From Leptolyngbya sp. 'hensonii' (GTDB lineage Bacteria; Cyanobacteriota; Cyanobacteriia; GCF-001939115), in the NCBI RefSeq assembly GCF_001939115.1, contig NZ_MQTZ01000057.1:1-57430 (forward strand): a DNA stretch of 57,430 bases, written 5' to 3'. The notes beneath the pieces are model-generated. The model ran no database searches, had not been told where the DNA came from, and was given only the letters and a program-made list of their open reading frames with translations. The translations under genes were made by a program, and so were the position numbers. Position 1 is the first letter of the stretch. Every line of letters starts with the position of its first letter. This document shows, piece after piece, positions 1-57,430 of this stretch.

Positions 1-26
1 CGTTAGGGCACTGTTAGATGAATGAA

Positions 27-210
27 AGGAGCGATACGATATGTTAGTAGTCATCCACTGACGCCCGCTGCATAGTCGTCTCCTAGCATTGGCAGATTCT
101 CTCCTTCTTTGACTTTAAGCCTTTCTTCAGAACTCGGTGTATCTGATCTCAGGAGCGATGCGATATGTTAGTAGACATCAAAACTGTCGCCCAATGCATA
201 GTCGTCTCCT
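27..210. repeat. Two direct repeats of about 58-60 bp
   Basis: A block at 27-84 recurs imperfectly at 151-210. Both begin AGGAGCGAT(A/G)CGATATG, continue with GTTAGTAG, and end GCATAGTCGTCTCCT. The two copies are separated by about 66 bp. They lie in a stretch with no convincing gene, between a GTTAG-rich window edge and the first attC-like palindrome, so this may be an ORF-less cassette or a decayed one. Confidence 0.7.
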
Positions 211-232
211 GGGTCAGAATTATCCCGTCTCC

Positions 233-317
233 CCATAAATTCAAATGCAGCGGACGGTTGAAAGATACTGGTGCTAGAGTCGGGGGTATCTGCCGCCGCT
301 GATTTGAGCCGTTAGCT
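233..317 (+). repeat. attC-like palindrome (site A1)
   Basis: The site folds into a long imperfect hairpin. CAAAT-GCAGCGGACGG on the left pairs with CCGCCGCTG-ATTTG on the right, leaving unpaired bases. An inner perfect arm AGATAC/GTATCT closes the stem, and the site ends in GTTAGCT (311-317). The bulged stem and GTTRRRY-like end are integron attC features. The left core (RYYYAAC) is degenerate here. It shares the 15-mer AGCGGACGGTTGAAA with the site at 1036-1122. Confidence 0.6.
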
Positions 318-452
318 CTCTCGTCCTCGGTTGGGACAGTAGTTGAGGAGCCGCTTATCAGTATCCATATTTTGAATCTGTCGCTCATGCCAATCTGAGT
401 AAGGTTTCTATTGCACGCATGATATGCTCAGAAAACTCGACTCGGTAGGTTC

Positions 453-794
453 ATGAGTGGTATCGACCGTGAAATTATCCTTGACCCCAGGCATATTGCA
501 AAGCATTTACCTGAAACACCGCAAGTCCAAAGATTACTGCGACGAGGTAGATCTGCTCACGTTTTCAATAATGCAGCCACAATGGAGAGAGTTGCTCAAG
601 CAATCATTGAAGGAGGAGAATTTACGGGGGTGATTCGAGGATATGAGCGTTATGGCTTGTATTTTACTGAGGCGATCGGTTACCGAATCAATCCTGAAGA
701 TGGCTCCAGCACTACGCTATTCTATGGAGAGGTGAAAATTGATGCAGAAAATCGATACCATGTCATCCCCCGCACTCGACCCAGCCAAGAGTGA
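453..794 (+). CDS. DUF6972-like small protein, possible toxin domain
   Basis: This encodes 113 residues with no signal peptide or membrane segment. The pattern of an N-terminal ARHIAKHLPETP-like segment, a central GEFTGVIRGYERYGLYF block and a C-terminal YHVIPRTRP matches, from memory, small cyanobacterial proteins filed as DUF6972. The conserved His/Arg/Tyr/Thr residues near the C-terminus look like an RNase- or ADP-ribosyl-type toxin core, but that is inference. The next gene overlaps it by about 35 bp, which suggests translational coupling of a toxin and its partner. The pair lies between two attC-like sites as one cassette-sized unit. The family assignment needs a profile search. Confidence 0.6.
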   Translation: MSGIDREIILDPRHIAKHLPETPQVQRLLRRGRSAHVFNNAATMERVAQAIIEGGEFTGVIRGYERYGLYFTEAIGYRINPEDGSSTTLFYGEVKIDAENRYHVIPRTRPSQE

Positions 795-1008
795 ATGGGA
801 TTTTGTTGAAGTCTGGATTGATCCAATGCTGTCTCCTCCTTATATACTGCTGTTGTTAGGTGACCCAGCCGGAGGTTGCCGTGTGTACGATCCGGCTGAG
901 AATTATAAAGTTGTCTTCAACAGCGCAACCTATGATGAAGCTCAAACTTGGTTGCTGGAGGATGAGTATGAACCAGTTGAAGGGAGACTTTCAGCAACAG
1001 AGTTGTAA
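760..1008 (+). CDS. Small acidic protein, possible immunity partner of the upstream gene
   Basis: The ATG at 760 gives 82 residues; an in-frame ATG at 739 would add seven. The protein is acidic (EWDFVEVWIDP, LLEDEYEPVEG) with a short hydrophobic stretch PYILLLLGDPAGG, and I do not recognise a named family. It starts inside the end of the upstream gene in another frame, so the two are almost certainly co-translated. Acidic partners encoded just downstream of small basic toxins are commonly immunity or antitoxin proteins; that role is inferred from position and charge only. An attC-like site follows 28 bp after the stop. Confidence 0.55.
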   Translation: MSSPALDPAKSEWDFVEVWIDPMLSPPYILLLLGDPAGGCRVYDPAENYKVVFNSATYDEAQTWLLEDEYEPVEGRLSATEL

Positions 1009-1035
1009 ACGGGCAATAGAACTGAGTAGTGAGAG

Positions 1036-1122
1036 AGCTAACAAGTCGATGAAGCGGACGGTTGAAAAGCTGTTGGTGCTGAGTTCTAGGTTATCTGCAG
1101 CCGCTGAACAGCAACGTTAGCC
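1036..1122 (+). repeat. attC-like palindrome (site A2)
   Basis: This is the best-formed long site. AGCTAAC (1036-1042) and GTTAGCC (1116-1122) form the outer arms with GCTAAC pairing GTTAGC exactly. Inside, AGCGG near 1053 pairs with CCGCT near 1101. The loop side shares AGCGGACGGTTGAAA with the site at 233-317. An 87-bp length and paired simple sites are within the attC range. Confidence 0.65.
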
Positions 1123-1178
1123 TGCTAGTTCGCACTGTTCTCTTACTCATACTACAAGCCACGCCTAAGGAGGATTGT

Positions 1179-1559
1179 ATGATGAAAAAAGCAATTTCAT
1201 GACTCCGAAGCAATTCAAATATTAGAGATGACGTGAGGCGCAGTTTTCAAGCCGACGCTCGTTTAAAAAACGATGGGTTACCAGATGCTCTTGCTACTAA
1301 TCCTATGCTGCTCAGTGATATGGCTAAGGAGTTGGTTTGCTTGGCTGTTAGGCAGGATGCACCAGAGGGGGTAGTCGAAGAACTAATGTCGGCAGTACGT
1401 ATAATAAAGAATGGTGCGGCGGAACTAGCCCAGTCTACATACCTTACAAAGGTATTGCGTGAGCTTCGTGGATTGCGTTCCGTGCTGTTTATTGGCTGTA
1501 CCATATGCACCCTGGATTGTCTTCTTTGTTGTGCAATCGGATGTGCTGTGTGCTACTAG
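1179..1559 (+). pseudogene. Cys-rich-tailed ORF, interrupted near its 5' end
   Basis: A good ribosome binding site (AAGGAGG, 1168-1174) precedes ATG at 1179, but after seven codons the frame meets TGA at 1200. The same frame then stays open to 1559, with a possible GTG restart at 1233 giving 108 residues. The C-terminus is hydrophobic and holds seven cysteines in the last 20 residues (pattern CxxCxxxCxxCCxxxCxxCY). The first part is helical and rich in Ala/Leu/Glu. It could be a pseudogene, a gene using the GTG start, or a ribosomally made peptide precursor with a Cys-rich core. I do not recognise the family, and no modifying enzyme lies beside it. Confidence 0.4.
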
Positions 1560-1561
1560 AA

Positions 1562-1894
1562 TTAATGTAGTTCTAAACAGTGAAGAGCGGGTTTTTCTAA
1601 AAGCTCTTGAATTGCTTCTTGTCCGGCACGGATGAGAGCTTCAACTTCGTGAGTAGGTGTGTTGCCACATCTTAACCACACTACTTTCGGTGGGGAGCCA
1701 TATAGACGGCTTCTCTCTGCAAAGTCCGCATCTTGAGTCACAATACAGAAGTTGTTTAACTTGGCAAATTCCCAAATTTCTGTATCTGTCTTCTCTGCTA
1801 AACCATGAAATTGTACATGGCTTGCATTAGGGAAAATATCAGCCAAGCGAGTAACCAGTTTTCGGCTTAGGTTCTGATCAAATAGTAGTTTCAA
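1562..1894 (-). CDS. DUF5615 PIN-like toxin
   Basis: The 110-residue product begins with MKLLFDQNLS, continues with a WEFAKLNNFCIVTQDADFAE motif, and has VWLRCGN near residue 77. This is the acidic-residue layout (LFDxNLS, TxDxDF) of the DUF5615/Mut7-C PIN-like nuclease fold. Such proteins are toxins of type II toxin-antitoxin modules and probably cleave RNA. The start codon overlaps the stop of the upstream DUF433 gene by 4 bp, which is the usual antitoxin-toxin order. The pair is antisense to the flanking cassette genes, as toxin-antitoxin cassettes in integrons sometimes are. Confidence 0.85.
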   Translation of the reverse strand: MKLLFDQNLSRKLVTRLADIFPNASHVQFHGLAEKTDTEIWEFAKLNNFCIVTQDADFAERSRLYGSPPKVVWLRCGNTPTHEVEALIRAGQEAIQELLEKPALHCLELH

Positions 1895-2121
1895 GCAGCA
1901 CTCACCGACGCAACTAAACGATGGTCGCGATCAGCCGCAAACTCCAGACAAGCTCTTATGTCTGTTTCTGTCAGTTCTGGAAAATCATCAATAATTTCAG
2001 CAGTAGACATTCCAACAGCTAGCCACCCAAGAACGTCATACACTGTAATCCGCATCCGACGAATACAAGGCTTCCCCCCACGTTTGTCAGGCTCAATTGT
2101 GATAATGTCTCGATAGCTCAT
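1891..2121 (-). CDS. DUF433 antitoxin
   Basis: This 76-residue protein starts with a typical DUF433 opening (IITIEPDKRGGKPCIRRMRI). It continues with TVYDVLGWLAVGMSTAEIIDDFPELTETDIRACLEFAADRDH, the helix-turn-helix core of the family. DUF433 proteins bind DNA and neutralise a PIN-like partner, here encoded immediately downstream with a 4-bp overlap. Autoregulation of the operon is expected for the family but no operator was identified. The promoter must lie in the gap before the attC-like site at 2160. Confidence 0.85.
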   Translation of the reverse strand: MSYRDIITIEPDKRGGKPCIRRMRITVYDVLGWLAVGMSTAEIIDDFPELTETDIRACLEFAADRDHRLVASVSAA

Positions 2122-2159
2122 AATAAAGTAGATTTTGTGGCTACCAATAGTTTAGAGCA

Positions 2160-2244
2160 GGTTAACACTGCGCTGCAACGGACGGAACAGAGATCTTGGT
2201 GATGATGCAAAGGTTGTCTGCTGCCGTTGAGCTGTGCCATTATC
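2160..2244 (+). repeat. Degenerate attC-like palindrome (site A3)
   Basis: GGTTAAC (2160-2166) opens the site. CAACGGACGG near 2176 pairs with CTGCCGTTG near 2221, keeping the same layout as the sites at 233 and 1036. The right end reads CATTATC instead of GTTRRRY, so recombination there may be impaired. It ends 36 bp before the alpha/beta hydrolase start. Confidence 0.5.
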
Positions 2245-2280
2245 CGTATCGACACGCCTGGCTAAAGGAGCAAGCTTTTA

Positions 2281-2970
2281 ATGCGGACGCAGACACTGCA
2301 AGATGGGGCTGAGTCATTCATCGTCTCGATACACGAAGCCGCAGAAAATTCCCCTGTGGTGCTTTTCGCAGTGGGAGCAGGTGGTCAGCCGGAACGTCAC
2401 ACTACGCTTTTGAACGCATTGGCTGAATCCAGTTGCACGGTTGTTGCACCGCATTTCGAGCGACTTGCTTCGCCAATTCCTACAGAAGCGGACTTAACTC
2501 TCCGGGCAAGGCGATTGTCCCTCACACTCGACGCGTTCGTTCAACCTGGCGCAACAGCAGCAGGTGTGGGGCATTCTATTGGTGCAGCTACCCTTGTTGC
2601 TCTAACGGGAGCACAAATGTGGTTAGGGACCAGTCGGCGCGTCAACATTACACTGGATAGCCGATTAACTCGCCTTGCCCTGTTGGCGACGCCTACCAGG
2701 TTCTTCCAAGCTCCGGGAGCACTTGATGCGGTGCGGGTTCCAATTCTGGCATGGGTGGGTTCCAAGGATGGCATCACGCCTCCCGCCCAAACTGAATGGT
2801 TAGCTCATGCTATGCGCGATTGGCAAACAGTGGATGTTCGCGTCACTGATGGTGCTGGCCATTTCTCGTTCATGGATCTACCGCCGCCGCAAACTACGGA
2901 GCCGTTACCAAACAAGCAGGTATTTCTTCGGGAGCATTCAAGTGAAGTTTGCAAGTTCGTGGTTGGCTAA
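2281..2970 (+). CDS. Alpha/beta hydrolase
   Basis: The ATG at 2281 follows a strong AAAGGAG (about 2264-2270) and gives 229 residues. The nucleophile elbow is GVGHSIGAA (Ser near residue 98). A late Asp lies in WVGSKDGITPP, and the catalytic His is in DGAGHFSFMD. The order Ser-Asp-His and the length fit a cytosolic serine hydrolase of the dienelactone-hydrolase or small-lipase kind; substrate unknown. It follows the third attC-like site as a one-gene cassette. Its own downstream site seems disrupted by IS630 DNA: a GTTAGCC end survives at 4196-4202 beyond the insertion. Confidence 0.8.
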   Translation: MRTQTLQDGAESFIVSIHEAAENSPVVLFAVGAGGQPERHTTLLNALAESSCTVVAPHFERLASPIPTEADLTLRARRLSLTLDAFVQPGATAAGVGHSIGAATLVALTGAQMWLGTSRRVNITLDSRLTRLALLATPTRFFQAPGALDAVRVPILAWVGSKDGITPPAQTEWLAHAMRDWQTVDVRVTDGAGHFSFMDLPPPQTTEPLPNKQVFLREHSSEVCKFVVG

Positions 2971-3002
2971 GGAGCACTATCTGTGGCAAACGACATGCGA
3001 TA

Positions 3003-3227
3003 AGTGATACGGATAACATAGACCCTGAGCAACGACAGGTCAAACAAGCAGACCTTGATACCCTGATACTCGCAGCCCAGGAGGGACCTATTGACTTGAA
3101 GTATCTAGATGAGTCGGGTTGCTGTTTGTGGAGTTCGCTCAGCTACAGCTACGGTCGAGTGGGAAAACAAAAACGGGTAGAACAAAGGAAAACTCGAGGA
3201 GGACGGATCAGCATTTTAGGGCTATAG
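3003..3227 (+). pseudogene. IS630-type transposase fragment
   Basis: The frame encodes an internal piece of a DDE transposase: QRQVKQADLDTLILAAQEG, then IDLKYLDESGCCLW (first catalytic Asp context), then SYSYGRVGKQKR and GGRISILGL. IS630-family proteins continue with a tryptophan-rich segment, but here the frame is cut at a CTA-TAG junction by insertion of the neighbouring IS630 element at a TA. Both the N-terminal and C-terminal parts are missing. It belongs to a different IS630 subtype from the intact neighbour, so it is an older insertion. Confidence 0.75.
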
Positions 3228-3242
3228 CATTTGAAGAGTTGG

Positions 3243-3701
3243 TTAGGACAGATATCTGAAAGCGTTATCTACGGCATCCCAGAGGCTCTCAAACTGCTTG
3301 AGCGTTTTACGTAAATAGTGCTTCAGACGTGCCCAAAACTTCTCAATTTTATTCAAATCTGGTGAATAGGTAGGCAAAAATAGTAGCTTGCAACCTGCTG
3401 CCTCAATTTGTTCTCGAATCCTTGCCGCTTGATGAAAACTGGCATTATCCATCACCACCACTTGCCCTGGTTTTAATTCTGGTACCAGGAACCTTTTCAC
3501 CCATGTACTGACTAAAACACCCTCACAGTAGCCTTTGAATGTCATCGGAGCCATCACAACTCGATTGCGCCATCCGGCAATCATGCTAATTCGCTCCGTT
3601 CGATGCCCTAACTTCAGTCCCTCAAATCGTTTTGACGACTCGCACCAACCATAGGCATAGTCTTCTGTATCATCCACTCCTGCTTCATCCACAAATACCA
3701 A
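3243..3701 (-). CDS. IS630 transposase, C-terminal DDE frame (orfB)
   Basis: The 152 residues hold the catalytic core: VFVDEAGVDD (first Asp), VVMDNASFHQ (second Asp) and SPDLNKIEKFWARLK (catalytic Glu). This is the DDE triad of IS630. The true product probably starts in orfA and enters this frame by -1 slippage at the A7 run. The open frame extends back beyond the internal Met used here, through ELETYSPEQL, consistent with a fusion protein of about 290 residues. The element may therefore still be active. Confidence 0.8.
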   Translation of the reverse strand: MVFVDEAGVDDTEDYAYGWCESSKRFEGLKLGHRTERISMIAGWRNRVVMAPMTFKGYCEGVLVSTWVKRFLVPELKPGQVVVMDNASFHQAARIREQIEAAGCKLLFLPTYSPDLNKIEKFWARLKHYLRKTLKQFESLWDAVDNAFRYLS

Positions 3702-3730
3702 TTGTTCGGGTGAGTACGTCTCTAACTCAG

Positions 3731-4114
3731 CTATGAAGGCTTGTCGTTGCGCTTCATCTCGTTCTCGGTAGCCGTAGCTCTTTTTTTACGAGTAAACCCA
3801 ATTCGCTCTAATGCCTTGCCGATCGTCCGGTCACTGATCGGCACTTCCCAGAACTCAGCCATCCCTTGCTGGGTCAAATGACCATGTTGTTCGGCAAAGT
3901 TGCGGAACTTTTCTAAATCAGTAATTTTCGGTTGAGGACCCCGTTGGTAGTGACGATTGGCTGCGACGGAGCCTGTTGCTTCCCGTTGCTTCAACCACAG
4001 GTCAATCGTATTACGGCTGATCTTGAACAGTTGGCTGACGTGACTTTTACGATATCCCTCGTCAATCGCATCAAGAACTTTCTGGCGCAGGTCATCACTG
4101 TAAGGAGCAGGCAT
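3731..4114 (-). CDS. IS630 transposase, N-terminal frame (orfA)
   Basis: This encodes the helix-turn-helix DNA-binding half: MPAPYSDDLRQKVLDAIDEG, then SRNTIDLWLKQ, GPQPKI, and a second winged helix around VPISDRTIGKALERIGFTRKK. Zero-frame translation goes on past the run of seven A residues (3781-3787 on the plus strand) and soon stops. A -1 shift on that run would read KKSYGYRERDEAQRQAF and join the DDE half, restoring the usual IS630 sequence. Both frames otherwise look intact, so a programmed or slippage frameshift is more likely than decay. Confidence 0.8.
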   Translation of the reverse strand: MPAPYSDDLRQKVLDAIDEGYRKSHVSQLFKISRNTIDLWLKQREATGSVAANRHYQRGPQPKITDLEKFRNFAEQHGHLTQQGMAEFWEVPISDRTIGKALERIGFTRKKRATATENEMKRNDKPS

Positions 4115-4236
4115 GGGCAGGGCTATTTTTGTTGAGATTTCCCTCTATTGTACCGTCCTAACCATCTCTTCGACTGCAATAGAGCAAACCGGGCAGTTAG
4201 CCGGGTTCAGTTCCTTACCAATTGATAGGGAGTGGG

Positions 4237-4393
4237 AGCGTTGCTGAATAGAAGTATGATTTTCGTGCTTGAGCCTTATGCAGCCTTCACCCTAGCCCTC
4301 TCCCAAAGGAGAGGGAACAAGAGTTTTAGCTCCCTTCTCCTGCGGGAGAAGGGTTGGGGATGAGGGTAATTCATATTCGCATTCAGCAAAGCC
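4237..4393 (-). mobile_element. MITE, copy 1 (157 bp)
   Basis: This is the reverse orientation of the 157-bp repeat also found at 10598, 11405 and 45725. Its ends read GCGTTGCTGAAT and ATTCAGCAAAGCC. Two internal hairpins (CCCTCTCC/GGAGAGGG and CCCTTCTCC/GGAGAAGGG) lie between terminal inverted repeats. It differs from the other copies at a few bases and shows no clear 8-bp target duplication, so it is probably the oldest or has been rearranged by the neighbouring insertion. Confidence 0.8.
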
Positions 4394-4433
4394 GGTTTTC
4401 TTTCGGGTGATGGTCGATTGCACCATTCAAGTT

Positions 4434-6389
4434 TTAGATCAAGTTCACGTCTGCCATCACTTCCACGATCGCCGGACCGTTATAGCCCAGGGCATCCGCC
4501 ATCGCTTTGTCTAAGTCTTGCTTTTGGGTGACCCGCACGCCCATGCCACCGCAGATTTCAGCATACTTAGCAAAGCTGGGATTGTGTAAGGATGTTTGCC
4601 ACACATCCCATTCTCCAGCTCGCTGTTCCTTGCTGATTTTGCCCAGCTCGCAGTTGTTGAGCAGGATGTGGGTAATGTTCATGTTGTATTTCACGGCGGT
4701 GGTAAAATCCCCCATATACTGGCCAAAGCCGCCATCTCCAGAGACAGAGACAATGGGGCGATCGTGCCCCACAGCGGCCCAGGCTCCCATTGCCCCCGGA
4801 AAACCGAAGCCAATAGAACCCAGGTAGCCCGACATCAGCACGGACTGAGCACGGCACTCAAAGTATCGGCCAAAGGAGTAGGTATTGTTTCCCACATCTA
4901 CCGAGATCACTGCATTTTCAGGAACCTGGCGGGTCATCGCGGCAAAAATCGCAGCAGAATTCACCCCATTGCCCTGGTCATCCTGTTCCCGATGGCGTTT
5001 CTCCGCGCGCCAGATCGCCCAACGTTCTGCTACTTGCGATCGCTGATTCTCGGTCTGAACAGCGCCCACCAATGCCTGTTGCAACTGCTCTACCACCACG
5101 CTAATTTCACCCCACACCGGTACGGTCACTGGATGAAACTTACCCAGGGCTAAGGGATCGAAATCAACTTGAATAATGGGCTTGCCGGGATAAATCCCCG
5201 TATGGTTTGAGAACGATGCGCCAAACACCAGCAGCACATCAGCCTCGTTCATCAACCAGGAGGCGATCGGAGTCCCGCTACGCCCCAGCACCCCACAACC
5301 CAGGGGATGGTAATCGGAGATTTGTCCTTTCCCCTTGAAAGTGGTCAACACCGGAGCATTCAACTGTTCTGCCAGCTCAGTAATTGCTGGCATCGTAAAA
5401 CGAGCACCGTGACCGACAATAATCACAGGACGCTTTGAGGCTTTCAGGAGTTCAACGGCTTGCTGCAAGGATTCTGGGGGGGGTGCGATCTGCATCGGCG
5501 TGATGCGTCCTTGGGGACCAGACGCTTTAGCATTGGTTGCAGCCAGTTCATTCTGCACTTCATCCGGAAAAATCAGATGAGCCACATCCCGTTTGAGCAG
5601 AGCATGTTTGATGGCTTGAGTCATTAACTCGCCATGCTTGCTGTGGCTGAGAACCGTCTGGCTCCAGGCGGCTACCCCACTGAAAGCAGCAGACAAATCA
5701 CATTCCTGAAAATTCCCTGTACCCAACACTTGGGTACTGACTTGCCCCGTCATGGCCAGGATGGGAGCGCGATCGACTTTGGCATCCCACAGTCCGGTCA
5801 GCAGGTTGGTGGCTCCCGGACCAGCGATGGTTAAGCAAGCAGCCGGACGACCTGTCAGCTTGGCATACGCAGAAGCTGCAAATGCTCCTGCTCCTTCGTG
5901 GCGAATCCCGATGAAGGTGAGTTTCCCCTGTGCTTCTTGCCGCCGCAAGGCATCTGCCAACCCCAGGTTGGAGTGACCCACCATGCCAAAGACATGGGTG
6001 ATGCCCCAGTTCACCAGGGTTTCTGCCATCACATCCGTCACAGTGCGAAGGTGAGGCTTTTCATCAGAGACGGTGACATAGATGCCATCGTCTCTGACTT
6101 CTACGGGAAAGGCTTCCAGCGCATCATCCACCTCCAGATTTCCAGGGGGTTTGCCCGTCAGAGGGCAGTAGTCCCAGCCATGCCAGGGACAACGCAATAA
6201 GCCATTTTCAATCGACCCTTCTCCCAACGGCCCCCCTTGGTGCGGGCAGCGGTTATCCAGGGCACCATACTGACCGTTGTAGTGAGTCATGGCCAGACTT
6301 TTGTGCCCTACCGTCACCGTTTTGACGCGACCTTCGGGTAATTCGTCCAATTCCAGTACTTTGAACCAGTGCGTTGCGGCAGCAGTCAT
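4434..6389 (-). CDS. Rieske domain fused to a thiamine-diphosphate (acetolactate-synthase-like) enzyme
   Basis: The 651-residue protein has two parts. Residues 1-110 are a Rieske [2Fe-2S] domain with ligands C48-P-H50 and C67-P-W-H70. Residues 115-651 are a full thiamine-diphosphate enzyme of the acetolactate synthase/pyruvate oxidase type: catalytic Glu165 in RHEGAGAF, a central nucleotide-binding-fold domain (PVIIVGHGARF), and the diphosphate motif GDGGFGQYMGDF ending in NN. It is encoded 29 bp after another Rieske-fused enzyme, with CAGGAAG ahead of its ATG. The substrate is unknown. A Rieske centre could pass electrons to or from a flavin or the thiamine intermediate, which is inference. 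Confidence 0.88.
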   Translation of the reverse strand: MTAAATHWFKVLELDELPEGRVKTVTVGHKSLAMTHYNGQYGALDNRCPHQGGPLGEGSIENGLLRCPWHGWDYCPLTGKPPGNLEVDDALEAFPVEVRDDGIYVTVSDEKPHLRTVTDVMAETLVNWGITHVFGMVGHSNLGLADALRRQEAQGKLTFIGIRHEGAGAFAASAYAKLTGRPAACLTIAGPGATNLLTGLWDAKVDRAPILAMTGQVSTQVLGTGNFQECDLSAAFSGVAAWSQTVLSHSKHGELMTQAIKHALLKRDVAHLIFPDEVQNELAATNAKASGPQGRITPMQIAPPPESLQQAVELLKASKRPVIIVGHGARFTMPAITELAEQLNAPVLTTFKGKGQISDYHPLGCGVLGRSGTPIASWLMNEADVLLVFGASFSNHTGIYPGKPIIQVDFDPLALGKFHPVTVPVWGEISVVVEQLQQALVGAVQTENQRSQVAERWAIWRAEKRHREQDDQGNGVNSAAIFAAMTRQVPENAVISVDVGNNTYSFGRYFECRAQSVLMSGYLGSIGFGFPGAMGAWAAVGHDRPIVSVSGDGGFGQYMGDFTTAVKYNMNITHILLNNCELGKISKEQRAGEWDVWQTSLHNPSFAKYAEICGGMGVRVTQKQDLDKAMADALGYNGPAIVEVMADVNLI

Positions 6390-6418
6390 GATTATTCTTC
6401 CTGACTATTCTTTACTGA

Positions 6419-8035
6419 CTAAAGGGGCATGACTCCGGCATAGTTGACCCCAGTGAGATAGGCCATCTCCCGATCCCAGGTGGTCAAATCATCCAGACAG
6501 AATTGATTCAGGTGGGTATGACCACAGGCGCGAGCCATCACTTGCATGAGTTCTGTTGAGGCACGGAAGAAGCGGTTCAAGCGTTGTGCTGCTTCGTCGA
6601 TGATCAATCGCGATCGCAGGTGTTCTTTTTGGGTCGCAATGCCAACCGGGCAGTTGTCGGTATGGCAGGCGCGCATCCCCAGACAGCCGATCGCCTGAAT
6701 CGCCGCATTGGAGAGCGCAACGCCATCGGCTCCTAGCGCTAAGGCTTTGGCGAAATCGGCTGGCGTCCTCAAGCCTCCGGTCACAATCAAGGTGACATGG
6801 GTGGCCCCCCGTTGATTAAGATAGCGTCTCGCTCTGGCTAAGGCTGGCATCGTGGGCACAGAGATGTTATCTCGGAAGATCAATGGGGCTGCGCCCGTGC
6901 CACCCCCTCGTCCATCCAGAATAATGTAGTCCACGCCAATCCGGAGTGCTGCTTCGATATCTTGCTCAACGTGCTGTGCCGACAGTTTGACCCCGATGGG
7001 AATGCCCCCTGTCGTATCGCGCACTGTCTCAGCAAATTTGCGAAAGTCTTCAACCGATTCCCAGTCAGGGAACCGGGGGGGAGAAACGGCGGGTTGCCCT
7101 TCCTTTAGACCCCGGACTTCCGCAATTCTACCCTTCACTTTGTTTCCCGGCAGGTGACCACCTGTGCCCGTTTTAGCGCCCTGACCGCATTTGAAGTGAA
7201 ATGCCTGCACTTGCATCAGCTTGTCCAACGAAAAGCCAAAGCGAGCGGATGCCAATTCATAGAAGTAACGACTGTTATTACCTTGTTCCTCTGGCAACAT
7301 GCCGCCTTCCCCTGAACAAATACCGGTTCCAGCGAGTTCTGCTCCCTTTGCCAGGGCAACTTTCGCCTCTTCTGATAGGGCACCAAAGCTCATATCGGAG
7401 ACAAAAAGGGGAATGTCGAGTTTGAGGGGTTGCTTGGATTGGGGACCAATGACTAACTCTGTGCCCACTGCCACATCCTCTAACTGGGGCAGCCGAGCCA
7501 ATTGCGCGGTTACAAACTGAAGTTTTGCCCATTGGGGAAGCTCTGGAGCCGGAATACCCATGGCCGCGACGGGGCCGTGGTGGCCGGTTTTGGAGAGCCC
7601 ACTCGTGGCTAGTGCGTGGATCAGCTGGGTGTGGGGTTCCTCAATCGTGCCGTGGATATCCGCATATTGGCCCTGGTAAGCATCCCGATCGTAGGGTTGG
7701 GGATGGTTTTGTTTCCAAGCAATAATTTCGTCGGCATCAATATAGACATCGCCATTTTCAACCCAGGCTTCAAACTTATCCAGGGCTTCGTTGTTGCTGT
7801 AAGCACTCACGCCGCTGTCAAACCGATAGTCCCACTGATGAACGCCACAGACGATGTTGTTGCCCTCGATATAACCATCTGCCATCAGGGCACCCCGGTG
7901 TTGACAGCGACCATAAAGTACGGATACCTGGTCGTCCCAGCGCACCATCACCAAATCAATTCCCTCAGCGATCGCCCCAACAGGTTGGCGATCGGGAATC
8001 TCATGCCACACTGCAATCTTGATTTTGTTTACCAT
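6419..8035 (-). CDS. Rieske domain fused to a glutamate-synthase-like FMN enzyme
   Basis: The 538-residue protein starts with a Rieske domain (C44-Q-H46, C63-G-V-H66) that has the same ligand spacing as its neighbour. From about residue 150 it is the FMN-binding glutamate synthase core: DMSFGALSEEAK, GEGGMLPEEQGNN, KCGQGAKTGTGGHLPG, DGRGGGTGAAP, and three cysteines in GCLGMRACHTDNCPVG that would hold a [3Fe-4S] cluster. There is no glutaminase domain, so it cannot be a normal GOGAT alpha subunit. It is the first gene of a two-gene operon with the Rieske-TPP enzyme. Similar stand-alone GltB-like proteins exist; the Rieske fusion and pairing are the unusual part. Confidence 0.88.
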   Translation of the reverse strand: MVNKIKIAVWHEIPDRQPVGAIAEGIDLVMVRWDDQVSVLYGRCQHRGALMADGYIEGNNIVCGVHQWDYRFDSGVSAYSNNEALDKFEAWVENGDVYIDADEIIAWKQNHPQPYDRDAYQGQYADIHGTIEEPHTQLIHALATSGLSKTGHHGPVAAMGIPAPELPQWAKLQFVTAQLARLPQLEDVAVGTELVIGPQSKQPLKLDIPLFVSDMSFGALSEEAKVALAKGAELAGTGICSGEGGMLPEEQGNNSRYFYELASARFGFSLDKLMQVQAFHFKCGQGAKTGTGGHLPGNKVKGRIAEVRGLKEGQPAVSPPRFPDWESVEDFRKFAETVRDTTGGIPIGVKLSAQHVEQDIEAALRIGVDYIILDGRGGGTGAAPLIFRDNISVPTMPALARARRYLNQRGATHVTLIVTGGLRTPADFAKALALGADGVALSNAAIQAIGCLGMRACHTDNCPVGIATQKEHLRSRLIIDEAAQRLNRFFRASTELMQVMARACGHTHLNQFCLDDLTTWDREMAYLTGVNYAGVMPL

Positions 8036-8115
8036 CAGGGCCTATCCACATCCTCTCAGTACACTGCAGATTTTATGGTTTGTTGCACTCCAAATTTATA
8101 CATGAATGAGGCATG

Positions 8116-8143
8116 AATATAGAATTTCCTCAAGTTATCTCAA
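8116..8143 (-). promoter_or_regulatory. Possible promoter of the double-Rieske operon
   Basis: On the minus strand TTGAGA (8143-8138) is followed after 16 bp by TATATT (8121-8116), about 80 bp ahead of the first gene's start. Spacing and sequence fit a sigma-70 promoter. The region is AT-rich, so chance matches are possible. Confidence 0.3.
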
Positions 8144-8237
8144 TATCTTTATAACGATCAAACTGCCCTGATCCAAGAAAAATGGATATTCTTGAAGATT
8201 CAAAAATTCGAGTTGATGGGGATTGAGTTCTCCCTAT

Positions 8238-8630
8238 TTACTGGTCTATTAAGGCATCCAAGCAGCAAACGCCAATTACTTGCGTGCCTTGCTTGGCCAA
8301 TTCAGCTCGAATGTTTTGAGTTCAGGAATTGAGGGCAGCTTTGGAAGCTCTGTAGGAAACAAATACAGGGGCATTAGTAATGGATACCACCGACATCATG
8401 TTGACGATGCACGTTGTGCCGCCAGAGGCGAACGCGCCGCCACCATTACGTTGCAAGATCGGTGCAAAGGCCCGCACCATCAAAAGCGTACCGAAGTAGT
8501 TGGTATTCATCTCCCACTGAGCCGTTTCCACACTGGTCGCAGTAAATAGCCCACCAGAGCCGATCATGCCAGCATTGTTAGTGAACCATAACGGCACAAT
8601 GCAACGGTGGTAGGAAACCTCAACAACCAC
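8238..8630 (-). pseudogene. Short-chain dehydrogenase (SDR) remnant
   Basis: The frame keeps the SDR middle: NNAGMIG, the ETNYFGTL-like MNTNYFGTLLMVRAFAP, the active-site Ser in MMSVVS and the Y-x3-K in SYRASKAAL. The N-terminal glycine-rich cofactor motif is lost. An in-frame TGA follows ALNS, after which the frame continues with the family sequence TQNIRAELAKQGTQVIGV and then ends. An extra AFASGGTT segment sits before IVNM. It is a decayed gene of the same orientation as the RNase III, GFA, VOC and DUF1428 genes upstream. Confidence 0.8.
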
Positions 8631-8640
8631 ACCAGCGTCT

Positions 8641-8671
8641 CTCGATCGTGGGCTGCCCTGACGTGTTAGCC
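8641..8671 (-). repeat. Possible attC half-site (A7)
   Basis: GGGCTGCCCTGAC then GTTAGCC (8665-8671) lies between the SDR remnant and the RNase III gene. It has the same GTTAGCC end as sites at 1116 and 9575, but no clear partner arm was found. Confidence 0.25.
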
Positions 8672-8693
8672 CTCGCCTGCACTATAGCAATCC

Positions 8694-9365
8694 TCATTTT
8701 CTCAACTTGGCTAGAGCATCTTCAGCAGCCTGCTTTTCTGCATTTTTCTTACTGCTACCTTGACCCTCGCCGTAGAGTTTGCCATCCACATAAACCCTAG
8801 AAATAAACTCTGGAGCATGATCTGCCCCACCTGATTTTTCTGTGACGTACTTTGGAGGAGTTGCTGCTCCATTTGCCTGCATGAGTTCCTGGAACTTATT
8901 TTTAGAGTCAATATTTGAGCGAACTGCCATCACTTCTTTTGGCACAGAATCAAATAGTTGCGCTACTAAAGGGCGTAGCACCTCAATGTTGCGACTGTTA
9001 TCTAGATAGTAAGCACCAATCACTGCCTCAAAAGTGCTGCTAAGAAGATTTGGATTCTGATAACCACCATCACGAATAGCACCTTGTCCCAAACGCATTC
9101 TGAAATCCAAGCCAACTTCAACAGCAAATCTGGCAAGCTGTTTTTCATCTACAAGTGCTGACCGCCGTCGGGTCATGTCATCTTCTCCCATCTCAGGATT
9201 AACCTGATACAGATATTCACCACTCAGGAAATTTAGAATAGCATCACCTAGAAACTCTAGACGCTCGTTATCTCCACCTTCTCCAGAGTTTTCATTGATA
9301 TATGAGCGATGGGTGAGGGCTCGGCGTAAAAGCTTCTCGTCGTTAAACATCAAGAGTTTATGCAT
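8694..9365 (-). CDS. rnc: Ribonuclease III
   Basis: The 223-residue protein is a complete RNase III. The signature NERLEFLGDAIL (Glu37, Asp41) and the second active-site segment STFEAVIGAYYLD (Glu113) form the catalytic domain, and residues 150-223 form a double-stranded-RNA-binding domain ending GQGSSKKNAEKQAAEDAL. At the position where E. coli has Asp114 this protein has Ser. The enzyme cleaves double-stranded RNA in rRNA processing and mRNA decay. It lies between cassette-type genes with GTTAGCC half-sites on both sides, not in a normal rnc operon. It is probably an additional copy that came with the array; a chromosomal copy elsewhere is expected but not visible. Confidence 0.9.
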   Translation of the reverse strand: MHKLLMFNDEKLLRRALTHRSYINENSGEGGDNERLEFLGDAILNFLSGEYLYQVNPEMGEDDMTRRRSALVDEKQLARFAVEVGLDFRMRLGQGAIRDGGYQNPNLLSSTFEAVIGAYYLDNSRNIEVLRPLVAQLFDSVPKEVMAVRSNIDSKNKFQELMQANGAATPPKYVTEKSGGADHAPEFISRVYVDGKLYGEGQGSSKKNAEKQAAEDALAKLRK

Positions 9366-9491
9366 TTTCCCCTTCTTAATTCACTAAAACCTGATTTGTG
9401 CAAGAACGGGATTGTCGAGGTGGATAGAGACTATTCCCACGAGAGTTATTACAGGGCAAACATGCCAACCGTAGATTTTCTAGGGAGTTTG

Positions 9492-9581
9492 AACCAACTC
9501 GACTTTTAGGTTTTAGATGGTCGAGGATTATCTACTTGCGTTCTCACAGACAACCCAGAGGGCTGAGCTTGGGCGTTAGCC
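9492..9581 (-). repeat. Possible attC-like site (A6)
   Basis: GTTAGCC (9575-9581), preceded by GGGCTGAGCTTGGGC, lies just downstream of the GFA gene. A possible opposite end AACCAAC (9492-9498) begins a segment with a CTCGAC/GTCGAG hairpin. The outer arms do not pair well, so only the GTTAGCC end is persuasive. Confidence 0.3.
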
Positions 9582-9588
9582 CTGCGCC

Positions 9589-9999
9589 TCATGAAAATGG
9601 AGGCAATTCCGGATGACGGGGCAAGGTGTCAGCGAACTCAGCCCAACTAAGGTGTTTTGAATGCCAGTAATGCAGAGTTGGCTTCACTGACTCTGGGTTG
9701 TCCAGACTACCGATCGTGATGTCAATGAGGCCTGGCAAGAAACTCGCCGTGAAAGTGATCTGGGTACCACAGGCCACACAAAAGCCCCGCTTGGCTTCAG
9801 GAGATGATGCGAAAGGTTTTGGCTGTGCCTTGCTGAAATGAACTTGATCTTCTTGATACATGGCCCAAGCAACGGCTGGCGCAGCATGAGCGCGACGACA
9901 CATTGCGCAATGACAGATTGCGGCCAAGACTGGCTCACCAGAAATTGAGTATCTGATTGCACCGCACTGGCAACCACCTTCAATTTTCTCTTCTAACAT
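9589..9999 (-). CDS. GFA family zinc-binding protein
   Basis: The 136 residues carry the GFA (glutathione-dependent formaldehyde-activating enzyme-like) zinc layout: GGCQCGAIRY near the N-terminus, ICHCAMCRR near residue 30, and FCVACGTQIT near residue 75. The family binds structural zinc through these cysteines; most members have no proven substrate. It stands alone, in the minus orientation, between an attC-like site just upstream (10020-10073) and a half-site just downstream. This is the arrangement of a promoterless integron cassette. GFA proteins are among the commonest genes in environmental cassettes. Confidence 0.88.
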   Translation of the reverse strand: MLEEKIEGGCQCGAIRYSISGEPVLAAICHCAMCRRAHAAPAVAWAMYQEDQVHFSKAQPKPFASSPEAKRGFCVACGTQITFTASFLPGLIDITIGSLDNPESVKPTLHYWHSKHLSWAEFADTLPRHPELPPFS

Positions 10000-10019
10000 T
10001 TCAGACTCCTGGTTTTAAG

Positions 10020-10073
10020 GGCTAACGTTGCCGATCAACCTTCGACGATCGGTGTGCATGGGCGTTGTTAGAC
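10020..10073 (-). repeat. attC-like site (A4), 54 bp
   Basis: Read on the minus strand it runs from GTCTAAC (10073-10067), an exact RYYYAAC, to GTTAGCC (10026-10020). An inner arm CCGATC/GATCGG is exact. It occupies almost the whole gap between the VOC gene stop and the GFA gene start, exactly where an attC belongs. The length matches the classical 59-base element. Confidence 0.65.
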
Positions 10074-10083
10074 CGTCAGTATC

Positions 10084-10569
10084 TCAGCCACGTCGCGCCG
10101 CCTCGATCATGGCGATGTCAATCTTTCGCATCGTCATCATCGCATTGAAGGCGCGCTTGGCGGCAGCAGGGTCGGGATCGGTAATCGCTTCTGTCAGGGC
10201 CAGCGGCGTGATCTGCCACGACAACCCCCACTTGTCCTTGCACCATCCGCAGGCACTCTCTTGGCCACCATTGCCGACAATCTCGTTCCAGTAACGATCC
10301 GTTTCGGACTGGTCAGCGGTTGCGACCTGAAACGAGAACGCCTCGTTATGCTTGAATGCAGATCCTCCATTGAGACCGAGACACGGAATCCCCATTACGG
10401 TGAACAAGACGGTCAACACATCTCCTTCCTTTCCGGACGGAAAGTCCCCCGGCGCGCGTTGCACAGCGTCAACAGAAGAGTCTGGAAAGGTAGCGGCATA
10501 AAACCGTGCCGCTTCCTCGGCACTTCCGTCATACCAAAGGCAAACTGTGTTCTTTGCTATCTTTGTCAT
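10084..10569 (-). CDS. VOC family (PhnB-like) protein
   Basis: The 161-residue product opens with KNTVCLWYDGSAEEAARFYAATFPDS and contains GIPCLGLNGG, then ACGWCKDKWGLSWQITP and a C-terminal AFNAMMTMRKIDIAMIEAA. This is the vicinal-oxygen-chelate fold of the PhnB/3-demethylubiquinone-methyltransferase-like family. Members of this kind are usually soluble, metal-binding or non-catalytic, with unknown ligands. The gene is a single minus-strand unit bounded by attC-like sites at 10020-10073 and 10861-10941. A 157-bp MITE is inserted 28 bp upstream of its start and may have separated it from its original leader. Confidence 0.88.
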   Translation of the reverse strand: MTKIAKNTVCLWYDGSAEEAARFYAATFPDSSVDAVQRAPGDFPSGKEGDVLTVLFTVMGIPCLGLNGGSAFKHNEAFSFQVATADQSETDRYWNEIVGNGGQESACGWCKDKWGLSWQITPLALTEAITDPDPAAAKRAFNAMMTMRKIDIAMIEAARRG

Positions 10570-10597
10570 GTGGCTTGTCCATTGAGATTAGAATTTA

Positions 10598-10754
10598 GGC
10601 TTTGCTGAATGCAAATATGAATTACCCTCATCCCCAACCCTTCTCCCGCAGGAGAAGGGAGCTAAAACTCTTGTTCCCTCTCCTTTGGGAGAGGGCTAGG
10701 GTGAGGGCTGCATAAGGCTCAAGCACGAAAATCATACTTCTATTCAGCAACGCC
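10598..10754 (+). mobile_element. MITE, copy 2 (157 bp) with 8-bp target duplication
   Basis: The element begins GGCTTTGCTGAAT and ends ATTCAGCAACGCC. It is flanked on both sides by AGAATTTA (10590-10597 and 10755-10762). It is nearly identical to copies 3 and 4. It has no ORF; two internal hairpins and about 28 bp of imperfect terminal inverted repeats suggest mobilisation in trans. Confidence 0.9.
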
Positions 10755-10799
10755 AGAATTTACGCCATCGCCTGAGATTAGAATTTACGCCATTGCTGA

Positions 10800-10850
10800 A
10801 CCGCATCAATGTGTTAACCGCATCAATGTGTTAACCGCACCAATGTGTTT
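10800..10850 (+). repeat. 17-bp tandem repeat, three units
   Basis: The unit ACCGCATCAATGTGTTA occurs at 10800-10816 and 10817-10833, and with two changes at 10834-10850. It lies between MITE copy 2 and an attC-like site. A second small duplication (GAGATTAGAATTTACGCCAT) lies just before it. Confidence 0.85.
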
Positions 10851-10860
10851 CCCATTGGCG

Positions 10861-10941
10861 GTCTAACGAACCAACTGAGCAACTGCCCCAGACTTGAGAT
10901 TTCTCCTTAATAACTATTCATTTGCCTAAAGTTGGTGAGAC
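10861..10941 (-). repeat. attC-like site (A5)
   Basis: GTCTAAC (10861-10867) is an exact RYYYAAC. It pairs with GTGAGAC (10935-10941), one base from GTTRRRY. Inside, ACCAACT (10870-10876) pairs exactly with AGTTGGT (10930-10936). It lies between the VOC and DUF1428 genes. Confidence 0.5.
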
Positions 10942-10990
10942 TGAAAGCCCAGTTGCCTGATGTGTAGAAAACTGCGTCCGCTCAACTCTT

Positions 10991-11344
10991 TTATTCATCT
11001 ACAACCATTTGAAAACCACCGAAGATCAAGCGGCTTCCGTCGAAAGGCAGTGGGTTACTCTCGTTACTCATGCGAGAGTCCTTCATGACTTTTTCCATAC
11101 CAGCGTTTCTAGCGTCTCGTGAGGGCCATGATATCCAAGAAAAGACAACGGTTTCATCGTCTTTACACTGTACTGCCATCGGGAATGATGTTTTCTCTCC
11201 AGATGGAACATCATCTCCCCAACATTCCACTAACCGAGTTGCTCCATGCTCTTTGAATACTACGGCAGCTTCACGGGCATGCTGGATATAAGCTTCCTTG
11301 TTTTTTGTAGGTACTGCAGCTACAAAGCCTTCGATGTATTCCAT
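10991..11344 (-). CDS. DUF1428 family protein
   Basis: The 117 residues match the DUF1428 (YbaA-like) pattern: MEYIEGFVAAVPTKNKEAY, then EHGATRLVECWGDDVPSG, then VVFSWISWPSRDARNAGMEKVM, ending MPFDGSRLIFGGF-like. The fold is a dimeric alpha-beta barrel with no known enzyme activity. It is the most upstream gene of the minus-oriented cassette group. MITE copy 3 lies 60 bp ahead of its start. DUF1428 genes are frequent in mobile cassettes, which supports the array interpretation. Confidence 0.88.
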   Translation of the reverse strand: MEYIEGFVAAVPTKNKEAYIQHAREAAVVFKEHGATRLVECWGDDVPSGEKTSFPMAVQCKDDETVVFSWISWPSRDARNAGMEKVMKDSRMSNESNPLPFDGSRLIFGGFQMVVDE

Positions 11345-11404
11345 TACCGCCTCCTGAAAAACATAATTTGGCTTGACATCTACTTGACATCTAATTCCCT
11401 TGGA

Positions 11405-11561
11405 GGCTTTGCTGAATGCAAATATGAATTACCCTCATCCCCAACCCTTCTCCCGCAGGAGAAGGGAGCTAAAACTCTTGTTCCCTCTCCTTTGGGAGAG
11501 GGCTAGGGTGAGGGCTGCATAAGGCTCAAGCACGAAAATCATACTTCTATTCAGCAACGCC
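11405..11561 (+). mobile_element. MITE, copy 3 (157 bp) with 8-bp target duplication
   Basis: It is identical in layout to copy 2 and flanked by CCCTTGGA (11397-11404 and 11562-11569). It sits in the leader region upstream of the DUF1428 gene. The stretch 11345-11922 has no gene apart from this and the transposase remnant at 11780. Confidence 0.9.
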
Positions 11562-11779
11562 CCCTTGGAGTTGACAGCATAGAGATCCTGCCCAAGGAAA
11601 TAGTGTGGTGACCTCCGATATAGAACAATAGTACTACAAATCAAAGATCTGTCCACCTAACCATCTATAAAGATTTGTGAAAGAAGGGTACAAGCTTTTC
11701 AGGGGTTGGAATTTTGTGCAGGCATCAGACTGATGTGGGTCTGGTAGAGTAGGAAATCAACGATTCACCTGCTCAAGCT

Positions 11780-11869
11780 ATGGAATGCAAGCTCTGCCGT
11801 CATTCTAAGACCCATAAACATGGCAAAATCCCCATGGGCATCAACACTACTTCTGCCTGGGGGATTTAA
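11780..11869 (+). pseudogene. Possible transposase N-terminal remnant (zinc ribbon)
   Basis: ATG at 11780 opens MECKLCRHSKTHKHGKI, a Cys-x2-Cys start like the zinc ribbon at the N-terminus of IS1-type proteins. A +1 frame change then reads GHQHYFCLGD, resembling the second half of such a ribbon. The frame ends in TAA at 11867. It is too short to be functional. Confidence 0.3.
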
Positions 11870-11922
11870 TCACCTATCTAACAATAATTTTGATGCACAA
11901 CCCCTGATTGGAATATAACGGC

Positions 11923-12117
11923 CTACTCTTCATAGTCCGTATCAATCTCAATATCCAGGGTGTCCTCATCAACCCGGATATATAAAACATTAGGGCGACA
12001 GCACACCTGGCAGTCTTCCACGTAAGATTGCTGCCCTCCAGCGCTCAGATCGATAAACGTCAAATTAGGCTGACCACAATAGGCACAGAGATACTCTGCC
12101 GTGCTTTCCATCTGCAA
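11923..12117 (-). CDS. CPXCG-motif cysteine-rich protein
   Basis: The 64-residue protein has two zinc-ribbon knuckles, LCAYCGQPN near residue 10 and DCQVCCRPN near residue 36, followed by an acidic tail ending DYEE. This is the pattern of small CPXCG proteins, which bind one zinc ion and have no known function. It is encoded 10 bp after another small Cys-containing protein and they are probably co-transcribed, with the GNAT gene further upstream. It is ordinary chromosomal content. Confidence 0.8.
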   Translation of the reverse strand: MQMESTAEYLCAYCGQPNLTFIDLSAGGQQSYVEDCQVCCRPNVLYIRVDEDTLDIEIDTDYEE

Positions 12118-12127
12118 ATAATGGGGT

Positions 12128-12334
12128 CTAATCCAGCTTCAGGGCGCTGGCCGGAACCTCATCCCAGGACTCTACTTTGCGGATGCGGGCCACCCAACCT
12201 TCTTTCTTCTGGTCTTCCGTCAGGTTTTGCTCAAAAGAGGCATGACAATCATTGGCCTGGTCTTCGTCATAACAGGCAATGCAGGAATACAGAATCCCGG
12301 ATGGATCAATTTGCTCATTCACCCAGATTGCCAT
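12128..12334 (-). CDS. Conserved small hypothetical protein
   Basis: The 68-residue product contains LYSCIACYDEDQANDC, a cluster of three cysteines near residues 18-30. A WVARIRKVESWDEVPASALKLD tail follows. I recognise it only as a small cyanobacterial-type protein of unknown role. Its close spacing (10 bp) to the CPXCG gene suggests joint expression, and a metal- or redox-related role is possible. Confidence 0.65.
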   Translation of the reverse strand: MAIWVNEQIDPSGILYSCIACYDEDQANDCHASFEQNLTEDQKKEGWVARIRKVESWDEVPASALKLD

Positions 12335-12375
12335 AGTTAACTCCTCTACATATCAATAGGGCTGGGTTTCAGCCA

Positions 12376-12885
12376 TCATTCTATAGTAGCTATCGGATGG
12401 AGATTAGCAAGATTTTCTAAAGCTTCACCGGTCACCCGACAAATGCGCCAGTCGGGCAAAATATCAGCTCCCATCCGCCGGTAGAAGGCGATCGCAGGTT
12501 CATTCCAGTCCAGCACACTCCATTCCAGACGACCACAGTTATGGGCCACTGCTCGCTGACCCAGGTAACTCAGAAGCGCTTTGCCAATGCCCCGCTGGCG
12601 ATACTCTGGGAGCACAAACAGATCTTCCAGATAGATGCCAGGACGGGTTAGAAACGTCGAGTAATTGTAGAAGAATAGGGCAAATCCGACGCTCTGATCA
12701 TCGACATCTGCTAGTAGGGCTTCCGCATGGGATTTGGGACCAAACAGGTGCTCCTCCAGATCTGCAGCTGTTCCAGTGACCGCATGGGACAGCTTCTCAT
12801 AGGCGGCCAATGCCTGAATCAGTTGGAACAGAACAGGAATATCTGCTGCCATAGCAGCACGAATCACAGGTTGAGACTCTAACAT
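12376..12885 (-). CDS. GNAT N-acetyltransferase (SSAT-like)
   Basis: The 169 residues carry the GNAT acetyl-CoA signature LFVLPEYRQRGIGKALLSYL (about 91-110). An aromatic segment FFYNYSTFLTRPGIYLED lies before it and WNEPAIAFYRRMGA after it. This segment order is that of spermidine/diamine acetyltransferase-like proteins. The enzyme probably acetylates a small amine, but the family is broad. It lies in the same direction as the two small genes downstream and separately from the sigma factor upstream. Confidence 0.85.
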   Translation of the reverse strand: MLESQPVIRAAMAADIPVLFQLIQALAAYEKLSHAVTGTAADLEEHLFGPKSHAEALLADVDDQSVGFALFFYNYSTFLTRPGIYLEDLFVLPEYRQRGIGKALLSYLGQRAVAHNCGRLEWSVLDWNEPAIAFYRRMGADILPDWRICRVTGEALENLANLHPIATIE

Positions 12886-12956
12886 TGATAGTGGCGCATC
12901 ATCGCTGTGGACCTAAGGCATGCTAGCACGGACCCGAAATCCCAGGGAAAGGACGC

Positions 12957-14150
12957 TTAGCGCAGCCAGGTCCGCAGACGGGCAGCCACCTGGGGTCGCC
13001 GCAGCTTGCGCATCGCCCGCGTCTGGATCTGGCGGACTCGCTCCCGCGAGAGGTTAAATATTCCCCCCACTTCCTCCAGGGTACAGGGTTCCCCGGTGGT
13101 GAGGCCATAGCGGAGGGCAATGATGTCCTGTTCCCGCTGGGTCAGCACATCCGCCAACACATCCAGGACCTCCTGGCGCAGCATCACTTCACTGATGCGG
13201 GCTTCTGGCCCCTGGGTTCTGCCATCCTCCAGCAGATCAATCAGTTCCGTATCTTCTTCCTTACCAACCCGATGATTCAAAGACAGGGATTGTTGATGAA
13301 TCTGTTGCAACTCCCGCAACTGCCGTGGGGAAAGGTCCAGAACCTGAGCCAGTTCACTCTCAGAAGGGTGGCGGTGCAGTTCTTTGCGTAATTCCCGGTA
13401 GACCTTTTTCAAGCGATTAAGCTTATCAATCACATGCACCGGTAGGCGGATAGTTCGGGCATCGTTGGCGATCGTGCGGGTAATCCCCTGGCGAATCCAC
13501 CAGTAGGCATAGGTCGAGAACTTATACCCCTTATCCGGATCAAACTTCTCAGCCGCCCGGTTTAAACCCAAGGCCCCTTCCTGGATCAAGTCCAGAAAGG
13601 GAACCCCTCGATTCAGATACCGTTTGGCAATAGAAACCACCAGCCGCAAATTCGAGCGAATCATTTTCCGCTTGGCTGTACGGGCGTGATGAAGCTTGAC
13701 TTCCAATTGCCGTTCAGTCAGCCCCAGGATGACCGCCACCTCGGATCGGGTTGGGTTCCGTTCCAGTTCTGTCTGCAACCGCTCCTGGATGGCCCCAATC
13801 TCAACCAGGAATTTGACCTGGCGAGCCAGTTGAATTTCTTCATCTGCCCGCAGCAACGGATAGCGTGCCATTTCCTTGAAAAAGGTTCCGATCGCATCCT
13901 CAGAGAGGGATCTGCCATAACTGGGTAGAACCTCCCCCAGCCGTTCCGAATCTGGACCGAGGTCCTGACCCTCCACCTCCTGCAAATCCGATTCGCGCAG
14001 TTGGGTCAGAGCAAGGACCCCATCCCGTCGAACATCCACTCCCAAACCCAGGGGTCCCCTGAGTCCCTCCCCAGATTCAGGCCCGCCACGGGAATTGAAT
14101 CCGGACACTTCAAATTCAAAGGTGTTGAGCTGAGCAAGGTTTCTATTCAC
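12957..14150 (-). CDS. RNA polymerase group 2 sigma factor (SigC-like)
   Basis: The 397-residue protein lacks sigma region 1.1. It has region 1.2 (DAIGTFFKEMARYPLL), region 2 (NLRLVVSIAKRYLNRGVPFLDLIQEGALGL, KFSTYAYWWIRQGITR), region 3 (ARTIRLPVHVIDKLNRLKK) and region 4.2 (TLEEVGGIFNLSRERVRQIQTRAMRKLR). These are primary-type sigma regions; the ~100-residue divergent N-terminus and length fit a non-essential group 2 factor. Of the cyanobacterial types it most resembles SigC, but I cannot confirm this without an alignment. Cyanobacterial group 2 factors adjust transcription to nitrogen, carbon or temperature stress. Confidence 0.9.
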   Translation of the reverse strand: MNRNLAQLNTFEFEVSGFNSRGGPESGEGLRGPLGLGVDVRRDGVLALTQLRESDLQEVEGQDLGPDSERLGEVLPSYGRSLSEDAIGTFFKEMARYPLLRADEEIQLARQVKFLVEIGAIQERLQTELERNPTRSEVAVILGLTERQLEVKLHHARTAKRKMIRSNLRLVVSIAKRYLNRGVPFLDLIQEGALGLNRAAEKFDPDKGYKFSTYAYWWIRQGITRTIANDARTIRLPVHVIDKLNRLKKVYRELRKELHRHPSESELAQVLDLSPRQLRELQQIHQQSLSLNHRVGKEEDTELIDLLEDGRTQGPEARISEVMLRQEVLDVLADVLTQREQDIIALRYGLTTGEPCTLEEVGGIFNLSRERVRQIQTRAMRKLRRPQVAARLRTWLR

Positions 14151-14263
14151 AATCCAGACCGGTTGCTTGCGAGAACAGTTGCCACCTCATAGATAGAGGA
14201 ACTTTCCTGAAGTCGGCTGTTCACTGGACTACAAAAGCATCGAAAGCTCATTTCCTCAGGCTC

Positions 14264-14872
14264 TTAGAACAAATGGTCAGCCTGCTGCAGAATCAGGTCA
14301 CAGTCCTCATCTTGGCCTTGTTGCTTATAGAGTCTGGCTGCCCGATAGAAATCTCGACGGGCCATGTCCGTCTCGCCTAAGCGTTGATGGGCATACCCCC
14401 GACTGTAATAGGCTTTGGCATAGTCGGAATCCAGGGCGATCGCATGGGAAAAATCTTCGATCGCGGCCTGCTGATAGCCCAACTCAGATCGAATGACCCC
14501 CCGGTTATAGTAGCCCTTAGCATAGTGGGGATTCAGCTCAATCACCCTGTTGTAATCCGCCAGGGCAGACTGCTTCTCCCCCAACTCGGAATAGGCCAGC
14601 CCCCGATTCAGATAAGCCTTGGGTTCACTCGCATCCAGGGCAATTGCCTCATTAAAATCTGCCAGGGCCGCCCAGACATCCTGGAGGTGTCTGTAGGCCA
14701 CTCCCCGATTGATATAGGTGGGCACATGGCGGGGATGAAGGCGCAGCACCTGGGAATAGGCTGCGATCGCATTGTCAAAATCGCCAGAACAATAGGACTG
14801 GACTCCCAGGGAAAACCAGCTACCAGCCAGGTTTTCTACCAGGGGACTCGGAGAAGTCAATGGTGCAACCAT
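14264..14872 (-). CDS. TPR repeat protein
   Basis: The 202 residues consist of about five tetratricopeptide repeats from residue 20 onward. Repeated cores include CSGDFDNAIAAYSQVLRLHP, DVWAALADFNEAIALD, EKQSALADYNRVIELN and GYQQAAIEDFSHAIALD. Each 34-residue unit has the usual small-Gly/Ala and Pro positions. TPR arrays mediate protein-protein contacts; the partner is unknown. There is no clear signal peptide. The gene stands alone downstream of a 373-bp gap. Confidence 0.85.
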   Translation of the reverse strand: MVAPLTSPSPLVENLAGSWFSLGVQSYCSGDFDNAIAAYSQVLRLHPRHVPTYINRGVAYRHLQDVWAALADFNEAIALDASEPKAYLNRGLAYSELGEKQSALADYNRVIELNPHYAKGYYNRGVIRSELGYQQAAIEDFSHAIALDSDYAKAYYSRGYAHQRLGETDMARRDFYRAARLYKQQGQDEDCDLILQQADHLF

Positions 14873-15245
14873 AATCTAAACCGGATAAACAGGGGACATA
14901 ACAACCAGACTCGAATCCAGCAGAATACATTCAGCTCCAGGATTGAAACCCGCTCCCAGACAAAGCCAGCACATTCGAAGCGGGGCTAATTCTCCAGAGG
15001 AGTTCCGTATATTGCAGGTAAGGTTAGAGATTCATACAATCTAGTTCAGTAAGAATACGGTGGCATCCGTACATTTTTTTAAAAACTTTAAAAATCAATC
15101 TGTTCAGAATTCCGCAGTCCCCTTCAAAAGACTCAGGCATCTGTCCCATATTCTCCCAGGGCGATTGGCTGCCAAGCCCTCCCCCTTGCCAACGCTCCTT
15201 TCCCACCTGTTAGACTGACAAACAGACGTTGACAGGCCACTCCCG
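14873..15245. other. Intergenic region with divergent promoters
   Basis: This 373-bp stretch separates the TPR gene (minus) from the DUF362 gene (plus). It contains an AT-rich tract near 15070-15100 and no convincing ORF, RNA gene or repeat. It presumably holds both promoters. Confidence 0.5.
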
Positions 15246-16211
15246 ATGTATCCCTCTGTAAGTTTGCTGCGCGCTGAATCCTACAACCAGGAACCCCTGA
15301 TGGCTGATTTAGCCACCCTACTGGAGCCATTGGGTGGTCTCACAAGCCTGATCAAGCCCGGCGATCGGGTCTTACTGAAACCCAATCTCCTCACCGGAGC
15401 CCGCCCCTTTAAGGAATGTGTCACCCGCCCGGAACTGGTCTACTGCGTCGCCCGGATGGTCCAGGCCGTCGGGGGTAAACCCTTTATCGGGGATAGCCCC
15501 GCCTTTGGTAGTGCCAGGGGCGTGTTGCAGACCAACGGCTATCAGGAGATTCTGAAGCAACTGGATCTGCCGATCGTAGAATTTCACGGCAAGCGCTATC
15601 AGACGGTCAGCGAAGGCTTTAATCATCTCCTCCTGTCCAAAGAGGCGATCGAGGCCGATGTGGTGATTAACCTGCCCAAGGTCAAGTCCCATGCCCAGCT
15701 CACCCTCACCCTGGGGGTCAAAAACCTGTTTGGTTGTGTTCCGGGCAAGATGAAGGCCTGGTGGCACATGGAGGCCGGAAAAGACCGGCAGCGCTTTGGG
15801 GAAATGCTGGTGGAAACAGCGCGGGCGATCGATCCCGATCTGACCATTCTGGATGGCATCATCGGCCATGAAGGCAACGGTCCCAGTGGGGGAGAACCCC
15901 GTCGCTTGGGGATCCTGGGGGCTTCATCCGATGTCTTCGCCCTCGATCGGGCCATGGTCGAAATCCTTCAGGTTGACCCGGCGATTGTTCCGACGATAGC
16001 TGCTGCCGAACACCTGGGATACGGTCCCGACCTGGAGACGGTGCTGTTTCCCCATCTGCACCCCTCTGACCTGCAAATTGCTGACTGGCAATTGCCCGAT
16101 CGTCTGATCCCGATCGATTTCGGTCTACCTCGGGTCGTCCAATCCACCTTCAAACACCTGTATATCCGGTTTATCAAAGAACCCATCCGGGCCTATGCTA
16201 GCCCCCGATAA
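15246..16211 (+). CDS. DUF362 domain protein
   Basis: The 321-residue product matches the DUF362 core: KPGDRVLLKPNLLTGARPF, then GKPFIGDSPAFGS, then ADVVINLPKVKSHAQLTLTLGVKNLFGCVPG, and LDGIIGHEGNGPSGG. DUF362 is often fused to ferredoxin domains, but no Cys-rich ferredoxin motif is present here. A role linked to iron-sulfur or cofactor metabolism has been suggested for the family and is unproven. It ends 14 bp inside the convergent recQ gene. Confidence 0.85.
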   Translation: MYPSVSLLRAESYNQEPLMADLATLLEPLGGLTSLIKPGDRVLLKPNLLTGARPFKECVTRPELVYCVARMVQAVGGKPFIGDSPAFGSARGVLQTNGYQEILKQLDLPIVEFHGKRYQTVSEGFNHLLLSKEAIEADVVINLPKVKSHAQLTLTLGVKNLFGCVPGKMKAWWHMEAGKDRQRFGEMLVETARAIDPDLTILDGIIGHEGNGPSGGEPRRLGILGASSDVFALDRAMVEILQVDPAIVPTIAAAEHLGYGPDLETVLFPHLHPSDLQIADWQLPDRLIPIDFGLPRVVQSTFKHLYIRFIKEPIRAYASPR

Positions 16212-17655
16212 GAGGATGGGTTGATCGGGTGCAATGATCACAATGGCCACAGGCAAAAGTTGCCGCCTCAGCCGCAAATCCAAACGCCCGCAGGATGAAT
16301 TGCCACCGACAACTGCGAATCCGGAAATATGCTTCCATTTGCCGGATAGCCTCCGTCTGCAATGGGGCAGCAACCCTGGGGGCCGATCGCTGAATTCGGT
16401 AATGAAAGGGGTCTTCCCACACCAGTTGACCGGAACCCTGTAACCAGGCCAGGGCCAGAGCTGCCTCTGGAAACTGGCGAGTCACGGTTCTCACCTCTCC
16501 CCGCACTGGCAACTGAGTCAGAAGACGACGGGCAGTCTGCTGCTGCGATCTCAGATGTCCGACAAAAAACTGTTGCCGCTGGTGATCTTCGGGATCTAGC
16601 CAGCCGGTGGGTTCACTGACCAGGGTCAGGGCTTCGGTGGGCTTGCCATCCCGGCCTCCCCGGCCAATTTCCTGCACGTACTCCGACATTAGCAGGGGAG
16701 CATGCAGGTGAATCACCCAGCGTACAGCCCCCTTATCAACGCCCATCCCGAAAGCACAGGTGCAGACGACAAATTGCAGTCGATCGGTTAGCCAGTCCTG
16801 CTCAATCTGGCGTCGCTCCTGAGCTGTTAATCCGGCATGGTACGCCGCAGTCGCCAGACCCTGCTGGCCCAACCAGGCTGCTAAACTTGCACTATCTCCC
16901 CTCGTCCGCACATAAACCAGACCCGACTGCCCCGGTCTAGCTTGAATAAACGCCAGGAGCTGCTGTCGCCGCCCCCTGGGGCTCCAGGCAATCCGAACAG
17001 TCAGATTTAAATTGGGCCGGTAGGGATTCTGCCGAAAGACCTGGGGCTGGCGCAAATCCAAAATACGGGTAATCAACTGTTGCGCTGCCGGGTCGGCTGT
17101 GGCGGTGAAGGCGGCGATCGGAATCTGGCTTCCGGGTGGTCGAGCCTGCAGCAGAGCCTTTCGAACGGCCCCTAAACGGTAATAGGCTGGCCGAAAGGAT
17201 TCCCCCCATTGCGCTAAACAATGGGCTTCGTCCAGAACCAGCCGATTAATCCGCAGAGAGGGTTGCTGGAGCTGCTCCCAGATTGACGGATTCAGCAACG
17301 TTTCCGGAGATAAATACAGCAGGCGCAAGGTCTGCTGTTTAAGCGCCTGCAAAACCCGTCGCCGCTGTGGGACTGAAACCTCACTGTGGAGCAGGGCTGC
17401 TGGAAGATGGCGCTGTTGCAGCGCTTGCACCTGATTCTCCATCAGGGCCACTAGGGGAGAGAGGACGATCGTCAAGCCTGGTTGCACCAGGGCCGGGAGT
17501 TGAAAGCAAATCGATTTGCCGCCCCCCGTTGGCATGATCACCAGGGTATCCCGGCCATCGAGCTGGCAGCGAATAATCTCTTCCTGGGGAGATCGGAACT
17601 GATCGTAGCCCCACCCCTGTTTGAGCGTTTTGAGCAAGTCATCAGTGTTTAGCAT
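16198..17655 (-). CDS. RecQ family ATP-dependent DNA helicase
   Basis: The 485-residue helicase has motif I GGGKSICFQLPA, motif II DEAH (LVLDEAHCLAQWG), motif III AFTATAD, motif V/VI GMGVDKGAVRWVIH and QEIGRGGRDG. It ends with a zinc-binding RQC segment CxxxF...CGHCDHC. No HRDC domain follows, so it is a short RecQ of the kind common in cyanobacteria. RecQ unwinds 3'-tailed duplexes in recombination repair. It overlaps the DUF362 gene tail to tail by 14 bp. Confidence 0.92.
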   Translation of the reverse strand: MLNTDDLLKTLKQGWGYDQFRSPQEEIIRCQLDGRDTLVIMPTGGGKSICFQLPALVQPGLTIVLSPLVALMENQVQALQQRHLPAALLHSEVSVPQRRRVLQALKQQTLRLLYLSPETLLNPSIWEQLQQPSLRINRLVLDEAHCLAQWGESFRPAYYRLGAVRKALLQARPPGSQIPIAAFTATADPAAQQLITRILDLRQPQVFRQNPYRPNLNLTVRIAWSPRGRRQQLLAFIQARPGQSGLVYVRTRGDSASLAAWLGQQGLATAAYHAGLTAQERRQIEQDWLTDRLQFVVCTCAFGMGVDKGAVRWVIHLHAPLLMSEYVQEIGRGGRDGKPTEALTLVSEPTGWLDPEDHQRQQFFVGHLRSQQQTARRLLTQLPVRGEVRTVTRQFPEAALALAWLQGSGQLVWEDPFHYRIQRSAPRVAAPLQTEAIRQMEAYFRIRSCRWQFILRAFGFAAEAATFACGHCDHCTRSTHPLIGG

Positions 17656-17721
17656 GGCCCCTAGGGTAGGCCATCCAACCCAGAGCCATCTTCCGCGATC
17701 GGGCTGAAGCCCTTGCCGGAA

Positions 17722-18507
17722 TTACTGAATCACACTGCCTCTTTGCGTCAGACGGTAGAGCAACGCCCGCCAGGCAAACTGGGGCAGCGCCAGCATACGC
17801 CGCCAGCGCCAGGGCTCTTTGTAAAGCCGGTAGACCCACTCCATGTGGTGATTGCGCAACCAGGCAGGTGCTCGGGACTTGGTTCCAGCCCAAATATCCA
17901 GGCTGCCACCCACGCCAATCCAGATGGAATTCGGGCAGAGCGATCGATTCTCCGTAATCCAGTACTCCTGACGAGGCACTCCCAATCCCACCAGAATAAT
18001 GCTGGGTTGCAAACTCTTCAGGGTCTGCTTGAATTCTGCCTGGTCTGCCGCTGCCAGATAGCCGTGCTGACAACCGGCAATTCTCAACCCTGGTGCCCGT
18101 TGTTGCCACTCCCGCACAACCTGATCCACTACCCCGGGAGCCCCACCATAAAAGAAAACTGAACCCGGTTGATCCAACTGGGCACAGCGGCACAGCAGTG
18201 ACTCTGCCAGTTCAATACCAGGAGAGCGCTGCAATCGAATCCCTTGAAGCCAGCAATAGAAGACAATGCCAGAGCCATCTGGAACCACTAAATCCGCTTG
18301 AGCAATGATCCGGGCCAGGGCAGGGTTGTGGTCCGCCTGCATGGTCATCTCGGCATTTAAGGTCACGACCTGAGTTCCCAACTTTTGCTGTAAACGAGAA
18401 ACCAACCAGCCCACATAGTCATCCATCAGGTGAACCGGAAGCCCCAACACAGAGATCGGTCGAGGGGTCTGGGATATGTCCTGTTGTTCAAACAGCCGTA
18501 CATTCAT
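17722..18507 (-). CDS. WecG/TagA/CpsF family glycosyltransferase
   Basis: From the ATG at 18507 (a start at 18561 would add 18 residues) this is 261 residues. It shows the family motifs LNAEMTMQADHNPALARIIAQADLVVPDGSGIV near residue 55, VFFYGGAPGVVDQVV, and VGLGVPRQEYWI followed by WIGVGGSLDIWAGTKSRAP. These enzymes transfer N-acetylmannosamine-type sugars to lipid-linked carriers during exopolysaccharide or teichoic-acid assembly. The acceptor in this organism is unknown. No other polysaccharide gene lies beside it. Confidence 0.9.
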   Translation of the reverse strand: MNVRLFEQQDISQTPRPISVLGLPVHLMDDYVGWLVSRLQQKLGTQVVTLNAEMTMQADHNPALARIIAQADLVVPDGSGIVFYCWLQGIRLQRSPGIELAESLLCRCAQLDQPGSVFFYGGAPGVVDQVVREWQQRAPGLRIAGCQHGYLAAADQAEFKQTLKSLQPSIILVGLGVPRQEYWITENRSLCPNSIWIGVGGSLDIWAGTKSRAPAWLRNHHMEWVYRLYKEPWRWRRMLALPQFAWRALLYRLTQRGSVIQ

Positions 18508-18753
18508 AAATCTGATCAATCTCAGGGTCAATCTGGAGGTTTCTTCACTTCTCAAACCCACATTATCAGATCATTTTCGCCTTCTTTGCCGCGATCGCAA
18601 AACCTACTGGGTTAAGAGCACAGACCATGGATGGACTGCTGGTCCAGTTGTCCCACTCTCAGGGGAGGAGCAAATCCGAATCTGAGTCTTGCACCCCTTA
18701 GACCAGATTGCTATAAAGGTCAGTAACTTTAGTCGCCTTCACCCCAACACCCT

Positions 18754-19179
18754 ATGTGCACTGTCTGCCTTCTCATCTCTACCCTGACTCTCTTCAACCC
18801 CAGCGGGCTTGATCTGTCACCCAACCCCGCCAGAGACATTTCCCTGGCTCAGGATAGCCAGATTGCCCTGACTCAAGTCATGCAAAATTTGCCCAACACC
18901 TCGGAGACTCAAGTGCTCCGGGAGGGCTTGACCACAATCCGGACGCAACTCGCGACAGTTGAGACCGATCAGGAAGCCAAGGCAATTCTGGATCGGGAAC
19001 TGACTGTCCTCTCCCAAAGATTGATGGCAAGCCCCAATGCCGATCGGGTAGCTGAGATCCTGAAGGGGATGATGATCGAAGACACTGGATCCGACAACAA
19101 CCCCCAAGCTAAAACCCTGCCGATCGATCTTTCCGTGTTCCTGAAACTGCACAACCAAAGCTGGGGATGGTTACATTAA
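18754..19179 (+). CDS. Hypothetical protein, probably exported
   Basis: The 141 residues begin with a hydrophobic segment (CTVCLLISTLTLF) that could be a signal peptide. A helical region follows (VLREGLTTIRTQLATVETDQEAKAILDRELTVLSQRL). I do not recognise a family. The gene is convergent with the ABC exporter, 22 bp from its end. Codon use is like its neighbours, which supports a real gene. Confidence 0.5.
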   Translation: MCTVCLLISTLTLFNPSGLDLSPNPARDISLAQDSQIALTQVMQNLPNTSETQVLREGLTTIRTQLATVETDQEAKAILDRELTVLSQRLMASPNADRVAEILKGMMIEDTGSDNNPQAKTLPIDLSVFLKLHNQSWGWLH

Positions 19180-19201
19180 GCCTTCAGTCACCCTGGCATC
19201 C

Positions 19202-20947
19202 CTACTTGAGCAGTTCTTCTAACTTTTGCTGATTCCAGAGCGATTGGTAAAGGCCAGACTGTTCCAGCAGTTCGGCATGGGTTCCGGCCTGAACAATCCG
19301 GCCCCGATCCATGACCAGAATCCGATCAGCGATCGCAGCAGCTGAAAGTTGATGGGAGATAAAGACCACGGTCTGGCGTTTTGTGCCCTCAGAAAGGTTT
19401 TGTAGGATCTGAGTCGCTGTCTGGTTATCCACGCTGGAGAGGGAGTCATCCAGGATCAAGACGGGAGCATCCACCAGCAGAGCCCGGGCTAGGGCAGTAC
19501 GCTGCCGCTGACCCCCAGAGAGGGTAATACCCCGTTCCCCGACGATCGTTTCGTACTGCCGGGGAAAGTTGAGAATCTCCGGGTGAATCTGGGATTGTTT
19601 AGCAGCCTGTTCCACTTCCAGGGGCTCAGCCCCTGGCATGCCGTAACGAATATTATTGCGCACGGTCGTACTGAACAGAAAACTATCCTGGGGCACATAG
19701 GCAATCATGCGCCGCAGATCCTGCAGGTTGATCTGGGTAATATCCTGATCATCCAGAAACAGTTGCCCCGGAGCAATGTCCAGCAGGCGGGGCAGAGCAT
19801 TGGCCAGGGTAGATTTACCCGATCCAATCGGCCCAACAATGGCGACGGTCTCCCCTGTTTGAATGGTGAAGTTGACCGATTCCAGAGCTGGGATTGCCGC
19901 ACCAGGATAAGTATAGGTCAGGTGACGAGCGGTGAGTTTTCCCCTGGCCTGGGTTAGGGCGATGGCTCCTGGCGGATCAACAATTTTGGGTTCTGCCATC
20001 AGGATGGTTTCCACCCGATCGATACTGACAGCCCCCCGTTGATAAGTGGTGATGGTAAACCCCAGTAGTGCCGTCGGAAACACCAGCCGTTCCACGTAAA
20101 GCAGCAGCGCAATGAAGTTACCCACGGTGAGAACCCCACTGGCGATCGCTGACGCCCCTTGCCACAGCAACAACAGAAAACTGGTACTGGAGATGCCAAT
20201 CAGCACCGGAAAGAGAATATTCCGGGTTTTTGCCAGTTGTAAATTGGCCACCAGCAGACGTTGATTCAGTTCTTGAAAGGCCCCTCGCTCATTGTCTTCC
20301 TGAGCATAAATTTTAATCAGGGCAATCCCACTCATGTCCTCCTGAATCAACTCACTCATGCTCGATAGCTCTTCCTGAACAACCAGTTGTTCCTGGCGTA
20401 GTTGATCACTAAAGAGGCGAACCAACAGCAGCATGAAGGGGTAAACGGAGATGGCCAAAAGACTCAAGGGCAGATTAATCGACAGCATAACGGGCAGGGT
20501 CAAGCTGTAAGCGAAAATGGTATTGGCCAGACTGAGGACCGCAAAGCCAACCAGGCGACGAATATTTTCCACATCACTGGTCGCACGGCTGATCAGGTCA
20601 CCAGCGGTATTGACTGCAAAATAGGCTGGCTCCATTTGTAACAGATGATCAAAAATGCGTTGCTTCAGATCAAACTCCACCTGCCGACCCGCCCCAAACA
20701 ACCAGATGCGGGAAGCCATCCGGATCACCCACATCACGGAGGCCAACCCGATGATCAGAGCCACATAGTAGGCAACTCGACCAAAACTGAAGGCGACCTG
20801 TAACTCATCAATGGCGCTCCGAATGAGTAGAGGAATCGTTACCCCCAGACAATTAACCAGAAGCAAGGCCAAAATCCCTGCACTCACTTTCTGCCAGTGA
20901 GGACGCAGGTAAGCAGCCAGTTTTTGAAGTTGAGATCGAGGAGCCAT
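19202..20947 (-). CDS. ABC exporter, fused permease and ATPase
   Basis: Starting at the ATG at 20947 (a TTG lies 15 bp upstream), this is 581 residues. The N-terminal half has about six membrane segments (SAGILALLLVNCLGVTIPLL, YYVALIIGLASVMWVI and others). The C-terminal ATPase carries Walker A GPIGSGKSTL, the Q-loop, signature LSGGQRQRTALARAL, Walker B LILDDSLSS and switch His in FISHQLS. It is a half-size type I exporter of the MdlB/MsbA-like group, acting as a dimer in the plasma membrane; substrate unknown. The YdcF-like gene lies 60 bp upstream in the same direction. Confidence 0.9.
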   Translation of the reverse strand: MAPRSQLQKLAAYLRPHWQKVSAGILALLLVNCLGVTIPLLIRSAIDELQVAFSFGRVAYYVALIIGLASVMWVIRMASRIWLFGAGRQVEFDLKQRIFDHLLQMEPAYFAVNTAGDLISRATSDVENIRRLVGFAVLSLANTIFAYSLTLPVMLSINLPLSLLAISVYPFMLLLVRLFSDQLRQEQLVVQEELSSMSELIQEDMSGIALIKIYAQEDNERGAFQELNQRLLVANLQLAKTRNILFPVLIGISSTSFLLLLWQGASAIASGVLTVGNFIALLLYVERLVFPTALLGFTITTYQRGAVSIDRVETILMAEPKIVDPPGAIALTQARGKLTARHLTYTYPGAAIPALESVNFTIQTGETVAIVGPIGSGKSTLANALPRLLDIAPGQLFLDDQDITQINLQDLRRMIAYVPQDSFLFSTTVRNNIRYGMPGAEPLEVEQAAKQSQIHPEILNFPRQYETIVGERGITLSGGQRQRTALARALLVDAPVLILDDSLSSVDNQTATQILQNLSEGTKRQTVVFISHQLSAAAIADRILVMDRGRIVQAGTHAELLEQSGLYQSLWNQQKLEELLK

Positions 20948-21007
20948 GATGATATCCGTCAAGCTATCCGCACAAAGATGCCTCTCGATCCTATACGACA
21001 GGATGCC

Positions 21008-22096
21008 TTAACGATTGCGAATGAAGTAGTAGAGGGAGGCCAACCACTCATCCGTTACCCGGGTGGTTTGGGCCAGAGCACCTGCACTGGGAATCAGCTT
21101 GCGCAGCAAGCGATCGGGGGTGACCCCCACTGAAAAAAAGTCGGTGGGTCTGGCGATTACGGCCAGACCCTTATTCTCAAAAGTTTTCACAGCCCGGTAA
21201 GTGTTCAACGCATGGGTCACCAGAATAACCTGGGTCCCCAGGCCCCGATCGGTGAGAATAGATTTGACCGTATTGGCACTGGTGAGCAGGCTGGTGGCTT
21301 CACAATAGGCTTCCTGCCGACTCGTTGGCTTACTCTCATTCGACTCGATAATGGTGCGGGTGGTGATGGTTTTGCTGCTGATAATATCGCCCTCGGCCAC
21401 TCCCCGTCTGACCAGTTGGCGGGCGATGGCATCGCTATTGACGGCTGACAACACCCCATTCTGGCGGCGATCGCCACAAATAATCACCTGAGACCGATTT
21501 CCCCGAGCCGCCTGCTCTCCATACAGTTGGGCCGTGTAAGGAAGGCGATTATCCAACAGTTGAATCTGAGGGGTATCCGGAATCACGTTAGCGCCCTGGG
21601 CAATTTTGATCGTCTCCTGGCCCAGCAAAATGATGGTCCCGGTTAGGGTTGCCGATCGAGAAGTCACACTGAGGCTTTCCTTTTCCATGCGTTCAGTCAA
21701 TTCGTCAGCAACGATCGGCAAACTCGAAATCAAGACGATCAGGGTCGCAATGAGAATTCTCTGGGGTGCAGCTTTGGTCAAATCCAGATTGAAGCCGATA
21801 AACTTGCTATCTTTGAATAGGCTTTTCTGCTGAACAATGGGGAGCCCCTGCAAAATAGCGCTCAGAATAAGCACCAGGGAAAGGCCCAGAGGTTTTAAGG
21901 GTAAGGATAGGATCTGCCAGATATCCGCAGCCGTACCGTCATTACTGGGAGACAAAACAGCCAGAAGAATAACTGCAGCAAAAACCAGCACACCCAGGAC
22001 GGTATAGAAAAGCTGGCCCACAAATTTACTTAAAGCAAACCAGATGATCCAGATAATCAGCAGCGCCAGGAGAATCTGGCTCAAGAGCTCAAACAT
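21008..22096 (-). CDS. YdcF-like (DUF218) membrane protein
   Basis: The 362-residue protein has an N-terminal membrane region: LLSQILLALLIIWIIWFAL, then VLGVLVFAAVILLAVL, a further segment near residue 75, and one near 115. A soluble DUF218 domain follows from about residue 165 (VIICGDRR, SKTITTRTIIESNESKPTSRQEA, VILVTHALNTYRAVKTFENKGL). DUF218/SanA proteins act in envelope physiology in other bacteria; the E...H pair in the last motif is typical. The ABC exporter downstream may be co-transcribed. Confidence 0.75.
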   Translation of the reverse strand: MFELLSQILLALLIIWIIWFALSKFVGQLFYTVLGVLVFAAVILLAVLSPSNDGTAADIWQILSLPLKPLGLSLVLILSAILQGLPIVQQKSLFKDSKFIGFNLDLTKAAPQRILIATLIVLISSLPIVADELTERMEKESLSVTSRSATLTGTIILLGQETIKIAQGANVIPDTPQIQLLDNRLPYTAQLYGEQAARGNRSQVIICGDRRQNGVLSAVNSDAIARQLVRRGVAEGDIISSKTITTRTIIESNESKPTSRQEAYCEATSLLTSANTVKSILTDRGLGTQVILVTHALNTYRAVKTFENKGLAVIARPTDFFSVGVTPDRLLRKLIPSAGALAQTTRVTDEWLASLYYFIRNR

Positions 22097-22168
22097 GGCT
22101 GCTTAATCCCTCATGCAAGTCCTATCCATTTGAAGCATGCTCACGATAACACAGTTGCCCCACAGGCC

Positions 22169-22203
22169 AAGAGGAGCAGGGCATTTTCAGGCCTGCTCCT
22201 CTT
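22169..22203. terminator. Strong hairpin between divergent genes
   Basis: AAGAGGAGCAGG (22169-22180) and CCTGCTCCTCTT (22192-22203) form a perfect 12-bp stem with an 11-nt loop, followed by T residues. Because the flanking genes diverge, it may be a leader hairpin or block antisense transcription instead of ending a gene. Confidence 0.5.
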
Positions 22204-22320
22204 TCAGACAGGACAGAACATCAGGAGCCATTGTCCATACCAGGGCCGTAAATCCATAAGGCCGAGCCAATCTCCATCCACTAGAATGGCTATCAGGTGT
22301 GATTTTTAAGAGGAACCCCG

Positions 22321-22623
22321 GTGGAAGTCAAGTCTGATCAGCTCCAATCTGTTCAGTTGCAATCTGTCGTAGAAAAGGTGGCAGAAGCCGTACTCGCAAC
22401 CACTGAGACCGTTGACCGCTTGGCCGATCGGATGGATCTCCTGGTGACTCAGGTCCAGCAACAAGGCCAGCAGGTTCAGCAGCAGGGATATCAAATTTTC
22501 GCCTTGAGTGATGCCATTCAAACCCTGGTCGAAGTCCAGGACAATATTCTGGAACGGCTGGGCAACCTCACAGAAGTCTTGCAACACCTTGTCATGGCCA
22601 CGGATGACAAAGGGTCACGCTAG
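22321..22623 (+). CDS. Small coiled-coil protein
   Basis: A GTG start gives 100 residues dominated by heptad patterns: VVEKVAEAVLATTETVDRLADRMDLL, then a Gln-rich stretch QVQQQGQQVQQQG, then LVEVQDNILERLGNLTEVLQHL. It is probably a single long coiled coil that oligomerises. Proteins of this shape in cyanobacteria are often annotated hypothetical. I recognise no domain. It precedes the HetZ-related gene by about 180 bp. Confidence 0.6.
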   Translation: MEVKSDQLQSVQLQSVVEKVAEAVLATTETVDRLADRMDLLVTQVQQQGQQVQQQGYQIFALSDAIQTLVEVQDNILERLGNLTEVLQHLVMATDDKGSR

Positions 22624-22803
22624 CAAGCTTGGGTTACAGGACAATCACGAGCTTGGGTTAGGGGACAAATGTCTTGGCTCAGTTTCAAGATTTGCCATAA
22701 TGGTGAAACTTGAAGACACAAACAGAACACCTTACTGCAGAAAAGAATTGGGATTCGAGTGGTGGGAAAGGCTCAAAAGACGGACCTTGGGGACTGCGAC
22801 TCT

Positions 22804-23934
22804 ATGACGTTGGCAGAGGAATGGGCGAAGGATTGGCGACTACGGATTCAGACAGATTTTCCCAGTCAAAGTTCTGCTGCTGTGGAAAGCATGGTGCGCT
22901 GGCTGGTTGGGGAAAACCCCGATCGGGTCACAGCCATGACTGGCGAAGAACGATCGATTGCCCAGCAAGCCATGGACTATCGGTACCGCATTCTACAACA
23001 GCGTTATCTGGGCGTCGGCCCAGAACAGGCCTATCGACGTTTAATTCAACGTTTGGGTAGCCTGTTTCTGCTGCGGAATAAGATTCGCACCTGGGTGGCC
23101 CTGAGTCGAGATCGGCAACGAACCGTCGTGGATGTGCTGCAGGAAGTCGTACAGGAATTGCTTCAAAACGATCGGTATATGCAGCAGCAGCTCAATTGGA
23201 TCGCCCAATGTACCGCAAATCCTCGACTACGAAACTCCCTTCTGTTGGCCAGCACCGAAGAATATTGCCTACGTCCCATTCGTAACCAGCCACTGCTAGC
23301 CTACCGGTTTGTCAACTACTTACGCCGGTCTCAGCGGGGAGGCATGACCCAGGTCCCCACGAATGACTTGGTGCGATTGGTCTCCGATGAGGTCATTGCT
23401 GAAGACGCCGACAACCCCGTCAGCCTGCTGGACAATCAGGCCATTGCCCAGTACCAAGAAGACCAGGAGTGGGAACATCGACAGGTGCTTCGCAATACTG
23501 TTCAGCAAGAGTTCTCGGCCTATCTGGTTGAAAATGTGGAACCCCTGGCGGCTGAATGGTTAAAGCTTTACCTCCAGGGATATACCCAGGAGGCAATTGC
23601 CACCGCGTTAAACGTCCCAATTAAGCAAATTTACCGACTGCGCGAAAAGATCAGTTATCATGCAGTTCGAGTGTTTGCCCTCAAAGCTCAACCTGATCTG
23701 GTCGCCAACTGGTTGGAGGTTTCTCTCCAGGAACATAGCCTGGGGCTGACCCCAGAACAGTGGCAGCAATATCTGGATAGCCTAACACCAGAACAATGCC
23801 AGTTAATCAATAAACTGAAGGCCGGTAAAAGTATTGAGTCGATCGCCCGGGATCTGAATCTCAAGACCAATCAAGTGATGGGGGAATGGGGAAAGCTTTA
23901 TCTGGCTGCCCAAGCTGTTCGGACTGCATCCTGA
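22804..23934 (+). CDS. HetZ-related protein
   Basis: From ATG at 22804 (a GTG at 22759 would add 15 residues) the product has 376 residues. It is soluble and helical. Segments such as AMDYRYRILQQRYLGVGPEQAYRRL, LLRNKIRTWVALSRDRQRTVVDVLQEV and a C-terminal GYTQEAIATALNVPIKQIYRLREKI (helix-turn-helix like) match, from memory, the cyanobacterial HetZ-related protein 2 family. HetZ itself controls heterocyst development in filamentous species; related proteins also occur in non-heterocystous strains. No other heterocyst gene is in the window. Confidence 0.65.
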   Translation: MTLAEEWAKDWRLRIQTDFPSQSSAAVESMVRWLVGENPDRVTAMTGEERSIAQQAMDYRYRILQQRYLGVGPEQAYRRLIQRLGSLFLLRNKIRTWVALSRDRQRTVVDVLQEVVQELLQNDRYMQQQLNWIAQCTANPRLRNSLLLASTEEYCLRPIRNQPLLAYRFVNYLRRSQRGGMTQVPTNDLVRLVSDEVIAEDADNPVSLLDNQAIAQYQEDQEWEHRQVLRNTVQQEFSAYLVENVEPLAAEWLKLYLQGYTQEAIATALNVPIKQIYRLREKISYHAVRVFALKAQPDLVANWLEVSLQEHSLGLTPEQWQQYLDSLTPEQCQLINKLKAGKSIESIARDLNLKTNQVMGEWGKLYLAAQAVRTAS

Positions 23935-24087
23935 CTCCCCTGACCCTCCAGCCCAACTGTTCAGGGTCAAATCATGATTGTAAATAAATTTTACTAGAGC
24001 CCAATTCGGTTGAGTTTCTTCAGGATTTCGTTCGATAGTTGAGATTACGATAATAGTACTGTTGGATTTAGCACTAACTTCTGCCCT

Positions 24088-25485
24088 ATGGTGTCTTTAC
24101 CTGGTGACCGCACTGAGTCGAGAGGCAATGGCCCGGGTGAGCGAACCACAACACCCAGTTCAGGCATCGAGGGAACCCCACGCCTGGACTCAGAGCAGAT
24201 GTTTCAGTTGATCGATAGCATTCTGCCGCTTGAGGTTTGCCTTTATCACCAAGTCCTGCCCCTGTCTGTGGAAGGAAGTCGGATGAACTTGGGCATGGTG
24301 AACCCGGAAGATACTGCTGCCCTGGATTACATCCGCCGAATTTTAGCCTACATTAAGTGCTCCCTGGTCCCCCGATCGATTTCGTCGGAAGTTCATCAAG
24401 CAATGCTGTCAGCTTACTTAAGCTATGCTGACAAGAAAAAGAAGATCGTTGAGCAAGCTCCACCTTCCAAGGCCGATCGACCCCCTAAAGCCAGTCCCAA
24501 GAAACCTGCAGATACCCCCCCACCGGTCGATCGTAATGCTCAAGCCACACTAATTCTGGACAGCCCTGACGAAATTGAATTGGCCAGATCTAGCAGTCGC
24601 CCTCCTGAGGCTCCTCCTAAGTCCCCTGAAGAAACCCCGACAGTTACGGGTTCTGGAGCAAGAGACGAGCCGATCGAACATCTCACAGACATTGGTGCTC
24701 TGCAGGCTTCATTTCCGGCTGTAGCAGAGCCCAAGGCAAACAGCAACGAAACTTTGATCCTGAAAGAAGAGGTTCAGGCGCTTCCGGATGGAACTTCGGC
24801 AGCGATTGTCGAATCAGACGCCGGTGACTCTACCCTGTCTCTACCAGAGCTAGATGTGCGGGCCACTCATCTCAATAGCCCGATCGAAGTTTTGGGATTG
24901 CTCCCACCCAAAAACCTGATGCATGAGCTGCTGGCTAGAGTTCTGGCTGGAGGCATTGGTCGGCTCTTCCTGGAACGACAACAGCAGCACGGGCGAATTC
25001 TCTGGAGCCAGGACGGCGTTCTACAGTCTGCCCTGGAAGATCTCTCTCCATCTCTATTTCAGGGGGTGATTAACGAATTTAAGCATTTGAACAATCTCCC
25101 GTTGCTCCCCATTCAGAAACCCCGGGAGGTCGAGATCGAGCGGCTCTATCAGGGCAATCGCCTACTTCTGCGCTTTCGATTCATGCCAGGGATCAATGGA
25201 GAGGAGGCTACTGTGCAGGTACTCAGAGGAGCTGCGTTAAAGTTCCATCAGCAGCAACAGCTGGCCGTCCTGGGTCGAGACGCCCTTGGAATTGCCAAAC
25301 AACTGCAACGGAAGTTGAGCGAAATTAGCGAGCGAGCCACAACCGAACGGGCCTCTCTGCGTTCCAATCAAGAGTCACTGACAGCCTTGAACCAAATGCT
25401 CATGAGCATGAAGCAACAGATTCAAGATCTGGAAGCCCTGACCCTGAAGGAAGGGGGAGGTAGCGCCAACCTGGCCGACCCATGA
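24088..25485 (+). CDS. MshEN-domain protein related to PilB, without the ATPase core
   Basis: The 465 residues start with an MshEN/GspE N-terminal domain (about 38-110: LDSEQMFQLIDSILPLEVCLYHQVLPLSVEGSRMNLGMVNPEDTAALDYIRRIL region). A Pro/Ser-rich linker (about 115-270) follows. The C-terminal region starts VLGLLPPKNLMHELLARVLAGGIGRLFLER, like the second N-domain of cyanobacterial PilB. There is no Walker A or Walker B motif, so it cannot power pilus extension. A coiled coil ends the protein. MshEN domains can bind cyclic di-GMP, so a regulatory role is plausible but inferred. Confidence 0.75.
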   Translation: MVSLPGDRTESRGNGPGERTTTPSSGIEGTPRLDSEQMFQLIDSILPLEVCLYHQVLPLSVEGSRMNLGMVNPEDTAALDYIRRILAYIKCSLVPRSISSEVHQAMLSAYLSYADKKKKIVEQAPPSKADRPPKASPKKPADTPPPVDRNAQATLILDSPDEIELARSSSRPPEAPPKSPEETPTVTGSGARDEPIEHLTDIGALQASFPAVAEPKANSNETLILKEEVQALPDGTSAAIVESDAGDSTLSLPELDVRATHLNSPIEVLGLLPPKNLMHELLARVLAGGIGRLFLERQQQHGRILWSQDGVLQSALEDLSPSLFQGVINEFKHLNNLPLLPIQKPREVEIERLYQGNRLLLRFRFMPGINGEEATVQVLRGAALKFHQQQQLAVLGRDALGIAKQLQRKLSEISERATTERASLRSNQESLTALNQMLMSMKQQIQDLEALTLKEGGGSANLADP

Positions 25486-25544
25486 CGTGATGGGGATAGG
25501 ATAGAGACGGGATTAATCCCGTCTCTATCCTATCCCCATCACGT
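25485..25544. terminator. Perfect 60-bp palindrome between convergent genes
   Basis: Two 30-bp arms meet without a loop at the centre of GATTAATC (25511-25518). The left arm begins ACGTGATGGGG at the last base of the PilB-like stop codon, and the right arm ends CCCCATCACGT. As RNA each strand would form a long hairpin, so it can serve as a two-way terminator. There is no strong T-tract next to it. Confidence 0.9.
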
Positions 25545-25556
25545 TAGCACCAGGGA

Positions 25557-26615
25557 TCAGACGCGGGCTGCTACGGGTTCAGGCCAACGGTTCATAGCTT
25601 TACCCACGACAGACAATTCTTTTATTAGGCGATCGAAACGCTCTGGCGTCAAAGATTGGGGCCCATCCGACAGGGCTTTAGCCGGGTTGGGGTGAACCTC
25701 AATCATCAGCGAGTCCGTTCCGGCTGCAATCGCAGCCATAGCCATGGCGGGCACATATTCTGCCCGTCCAGTGCCGTGACTAGGATCGATCATGATTGGC
25801 AGGTGAGTCAAGGCCCGTAGAACGGGAATTGCAGCCAGGTCCAGCGTATTTCGAGCATACTGGCGATCAAAAGTCCGGATTCCCCGCTCACAGAGAATGA
25901 CATTGGGATTCCCTGCAGCCAGCACATATTCTGCAGCCATCAGCCAATCTTCGATCGTGGCCGCCATACCACGCTTCAGCAACACAGGCTTATCCTGGGC
26001 TCCCACCTTTTTCAGCAGCGAGAAATTTTGCATGTTGCGGGCTCCTACTTGAACCACGTCAGCAATCTCCGCCACTTTATCCAGGTCTGATGCATCCATG
26101 ACTTCTGTAATAATCCCCAGACCTGTCACGGAACGAGCTGCCGCCAGCAGCCCCAGAGCACTTTCTCCATGACCCTGAAACGCATAAGGAGAAGTCCGAG
26201 GCTTGTAAGCGCCCCCTCTCAGGAAATGAGCCCCGGCAGCCTTAACCCGTCGGGCCGTCTCAACAATCATCTCTTCATTTTCAACAGAGCAGGGACCCGC
26301 CACAACAACCAGAGGATGGTGCTCCCCAAAATGGATGGAGCCATTGGGAGTTGGAACCGTAACCGTACTGGCCTCCCCATGACGATATTCACGACTGGCC
26401 CGCTTAAAGGGTTGCTCTACTCGCAACACTTGCTCAATCCAGGGGCTAACCTCCTGAATTTGCAAGGGGTCCAAAGATACGGTCTCTCCAACCAACCCCA
26501 GAACAACCTTATGCTTCCCGACAATCTTTTCGGGTGTTAATCCCCAGCCAGTCAGTTCCTCGCAGACCCGAACGATTTCAGGTTCCGGGGAACCCACTTT
26601 CATTACAACAATCAT
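25557..26615 (-). CDS. aroF: 3-deoxy-7-phosphoheptulonate (DAHP) synthase
   Basis: The 352-residue enzyme condenses phosphoenolpyruvate and erythrose 4-phosphate in the first step of the shikimate pathway. An N-terminal ferredoxin-like regulatory domain (residues 1-70) precedes the barrel. The barrel holds VVAGPCSVENEEM, GAYKPRTSPYAFQGHG, VQVGARNMQNFSLLKKVG, VLLKRGM, ILCERGIRTFD and IDPSHGTGR. These are metal- and substrate-binding motifs of the type I-beta class. It ends just beyond the 60-bp palindrome and lies 30 bp after the PAM68 gene in the same direction. Confidence 0.95.
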   Translation of the reverse strand: MIVVMKVGSPEPEIVRVCEELTGWGLTPEKIVGKHKVVLGLVGETVSLDPLQIQEVSPWIEQVLRVEQPFKRASREYRHGEASTVTVPTPNGSIHFGEHHPLVVVAGPCSVENEEMIVETARRVKAAGAHFLRGGAYKPRTSPYAFQGHGESALGLLAAARSVTGLGIITEVMDASDLDKVAEIADVVQVGARNMQNFSLLKKVGAQDKPVLLKRGMAATIEDWLMAAEYVLAAGNPNVILCERGIRTFDRQYARNTLDLAAIPVLRALTHLPIMIDPSHGTGRAEYVPAMAMAAIAAGTDSLMIEVHPNPAKALSDGPQSLTPERFDRLIKELSVVGKAMNRWPEPVAARV

Positions 26616-26645
26616 GAATTTTCCTACCCTGTTACTGCACGACGA

Positions 26646-27170
26646 CTAATCCTTCTGCCTCGCCGAGCGCCATGCCGCTGTCATCCGACCTAAGTTCGTT
26701 GTGAACTCCGGCCAACCCAGCCAACCGCCTGTCGTTTCTTCATCCCAGGAGGCAGAGAGCACGCCATAGCTCAGGCCCAAAACACCCAGGCCGAAGCAGC
26801 CCATACTTAGAAATACCACAATTGCATTCGGTAGCTTAAACCAACCCTGAATCACAATCCAGTAGCTGATGAAAAACACAGCAACACCCAGAGTTGTTGG
26901 GATACCACTGAAAACAGCCATGCGCCGAACCATGCGCCGACTCACGGCTTGGGGAATGCTTGTCGCTTCAGACTCCTGATTCAAGCTATTGCCCACCCGC
27001 CCAGACTGCTTTTTCTGAGCCTGATTAATCCTCGTCGATCCAGATGCTGCCGCAGAAGTAGCGCCTTGCTGACGCACTTCTGGTCCAGATGAGTCTTTAG
27101 CAGCAGATTCTGGGGTCGTCTTCTTGGAATTCTTAGCTGGCTCAAAAGGGAGTGGATCACGGGCAGCCAT
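26646..27170 (-). CDS. PAM68-like photosystem II assembly protein
   Basis: The 174-residue protein has a charged, Ser/Thr-rich N-terminal half. Two membrane segments follow (TTLGVAVFFISYWIVIQGW and AIVVFLSMGCFGLGVLGLSYGVLSASWD). The segment IPQAVSRRMVRRMAVFSGIPTTLG and the C-terminal GGWLGWPEFTTNLGRM are typical of the PAM68/DUF3464 family, which helps assemble photosystem II in thylakoids. It lies 14 bp downstream of rpsO, a conserved cyanobacterial arrangement. Confidence 0.9.
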   Translation of the reverse strand: MAARDPLPFEPAKNSKKTTPESAAKDSSGPEVRQQGATSAAASGSTRINQAQKKQSGRVGNSLNQESEATSIPQAVSRRMVRRMAVFSGIPTTLGVAVFFISYWIVIQGWFKLPNAIVVFLSMGCFGLGVLGLSYGVLSASWDEETTGGWLGWPEFTTNLGRMTAAWRSARQKD

Positions 27171-27184
27171 AAGGGATGAACTCC

Positions 27185-27454
27185 TTAACCGCGAATACCG
27201 AGGCGTGTAATCAGGGCTCTGTAGCGATCCTGATCCTGCTCTTGAATATAAGACAGCAAGCGCTTACGATGACCAATCATCCTGAGCAGACCTCGACGGG
27301 ATGTGTGGTCTTTCTTATTGGCTTTCAGATGCTCACTCAGCTTGTTAATTCGCTCTGTCAGGATAGCGACCTGAACATGGGCAGAACCGGTATCCGTTTC
27401 GTGAATCTGATAATCGGAAATAATCTGATGTTTTTGCTCTTGTAACAGGGCCAT
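27185..27454 (-). CDS. rpsO: 30S ribosomal protein S15
   Basis: The 89-residue protein is full-length S15: [57 protein letters not shown]15 binds 16S rRNA early in assembly of the small subunit. It heads an operon with the PAM68 gene. A structured leader that autoregulates S15 is common, but I did not identify one here. Confidence 0.97.
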
Positions 27455-27526
27455 GGATAAAAGCTCTCAACCGGAAAACCTCAGCAGTCTATCATCATAT
27501 CACAGACGAATTAAAGTTGAGAATAA

Positions 27527-28153
27527 TCAACGACTCAGCCAACCGATCGCCTGTCGAATCCACTCTTCAGCATCCGCATTCTTGGAAAGAGCCGTATTTT
27601 GCCCCACAGCCTGTAACGCCTGAGCAATTTCATACCCGGTATATCCCAGAGCCAGGAGGGTCATTTCCACATCTTCCTGAATGGACAGATTAGGACCCGC
27701 CAGGGGGCTGGTTAATAAACCCGTTTGCTGACGCCATTCTGACAACTTAGTCTTGAGTTCTAACGCAATTCGCTCGGCTGTCTTTGTCCCCACACCAGGT
27801 GCCTTAGCCAGAAGGCGTGTATTACCAGAAACAATGGCCTGAACCAGATCCTGCAACCCAAGTGTATCTAAAAGGGCGATCGCCAGTTGGGCTCCGATAC
27901 CACTGACGCTAATCAGTTGCCGAAAGAGATCCCGCTCAGCCGCCGATGCAAAACCAAACCCCACGAGCTGATCTTCTCGCACCTGCATGTGGGTATAGAT
28001 TTGGGCCAACTCTCCCACCGGCGGGAGTCCCGCAATCAACCGCTGGGTAATCTGCAGGTCATATCCAATCTGGCTCACTTCCAGGGTCAAGGTGACACGA
28101 TTGCCCCCGGTCCGTTGAATGTTAACCACAATCCCTTTCAGGTAACCAATCAT
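27527..28153 (-). CDS. ruvA: Holliday junction branch migration protein RuvA
   Basis: The 208-residue protein starts MIGYLKGIVVNIQ. It has the OB-fold domain I, helix-hairpin-helix motifs (LISVSGIGAQLAIALLD and LLAKAPGVGTKTAERIALELK) and the C-terminal domain III that contacts RuvB (EMTLLALGYTGYEIAQALQAV). RuvA tetramers bind four-way junctions and load RuvB. The gene stands without ruvB or ruvC nearby, as usual in cyanobacteria. Confidence 0.95.
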   Translation of the reverse strand: MIGYLKGIVVNIQRTGGNRVTLTLEVSQIGYDLQITQRLIAGLPPVGELAQIYTHMQVREDQLVGFGFASAAERDLFRQLISVSGIGAQLAIALLDTLGLQDLVQAIVSGNTRLLAKAPGVGTKTAERIALELKTKLSEWRQQTGLLTSPLAGPNLSIQEDVEMTLLALGYTGYEIAQALQAVGQNTALSKNADAEEWIRQAIGWLSR

Positions 28154-28244
28154 AGATATTTGTCAAAATTCTCCCCACAATTTGGGAGACGTTCTGCCAG
28201 AATAATAAAGCAAGCGCTAAGGCTGCGGCTTAGATTCGTTAGTT

Positions 28245-28865
28245 GTGAATAGTCTGACTCCCTACATCAGTCAAATTGAGGAGATTTTAAGACGGACTCC
28301 TGGCTCCCGTCGATGGCATATTCGCCCTGTAGGTCAAGTAGACATTTATTCTCTCTCGGAAATAATTACGGACAGCTTCCACTCCCGTGTAGGCCCGATG
28401 GGCTGGTTTTATCCCTTCTTGCAGATTGGGATTACTGAAGACTTGCGCCATCGCTTAAAGTCTGAGCTTCCTCACTACATCTGCTTAGTCGCCGAGGAGG
28501 TCACTGGCAACAATCCAATCCCTAGTCTGAACCGTCACCCTCCTATTGGAACTGTAGAAATGGCCCTCAAGCCTTCTCACTTCTTCCAACGGGCCCATAA
28601 GCAGCATTATTATCTTTCCAATCTGGCCGTTCAATCGAAATACCGTAGACAGGGGGTGGCCCAAAAGCTGCTGGCAGGCTGTGAGCAAATTGCACTGCAT
28701 ATTGGCTTGAAAGACTTATATCTTCATGTTTTAGAAGACAATTATCAGGCCCAACGTCTCTACCACAAGAGTGGCTATCACCTGGAAAAAGTTGACCCAG
28801 ATTGGTCCTCTTACTTACTCAGACGGCCAAAAAGACTGCTCCTGCGTAAGCATTTAACCTCATGA
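28245..28865 (+). CDS. GNAT N-acetyltransferase
   Basis: A GTG start gives 206 residues. The N-terminal part (WHIRPVGQVDIYSLSEIITDSFHSR) and the acetyl-CoA motif YLSNLAVQSKYRRQGVAQKLLAGCE (about residues 124-148) define a GNAT enzyme. YLHVLEDNYQAQRLYHKSGYHLEK closes the fold. The substrate is unknown. It diverges from ruvA with a 91-bp gap that must contain both promoters. Confidence 0.88.
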   Translation: MNSLTPYISQIEEILRRTPGSRRWHIRPVGQVDIYSLSEIITDSFHSRVGPMGWFYPFLQIGITEDLRHRLKSELPHYICLVAEEVTGNNPIPSLNRHPPIGTVEMALKPSHFFQRAHKQHYYLSNLAVQSKYRRQGVAQKLLAGCEQIALHIGLKDLYLHVLEDNYQAQRLYHKSGYHLEKVDPDWSSYLLRRPKRLLLRKHLTS

Positions 28866-29582
28866 TTTTTCTCAGGCCGTGGTTTAAATCACGGCCACAG
28901 CCAATCTCTTGGGAAGGATATGGGGAAGTAGGGTCTGCCCGGAGGGAGGAACCCAAACATATCCTGCTAATGTTGATCCTTTTAGCAATTGTCCCTCCCC
29001 CACCTCAAGCCTCCTGGCAAAAGGAGATTGGGAGGGGTGGTTTCTGATCAAGTTCCTTGACCAGCAGAATTCTGTATTAGCAGAGGTTTCTTGCCAGCCC
29101 ACCGCTAATTCTTCTGTAAATTATTTTGTCTTTGTCAGGCATTCAATAAATTTTAGATAAAGTTTGCGTGAATTTTAGATGAAATTATGGTTTAGCGGAC
29201 TGACAAATGGTTGTTCTCTATAATTGGAAGTCCTAGCTAACGCTGATTTCAGCTTACCTTGAGTCATCTACAATGAATTTACCAAGCTAGCACATTGTGT
29301 TAGATGTCAGGGTTTACAATCAGTACTGTTTTCAGGGAACTTTAGGGATAGGATGACGCTGGGTTATAAAATGCTTCTGCAACTTTAAGTCCGATGGATT
29401 ACCTAAGCTGATTTGTGAATGCTACATAGCTGTTGGCGTTTACAACTATTGCGGATGATCTTGAGAACCTTACTTCAGCGATCGACATCTACTTGATTTC
29501 ACCGTATTGCATCATCTGAGCTCTGTAATCTTTTGAATTCACTGAGCTCATCGCTCACGTTAAGCTGCAGGAGTTTATTGAG
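28866..29582. other. 717-bp intergenic region
   Basis: No convincing gene was found. A pyrimidine-rich stretch at 28991-29042 can fold with the later GGGAGGGGTGG and resembles the body of the MITE without its ends. TTTACAAT (29313-29320) and TTTACAAC (29439-29446) are isolated matches to the RpaB HLR1 half-site. The 3' part, up to AGGAG near 29569, is probably the long leader of the next gene. Confidence 0.45.
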
Positions 29583-30197
29583 ATGGATAGCGATCAGAAA
29601 CAACGCTATTCTGCTGCTACTGACAGGGGCGATCTATCAGTCAGTTCACTTCGTGCTGGGAACAAGACCAATCCATTGCCCGTAGCAGAAACTCCACCAG
29701 AATCCGAGGGAAAAATCGTCAAGCCAGACGCTCGTCAGACTATTGTGGACAGTTTGGACGAAGATAGGTTTCTAGCACAAATTAAGTCAGGCCAGCTTCT
29801 GATGGTGGATAGCCGACGGAAAAATGGTCTAGTTCTCTACAAAAAATTCTACGCTGAGTTTGCTGGGCCTGGTGCAGCAGTCGGTGGCCCTTTCGATGCA
29901 GATTGTCATTACGTTCTCCCCTTAGGAGACTTACTGCTAGTCCATCCAGAGTCTTATGAGGAGAAGCAAAAAGCCTATTTGATCCGCCGTCAGTGGATCC
30001 GGTTAACCCAGAAATTTACAGACAACTCAGTAGCCGTACAACGGGCTCAAATGATTCTCAACCAGTTTGAGAACTACTTTGACAGTAGTGCTGTCGCTAA
30101 TTTGCCAGACGAAGCCTTCGCGCTCCTGGTCGGCGTTCTACCTCAAACAATCAGTACAGTGCGCCAGGTCTATGGCAGCTCCAAGGAACGGATCTAG
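29583..30197 (+). CDS. Conserved hypothetical protein
   Basis: The 204-residue protein has a polar N-terminal 50 residues. A compact domain follows: DEDRFLAQIKSGQLLMVDSRRKNGLVLYKKFYAEFAGPG and then YVLPLGDLLLVHPESYEEKQKAYLIRRQWIRLTQKFTDN. It has no signal peptide or membrane segment. I do not recognise a characterised family. AGGAG lies about 10 bp before the ATG. It precedes comF by about 75 bp. Confidence 0.65.
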   Translation: MDSDQKQRYSAATDRGDLSVSSLRAGNKTNPLPVAETPPESEGKIVKPDARQTIVDSLDEDRFLAQIKSGQLLMVDSRRKNGLVLYKKFYAEFAGPGAAVGGPFDADCHYVLPLGDLLLVHPESYEEKQKAYLIRRQWIRLTQKFTDNSVAVQRAQMILNQFENYFDSSAVANLPDEAFALLVGVLPQTISTVRQVYGSSKERI

Positions 30198-30272
30198 AAG
30201 GGTCACCCCCCATTCAAGATTCCAATTGTTTTGTCAGCCCATCAGCAACTGGGGAACTCTAAGCAAAATGTG

Positions 30273-30983
30273 ATGATAACCTTGCTGCTGATGAATCATT
30301 GGTCCCGCTACCTGAAGCCCTTCTTAAACCTATTTCTGGAGAGTCCCTGTCCCCTCTGTCAGCGATCGACCCCCCAGGAAATCTGCCCAACTTGTCAAAA
30401 GCAGATCTGGCAATGTCGCCTGCTTCATCTGGAGGAGACTTGGCAGAATGACCCTCGCCTATTCACCTGGGGATTGTACACCGGTGCTTTGAGGCGAGCC
30501 CTGACGATGCTGAAATACGACAATCAGCCCCAACTAGCCCAACCTTTAGGGCAATGGCTGGCGGAAGCGTGGCTCACTGTTCCCCACATCTCCAAACCCG
30601 CATCTCCATTGATCGTAGTTCCCATCCCCATGCATCAGGCCAAGCAGCGTCAACGGGGATTCAATCAGGCCGAACTGATCGCTGCAAGTTTTTGCCGTAT
30701 CACTCAATTACCCCTAGAAAGCTGGGGCTTGGAGCGCGTTCGAGCCACAGAAGCTCAATTTGGCCTATCAGCCCTGGCACGAGCCCAAAACTTAACCGGG
30801 GCATTTCGTCTGGGACGGGGCTTAAAGCAGCACCACACCGGTTCCATTCTTTTAGTAGACGATATCTACACCACAGGAGCGACAACCCGATCGGCCATCC
30901 ATACCCTGACCCGGCATAACATCCAGGTCTATGGCCTGATCGCTGTCGCCCGCACCCCTCATGTTCAAGCTGATTCCAACTGA
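30273..30983 (+). CDS. comF: ComF family phosphoribosyltransferase-like protein
   Basis: From ATG at 30273 this is 236 residues (an upstream TTG in frame is unlikely). A four-Cys zinc knuckle, CPLCQRS and CPTCQKQ, lies near the N-terminus. The PRTase part has VVPIPMHQAKQRQRGFNQAELIA and the PRPP loop SILLVDDIYTTGATT. ComF proteins support natural DNA uptake in transformable bacteria. The last 19 bp overlap the convergent hypothetical gene. Confidence 0.9.
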   Translation: MITLLLMNHWSRYLKPFLNLFLESPCPLCQRSTPQEICPTCQKQIWQCRLLHLEETWQNDPRLFTWGLYTGALRRALTMLKYDNQPQLAQPLGQWLAEAWLTVPHISKPASPLIVVPIPMHQAKQRQRGFNQAELIAASFCRITQLPLESWGLERVRATEAQFGLSALARAQNLTGAFRLGRGLKQHHTGSILLVDDIYTTGATTRSAIHTLTRHNIQVYGLIAVARTPHVQADSN

Positions 30984-31321
30984 ACCAGAACAGGCTCGGC
31001 AGACCCAAAAATAGGGTGGGGATCAAGGCCTGCAATCTGGTAAAACTGCTCTGGCGTAATCGTACTCACAATCGGATGGCCTTCCCAATCAATCAGCTTG
31101 TCTTGCACCCGGCGCAAACAGTCCAGGCCCCGCAAGCGAGGGAAAGACAACCAGCTTTCAACCAGAACTTCCACCAGGGCTAACTCAATTAAAGGAGTCG
31201 GGTAAGTTTGCAAAAGTTCGTCCAGGCAACTGTGGAAACTCTTAGCATCAGTAGCGTCCAGTTGATAGCTACTGACAATATGCTTTACCCTTTGACGATT
31301 AATTTGGCGTTCAAGATTCAT
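30965..31321 (-). CDS. Conserved hypothetical protein
   Basis: From the ATG at 31321 (other Met codons lie up to 31339) the product has 118 residues. It begins MNLERQINRQRVKHIV and contains a helical region with FHSCLDELLQTYPTPLIELALVEVLVESWLSFPRLRGLDCLRRVQ. It has no transmembrane segment. It looks like a conserved cyanobacterial protein of unknown role, and overlaps comF tail to tail. Confidence 0.7.
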   Translation of the reverse strand: MNLERQINRQRVKHIVSSYQLDATDAKSFHSCLDELLQTYPTPLIELALVEVLVESWLSFPRLRGLDCLRRVQDKLIDWEGHPIVSTITPEQFYQIAGLDPHPIFGSAEPVLVQLESA

Positions 31322-31506
31322 CATCAACTCAATCATCAAGCATTAGTCATCAATGATAGCAAGCCAGTTATAGCAAGCAGGAAACTGTCATTTACAACCC
31401 TATCTATTCTTTCTTTACTAAATTAGCTGGCAACCTTGAAAGTATTCTTGTGCATGGCATGATTATGGTCTATAGACCTCAAAAAGTACAGATGTTTTGA
31501 TACCTT

Positions 31507-32730
31507 ATGAAAGATTTTGTTACACGTACAGCCTCATTCTTAATAACTTCAGCGCTTTTACTGACAGCTTGTAATCCAACCAATCTTGGCCCTGAAACAA
31601 CAACCAATTCAACTTCAACTGCCCCAGGTCCAGCCACAGCAATTCCGATCGGGATTGCCGTGGCTCAGACTAGTAATGTCGCCTTATTAGGACAAGAACA
31701 AGTCACAGGAGTCAGGATTGCTGAAAAATACTTCAACGATCGTGGTGGTGTCAATGGCACGCCGATTAAATTGGTATTTCAAGATACTTCTGGGGATGAA
31801 GCAGGCACCATTAATGCCTTTCAAACCCTGATCAGCCAAAGTCAGGTGGTGGCGATTGTGGGGCCAACCTTGTCCCAACAGGCATTCAGTGCAGATCCGA
31901 TCGCCAATCGAGCAGGGGTTCCCGTTCTCGGCCCCTCCAATACAGCCAAAGGTATTCCTCAAATCGGAGATTATATCGGTCGGGTTTCAGCCCCAGTTTC
32001 TGTGGTCGCTCCCAATTCAGTTAAAGCGGCCCTAAAGCTGGACCCCAAAATTAAGCGTGTCGCCGTCTTCTTTGCCCAGAATGATGCATTCAGCAAATCA
32101 GAAACCGAGATTTTTCAGCAGACCGTTAAAGATCTGGGACTGGAATTGATCACAGTCCAAAAATTTCAGACCACAGATACAGACTTTCAATCCCAGGCCA
32201 CAAACGGCATCAATGCCAAGCCTGATCTGATCATCATTTCCGGGCTCGCCGCTGACGGGGGAAACCTAGTCCGACAGTTACGGGAACTGGGATACAAAGG
32301 GATTATTATTGGCGGCAATGGGTTGAATACCTCCAATATTTTCTCCGTCTGTAAGGCACTCTGTGATGGGGTTCTCATTGCCCAGGCTTACAGCCCTGAA
32401 CTATCCAGTCCCATCAATACTGAATTCCGCAAAGCCTATTTAGATCTAAATCAGAAGGAACCCCCTCAATTTAGTGCCCAGGCTTTTACTGGGGTTCAGG
32501 TATTCGTAGAAGCCTTAAAAGCACTGGACAGCCAGACCAAAATCAAGACAATGCCCCTGCCTCAACTCCGAACCGCCCTGAACAAACAGGTCCTGGCTGG
32601 AAAATACAGCACGCCCCTGGGTGAAATTTCCTTCACCTCAGAAGGGGAAATTGTCCAAAAAGAATTCTATGTGGCCCAGATCAAAATGGATCCAGATGGC
32701 AATAATGGCAAATTTGTGTTTTTGAAATGA
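31507..32730 (+). CDS. ABC transporter substrate-binding lipoprotein (branched-chain amino acid type)
   Basis: The 407-residue protein has a lipoprotein signal with lipobox LLTAC (Cys22), followed by a Thr/Pro-rich linker. The periplasmic binding fold opens with IPIGIAVAQTSNVALLGQEQVTGVRIAEKYFNDRGGVNG and has VVAIVGPTLSQQAFSADPIANRAGVPVLGPSNTAKG. This is the LivJ-like class I fold that binds amino acids, amides or urea. No permease or ATPase gene is beside it, so it may serve a transporter encoded elsewhere. Confidence 0.9.
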   Translation: MKDFVTRTASFLITSALLLTACNPTNLGPETTTNSTSTAPGPATAIPIGIAVAQTSNVALLGQEQVTGVRIAEKYFNDRGGVNGTPIKLVFQDTSGDEAGTINAFQTLISQSQVVAIVGPTLSQQAFSADPIANRAGVPVLGPSNTAKGIPQIGDYIGRVSAPVSVVAPNSVKAALKLDPKIKRVAVFFAQNDAFSKSETEIFQQTVKDLGLELITVQKFQTTDTDFQSQATNGINAKPDLIIISGLAADGGNLVRQLRELGYKGIIIGGNGLNTSNIFSVCKALCDGVLIAQAYSPELSSPINTEFRKAYLDLNQKEPPQFSAQAFTGVQVFVEALKALDSQTKIKTMPLPQLRTALNKQVLAGKYSTPLGEISFTSEGEIVQKEFYVAQIKMDPDGNNGKFVFLK

Positions 32731-32747
32731 GGCCCTCTGGGTTGAAT

Positions 32748-34232
32748 CTACTCTGATCGTCCGGGTAAAGCCGCTGCGATCGCCTCCACAACCCGCCCCA
32801 CCGGGACAATCTCCATGCCTCGAATCGAGAAGTTCTGGCCTCGGGGAATGATGGCCCGCCGGAAGCCCAGTTTGGCAGCTTCCTTAAGTCGCAGTTCCAT
32901 CTGGGAGACAGAGCGCACCTGCCCACCCAGGCCCACCTCCCCAATCAAAACCGTCAGTGGATCAACGGTGCGATCGCGGAAACTGGCTGCGATCGCAATG
33001 GCCGCTCCCAAATCAGCCGCGGGCTCCGCCACGGTCAGCCCCCCGGAAGAGGCCACATAGGCATCTAACTTGGAGAGGGGAATCCCGACCCGTTTTTCCA
33101 ACACCGCCAGAATTTGCAACAGGCGGTTAAATTCCACCCCTGTCGTAGAACGACGGGGAGAACTGTAACTGGTAGGGCTAACCAGGGCCTGTAATTCCAC
33201 CACGATCGGGCGGGTGCCTTCACAGGCCACGATGGTGGCCGTTCCGGGTGAAGGGTCTTCCCGATTGCCCAGAAACAGTTCCGAGGGGTTTAAGACCTCT
33301 TCCAGTCCCTGGTCCACCATCTCAAACACTCCCAATTCATGGGTCGCCCCAAATCGGTTCTTGACGGAACGGAGCAGGCGATGGCTGGCAAACCGATCGC
33401 CTTCAAAGTACAGCACGGTGTCTACCAGATGCTCCAACACTTTTGGCCCCGCGATCGCCCCTTCTTTGGTCACATGACCCACAATAAACAAGCTAATGCT
33501 CTCCCGCTTCGCCACCTGCATCAGCAGAGAGGTACATTCTCGCACCTGGGCCACGGAACCAGGGGACGACCCCAGGGCAGCAAAATAAAGGGCCTGAATA
33601 CTATCAATCACCGCCACCTGGGGCCGGAGGGACTCCAATTCCGCCAGGATTGTATCCAGATCAGTTTCTGGCAGCAAATACAGGCGATCCAGGGGCGAGG
33701 ACAGCGGCAGCGTTGTTTCCCTGCAGCTTCCCTGGTCACCATCGCCCTGCAGGTCCCGGTCCTTTTGTATCCCCAGCCGTTGCGATCGCAGCTTTACCTG
33801 CTGGCCCGATTCTTCAGCACAGACATAGAGAATGGGGTGCCTTGTCGCCAGTTGGTGGGCCATCTGCAGTAGTAGGGTCGATTTACCAATCCCCGGATCC
33901 CCCCCAATTAAGACCAGTGAGCCCGGCACAATCCCACCCCCTAGAACTCGATCGAGTTCCCGGTAACCAGAAGGCAACCGAGTCTGGGGATAATCAGAAA
34001 TCTGGTTCAGGGTCAGGGCAGCCTTAGCCTGGGAGGTGTCTTCCGATCGAGCAGATCGCTTTTTCTGTCGCACTGCCATCCCAGCTCCTGAAGCCCCCGC
34101 CCCCGCTGGCAGCACAGGGGCTACCTGCTCAAGCAGAGAATTCCAGCTCCCACAGAGGGGACATTTACCAAAATACTGGGGAGACTCTGCTCCACAATGA
34201 TTGCAAACGTAATGAGTTCGAGATTTTGCCAT
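32748..34232 (-). CDS. radA: DNA repair protein RadA
   Basis: The 494-residue protein begins with a C4 zinc finger (YVCNHCGAE, KCPLCGSW). It continues with the RecA-like ATPase (Walker A GGDPGIGKSTLLLQ, Walker B VAVIDSIQAL), the RadA-specific KNRFGATHE, and the Lon-like C-terminal domain (LDAYVASSGGLTVAEPAADLGAAIAIAAS). RadA promotes branch migration during recombination. A 20-30 residue insert with GDGDQGSC after the Walker A region is longer than usual. It converges on the binding-protein gene. Confidence 0.95.
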   Translation of the reverse strand: MAKSRTHYVCNHCGAESPQYFGKCPLCGSWNSLLEQVAPVLPAGAGASGAGMAVRQKKRSARSEDTSQAKAALTLNQISDYPQTRLPSGYRELDRVLGGGIVPGSLVLIGGDPGIGKSTLLLQMAHQLATRHPILYVCAEESGQQVKLRSQRLGIQKDRDLQGDGDQGSCRETTLPLSSPLDRLYLLPETDLDTILAELESLRPQVAVIDSIQALYFAALGSSPGSVAQVRECTSLLMQVAKRESISLFIVGHVTKEGAIAGPKVLEHLVDTVLYFEGDRFASHRLLRSVKNRFGATHELGVFEMVDQGLEEVLNPSELFLGNREDPSPGTATIVACEGTRPIVVELQALVSPTSYSSPRRSTTGVEFNRLLQILAVLEKRVGIPLSKLDAYVASSGGLTVAEPAADLGAAIAIAASFRDRTVDPLTVLIGEVGLGGQVRSVSQMELRLKEAAKLGFRRAIIPRGQNFSIRGMEIVPVGRVVEAIAAALPGRSE

Positions 34233-34395
34233 CCGTATAAGGATTAATTATTTTTAAGGAAACACCCGGTTGAATAAGTGTTAAGAAAAGCTGAAATGCA
34301 ACAATTGCAGGAGTTTCAGCGTTATATAACTGCCTCAGCTAAGGTACTATCTTTATGTTAAAGTACCAAAACTTTACTCTTAGAAATCTAATCCG

Positions 34396-34440
34396 GGAGT
34401 CTTAGCTAGAGGAGTATTAGCTAAAGGAGTATTAGCTAAA
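34396..34440 (+). repeat. Three 15-bp repeats abutting the rpaB start
   Basis: Units GGAGTCTTAGCTAGA (34396-34410), GGAGTATTAGCTAAA (34411-34425) and GGAGTATTAGCTAAA (34426-34440) end exactly at the TTG start codon. Each unit carries a GGAG Shine-Dalgarno core. The nearest core (34426-34429) is 11 nt from the start. A hairpin (34290-34320, GCTGAAA/TTTCAGC) lies further upstream. Confidence 0.85.
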
Positions 34441-35172
34441 TTGGAAAATCACAAAGAAAAGATATTAGTTGTTGATGATGAAGCCAGTATTCGGCGGATT
34501 CTTGAGACACGCCTCTCAATGATTGGCTACGACGTTGTCACTGCTGCTGACGGAGAAGAGGCCCTCGATACATTTCGCAGCACAGATCCAGATCTGGTGG
34601 TTCTGGATGTCATGATGCCCAAACTGGATGGCTATGGGGTCTGTCAAGAACTTCGCAAAGAGTCAGACGTGCCCATCATCATGCTGACTGCCCTAGGAGA
34701 TGTTGCCGATCGTATCACTGGCCTGGAATTAGGTGCAGACGATTACGTGGTCAAACCCTTTTCCCCCAAGGAACTGGAAGCCCGGATCCGATCGGTGTTA
34801 AGGCGCGTTGAGAAAACCGGCACCACCGGCATCCCCAGTTCTGGGGTCATTCACATCAATGCCATTCGGATTGATACCAACAAGCGGCAAGTCTACAAAG
34901 GTGATGAGCGGATTCGGCTCACCGGAATGGAGTTCAGTCTGCTAGAGTTGCTGGTCAGCCGCTCTGGGGAAGCCTTTTCCCGCTCAGAAATTCTGCAGGA
35001 AGTTTGGGGCTACACCCCCGAACGTCACGTAGATACCCGAGTTGTAGATGTTCACATTTCTCGCCTGCGAGCCAAATTAGAAGATGACCCCAGCAATCCA
35101 GAGTTAATTCTGACTGCTCGGGGCACGGGTTATCTATTTCAGCGAATTATTGAGCCTTCAGAGAATGAATGA
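34441..35172 (+). CDS. rpaB: Response regulator RpaB
   Basis: The 243-residue OmpR-type regulator opens ENHKEKILVVDDEASIRRILETRLSMIGYDVVTAADG, with the phospho-acceptor Asp in LVVLDVMMPKLDG and Lys in YVVKPFSP. A winged-helix output domain follows (LTGMEFSLLELLVSRSGEAFSRSEILQEVWGY, RVVDVHISRLRAKLE). This matches RpaB, the cyanobacterial regulator of high-light and photosystem genes. The start is TTG; no in-frame ATG or GTG precedes it after the 15-bp repeats. It heads a cluster with plsX and fab genes, a common cyanobacterial order. Confidence 0.93.
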   Translation: MENHKEKILVVDDEASIRRILETRLSMIGYDVVTAADGEEALDTFRSTDPDLVVLDVMMPKLDGYGVCQELRKESDVPIIMLTALGDVADRITGLELGADDYVVKPFSPKELEARIRSVLRRVEKTGTTGIPSSGVIHINAIRIDTNKRQVYKGDERIRLTGMEFSLLELLVSRSGEAFSRSEILQEVWGYTPERHVDTRVVDVHISRLRAKLEDDPSNPELILTARGTGYLFQRIIEPSENE

Positions 35173-35342
35173 GATCCAACGTAAATTCCCTAGATAAAAG
35201 TTGAAAAGTCTTGGCACCAGGTCATCTTCCGGCTGCAGAAGCCACCTATTTCGCAGAATTTGATGCGAGAAGTCCTAGATTTCCTGAGGATTTGCGTAAA
35301 GACCATCTGATAGAATTTGTAAGGTTTCTACAACATCAATGA

Positions 35343-36377
35343 ATGGCATTAACTCAGGCACGGATCGCAGTTGACGCGATGGGCGGAGATCACGCTCCTG
35401 CCGAAATTGTTGCAGGAGCAGTCAGAGCTCAAGAAGAGTTGGGGGTAGAAGTTCTCCTAGTCGGAGATCCCCATCAGATTGAGGCTGCTCTGAAGAAGCA
35501 TATAAATTCCTCTCACCTAAAAATTATTCCCGCCGAGGGAATCGTCGAGATGCACGAAGAACCTCTAGGGGCATTGAGACGTAAACCGAAGTCCTCGATT
35601 AACGTGGCGATGGATCTGGTCAAGCAGAACCAGGCTGAAGCTGTGGTTTCTGCAGGGCACTCTGGTGCAGCCATGGCGGCAGCACTCCTGCGGTTAGGCC
35701 GACTGAAAGGAATCGATCGTCCTGCTATTGGCACAGTTTTACCCACCATGATTGCGGGCAAATCTGTTCTGATTCTGGACGTGGGGGCCAATGTAGATTG
35801 TCGGCCCAAGTTTCTGGAGCAGTTTGCCATGATGGGGGTTGTCTACAGCCGCTACGTCCTCGGCAATAATGACCCTAAAGTGGGGCTGCTGAATATTGGA
35901 GAGGAGTCTTCCAAGGGCAATGATCTGGCCCTGCGCACCTATCAGCTCTTGCACGAGAATCCCACCATTCCCTTCATTGGCAACGCAGAAGGTCGGGATG
36001 TCCTTTCCGGTGATTTCGATGTCATTGTCTGCGACGGATTTGTCGGTAACATTCTTCTGAAATTTGCAGAGGCGATCGGAGAAGTTCTCCTGCAAATTGT
36101 GCGAGAGGAACTCCCCCAAGGGTTGCACGGAAAGCTGGGGACAGCGCTTTTAAAACCAAACCTGCGCCGAATCAAGCAACGGATTGACCATGCAGAACAT
36201 GGAGGGGCCTTACTCCTGGGAGTGGACGGCATTTGCATCATCAGCCATGGCAGTTCCCAGGGTCCCAGTATCTTCAATGCGATTCGACTAGCCAAAGAAG
36301 CGATCGACAATCAAGTTCTAGAGCGAATTCAGGCTAGCTATCAGACCATACCAGCCCCGACAGGTGAGCCAGAATAA
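35343..36377 (+). CDS. plsX: Phosphate acyltransferase PlsX
   Basis: The 344-residue enzyme makes acyl-phosphate from acyl-ACP for phospholipid synthesis. It starts RIAVDAMGGDHAPAEIVAGAV. It has EGIVEMHEEPLGALRRKPKSSI, VSAGHSGAAMAAALLRLGR, and DGFVGNILLKFAEAIGE, and ends near GAVLLGVDGICIISHGSS-like motifs. Its stop TAA shares one base with the fabH start, so the two genes are translationally coupled. Confidence 0.96.
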   Translation: MALTQARIAVDAMGGDHAPAEIVAGAVRAQEELGVEVLLVGDPHQIEAALKKHINSSHLKIIPAEGIVEMHEEPLGALRRKPKSSINVAMDLVKQNQAEAVVSAGHSGAAMAAALLRLGRLKGIDRPAIGTVLPTMIAGKSVLILDVGANVDCRPKFLEQFAMMGVVYSRYVLGNNDPKVGLLNIGEESSKGNDLALRTYQLLHENPTIPFIGNAEGRDVLSGDFDVIVCDGFVGNILLKFAEAIGEVLLQIVREELPQGLHGKLGTALLKPNLRRIKQRIDHAEHGGALLLGVDGICIISHGSSQGPSIFNAIRLAKEAIDNQVLERIQASYQTIPAPTGEPE

Positions 36378-37375
36378 TGCAGCAATTGGGATTGGGCATC
36401 GCAATTACAGGCAGTGGTTCCGCAGTGCCACCCACTGCCCTGAGTAATGAACAACTCAGCCAGATTGTTGAAACCTCAGATGAGTGGATTGCCAGCCGGA
36501 CTGGGATTCGAGAGCGGCATGTTGGCAGTCCAGAATTGTCCCTAGCCGACCTGGCTGCTCAAGCAGGTGAAGCAGCCTTGAGCATGGCTGCCTTACCTGC
36601 TGCTGAGGTAGACCTGATCATCCTGGCGACCTCCACTGCGGATGACCTGTTCGGCAGCGCTGCTTTGATTCAGGCCAAACTAGGGGCATCACGAGCCGTT
36701 GCCTTTGACCTGACTGCCGCCTGCTCCGGCTTCCTCTTTGGGCTGGTCACAGCCGCTCAGTTCATTCGCGCCGGTACCTACCAGAATGTGCTGTTGATTG
36801 GGGCTGATATGCTATCCCGCTGGACGGATTGGAGCGATCGTCGCACCTGCATCCTGTTCGGAGATGGGGCTGGGGCCGTACTCATACAAGCGAATGAGCG
36901 GGATTGCCTGCTGGGGTTTGAACTTCGCAGTGACGGCACCCAAAATAATTGCCTGAATCTGGCCTATCAACCCCAAGCCAAATCTGTACTGGAGGGCGTC
37001 GATCTAGGCCAAGGGAATTACCAGTTCATTACGATGAACGGACAGGAAGTCTACCGATTTGCCGTCAGGCAGGTGCCGGAAGTGATTGAAAAATCTCTTT
37101 ATCGAGCCAAACTCACGATAGACCAGATTGATTGGTTACTCCTACATCAAGCCAATCAACGCATTCTGGATGCAGTCTCTCAGCGGCTGAACGTTCCTCC
37201 TGAGAAGGTAATCAGCAACCTGGCTCATTACGGTAATACGTCTGCCGCTTCTATTCCTCTGGCTCTGGACGAAGAGGTGAGGCAGGGCCGGGTTAAACCC
37301 GGTGATATTATTGCCAGTTCTGGCTTTGGTGCTGGTCTAACCTGGGGAGCAGCCATTTTTCGCTGGGGACGCTAA
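36377..37375 (+). CDS. fabH: 3-oxoacyl-ACP synthase III (FabH)
   Basis: The 332-residue enzyme starts fatty-acid chains by joining acetyl-CoA and malonyl-ACP. The catalytic Cys is in DLTAACSGFLFGL (about residue 118). The catalytic His lies in LLHQANQRILDA and the Asn in SNLAHYGNTSAAS. TSDEWIASRTGIRERH is the family N-terminal motif. It overlaps plsX by one base and precedes fabD by 272 bp. Confidence 0.96.
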   Translation: MQQLGLGIAITGSGSAVPPTALSNEQLSQIVETSDEWIASRTGIRERHVGSPELSLADLAAQAGEAALSMAALPAAEVDLIILATSTADDLFGSAALIQAKLGASRAVAFDLTAACSGFLFGLVTAAQFIRAGTYQNVLLIGADMLSRWTDWSDRRTCILFGDGAGAVLIQANERDCLLGFELRSDGTQNNCLNLAYQPQAKSVLEGVDLGQGNYQFITMNGQEVYRFAVRQVPEVIEKSLYRAKLTIDQIDWLLLHQANQRILDAVSQRLNVPPEKVISNLAHYGNTSAASIPLALDEEVRQGRVKPGDIIASSGFGAGLTWGAAIFRWGR

Positions 37376-37647
37376 GCAACAAGTCGATCCTTAGCTTCGA
37401 GATGCCTGGTCTGGCAAGGGCGTTCCCAGGAAATGCCTGGATCCGTTAAGAAGACCGTTATTGAGTTTTTGATTCCCATGAGATCTGGAGTTGACCCTCC
37501 TACAAACCGGAAGCATTGAATGAAATGCCTGTCCAGTAAGCATTTTTACCATCTCTTTGCAGAACCGGTGTGGATTGAAGTCCCCTCTGCACCATGCAAA
37601 ACTCAACCACCCATATGCACAATTCAACGCTGATGGAATAAAAGGTA

Positions 37648-38529
37648 ATGACTAAGACAGCATGGATTTTCCCTGGCCAGGGGTCACAGGCAACCGGAAT
37701 GGGCGTAGATTTACAATCTCTGCCGATCGCCCAAACTAAGTTTGAACAAGCCGAACGAATTCTAGGCTGGTCAGTACTGGACCTGTGCCAGACCGAACTG
37801 GAAAAACTCTCCCGCACCCTCTATACCCAGCCCTGCCTTTATGTCGTGGAAGCCATCCTGGCTGATTTAATGCTGGAACGAGGCCATCAACCCGATCTGG
37901 TCGCCGGTCATAGCCTGGGAGAATATGTCGCCCTTTATGCAGCCCGAGTCTTTGATTTTGAAGCAGGGCTAAGTCTAGTCAAGCGGCGAGCTGAATTGAT
38001 GGATAGTGCATCCCAGGGGGTCATGGCAGCCTTGATGGGGTTCGATCGGGCACAGTTGGAGGCGTTGATTGACCAGATTGATGGGGTTGTCCTCGCTAAT
38101 GACAATGACCTGAATCAAGTTGTCATCTCAGGCACCTCAGAGGCAGTTGAAGCAGTGCTCTCCCGGATTAAAGCGAAACGGATCGTCCCATTGAAAGTGT
38201 CAGGTGCTTTTCACTCTCCCCTGATGGAAGAAGCCGCTGCAGAATTTCAGCAAATTCTGGAGGCGGTTCCCTTCAAATTTGCTAAGGTTCCTGTGCTGTC
38301 AAATGTGGAGCCCAAACCCGCGATCGAAGCCAACGTCCTGAAAGCCCGGCTGATTCAACAGATGACGGGTTCAGTCCGCTGGCGGGAAATCTCCGTGCAG
38401 TTGGCCCAGGAAAAAGTTGAAAGAGTCGTAGAAGTAGGTCCTGGCAAAGTTCTAACGGGCTTAATGAAGCGGGCTGCGCCAGGAGTAGCTCTGAGCAATA
38501 TCAGTGGATTCAATGATTTACCCGCCTGA
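37648..38529 (+). CDS. fabD: Malonyl CoA-acyl carrier protein transacylase (FabD)
   Basis: The 293-residue enzyme loads malonate on ACP. The nucleophile is in VAGHSLGEYVALYAA (Ser near residue 91). FPGQGSQATGMG opens the protein, and the catalytic His lies in VSGAFHSPLMEEAA. VEVGPGKVLTGLMKR closes the fold. The 272-bp gap before it contains no gene; a promoter there is likely. Confidence 0.96.
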   Translation: MTKTAWIFPGQGSQATGMGVDLQSLPIAQTKFEQAERILGWSVLDLCQTELEKLSRTLYTQPCLYVVEAILADLMLERGHQPDLVAGHSLGEYVALYAARVFDFEAGLSLVKRRAELMDSASQGVMAALMGFDRAQLEALIDQIDGVVLANDNDLNQVVISGTSEAVEAVLSRIKAKRIVPLKVSGAFHSPLMEEAAAEFQQILEAVPFKFAKVPVLSNVEPKPAIEANVLKARLIQQMTGSVRWREISVQLAQEKVERVVEVGPGKVLTGLMKRAAPGVALSNISGFNDLPA

Positions 38530-38754
38530 TAAATTGATCATGCGTCCTGAATCAGTCATTGGTAGCCAATTGCCATCGGGTGAGGGCGGAGGAGCAATCC
38601 ATCCCAAGGAGCATCCCAAACCCTGATAGCCTGGGGGTGCTGACTGGCACAACCCTATTAGATTTGGATGGGAGTAAAATACCTGATTGCATCGCAAATA
38701 CCCAATAATGAATCATGGGTCATAGACAACCAATGACAGATAACAATCTAGGCA

Positions 38755-39393
38755 ATGACACAGAATCGTGAACCCCGAGCCAGCCTGATCCTCTACCACC
38801 TGTTCAAGTGGTCAGTGGTAAGTCCCATGCTACACGCCTATTTTCGGGGACGGATTTATGGGGCAGAACGGGTGCCACAACAGGGGCCTTTGATTGTCGT
38901 CAGTAACCATGCCAGTGACTTTGATCCGCCGATCGTGTCCAACTGCATGCGCCGTCCTGTCGCATTTATGGCTAAGGAAGAACTGTTTCGAGTCCCAGTT
39001 CTGGGACCGGCCATTCGCCTGTATGGAGCCTATCCTGTGAAACGAGGGTCTGCCGATCGCAGTGCATTGAGATCGGCCATCACAGCACTGGAAGAGGGCT
39101 GGGCAGTTGGTATCTTTCTGCAGGGAACCCGTACCCCAGATGCCCGGATTACGGACCCAAAACTGGGAGCTGCCCTGATTGCAGCCAAAACTGGAGCCCC
39201 TCTGCTCCCAGTGAGTTTATGGGGAACAGAAGACATTATCCACAAGCCTTCTCCCCTGCCCCGACCTGTTCCTGTTACAATCCGCATTGGTGAACCCATT
39301 CCACCACCCAGTTCAGGCGATCGGGAAGAACTGGAGGCCCTGACCCAAACCTGCGCTGCCACCATTAATACGATGCACAGTCTGGGTCGATAA
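38755..39393 (+). CDS. plsC: 1-acyl-sn-glycerol-3-phosphate acyltransferase (PlsC-like)
   Basis: The 212-residue enzyme carries the acyltransferase boxes: I NHASDFDPP (NHxxxxD), II near AVGIFLQGTRTPDARI, III GAALIAAKTGAPLLPVSLWG and a terminal VRIGEPIPPP. The usual EGTR box reads QGTR, a common cyanobacterial variant. It acylates lysophosphatidate to phosphatidate at the membrane. It lies in the same direction as plsX, fabH and fabD and may complete a lipid-synthesis unit. Confidence 0.92.
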   Translation: MTQNREPRASLILYHLFKWSVVSPMLHAYFRGRIYGAERVPQQGPLIVVSNHASDFDPPIVSNCMRRPVAFMAKEELFRVPVLGPAIRLYGAYPVKRGSADRSALRSAITALEEGWAVGIFLQGTRTPDARITDPKLGAALIAAKTGAPLLPVSLWGTEDIIHKPSPLPRPVPVTIRIGEPIPPPSSGDREELEALTQTCAATINTMHSLGR

Positions 39394-39406
39394 GTTGCGA
39401 GGCTTA

Positions 39407-40075
39407 ATGCCTGTACCCCCCACCACTCCCATTCACACCGTCATCTTTGACTTCGATGGCACGATCGCCGACACGCTCGATGTCGTGGTCAGAATCGCCA
39501 ATCATCTGGCTGGGGAATTTGGCTACGAACCTGTCACCAATGAACAGGTTAAAGCCTTTAAGCACCTCAGTTCCCGACAGATTATTCAGTCATCGGGGGT
39601 TCCCTTGATGCGAGTTCCTTTTCTCCTGAGGCGAGTTCGGACTGAGCTGAAAACAGAAATTAGTACAGCCATCCCCATCCCCGGCATCCCAGAAGTTCTG
39701 GCCCAATTACAGATTCAGGGGTATCACCTGGGAATTGCCACCTCTAACTCCCGCGATAATGTGCTGGCTTTTCTGGCTGCCAATCAATTAACCCCTGCTT
39801 TTGATTTCATCTACTCTGGCTTGACGCTTTTGGGTAAGGGCAGACTCTTAAAACGAATCCTGGCTAAAGAACGGCTCCATCCTACCTCTGTCGTTTATGT
39901 AGGGGATGAAACCAGGGATATTGAAGCTGCAAAGCAGGTTGGAGTCTGGACGATCGCCGTGGCCTGGGGATTCAATTCCAGGGAGATTCTGACTAAGCAT
40001 CAGCCAGACTACCTGATTCACCATCCCCAGCAACTCCTTGAAGTGCTAGCCCAGAATGGTCAGTCAGCCCGTTAG
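39407..40075 (+). CDS. HAD family hydrolase (phosphoglycolate-phosphatase-like)
   Basis: The ATG at 39407 gives 222 residues and starts right after plsC. Motif I is VIFDFDGTIADTLD, motif II is GIATSNS and motif III is VVYVGDETRDIEAAKQVG. A helical cap domain lies between I and II. These are the marks of a HAD subfamily I phosphatase acting on small phosphate esters. The substrate is not shown; phosphoglycolate is one option. Confidence 0.9.
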   Translation: MPVPPTTPIHTVIFDFDGTIADTLDVVVRIANHLAGEFGYEPVTNEQVKAFKHLSSRQIIQSSGVPLMRVPFLLRRVRTELKTEISTAIPIPGIPEVLAQLQIQGYHLGIATSNSRDNVLAFLAANQLTPAFDFIYSGLTLLGKGRLLKRILAKERLHPTSVVYVGDETRDIEAAKQVGVWTIAVAWGFNSREILTKHQPDYLIHHPQQLLEVLAQNGQSAR

Positions 40076-40085
40076 GTTCAGCCCC

Positions 40086-40586
40086 TCAGAAGCCACCCAC
40101 CATCCATCGAAACAACAGGCTGACCAGCCAGGCGGCCAGAATTCCGATCGCCAGGAGGGTCGCCAGCAAACCCATCACCAGCAAAACGATAAAGACGCGA
40201 TCGATGGGCTGGCCTGCCTCTGGCTGATCTATATGCGCTTCGAGTAAGGCCAGGTTACGACTGTTGGCCTTCCAGGTTACATCAGCCAAATCTCCCAAAA
40301 CGGGGAGTACCCCCAGCAGGGCATCCATGATCACATGGCCTACCATCCGCAGCAATATATCCCGTGAAACCCCCAACCGGGCTGCCTCAAACACAATATA
40401 GACTGAGAGAATGGCTCCGATCGTGTCTCCCCCTCCCGGCAAAAGCCCCAGAATCGGATCGAGGCCAACTCGATAGGGCGTGCCCGGTATTGGAATGGCA
40501 TTATCCAGCACATCGCTAATCAACCGCACCCGTTTTAAGGCCGGAGATGGGGAATCCGTTCGAGGCAGGCGTTTCATCTGGCCCAT
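40086..40586 (-). CDS. DUF4112 membrane protein
   Basis: From the ATG at 40586 the product has 166 residues (a start at 40610 would overlap the kinase stop). LISDVLDNAIPIPGTPYRVGLDPILGLLPGGGDTIGAIL is the DUF4112 signature. Two to three hydrophobic segments follow, and the last is VFIVLLVMGLLATLLAIGILAAWLVSLLF. The family's function is unknown. It is encoded directly after the WG-repeat kinase and may be co-expressed. Confidence 0.85.
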   Translation of the reverse strand: MGQMKRLPRTDSPSPALKRVRLISDVLDNAIPIPGTPYRVGLDPILGLLPGGGDTIGAILSVYIVFEAARLGVSRDILLRMVGHVIMDALLGVLPVLGDLADVTWKANSRNLALLEAHIDQPEAGQPIDRVFIVLLVMGLLATLLAIGILAAWLVSLLFRWMVGGF

Positions 40587-40588
40587 CG

Positions 40589-42397
40589 CTAGTCGCCCAC
40601 ATACCCCCATTGATCATTCAACTTGATCACAGCCAGACCATCAGCAAAGGAAGTAGCATCGTCAAATTGTAAATCCAACAAGTAGTCGCCTTTGGGGTCA
40701 ATATAGCCCCACTTATTAATAATTTTGACTGCAGCCAGACCATGGGAGAAGGGATAGGCATCATCAAACTGGAGGCGAATCACAGCATTCCCGGTTCGAT
40801 CGATAAACCCATACTTATGGCCACTCCGCACCAGGGCCAGCCCATGGGAAAAACTAAAGGTATCATCAAAAACTGGCTGAATCACAACCTCACCCTTATG
40901 GTCGATATAGCCATACTTCCCATCGATTCTGACCCTGGCCAGCCCTTCTCGAAAGGTATGCGCCACATCAAATTGAGGCTTGATCACGTATTTGCCTGAT
41001 TTATCAATGAAACCATACTTGTCTTCCTGGGTAACCCTGGCCAGCCCCTCGACAAAGTTATCTGCACTATCAAACTGTGGCTGAATGACCAGCCGACCCG
41101 TTTTATCAATGTAGCCATAGCGGTGATCAATCTCGACGCCAGCCAAACCCTCGGAAAATACACTGGCTGCACTCTCAAATTGAGGCTTCACCAGATATTT
41201 ACCTGTGGCATCAATATACCCGTAGGCATGGTTTAACTCGACCCGAGCCAGCCCATCGACAAAATTCTGAGCATCATCAAACTGGGGCATAATGACAATT
41301 TGCCCAAACCTATCGATATAGCCCCAGCGATGATTCTGCTCCAGGCGAGCCAACCCTTCGGAAAATTGATATGCGCCACGAAATTGACTGACCGAACTGA
41401 ACTCAAAGTCAGTCCGAACCACTACCACCCCCATGCGGTTAATGAAGTGCAAACGACGATCGATGGCCACACCCGCCAGACCTTCAGAAAAATTACAGGC
41501 CTGGTCAAACTTGGGTTCAATCACAACCCGATAATTGGGCTTATGAAACTCCGCCAGAAAATTATCGATCGAGACGGTAATGTGAGGGGCTGCAGCGGGC
41601 AGATCTTCTAGCACATCCACCACAGACTGGTAACGCTGTTCCCAGTCATAGCGCACCATCTTCTTTAAAATATTTGCCAGTTCCAAACTAACACTGGCCT
41701 GATCATGCCAGCTCAGCTCCTTGGTGTCGGGATCCCGGGGCAACTGGGTGGGGGATAATCCCGTCACAGATTGAATTCCCATCATGCCGATCGCATACAC
41801 ATCACTGCAGGGTCTGGGCAGTCCCTCTAGTTGCTCCGGTGGCATATAGCCGGAAGGATTGGCTAACCTGGACACTACAGCCTGCCCCTGAGCATTCAAG
41901 ACCAGATTCCGAATCGCTTTAACCCCACCAAAATCAATTAACACCAGTTGCTTGTCCTTCCAGCGCCGCAGTAAATTATCCGGTTTAATATCCTGATGAA
42001 TAATATTTTGCTGATGGACCGGCGCAAGAATTTCCAGAATTTCCCGCAGCAATTCGATCGCCTTATCTTCCTCCAGTTTCATGCCCAGAGTCAGATTTTT
42101 GCGCAGATCATGACCGTCAATGAGCTCTTGAACCAGGTAAAACTCCCCATTCTGTTCAAAGTGAGCAAACAGCTTGGGAAGCTGGTCATGGAAGCTCAGG
42201 GCATACAGGGCTTTGGTCTCCTGGTCAAAGAGCTGCCTGGCTGCCTGCAATAAAGCGGGCTCCTTTGTTTTTGTTTGTAGCTTTTTAACAACACACTTGG
42301 GGTTCCCTCTGCGGTAAGTATCTTCCGCCAAATAGGTCCTACCAAAACCTCCCCGTCCCAATTCACGAATCATTTCGTAGCGTCCACCAACTAGCAT
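40589..42397 (-). CDS. Serine/threonine kinase with WG repeats
   Basis: The ATG at 42397 follows AGGAAAGG and gives 602 residues. A start at 42451 would add 18 residues that precede the domain. The kinase has LGRGGFGRTYLAED, CVVKK (VAIK Lys), HQDIKPDN and LIDFGGVK, so it is catalytically complete. From about residue 270 it holds nine WG-type repeats (YGYIDATGKYLVKPQFE-like). WG repeats are beta-rich binding modules in cyanobacterial kinases. No transmembrane segment is evident. Confidence 0.9.
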   Translation of the reverse strand: MLVGGRYEMIRELGRGGFGRTYLAEDTYRRGNPKCVVKKLQTKTKEPALLQAARQLFDQETKALYALSFHDQLPKLFAHFEQNGEFYLVQELIDGHDLRKNLTLGMKLEEDKAIELLREILEILAPVHQQNIIHQDIKPDNLLRRWKDKQLVLIDFGGVKAIRNLVLNAQGQAVVSRLANPSGYMPPEQLEGLPRPCSDVYAIGMMGIQSVTGLSPTQLPRDPDTKELSWHDQASVSLELANILKKMVRYDWEQRYQSVVDVLEDLPAAAPHITVSIDNFLAEFHKPNYRVVIEPKFDQACNFSEGLAGVAIDRRLHFINRMGVVVVRTDFEFSSVSQFRGAYQFSEGLARLEQNHRWGYIDRFGQIVIMPQFDDAQNFVDGLARVELNHAYGYIDATGKYLVKPQFESAASVFSEGLAGVEIDHRYGYIDKTGRLVIQPQFDSADNFVEGLARVTQEDKYGFIDKSGKYVIKPQFDVAHTFREGLARVRIDGKYGYIDHKGEVVIQPVFDDTFSFSHGLALVRSGHKYGFIDRTGNAVIRLQFDDAYPFSHGLAAVKIINKWGYIDPKGDYLLDLQFDDATSFADGLAVIKLNDQWGYVGD

Positions 42398-42686
42398 GCA
42401 CCTTTCCTGGGAAACTTGGAGTTTGCCGCGTGTTGAGTAACTATTGCTCATTCTGCCACAGGCTCTTTTTAAGAGACAGAGCCCTGAAAAACAACAGGTT
42501 TACAATAGATTTTGGGCGCAGAATAGGCAATCTCATACCACCCTTGTCTTTCCCAGTATGCCCAGGAGGAACGACAATTCATCGGACCGGCTGAAATGGG
42601 CAACTAACGATAGGATTTGATATAAATCCTTAACAATCGGACATAATCAGGTAACCGGAAAACGGTACGGGGAGTAACTAGTAACT

Positions 42687-43643
42687 GTGTTTTTTAGCGT
42701 CGTGATTCCGACATACAACCGGAAACCTATTCTGGAAAAATGCTTAAGAGCACTGGAACAGCAGCAGTTTGCTGCCAGTACGGCTGTCACAGGCTATGAA
42801 ATTGTGCTGGTTGATGATGGTTCTACCGATGGCACCCTGGACTGGCTGCAACAGGAGCAAGCACAATTTCCCCATGTCCGGCTCTTCCAGCAAACCCATA
42901 TGGGACCTGCTGCCGCTCGAAATCTGGGTGTGGCAGAGTCGCAGGGAGATACGATCGTCTTCATTGACAGTGACCTGGTGGTGGTCGATCAATTCCTGCA
43001 AGCCCATGCCGATCAACTCCTCCAGGGGCAGCAAACTCTGGGCCATGACCGTCTCTTTACCTATGGTCGCGTGATCAATACCTGCAACTTTGAGGCTCCT
43101 GAGAGCGAGCCTTTCAAGCTGACTGACTTTTCCGCTGCTTATTTTGCCACCGGTAATGTGGCGATCGCCCGCACCTGGCTGGAACAGGCGGGCCTGTTTG
43201 ACACCCGTTTTCAACTGTATGGCTGGGAAGATTTGGAACTAGGGGTGCGCCTGCGGCAATTGGACCTGACCCTGATCAAGGCTCCTGCCGCAGTTGGATA
43301 TCACTGGCACCCGGCCTTTAGTCTGGCGCAAATCCCTAGCCTGATCGACAAAGAAATTCAGCGGGGCCGCATGGGAGTCCTGTTTTATCAGAAGCATCCC
43401 ACCTGGAACGTGCGTTTAATGATTCAGATGACTTGGATTCACCGTCTGCTGTGGGGCATCCTCTCTCTAGGGGGTCTCCTGAATGAGCGCACTACGGCTC
43501 CTCTACTCCAATGGTTGATTGATCAGGGCAAGCCCCAATTAGCCCTGGAAGCAGCCCGTGTCTTTTTCCTGAATTGGTACAACGTGCAGGGGGTCTACAG
43601 TGCCTATACTGAAGCTCAGAGCAGTAATCCCAATTTTAAGTGA
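42687..43643 (+). CDS. Glycosyltransferase family 2 (A-type)
   Basis: A GTG start gives 318 residues. It has the GT-A entry FSVVIPTYNRKPILEKCLRALEQQ, the nucleotide-binding LVDDGSTDGTLDWL, the metal-binding FIDSDLVVV (DxD) and the acceptor region GWEDLELGVRLRQ. A C-terminal hydrophobic segment may associate with the membrane. The acceptor is unknown. An SD-like GGGAG lies 10-14 nt before the GTG. Leader DNA of about 230 bp separates it from the kinase. Confidence 0.88.
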   Translation: MFFSVVIPTYNRKPILEKCLRALEQQQFAASTAVTGYEIVLVDDGSTDGTLDWLQQEQAQFPHVRLFQQTHMGPAAARNLGVAESQGDTIVFIDSDLVVVDQFLQAHADQLLQGQQTLGHDRLFTYGRVINTCNFEAPESEPFKLTDFSAAYFATGNVAIARTWLEQAGLFDTRFQLYGWEDLELGVRLRQLDLTLIKAPAAVGYHWHPAFSLAQIPSLIDKEIQRGRMGVLFYQKHPTWNVRLMIQMTWIHRLLWGILSLGGLLNERTTAPLLQWLIDQGKPQLALEAARVFFLNWYNVQGVYSAYTEAQSSNPNFK

Positions 43644-43742
43644 GGGCAGAATCAGGTCTGCCGTGACCTCGTTTGTGATATCCTAGAAAAGTTGTCAAAT
43701 TCGCACATCCAGGCTTTCGGGTGTCTTTTGAACTTTGCGCGT

Positions 43743-43777
43743 TGACCTTCGAAGCTGGGTATCCAGATTGAAGGTCA
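43743..43777 (+). promoter_or_regulatory. Hairpin in the rpsB leader
   Basis: TGACCTTC (43743-43750) pairs with GAAGGTCA (43770-43777), with a loop of 19 nt. It lies about 60 bp before rpsB. Ribosomal protein S2 often binds its own leader; whether this hairpin is that site is unknown. Confidence 0.35.
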
Positions 43778-43839
43778 TCCCTCACAGGTTTCGAGATGCT
43801 CCTGGATGGAGGATTAACCCGAAAGGAGTTTAATTAAAT

Positions 43840-44628
43840 ATGCCAGTTGTCTCTTTAGCACAAATGATGGAGGCAGGGGTTCACTTTGGGCATCAAACCC
43901 GCCGTTGGAATCCCAAGATGTCCCAGTACATTTTCACTTCCCGCAATGGGGTGCATATCATCGACCTCGTCCAGACTGCTCAGTTGATGGATGACGCCTA
44001 CGGCTATATGCGAATTGCCGCCGAGCAAGGCAAAAAGTTTTTGTTCATTGGCACCAAGCGTCAAGCGGCTGGGATTGTCGCCCAGGAAGCTCTCCGTTGC
44101 GGTTCTAACTTTATCAATCAGCGCTGGTTGGGGGGCATGCTGACCAACTGGACGACGATCAAAACCCGAGTCGATCGCCTGAAAGATCTGGAACGCCGGG
44201 AAGAAACAGGGGCCCTGGATCTACTGCCGAAAAAGGAAGCCTCTGTACTGCGGCGGGAACTGGAAAAGCTGCAGAAATACCTGGGCGGGATCAAAACCAT
44301 GCGGAAGGTCCCCGATATCGTGGTAATTGTAGACCAGCGTCGAGAGTACAATGCCGTCCTCGAATGCCAGAAACTGGGCATTCCGATCGTCTCCCTTCTG
44401 GATACCAACTGCGACCCCGACTTGGTAGATATTCCCATTCCCGCTAACGATGATGCAATTCGGTCAATTAAGCTAGTAGTAGGAAAACTGGCCGATGCCA
44501 TCTATGAAGGTCGTCATGGTCAGATGGATGTTGAAGAAGAGTACGAGGATTACGAAGGCGCTGACGAAGAATACGATTACGACGACAGCGACTCTTTCTT
44601 GCCCGATGATGATGACGTTGAAGAGTAG
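43840..44628 (+). CDS. rpsB: 30S ribosomal protein S2
   Basis: The 262-residue protein begins with [22 protein letters not shown] and has [16 protein letters not shown] and [19 protein letters not shown], ending in [30 protein letters not shown]. These are S2 signatures. The last 33 residues form an acidic tail rich in Asp, Glu and Tyr that is longer than in E. coli. AAAGGAG lies 11 bp before the ATG. tsf follows. Confidence 0.96.
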
Positions 44629-44637
44629 GTATTGCAA

Positions 44638-44677
44638 GATTTTGAACCCTGGGCTGATGGGTCCAAGGTTCAAAATC
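44638..44677 (+). promoter_or_regulatory. Hairpin between rpsB and tsf
   Basis: GATTTTGAACC (44638-44648) pairs with GGTTCAAAATC (44667-44677), with loop pairing TGG/CCA within. It stands 10 nt after the rpsB stop and about 50 nt before tsf. It could lower tsf expression relative to rpsB or protect the upstream message. Confidence 0.6.
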
Positions 44678-44725
44678 TGAGCTTGAAGCTCATGATTTAT
44701 GGACTTAAGTTAGGAATCAAGCAAT

Positions 44726-45640
44726 ATGGCAGAAGAGATTTCTCCACAATTGGTTAAAGAACTGCGTGAAAAAACAGGCGCAGGGATGATGGATTGCAAA
44801 AAAGCCCTCAAGGAAAGCGGTGGCGACATTGCCAAAGCAGGGGAGTGGCTCCGGCAGAAAGGGTTAGCTTCTGCCACGAAAAAGGAAAGTCGGGTGGCCG
44901 CAGAGGGGCTGATCGGCAGTTACATTCACACAGGTGGCCGAGTCGGCGTCCTGGTAGAAATCAACTGCGAGACAGACTTTGTGGCTCGACGTGAGGAATT
45001 TCAAAGCCTGGTAAGGGATGTGGCCATGCAAATCGCAGCCTGCCCTAATGTTGAATATGTCAGGACTGACGACATCCCCCCCGAAATCGTCGCCAAAGAG
45101 AAGGAAATTGAGATGGGGCGGGATGATCTGGCTGGTAAACCAGACAACATCAAGGAAAAGATCGTCCTGGGACGGATTGATAAGCGGTTAAAAGATCTGG
45201 CCTTGATGGATCAACCCTACATCAAGGATCAAAACATCACCGTTGCAGAACTGGTCAAGCAGCATGTTGCCAAACTAAGCGAGAACATTCAGGTACGGCG
45301 ATTTTCCCGGTTTGTTTTGGGAGAAGGGGTAGAGCCTCAGGGTGATACCTCCCCAAAGTCAGTCGCCCCACCACCAGTTCCTCCTGATTTGCCTGATCAA
45401 CCGACTGTGAGCGACAGTGATAGCCATACCCTGGCTACGGAGGCTGAACTAGAAACCAGCGAAATGCAGAACTTAGAGGAGCAACTGGATGATCTGCAAA
45501 AGGCTGCCATCGCAAGTGGACTGCAACTAAAATTCAAAGTACGGATCGAACTGGTGGGAGAATCCCGACCTTCAGACGATGCGATCGTGAAACTGAATGA
45601 ACTCCTGAAGGAAGTTTCTCAGAATTTCGATCTCAAGTAA
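44726..45640 (+). CDS. tsf: Elongation factor Ts
   Basis: The 304-residue protein has the UBA-like N-terminus [20 protein letters not shown], the central [23 protein letters not shown], and FSRFVLGEG after a conserved helix. EF-Ts recharges EF-Tu with GTP. After about residue 214 it carries an extra 90 residues: a Pro/Ser/Asp linker and then a helix with [43 protein letters not shown]. Short cyanobacterial EF-Ts lack this tail; some longer ones have it. Confidence 0.95.
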
Positions 45641-45724
45641 TCGATTCGCTCCAGGGGGTCATTGGGCCTTAAACATCGCCATTCCCTCATCCCTTCTTCT
45701 CAGGGGAGAAGGAATGCCTGATTG

Positions 45725-45881
45725 GGCTTTGCTGAATGCAAATATGAATTACCCTCATCCCCAACCCTTCTCCCGCAGGAGAAGGGAGCTAAAACTCTTG
45801 TTCCCTCTCCTTTGGGAGAGGGCTAGGGTGAGGGCTGCATAAGGCTCAAGCACGAAAATCATCCTTCTATTCAGCAACGCC
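45725..45881 (+). mobile_element. MITE, copy 4 (157 bp) with 8-bp target duplication
   Basis: It is flanked by CCTGATTG (45717-45724 and 45882-45889). It sits downstream of tsf, 34 kb from the nearest other copy. One base (ATCATCC instead of ATCATAC) differs from copies 2 and 3. Confidence 0.9.
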
Positions 45882-46077
45882 CCTGATTGATGTTGCTTTC
45901 CCAGAGGGAGAGGGCAGCAATGACTACAAGCAAGGCAAATGACCCATTAGTGGTAAGTCAATCAATGATTGACGGGCGACCAAAATCCAGGTTGTTGATT
46001 GGGGTTAAATTTTGCGGGTCTTCGACCCGTCAAAATTTTCCTGACGGAACATTAGTCTGATCAAGCTTTCTTTTCTG

Positions 46078-46102
46078 GGGCACGGTTAACCGTGCCCTTT
46101 TT
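46078..46102 (+). terminator. Rho-independent terminator downstream of tsf
   Basis: GGGCACGG (46078-46085), TTAA and CCGTGCCC (46090-46097) form a perfect stem followed by TTTTT. It is the best terminator on the plus strand after tsf, but the MITE lies between the gene and this site. A weaker CGGGTC/GACCCG hairpin lies at 46015-46029. Confidence 0.7.
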
Positions 46103-46152
46103 ACCCATCTAAGGAATGAGAATTAAATAACACCGATAAACTTCTGCTTGCC

Positions 46153-46217
46153 CTCACCCCCCTGCCCCCTCTCCCGCCGGGAGAGGGGGAGGGGTTGGGG
46201 GTTGGGGGTGAGGGCTG
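46153..46217. repeat. C-rich/G-rich inverted repeat related to the MITE body
   Basis: CCCTCACCCCC to GGGGGTGAGGGC encloses CCCTCTCCCGCCGGGAGAGGG. The layout matches the MITE interior but lacks its GGCKTTGCTGAAT ends. No gene was found elsewhere in 45890-46357. Confidence 0.7.
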
Positions 46218-46357
46218 AAAATCTCGGAGTTATTAAATCCACGATCCTAAGCCACCATAAGCCTTTGGTCAGGAAGCTTCGGACAGTTCCAACAGGCCAA
46301 TTGCCGAGTCTAGGGAGACCTTCTGACTCGCCCCCGCCAAGCTTTACATAACTCCGC

Positions 46358-47773
46358 TTATGGGCTGGCGGCTTCGGGTTGGGCGGTAGGGGTGGATTTT
46401 TCGGGGGCAGGAGATGCAGCCGGTGGTTCGGGTTGGGCCATGGCCATCATCCGCTTGTGAATCCGGGCCGAAATTTGTGGGAACAGGTTCCAGCTATCGG
46501 CGTAAGTCTTGTGGTCGCCAAAGACGACGAGAATGTAGGCCACTTTACCATCGCGGGATTGAATCAGGGCGGCTTCCTGCCGTGAGGTGGAGGTCCAACC
46601 CACTTTGGAGGCAAAGGTCACCTCTTCATCTGAGAGAGATTCGCCAAAAAAACTTTGAATTGGATTATCCCGTTTCTTACTCCAGGCTTCTGGTCGCAGG
46701 TCCTTGGTGAGTAATTTGACCATCCGCCGACTGTATTCTTCTGAAACGGCCTGCCGATTGAAAATTTCGTATAACAGGCGAGCAGCGTGATAGGTAGTCA
46801 CCCGGTTCCGTTTTTGATCCTTCAGGAGTTGGAGATCCCGCCCTTCCGGTTCGACATGATCGTCATAGGGAAAATTCTTCTGACTCAAGCTAATGCGATC
46901 GTACCCGGCTCCGTGGAAGAAGCGATTCACCCATTCCCGTTTATAGAGCCAGGCATTAAATTCACCCTCGGCTTCCAATTGGGGACCCGATTCCGTATCA
47001 GTGACCCAATCCATGATCCGGGCTGCCGAAGTATTATTGGAATCCTCCATCATCTTATAAAGATCGACATCGCCAGTTGGCAGGGTCCGGTTATAACTGC
47101 CAGCCGCCAGCCGCCCATAAAAGGTAACCATCCAGAATAGTTTCGCAACACTGGCGGGATAGCGGAGCTTCTCAGCCTGATACCCTGCGATCGTTTTCAG
47201 CTTGACATCAATCAGGCTGATCGATAAAGCTCTGGTGGGTAAGCCCTGTTGGGAGACAAAGTTAACGGTATCGTCCACGATCTCTTGTAATGGCAGGCTG
47301 GTGTCTAAGTCTGGGGGACGGGAGATGTTATAAACCAGCTCTGAACTATAGCCCAGAGGGGCGGGGTTGCTTGGTTCCAATTCTCCTATGGGCAGGGCTG
47401 CTGCAGATAGGGTTGGGCCTGGACCAGCAATAGACTTTTTCCGGCTTGCTTCGACGGTGGAAATACCTGTTACAGCGATAACCAGAGCCACAATCGCAAC
47501 CTTCAGCGGATAGGGCAACTGCCCCTGCCTCTGACTTCCTCCGGGCGGAACCCGCCGAGACCGCCGGGGCGATCGCTGGCGTCGGGGCGATCGCTCCCGA
47601 CTGCCCCCATCCGCCATGGATGGATGGGGAGCTGTGGTCGGGATGGTCTGGGTGGTAGGGGGCTGAGCACTTTTGCTCCCACGCTCCAGGATCCCCCCCT
47701 GGAAAAAGGGAGCAGAGCGATTGGAGCGAAATGGGGTGGAAGTCCGACGACGGGGTGGGCGATTTTGAAACAA
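46358..47773 (-). CDS. Class A beta-lactamase-like serine hydrolase
   Basis: The 471-residue protein has an Arg/Ser/Pro-rich cytoplasmic N-terminus. A single membrane anchor (LPYPLKVAIVALVIAVTGIST, about residues 85-105) follows, and then the catalytic domain. The catalytic motifs are SxxK in YPASVAKLFW, SDN in EDSNNTSA and KTG-like KVGWTS. The Glu of the omega loop of classical lactamases is not obvious. It probably acts outside the plasma membrane as a D,D-peptidase-like or esterase enzyme. A Pro/Ala/Glu tail ends the chain. Confidence 0.8.
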   Translation of the reverse strand: MFQNRPPRRRTSTPFRSNRSAPFFQGGILERGSKSAQPPTTQTIPTTAPHPSMADGGSRERSPRRQRSPRRSRRVPPGGSQRQGQLPYPLKVAIVALVIAVTGISTVEASRKKSIAGPGPTLSAAALPIGELEPSNPAPLGYSSELVYNISRPPDLDTSLPLQEIVDDTVNFVSQQGLPTRALSISLIDVKLKTIAGYQAEKLRYPASVAKLFWMVTFYGRLAAGSYNRTLPTGDVDLYKMMEDSNNTSAARIMDWVTDTESGPQLEAEGEFNAWLYKREWVNRFFHGAGYDRISLSQKNFPYDDHVEPEGRDLQLLKDQKRNRVTTYHAARLLYEIFNRQAVSEEYSRRMVKLLTKDLRPEAWSKKRDNPIQSFFGESLSDEEVTFASKVGWTSTSRQEAALIQSRDGKVAYILVVFGDHKTYADSWNLFPQISARIHKRMMAMAQPEPPAASPAPEKSTPTAQPEAASP

Positions 47774-47914
47774 AGCTCAACTCATTCGCAAAATTTTGCA
47801 CTTGAATGAACAACCATCAAGTCTGAACTCAGAGCTACCATAGCAAAGATTTTGAAGTTCTCGTAGATCCAGAGGCCAATTCCAGACGCAGGCAAAATCA
47901 GAGATGCTGTTCCC

Positions 47915-48871
47915 TTATCGGCGCAGGAAAACAAAGGCAACCACAATCAGGAAGCCAATGATGCTACCGGGTACTAGGGCTTGTAGCCACTCGTTCTTGG
48001 CCAATCTCCCGGAGCGGGTAGATTTGGGCTTCACGGCTGGGGCCGGATCGGGCAGGTAAGCTGGGGGATAGACTGCGGGAAGATTTTTGGCCCACAGATC
48101 CCGCAGCATGTCCCGGGCTGAAGGGTAGCGATTGCGGGGCTGAAGTTCTGTGGCTTTGTTCAGAACTGCTACCAGTTGTGGACTGATATTGGCGGCGTAG
48201 CCCTGCCACATCAGGCGTCGGGCCCGCATGGCTTCTAAATCGGTGGGCAAAATTCCGGTCAGCAGGTGAATGGCTGTGAGGCCCAGGTCGTATAGATCGG
48301 CTGCAGTCGTTAACCGATCGCGGTTGGAGCGTAAGGGGAGGACTGCCTGCTTAGAGGAGGGCAGGCCACTGTAAATCGCCTGTTTGAACCCACTGAAATT
48401 AATCAACATCGGTTCGCTGTCTCGGATGCGCAAAATGATGTTATCAGCCTGGATCGCCCCGTGAATGATCTTTTTACTGTGCAAATAATCCAGCAGTCCT
48501 AACAGGCGGATCAGCAGAGCCTGAACTAGGGCCTCGCTGAACGGACCTTCCTGTTGGAGTTTTTCGCTCAGGGATTGGCCATCAACCCATTCCCGGACCA
48601 GGTAAAACCAGCCCGATCGGCCAAAGTGACTGAATGTGGTGGGGAGCTGATTACTGCGCTTACTCAGTTCAGTCAGGGTTGTGGCCGATCGACGAAACTG
48701 ATCTTGCACCCGTCGGCGTAGACGGACCTGGGTGGGTGCAGGCCCATACTCCTTGACCACACACCAGCGATGGGGATTAACCCACGTATCCTGAGCCAGA
48801 AACGTGGAGCATAAGTCACCAGTACCGAGGGTCTGGACAATCAAGTAGCGATTATTCAGGAGGATGGTCAT
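47915..48871 (-). CDS. Protein kinase-like pseudokinase with membrane anchor
   Basis: The 318-residue protein keeps the Ser/Thr kinase fold but has lost key residues. The VAIK Lys is kept (CVVKEYG), HRD has become HGA (IIHGAIQADN) and DFG has become NFS (INFSGFK), and the glycine loop reads GTGDLC. So phosphotransfer is unlikely; ATP or another ligand may still bind. A C-terminal membrane helix (ALVPGSIIGFLIVVAFVFL) anchors it. Its start overlaps the stop of the ribulose-kinase gene by 4 bp. Confidence 0.85.
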   Translation of the reverse strand: MTILLNNRYLIVQTLGTGDLCSTFLAQDTWVNPHRWCVVKEYGPAPTQVRLRRRVQDQFRRSATTLTELSKRSNQLPTTFSHFGRSGWFYLVREWVDGQSLSEKLQQEGPFSEALVQALLIRLLGLLDYLHSKKIIHGAIQADNIILRIRDSEPMLINFSGFKQAIYSGLPSSKQAVLPLRSNRDRLTTAADLYDLGLTAIHLLTGILPTDLEAMRARRLMWQGYAANISPQLVAVLNKATELQPRNRYPSARDMLRDLWAKNLPAVYPPAYLPDPAPAVKPKSTRSGRLAKNEWLQALVPGSIIGFLIVVAFVFLRR

Positions 48872-50121
48872 TGCAGCAGGATTCCTCGCATGGCCAGCAG
48901 GGCTGTCCCATAGGCGGCTTCAGTTTGGGCAGAAGGGGAGACAGGCACTCGCAGGTGACGGGCACGAATGTGGGTCCAGGACCGGTTTTTTGCCCCTCCG
49001 CCAGCGGTGTAGACCTGACTCAATGGTGTTGCACCCAACTCTTGCAGCAAATCATAACCCCGCGCTTCAATTCGCGCTATGCTCTCCAGCAATCCGTGCA
49101 GGAAAGAAATAGGATCGGTGGGCCGGGGCTCCAGTCGGGGTGGATAGTGGGGGTCATTAATGGGAAAGCGTTCCCCCGATCGCAGCAGGGGATAGTAGTC
49201 GAGCGGACTTTCTTGATCCGCCGGAATTTGCTCACTCCAATCCTGTAGTTCTGTAGCCGTAAAATACTGGTTCAACACCGCTCCACCTGTATTGGAGGCT
49301 CCGCCGACCAACCAGAATCGACCGAAACGATGACTGTAGATGCCATAGCCCCTGTGTTCTACGGGAGTCCGGCTCAGGAGCTTCAGGACTAGGGTGGAAC
49401 CTAGGGAGGTGACGGCCTGGCCAGGCGTCGTCACCCCTGCAGCCAGAAAGGCGGCAATACTGTCCGTGGTTCCGGCGCAGACCTGGCAATGGGAGGGCAA
49501 CCCAAATCGATCGCGCACCGCTGGCAATACCGGACCGATCGGGGTGCCTGGGGCCAGCACCCTGGGTAACAGAGGCATGAATTCAGACTGGGTCAGCCAG
49601 TCTGGATAGGTAAGCTGGGTCACGTCATAGCCCAGCTTCAGGCCATTGTGATAGTCGCTGATCCCCGGTTGGCCATGGAGCAGAAACGACAGCCAGTCCG
49701 CCTGGTGCAGGAAGTATCGGGCTTCAGTATAGACGGGCTGGTGTTGCCACCAGAGCAACTTGGCCAGGCTGGAGGTGGCGCTGGCGGCCACATGGTTGGG
49801 CGGAACCCGATCAGACCATTCCGCCTGAAACGCTGCCCCCCGGTCATCGTTATAAAGAATAGGGGCATCAATGGGTTGGCCCTGGCCATCACAGAGAAGC
49901 ACCGTGGCGGAGGTGCCATTGAGGGCGATCGCGGCGATGGTCGAGCGAAGGGTTGCTGGAATTTGCTCGATCAAATCAAACAGAGCCTGGTGCCAGATTT
50001 CAGGCTGTTGATCGGAAGACAAATAGGGATAACTGCCCTGGACTGCGATCTGGCCGCTGCTATCAATGACGATCGCCCTTGCGCCAGATGTACCAAAGTC
50101 AATTCCCAGATAAGCGTTCAT
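48868..50121 (-). CDS. FGGY family carbohydrate kinase (SePSK-like D-ribulose kinase)
   Basis: The ATG at 50121 follows GAGGA by 5 nt and gives 417 residues. GIDFGTSGARAIVID is the phosphate-binding N-terminus, with ALNGTSATVLLCD, the catalytic region DYHNGLKLGYD, CAGTTDSIAAFLAAGV and GGGAKN. The length and sequence order resemble the crystallised Synechococcus elongatus pentulose kinase SePSK, which uses D-ribulose. The gene overlaps a pseudokinase gene by 4 bp, so they are co-translated. Confidence 0.88.
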   Translation of the reverse strand: MNAYLGIDFGTSGARAIVIDSSGQIAVQGSYPYLSSDQQPEIWHQALFDLIEQIPATLRSTIAAIALNGTSATVLLCDGQGQPIDAPILYNDDRGAAFQAEWSDRVPPNHVAASATSSLAKLLWWQHQPVYTEARYFLHQADWLSFLLHGQPGISDYHNGLKLGYDVTQLTYPDWLTQSEFMPLLPRVLAPGTPIGPVLPAVRDRFGLPSHCQVCAGTTDSIAAFLAAGVTTPGQAVTSLGSTLVLKLLSRTPVEHRGYGIYSHRFGRFWLVGGASNTGGAVLNQYFTATELQDWSEQIPADQESPLDYYPLLRSGERFPINDPHYPPRLEPRPTDPISFLHGLLESIARIEARGYDLLQELGATPLSQVYTAGGGAKNRSWTHIRARHLRVPVSPSAQTEAAYGTALLAMRGILLQ

Positions 50122-50301
50122 TGCAATCCTCACAGGGATTCAATTTTCCAGATGGTATTAATTTTTTCTGTTTGATTCTTCTGGGGCCTGTAGGCTTGAA
50201 TAAAATTTTTTTCACGACCTATTCGATCAGGCGTGTTACTTCTCCCTGTTGTTGTTCCCAGGTTCCAGTCATAACAACTGTAAGGTAGTCGGAGTACAGT
50301 G

Positions 50302-50643
50302 ATGACATACAGCTTTGAAATTCTGGGTGTTTCACCCATCTTGCAATTCTTTCATCATCAGCAAGAGACTTCTCAGCAACAGTTCTGGTCTGGTGTGGAA
50401 TATATTGGCACCCACACCTGTACCCTCGATGCCCTGATTAAATCCGTCGAGTTAGTTCCGGCGAAACGGGGCTGGGACCAGGATGATGTGGTAGATACGG
50501 TGATTAATTTCTGGCTCAATAATTCCGAGGTGATCCGTCGTTGGCGGGGGCGGTTAGAGGATGCGGGTCGGGAAAATCTGCTAGTGGGTCGGCTGTCTAA
50601 TTTGAAGGCCCTGAGAAATAGTTTTGAACGCCTTCTGGAGTGA
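50302..50643 (+). CDS. Conserved hypothetical protein
   Basis: From ATG at 50302 (a GTG lies one codon upstream) this is 113 residues. YSFEILGVSPILQFFHHQQETSQQQFWSGVEYIGTHTCTLDALIKSVELVP is followed by a helical acidic end with GWDQDDVVDTVINFWLNNSEVIRRW. It has no membrane segment. I recognise it only as a small cyanobacterial protein. It converges on the small membrane-protein gene 3 bp away. Confidence 0.7.
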   Translation: MTYSFEILGVSPILQFFHHQQETSQQQFWSGVEYIGTHTCTLDALIKSVELVPAKRGWDQDDVVDTVINFWLNNSEVIRRWRGRLEDAGRENLLVGRLSNLKALRNSFERLLE

Positions 50644-50646
50644 GGG

Positions 50647-50952
50647 CTATCTCCTGAGCACATTCATCAGCCCAACGACGAAACAGGGACCCGTGAGGAA
50701 CGTGATCATGGTTGCGCCGATCAGCATCCCTTTCATCAGACCCCAGTTGCGTCCCTGTTGCAGCCAAAGCACGATCGGCAGCACATAGATCCATTGCCAG
50801 ATGCCGACCGAGAACCAGAGGGCCAGAAATCGGTAGTCGCGGTTAAAGGGGGGCAGGAAGGCCAGAACCAGGGAGAAGAAAAAAGCTAGCCCGAGCGCTA
50901 GCAATAGCCCCAACCCGATTTCAACACCTTCATTTCTCTGGGACATGGGCAA
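50647..50952 (-). CDS. Small membrane protein, paralogue of its neighbour
   Basis: The 101-residue protein has three to four hydrophobic segments (GLLLALGLAFFFSLVLAFL, RFLALWFSVGIWQWIYVLPIVLWL and a last one). It ends WLQQGRNWGLMKGMLIGATMITFLTGPCFVVGL, which closely matches the end of the next gene's product. The two are tandem duplicates. It is the last gene of the operon with the radical SAM and Lgt-like genes, 11 bp from its paralogue. Confidence 0.75.
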   Translation of the reverse strand: MPMSQRNEGVEIGLGLLLALGLAFFFSLVLAFLPPFNRDYRFLALWFSVGIWQWIYVLPIVLWLQQGRNWGLMKGMLIGATMITFLTGPCFVVGLMNVLRR

Positions 50953-50963
50953 CTTCTAATCCT

Positions 50964-51314
50964 CTAGCGGATAAAGAGGGAAACGACGAAAGGACTGGCA
51001 TTCAAGAAGGCTGTAATCGTAGCACCAGCAATCACACCCTTCATCATGCCCCAATGTTGACGGCGCTGTAACCAGAGAATGAGGGGGATCACGTACAGGA
51101 GTTGGGCCACGCCGATCGACAGGAAAATCGCAATGAATAACACTGCAATGACCAAAAAAAAGTCGGAGGGAATGCGGTAGTAGTTGCCACTGGTGGGCGT
51201 AAGATAACAGGTGGCATAGACAATACCGCCACTCAGGGCCAGGATCAAACTGTTGATGCCGATGACCAGAAAAAAGCCCAGGATGATGCCGATCGCTTGA
51301 TTACGTTGGGTCAT
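50964..51314 (-). CDS. Small membrane protein, paralogue of its neighbour
   Basis: The ATG at 51314 overlaps the radical SAM stop in ATGA, giving 116 residues; longer starts inside the upstream gene are not needed. It has about four membrane segments (IGIILGFFLVIGINSLILALSG, DFFLVIAVLFIAIFLSIGVAQLLYVIPLILWL and another). It ends WLQRRQHWGMMKGVIAGATITAFLNASPFVV. Translational coupling ties it to the radical SAM enzyme. The family is unknown to me. Confidence 0.8.
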   Translation of the reverse strand: MTQRNQAIGIILGFFLVIGINSLILALSGGIVYATCYLTPTSGNYYRIPSDFFLVIAVLFIAIFLSIGVAQLLYVIPLILWLQRRQHWGMMKGVIAGATITAFLNASPFVVSLFIR

Positions 51315-52732
51315 GATTTTTGCCGATGGGTAATCAGAGCAGACCCCGCACTTCCTTCCCGATAGAACATGTTGTAAGTGTCGAAGGGAATGATGCGGCC
51401 ATCTGGATGGGCAATGTGGATGCACGATCGTTTGACGGAACGCACATCAAAATTAAAAGGGTCCAGAAATTGCATGATCAGGATGCGAAAAACATTCTCA
51501 TAGGTCAGTCCGGCTGGGACTGATACCAGGGGCAAACAGCACAGCAACTGCTTCAAGGTGGTGGCGGATGAAGCAGGGGAATGGTTGGTCGAAAAGAGCT
51601 TAAAAATCTGCTGTTTGAGGGCTTCATCCTGTTCGTAGACCACCGAATTGGGCATCACGCTCAGAAACGCCGTGGGGTCCAGTAAGCCGGTCAGGGGTAT
51701 CACCTGCCCCTTCAGCTTCAGGGCATAGGCCATGGCCAGACAATCTGGATGACAGGGGACTGGCAAAATATCCTTGGGTTGGAAATAGGGGCTTTGCTCC
51801 AGAATCGCTCGGCGGACTTCGGTCAGGGTGTAGCGATCGCGCCCTGGTTCAAAGCCCTCCAATCGGCCTGCGGCCTGGATCGGTTGCAAGGTGATCCCCC
51901 GCACGCAGCGTTGTTTCAGGGCATAGTCAATCATGGAGCCAATCTCCTGGTCATTCAACCCCTTCTTCAGGGTGACGACCAGGGTGGTGGAAATCTTGAA
52001 CTCATTCAAATGGGCGATCGCCTGTTCCCGCACAGCGCGCAGATCCGCGCCCCGCAACTCCCGCAGAGCCTGTTCCTGAAAACTGTCGAACTGCAGATAG
52101 ACCTCAATCCCCGGCATGTACTGGCTCAAGCGGTCACAAAAGTCCCGATCGTGGGCCAGCCGCAGCCCATTGGTGTTGATCATCAAGTGCTTGATCGGTC
52201 TGGCCTTGGCCCGATCCAGAATCTGGAAAAACTCCGGATGCAGGGTAGGTTCCCCACCACTGAGCTGGACCACGTCCGGTTCCCCTTCATTGGCCACCAC
52301 CGCATCCAGCATCTGCTCAATCTGGGCCAGACTACGATGACGGCGGGGTTGGTGTGTCGTCTCCGACAGTTCCGCCACCCCTGAATCGGCGTAGCAAATG
52401 GGACAGGAGAGATTGCAGCGATCGGTCACTTCCACCAGGGTCAGGCAACTATGCTGCTCATGGTCTGGGCAAAGCCCACAATCGTAGGGACAGCCATATT
52501 GAATCGGTGTATTAAACTTCAGGGGCATATCCCCTGGCTTGATAAACGCCTGACATTGCTTGTAATAAGCCACATCATCGGCGATCAGCACCTCTTCCCG
52601 CCCATGGCTGGTACAGTGCTTCACCAAATACACTTTCTCGTCCCGGAAGATGATTTTCGCCTCCACCTTGGTCAGGCAGCGGGAACAGACGCTATTGGTC
52701 AGACCATAAAAAAGATAGGGACGTGTCGGCAT
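51311..52732 (-). CDS. Radical SAM protein of the Tes/MJ0619 type
   Basis: The 473-residue enzyme carries the cluster motif CNLSCPIC (Cys106, 110, 113), preceded by GCPYDCGLCPDHEQHSC, a segment I recall from the MJ0619/tetraether-lipid-synthase group. Further Cys at 16, 19, 40 and 60 may hold extra metal sites. SGGEPTLHPEF (about 158) is the SAM-binding GGE motif. The C-terminus has RSCIHIAHPDGRIIPFDTYNMFYR. Archaeal Tes joins lipid tails by C-C bonds. The adjacent Lgt-like gene suggests action on lipid or lipid-linked substrates. Confidence 0.85.
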   Translation of the reverse strand: MPTRPYLFYGLTNSVCSRCLTKVEAKIIFRDEKVYLVKHCTSHGREEVLIADDVAYYKQCQAFIKPGDMPLKFNTPIQYGCPYDCGLCPDHEQHSCLTLVEVTDRCNLSCPICYADSGVAELSETTHQPRRHRSLAQIEQMLDAVVANEGEPDVVQLSGGEPTLHPEFFQILDRAKARPIKHLMINTNGLRLAHDRDFCDRLSQYMPGIEVYLQFDSFQEQALRELRGADLRAVREQAIAHLNEFKISTTLVVTLKKGLNDQEIGSMIDYALKQRCVRGITLQPIQAAGRLEGFEPGRDRYTLTEVRRAILEQSPYFQPKDILPVPCHPDCLAMAYALKLKGQVIPLTGLLDPTAFLSVMPNSVVYEQDEALKQQIFKLFSTNHSPASSATTLKQLLCCLPLVSVPAGLTYENVFRILIMQFLDPFNFDVRSVKRSCIHIAHPDGRIIPFDTYNMFYREGSAGSALITHRQKS

Positions 52733-52752
52733 ACATTGCGCGGATAGGGGAT

Positions 52753-53523
52753 TTATCGCAGATCCAAACGGGTGGTTCCGTCATGCCGTTGCCAGCCCCA
52801 CAGACGGGGAAAATCACGGAAATAATACAGAATGCCTGCTAAACAGGCCACTTGAATGGCACTGAGGCCGAAAAAAGGATGAAAATCGGGTTTAATAAAA
52901 TCGATTAGGAAGCGAAAACCCAGGTAGGCACTCAGATATAGCTTGAATAGATCCCCCGATCGCAACGCCTGTCGATCGCGCGTGCGCAGAAAGATCAGCA
53001 ACAGCAGGAGGAAGCCAATCTCATAAAGTTGGGTCGGATGGCGCAGAACCCCATCCCCAAAATCCATGCCCCAGGGCAGATGGGTGGCCATCCCATGGGT
53101 GCGATCGTCCAGCCCTGTCAAAAAACACCCGATGCGTCCAATCACCATGCCTGCCAGCAACGGATAGACAAAGGCGTCACCTGTGGATTGTTGCACTCCA
53201 ATCCACCTCTTGGTCAGTTCGACCCCAATCAGAGCACCTAATAACGCTCCGACCACTGTTTTCCCGTACAGAAACACCAGCACCAGTTGGGGCCAATCCT
53301 GCCAGAGTAAGTCCAGATGTTGGAGCACCACCAAAACCTTGGCCCCAATCAGGCCCCCCACCAGGCCCCCCACGATGACAGAACTGCGGTGATTGGGGGC
53401 GATCGAGTCTCGGCGAAATTGGGCCAAGGCGAGGTGCAAGGCGGTGCTGTAAGCCAAGATCTCAAACAGTAGGTGGGGATGAACCTTCCATGGGCCAAGG
53501 GGAAGATAAACTGGGAAGTCCAT
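52753..53523 (-). CDS. Divergent prolipoprotein diacylglyceryl transferase (Lgt)-like membrane protein
   Basis: From the ATG at 53523 the product has 256 residues and about seven membrane segments. It keeps Lgt landmarks: GRIGCFLTG (usual GRIGNFIN), HPTQLYE and FRFLIDFIKPD (usual RFxxEFxR). But the essential Asn of GRxGNF is changed, the His of the FHGG segment is missing (YGKTVVGALLG), and the late Glu is Asp. It is therefore probably a paralogue with another lipid substrate. It heads the operon, 20 bp before the radical SAM gene. Confidence 0.82.
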   Translation of the reverse strand: MDFPVYLPLGPWKVHPHLLFEILAYSTALHLALAQFRRDSIAPNHRSSVIVGGLVGGLIGAKVLVVLQHLDLLWQDWPQLVLVFLYGKTVVGALLGALIGVELTKRWIGVQQSTGDAFVYPLLAGMVIGRIGCFLTGLDDRTHGMATHLPWGMDFGDGVLRHPTQLYEIGFLLLLLIFLRTRDRQALRSGDLFKLYLSAYLGFRFLIDFIKPDFHPFFGLSAIQVACLAGILYYFRDFPRLWGWQRHDGTTRLDLR

Positions 53524-53715
53524 AGATTTTGCCAAACACTTGAATCAAAAATCCCAACCCTCAAAAAGAGAGTTGGGACTTTCAAATAACGTAACTGGAG
53601 TTGTGAGAGAGAGGACTAAAAGCCTTGCAAAAATTAAACTTTTTGCATGTCAGCAGGAAAGAAACAATCTCCAAGGCGAATCGAGAAGGGGCTTCCTGCC
53701 TGCCATACAGGCTTT

Positions 53716-53937
53716 TTAGTTGTCATACACCCGGCACTCAACAGCCTCGGGATTAGCATCACAGTACTGTTCCAGAGAATTCTTCTGCTTGACTTCCCGC
53801 TGATGAGATGCTTCTGCTTGGAGTTCTTCGACCGCATCCCAGGCGGCGGCACATTCGCCAGAATTTTCTCCGCTGACTTCACAGACAGCGCGAGCCTGGT
53901 CGCGCTCTTGTTCAATTTTTTGTTCGATATTGCTCAT
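53716..53937 (-). CDS. cp12: Calvin cycle regulator CP12
   Basis: The 73-residue protein is a full-length CP12: an N-terminal Cys pair (Cys19, Cys29) in AVCEVSGENSGECAAAWDAVEELQ and a C-terminal pair (Cys59, Cys68) in QYCDANPEAVECRVYD. Oxidised CP12 links GAPDH and phosphoribulokinase into an inactive complex in the dark. Both Cys pairs are kept. The upstream 440 bp has no gene and contains its promoter. Confidence 0.95.
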   Translation of the reverse strand: MSNIEQKIEQERDQARAVCEVSGENSGECAAAWDAVEELQAEASHQREVKQKNSLEQYCDANPEAVECRVYDN

Positions 53938-54377
53938 GGATCCTACTGCTCTAATCAGTTTTACAAGTACAACCGATACCCTAAATTCAGTTCTCTAGAG
54001 CATATCCCTTGGTGGAAGATGGCTCAAGTATGCACTTGTAAGGTTGTATACCTCTAGTCATACACGAGACTAAACTTACAGCATCAGATCGAGCCTTATT
54101 TTTTTAGATTTTCCGGCTCTATCTTTTCAAGAGTGTAAAAAAAGAATCTTACAATTCTTCATAACTATACGTTAACCCAGGCTGACGATCAATGGGGCCT
54201 CGTTTTGAGGATGGCAACCATAACCATAAGTTATCGTCACATGCTGGAGCGATTCCCAGGTGGATCGGAAGCAAGCAGAGGCATGCCTGCAGGAGCCGCT
54301 TGTTTCTTGCCTATTGCTTCCTGTCTATTGCCTCTGTACGCTAAGTAACATGTGCGATGTAACAAGAGTGTCAGAGA
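53938..54377. other. 440-bp intergenic region
   Basis: This separates cp12 (minus) from the FIST gene (plus). It is AT-rich around 54090-54180, with a run of seven T residues and one of seven A residues. No ORF, RNA gene or clear operator was seen; it should hold the cp12 promoter. Confidence 0.5.
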
Positions 54378-55652
54378 ATGAGCGCTGGGACAAGAGGGGC
54401 TGTGCAAGACTCTACCTACGATCGAATGAAGTGGGCCAATGCAATATCACGACGTCCCTCGCTGGAAGCAGCCGTTTCAGAGGTGATTGAACAGGCAGAA
54501 CAGGCCCTGAAAGTTCCGGCTGATTTGGCCCTGGTGTTTATTTCCTCCGCTTTTGCCAGTGACTATCCCCGTCTGATGCCACTGCTGCGGGAGAAATTGG
54601 CTGTGCCCCATCTATTGGGCTGTGGAGGTGGGGGCGTGATTGGCATGAGTCAGGGACAGGCTGAGGAAGTGGAGGGGGAACCAGCTCTGAGTCTGAGTCT
54701 GGCCTATCTGCCAGGGGTACAGATCAGAACCTTTCATGTCTCAACGGAAGTGCTTCCTGATCTGGATAGTCCCCCTAATGCTTGGACCGACTTAATCGGT
54801 GTGCCTCAAAGCGAGAATCCCCACTTTATCCTGCTGGCTGATCCCTTTTCTTTTAAGGTCAATGACCTGATTCAGGGGCTAGATTTTGCCTATCCTGCAG
54901 CAGTCAAAATTGGGGGGTTGAGCAGCACGGGTGCCCTGGGTGGCAGTAATGGCCTGTTCTGTGATTACCGCTTCTATCGGGAAGGAACAGTCGGTGTGGC
55001 CCTCAGTGGGGATATTATCCTGGAGGCGATCGTGGCTCAGGGATGCCGTCCGATCGGGGATCCTTACCGGGTTACGGCAGGGGAACAGAATGTCATGCTG
55101 GAATTGGAAGAACAGGATGCTGGGGCCGGGGGCAGCAAGACCCGGACTCCCCTGGAAGTGCTCCAAAAGCTAATTCAGGGATTGAGCGAAGAAGAGCGGT
55201 CCCTAGCCCAACATTCCCTATTTATTGGGGTGGCCCGAAATGAGTTTAAGCAGCAGTTAGAGCCGGGTGACTTTTTGATTCGTAATCTGTTGGGGGTTGA
55301 TCCCAGGGTGGGCGCGATCGCGATCGGGGATCGGGTGCGACCCGGTCAGCGGATCCAATTTCACCTGCGGGATGCCAAAGCATCGGCGGATGACCTGGAA
55401 ACGCTCCTGAAACGCTATCGGGACCAGGCCCAATCGGGTAAATCTGGGGCGGTAGGGGCCTTGATGTTTTCCTGTCTGGGCCGGGGGGAGGGTCTGTATG
55501 GGGAACCAAATTTTGATTCCCGCCTGTTCAATCACTATTTGGGAAGCCTGCCGCTCAGTGGTTTCTTCTGTAACGGAGAGATTGGGCCGATCGGGGACAG
55601 CACCTTTCTCCATGGGTACACCTCTGTTTTTGGGATTTGTCGCCAACCTTAA
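54378..55652 (+). CDS. FIST domain sensory protein
   Basis: The 424-residue product has the FIST N-domain (ALVFISSAFASDYPRLMPLLREKL, LLGCGGGGVIGMSQGQAEEVEGEPALSLSLAYLPG) and FIST_C (LFIGVARNEFKQQLEPGDFLIRNLLGVDP, GALMFSCLGRGEGLYGEPNFDS, LSGFFCNGEIGPIGDSTFLHGYTSVFGI). FIST is a small-molecule-sensing module, found alone or with signalling domains. An alternative start is the ATG at 54426, after which family similarity begins (MKWANAIS). Confidence 0.9.
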   Translation: MSAGTRGAVQDSTYDRMKWANAISRRPSLEAAVSEVIEQAEQALKVPADLALVFISSAFASDYPRLMPLLREKLAVPHLLGCGGGGVIGMSQGQAEEVEGEPALSLSLAYLPGVQIRTFHVSTEVLPDLDSPPNAWTDLIGVPQSENPHFILLADPFSFKVNDLIQGLDFAYPAAVKIGGLSSTGALGGSNGLFCDYRFYREGTVGVALSGDIILEAIVAQGCRPIGDPYRVTAGEQNVMLELEEQDAGAGGSKTRTPLEVLQKLIQGLSEEERSLAQHSLFIGVARNEFKQQLEPGDFLIRNLLGVDPRVGAIAIGDRVRPGQRIQFHLRDAKASADDLETLLKRYRDQAQSGKSGAVGALMFSCLGRGEGLYGEPNFDSRLFNHYLGSLPLSGFFCNGEIGPIGDSTFLHGYTSVFGICRQP

Positions 55653-55728
55653 ATCCTATGGCAGCAGTCCCCATCGGTCTAATTGGGCTAGAGTATAAAC
55701 ATGAAGTTCTGTTTCTGTCGATTGACTG

Positions 55729-56385
55729 ATGAATCCTTCGTCTATATCCGTACGCGAATTGCCCCTCTTTCCTCTCCCTGAAGTGGTTTTATTTCCTGGT
55801 AGACCCCTTCCCCTTTATATTTTTGAGTTTCGCTATCGGATCATGATGAATACGGTTCTGGAAGGGGATCGGCGTTTTGGGGTCCTGATGTGGGATCCGG
55901 CAGAGGGTAAAGCCGCTCCAGTGGGCTGCTGTGCTGAGATTGTTCATTGTGAAAAGTTACCAGACGATCGGATGAAAATCTTGACTCTGGGGCAGCAACG
56001 GTTTCGAGTTCTGGAATACGTGCGGGAGAAACCCTATCGGGTGGGTCTAGTGGAGTGGATTGAAGACCATCCCACGGATAAGGACTTATACAGTCTGGGA
56101 TCGGATGTAGAGCGCTTATTGCAGGATGTGGTGCACCTGTCTGCCAAATTGATGGGGCAGGATATCGAACTCCCAGATAGCATCCCCAACCTGCCGCTGG
56201 AGTTATCCTATTGGGTGGCGGGGAATCTTCAGGGTGCCGCGATGGAACAGCAGGCCCTGCTGGAGATGCAGGATACTTCTGCCCGTCTGGAACGGGAAGC
56301 GGAAATCTTGACCACGACTCGCAATCATCTGGCCGCCCGCACAGCCCTGAAGGATGTTTTGAAAGATAGCCCTACAGAGAGCTAA
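55729..56385 (+). CDS. Stand-alone LON substrate-binding domain protein
   Basis: The 218-residue protein begins with the LON N-domain: RELPLFPLPEVVLFPGRPLPLYIFEFRYRIMMNTVLEGDRRFGVL. It has no ATPase or protease. MKILTLGQQRFRVLEY and a helical C-terminus follow. Such proteins are common in cyanobacteria and their targets are unknown. It overlaps the convergent histidine-kinase gene by 14 bp. Confidence 0.92.
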   Translation: MNPSSISVRELPLFPLPEVVLFPGRPLPLYIFEFRYRIMMNTVLEGDRRFGVLMWDPAEGKAAPVGCCAEIVHCEKLPDDRMKILTLGQQRFRVLEYVREKPYRVGLVEWIEDHPTDKDLYSLGSDVERLLQDVVHLSAKLMGQDIELPDSIPNLPLELSYWVAGNLQGAAMEQQALLEMQDTSARLEREAEILTTTRNHLAARTALKDVLKDSPTES

Positions 56386-57430
56386 GCCGTAAAGGCTCTT
56401 GGCTGGTGGGTAGGGTGAGGGTAAAGGCTGTTTGTCCGGCTGGGGTGTCATCCAGGGTCAGATTGCCGCCATGGGCTTGGGCGATCTCACGGGCCAGACT
56501 TAGCCCCAGGCCGACCCCATCGGTTTTGCGGGTGTGGGCAGGATCGCCTCGATGGAAGCGATCGAAAATCCGCGCCCGATCGTGGGCCAAAATATCGTTT
56601 GAGGCATTGGTGATCGTCACCTGAACTGCGAGCCCAATCCTGGTGGCCTGGATCCGAACCCATCCTTGAGTCAGATTGTACTTGATGGCATTGCTGCAGA
56701 GGTTTTGCAGGACTGGAATCAGCAGATCCCGATCGCCCTGGACCTGGAGCCCCGGTGTAATCTCGGTTTGGACTGAAAGTTCGGGGGCCAGGAGTTCAAT
56801 ATCTTCCACCATTTCTACGAGCAAGGCGGTTAGATCCACCTCTACCCGATGCAGACTGAGTTGTCCAGCATCAGCCAGGGAGAGCAGGAGCAGTTTCCGG
56901 ACAATGGTGCTGAGTCGGCGCACTTCATCCAGTAAACTGCTGATCCGTTGCTGAGCCTCTGAACCAGGATCGACTTGGTGCAGGGTTTGTTCCAGTTCTC
57001 CCTGCAGAATGGCCAGGGGGGTTTTCAGTTCGTGAGCAGCATCGGCACTGAAGCGAGAAGCCTGGGTGAAACTCCGTTCCAACCGTTCCATCATCTGATT
57101 AAACACCTGAATCAACTCCATAAACTCCACATCGGTTATGGCTGCGGGAATCCGCTGATCTAACCCTTTAACCGTAATCTGGCGAATCGTCCCGGTCAGG
57201 CTGCGAATCGGATGCAGAGCACTGCCTGCCATACCCCAGGCTCCAGCAGCAATCAGCAGCAACACCCCCGGAATTGACACAGAAAAGAGATTGCGAATCA
57301 CGGCCATTTCCTGCTGGACCGGATACAGGCTGACGGCGATCGCCACCCGGATATGGGAAAAGTTGACGGCACCAATACGCCAGCTTCCTTGATCCGTGCG
57401 GGTGGTGACGAAGCGGGGTTGGGGTGGCGG
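56372..57430 (-). CDS. Sensor histidine kinase, 5' end beyond the window
   Basis: The open frame runs past the GTG at 57346 to the window edge without a stop. So the gene is cut, and the sensor domain is only partly seen (PPPQPRFVTTRTDQGSWRIG, then VAIAVSLYPVQQ). A membrane helix (LFSVSIPGVLLLIAAGAWGMAG) leads to HAMP, then the HisKA box SADAAHELKTPLAILQGELEQ, and the ATPase motifs NLCSNAIKYN, DRARIFDRFHRGD and GVGLGLSLAREIAQAHGG. The cognate regulator is probably encoded upstream, outside the window. Confidence 0.9.
   Translation of the reverse strand, partial: PPPQPRFVTTRTDQGSWRIGAVNFSHIRVAIAVSLYPVQQEMAVIRNLFSVSIPGVLLLIAAGAWGMAGSALHPIRSLTGTIRQITVKGLDQRIPAAITDVEFMELIQVFNQMMERLERSFTQASRFSADAAHELKTPLAILQGELEQTLHQVDPGSEAQQRISSLLDEVRRLSTIVRKLLLLSLADAGQLSLHRVEVDLTALLVEMVEDIELLAPELSVQTEITPGLQVQGDRDLLIPVLQNLCSNAIKYNLTQGWVRIQATRIGLAVQVTITNASNDILAHDRARIFDRFHRGDPAHTRKTDGVGLGLSLAREIAQAHGGNLTLDDTPAGQTAFTLTLPTSQEPLRLSSL

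Follow-up and report, generated by a model that had tools for sequence, protein, structure and literature searches.

What would a bacterium make with an Lgt-like membrane protein, a Tes-like radical SAM protein and two small membrane proteins encoded side by side? These four genes were found in Leptolyngbya sp. 'hensonii' (GCF_001939115.1; 5.94 Mb, 77 contigs; nearest relatives, Leptolyngbyaceae and allies). The window, that is the whole stretch of DNA analyzed, covers 57,430 nucleotides (contig NZ_MQTZ01000057.1, positions 1-57,430, forward strand). The original prediction, made from the letters alone, read the genes as an operon for a lipid or lipoprotein modification, for example tail linking. 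The locus probably belongs to a route, so far undescribed, by which a membrane lipid is made or altered, because the Lgt-like/radical SAM pair has also been retained in soil bacteria and in uncultured ocean archaea.

Features of the four-gene operon in the window, with the basis of each assignment.
Feature	Coordinates	Strand	Basis
Lgt-like integral membrane transferase P0001, 256 aa	52753..53523	-	ORF map, PF01790 match, AlphaFold2 fold
Tes-fold radical SAM enzyme P0002, 473 aa	51311..52732	-	ORF map, Pfam, PDB match, AlphaFold2
Small membrane protein 1, P0003, 116 aa, family F2	50964..51314	-	ORF map, paralogy
Small membrane protein 2, P0004, 101 aa from TTG	50647..50952	-	ORF map; P0003 paralogue

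The predicted layout of four minus-strand genes spaced by 20, -4 and 11 bp was borne out by the ORF map. A gap of 20 bp separates P0001 from P0002, P0002 and P0003 overlap by 4 bp (ATGA), and P0004 follows after 11 bp if its start is the TTG at 50952 (17 bp from the ATG at 50946). The two small membrane proteins are paralogues, as had been proposed (48% over 54 aa, E 1e-18); Pfam was searched with both, and no family match was found.

P0001 is an Lgt-like protein with seven transmembrane segments. It was matched to the Pfam LGT family (PF01790) with an E-value of 1.5e-28 and 100.2 bits (gathering score 24.9), and it fell under every NCBIfam Lgt equivalog cut-off (65.4 vs. 334 bits, 49.7 vs. 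118.9 bits). The source genome has two PF01790 genes, that of P0001 and a canonical Lgt (278 bits). AlphaFold2 models were built from alignments of the window and locus proteins, and for P0001 (pLDDT 93.7) the best structural match was 5azb, E. coli Lgt (Z = 14.3, rmsd = 5.4, 237 residues; next match Z = 6.6). The comparison of residues was based on those essential in E. coli Lgt, in which Arg143 and Arg239 form the site activating the donor phosphatidylglycerol, and HGGL is the proposed binding motif for the lipobox peptide (PMC4728403). Both arginines were invariant in the Lgt-like family (83/83 each), as were the equivalents of Tyr235 and Asp129 (83/83) and of Gly154; in P0001 the first four are R134, R208, Y204 and D120, in a 260-aa numbering. 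The HGGL His103 was replaced by Val in 77, Ile in 3 and Leu in 1 of 81 rows (Val in P0001), Asn146 by Cys in all 83 proteins, and Arg246 by Lys; Glu243 was Asp or Glu, and a new Lys before the HGGL position was nearly invariant (80/81 rows). The predicted loss of key residues was therefore correct for His103 and Asn146, but it did not extend to Arg143, Arg239, Tyr235 or Asp129. Since the arginine pair is retained while His103 and Asn146 are replaced, the donor side is, on alignment, kept and the acceptor side changed, and the protein may still transfer diacylglyceryl.

A GTDB genome scan gave 80 loci related to P0002, from Cyanobacteria, Melainabacteria/Obscuribacterales, Paenibacillaceae and allies, Acidobacteria, Planctomycetes, Pseudomonadota and Marine Group II archaea. 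Operon conservation had been put forward as a check, and an Lgt-like gene was present in 70 of the 80, usually adjacent to the radical SAM gene; the lineages bearing the pair were Cyanobacteria, Obscuribacterales, Paenibacillaceae, Acidobacteria, Planctomycetes and Marine Group II archaea. Six loci without the gene (L019, L063, L067, L090, L094, L097) are at contig ends or split over contigs, and in four of these genomes an Lgt-like gene or a piece of one was found on another contig; a further locus (L092) is degenerate. The Lgt-like gene lies at most 30 bp upstream of the radical SAM gene, or overlaps it, in 73 of 115 loci (a partly redundant set). Across 292 cyanobacterial genomes the radical SAM clade, counted at ≥63% identity, was found in nine and the Lgt-like family in eight, all eight within the nine (hypergeometric P = 7.6e-15, kinship ignored). 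Divergence of one protein tracks that of the other (Mantel r = 0.905, P = 0.001), a correlation explained in part by shared ancestry. Elsewhere the radical SAM clade was found in 5/243 Thermoplasmatota, about 14/247 Acidobacteriota and 43/248 genomes of the Paenibacillus order. The linkage and the co-occurrence go beyond chance, and with the pair conserved in both Bacteria and Archaea, the operon observation is stronger than was visible from the letters. A joint ORF in Paenibacillus sp. P25 (L096), considered as an Lgt-like/radical SAM fusion, was rejected, as it looks like frameshifts. Overlong Lgt-like and radical SAM ORFs were searched for extra Pfam domains, and none were found.

P0002 was matched to the Pfam families Radical_SAM (5.4e-25) and HMPTM zinc ribbon (5.3e-17), and its gene has no close paralogue in the source genome. 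The best PDB sequence match was 7tol (MJ0619, GDGT-MAS; E 2.7e-61), and the model (pLDDT 89.7) was aligned over its whole length with 7tom (Z = 47.6, rmsd = 2.6, 409 residues aligned; next unrelated entry Z = 20.0). In a quick LG + G4 tree, built without a mixture model, P0002 was placed in a clade of 49 rows (SH-aLRT 100, branch 0.6) and MJ0619 in a separate clade of 12 rows (support 100), so the phylogeny went against the predicted position of the enzyme among Tes-like proteins. Three sites known from Tes were recovered: the HMPTM zinc-ribbon/rubredoxin site (C16/C19/C40/H43, with H43 a Cys in 13/89 rows), the N-terminal [4Fe-4S] site of three Cys and one His (C81/C85/C88/H91, conserved) and the CX3CX2C of the RS cluster (C106/C110/C113, conserved). 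Most SAM contacts were conserved against MJ0619 (Gln268, Arg210, Tyr195, Asp199, Arg275; residues compared in MJ0619 numbering, PMC9433317, from which chain 7tol is offset by 20). Among the motifs on which the assignment to the MJ0619/Tes group had been based, DCGLCPxHxQHxC is not MJ0619's own, which reads DCGLCPNHKSTTI.

The highest-scoring NCBIfam model for P0002 was the radical SAM (seleno)protein TrsS (NF045646; 314.8 bits, below the cut-off of 490), and the Tes model (NF045702) gave 284.7 bits, below its cut-off of 450. Three ingroup loci from Pseudomonadota and Planctomycetota (L089, L091, L093) have a methyltransferase in place of the Lgt-like gene; it adjoins the radical SAM gene and is DVU_1556-like, of the ArsM type, and a search of these genomes for an Lgt-like gene gave canonical-type Lgt only. 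A distant Thermoplasmatota relative in the outgroup (L191) has its radical SAM gene in a 4-bp overlap with the gene of a DVU_1556-like, ArsM-like methyltransferase, and the ingroup and Thermoplasmatota methyltransferases are 38% identical. Because ingroup and outgroup relatives pair with related methyltransferases instead of the Lgt-like gene, the latter looks like a partner swap, the radical SAM product receiving a methyl group in one setting and, presumably, a diacylglyceryl group in the other. As a separate observation, these methyltransferase partners hint at small-molecule chemistry, which would speak against a lipid pathway. A Trs-type pathway for a small metabolite (e.g. organosulfur, organoselenium or organoarsenic), the radical SAM product being methylated in the sister lineages and made lipid-soluble by diacylglyceryl transfer in the P0002 lineage, would fit both the higher score against TrsS and the methyltransferases of the outgroup relative and the three ingroup members. 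We consider it unlikely, as P0002 scored below the TrsS cut-off, and no DVU_1556-type methyltransferase was found beside the P0002 gene in the window or next to the radical SAM gene in the Lgt-linked members examined.

A second alternative is Tes-like coupling of fatty acyl tails by the radical SAM enzyme, giving membrane-spanning or branched lipids, with the Lgt-like protein presenting or remodeling phosphatidylglycerol. The whole Tes fold and the retained RS, rubredoxin-type and N-terminal cluster sites are in its favor. In Tes the coupling intermediate is held as a carbon-sulfur bond on the C-terminal [4Fe-4S] cluster, of which Met439 is the labile ligand (PMC9433317), and the three Cys ligands would, by alignment, be C338, C455 and C470. 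In the Lgt-linked clade C470 was Asp in all 91 rows with a residue there (D451 in P0002) and C455 was Ser, Thr or Ala (S436 in P0002); C338 was still Cys in 57/89 rows, and the Met439 equivalent was Met in 66 and Val in 18 of 89. The structural comparison that had been proposed recovered the Tes fold, but on alignment the ligands of its C-terminal cluster are lost. Cys327 (88/89) and Cys437 (88/88) are shared with TrsS-like relatives, and the pair CC398-399 was invariant in the Lgt-linked rows (89/89) and absent from the three methyltransferase-linked rows and from the Tes side; in the model the region around it (residues 379-401) has low confidence (pLDDT < 50). The invariant polar Asp451 and Ser/Thr436 at the C-terminal site could, taken by themselves, mean a polar, non-lipid substrate, a point against a lipid pathway. 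Because the Tes intermediate sits on the cluster whose ligands P0002 has lost, the Tes coupling mechanism is unlikely for P0002, save if other cysteines rebuild the cluster. One lost cluster does not rule out carbon-carbon chemistry, since the radical SAM enzymes GrsA/B, which alter GDGT tails, appear to be without auxiliary clusters (PMC11186832). With P0002 in a separate clade, below the Tes cut-off and with the ligands of the C-terminal cluster replaced, tail linking as originally predicted is nonetheless doubtful. To our knowledge, no diabolic-type lipids are known from Paenibacillus or Leptolyngbya.

The genes around the pair were clustered across the loci. In cyanobacteria and Paenibacillaceae the radical SAM gene is followed by one for a small membrane protein of family F2, which is related to family F80 of Obscuribacterales (hhalign probability 96). 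In Marine Group II, F4 and F7 have a C-terminus in common, and other lineages have different small membrane proteins beside or between the two genes. They are often twinned (the window, L009, L060-L062, L049, Acidobacteria). A single universal third component was considered and rejected, the small membrane proteins of the remaining lineages not being recognizably related. Small-ORF clusters other than membrane proteins were shadows of the two large genes or were confined to one lineage, and small-ORF clustering of the loci gave no conserved precursor or lipobox peptide adjoining the module across lineages.

In Marine Group II, the Lgt-like gene was the sole Lgt-family match in 7/7 genomes (some of which may be incomplete), and PlsC-family acyltransferases were present in the same 7/7. 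The latter agrees with the bacterial-type lipid genes, and the missing G1P dehydrogenase, described for these archaea (PMC6962369). A Tes homologue was reported by Zeng et al. from 1 of 231 Marine Group II MAGs (PMC8941075). As the Marine Group II radical SAM sequences fall among bacterial ones in the LG + G4 tree, the tree suggests that the gene was acquired from bacteria. In the third alternative, the target of the radical SAM enzyme is a ribosomal peptide or special lipoprotein, on whose cysteine the Lgt-like protein would place a diacylglycerol. This would suit the Lgt-family fold of P0001 and has a precedent in a modified peptide lipidated via the lipoprotein pathway in another system (PMC12636315). 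It is improbable, as is the predicted lipoprotein modification in general, given the loss of the acceptor-motif His103 and the Marine Group II genomes with no other Lgt; a further point against this alternative is that the conserved small genes encode only membrane proteins, with no precursor or lipobox peptide beside the module.

A conserved operon, a lipid-type transferase fold and a Tes-fold radical SAM enzyme together make an undescribed lipid or lipid-linked modification the best reading, and in this the original prediction stands. For a specific form of it, a two-enzyme lipid pathway in which diacylglyceryl passes from phosphatidylglycerol to a non-lipoprotein acceptor made or modified by the radical SAM enzyme, we judge the chances to be about even. 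The cytosolic Tes-fold enzyme would act by hydrogen-atom abstraction on a substrate that is hydrophobic or membrane-bound, and would make or modify a nucleophilic acceptor. The Lgt-like membrane enzyme would next take the diacylglyceryl of phosphatidylglycerol, in the donor pocket retained from Lgt, and place it on this acceptor and not on the cysteine of a lipobox. This would give a diglyceride lipid with an ether or thioether linkage, the small membrane proteins being putative helpers or scaffolds. The substrate, the order of the steps and the product are all inferred. A broader proposal, that several bacterial phyla and Marine Group II share an undescribed pathway in which an Lgt-derived transferase with a non-protein acceptor and a Tes-derived enzyme with a rebuilt or lost C-terminal cluster make a novel lipid class, is offered more tentatively.

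No published link of Lgt-family proteins with Tes-type or tetraether enzymes was found in the literature searched, which covered few subscription journals. The module bears on the role of bacterial Tes homologues, which is an open question (PMC8941075, PMC11868695, PMC9433317): Zeng et al. proposed that they make branched tetraethers (PMC8941075), and Lloyd et al. noted them in species not known for biphytanyl chains (PMC9433317). It also bears on Marine Group II archaea, which lack G1P dehydrogenase and whose membrane lipids are unknown (PMC6962369). With a defined pair of genes available in culturable Paenibacillus and Leptolyngbya, both questions become testable. The module brings with it a candidate subfamily of Lgt in which the acceptor has changed, and it warns against assuming tetraether lipids from a Tes-like match in a bacterial or Marine Group II genome.

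Compared with known systems, P0001 shares with Lgt (5AZB) the fold, a PF01790 score above cut-off and Arg143, Arg239, Tyr235, Asp129 and Gly154, whereas it differs in His103 (Val/Ile), Asn146 (Cys), Arg246 (Lys), the new Lys and the sub-equivalog NCBIfam scores. With TrsS (NF045646) and the DVU_1556-family methyltransferase (NF045667), P0002 has in common its top NCBIfam model and the methyltransferase pairing of its sister and of three ingroup members; the score of 315 against 490 bits and, in the window, an Lgt-like partner instead of a methyltransferase beside the gene set it apart. Tes/GDGT-MAS (MJ0619; 7TOL, 7TOM) shares with P0002 the whole fold, the rubredoxin-type, N-terminal and RS sites and most of the SAM contacts, at about 33% identity in the structural alignment. 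It differs in that P0002 belongs to a separate clade, that the ligands of the C-terminal [4Fe-4S] cluster are now Ser/Thr/Ala and Asp, and that the P0002 side has the new invariant Cys327, Cys437 and CC398-399 together with the Lgt-like partner gene.

Within the window, the operon carrying the Lgt-like and Tes-fold radical SAM genes is bordered by the minus-strand genes tabulated below. The 73-aa ORF presumably resembles CP12, the Calvin-cycle regulator, and the FGGY carbohydrate kinase gene overlaps the protein-kinase-like gene by 4 bp. In one Marine Group II lineage (loci L078, L079, L081-L084 and L086), the module was flanked by genes of families F5 and F19, which we take to be aquaporin/glycerol-facilitator-like.

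Both module genes were split across multiple reading frames in Paenibacillus sp. P25 (L096:3938-6365), reflecting either a pseudogene or sequencing error. The radical SAM gene of Edaphobacter lichenicola (L092:5055-6408) contained an apparent frameshift close to the start, its product was missing one cluster cysteine (GRPYDCGLCP), and no good Lgt-like match was found in this species' genome; the radical SAM partner looks to be decaying and the Lgt-like partner to be gone.

In a Thermoplasmatota genome (L191:5674-7949), a TrsS-like radical SAM gene overlapped a DVU_1556-like, ArsM-like methyltransferase gene by 4 bp, near a gene assumed to be AhpD-like. Many Acidobacteriota carried a second, longer distant Tes relative (about 630-860 aa, about 29% identity) that might account for iso-diabolic or brGDGT lipids.

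Neighbours of the operon, and long Tes relatives in other genomes.
Feature	Location	Strand	Position relative to operon
73-aa ORF	window 53716-53937	-	upstream
FGGY carbohydrate kinase gene (XylB-like) and protein-kinase-like gene	window 47915-50133	-	downstream
Long distant Tes relative, Acidobacteriota	L108:1231-3321		
Long distant Tes relative, Acidobacteriota	L109:1231-3357
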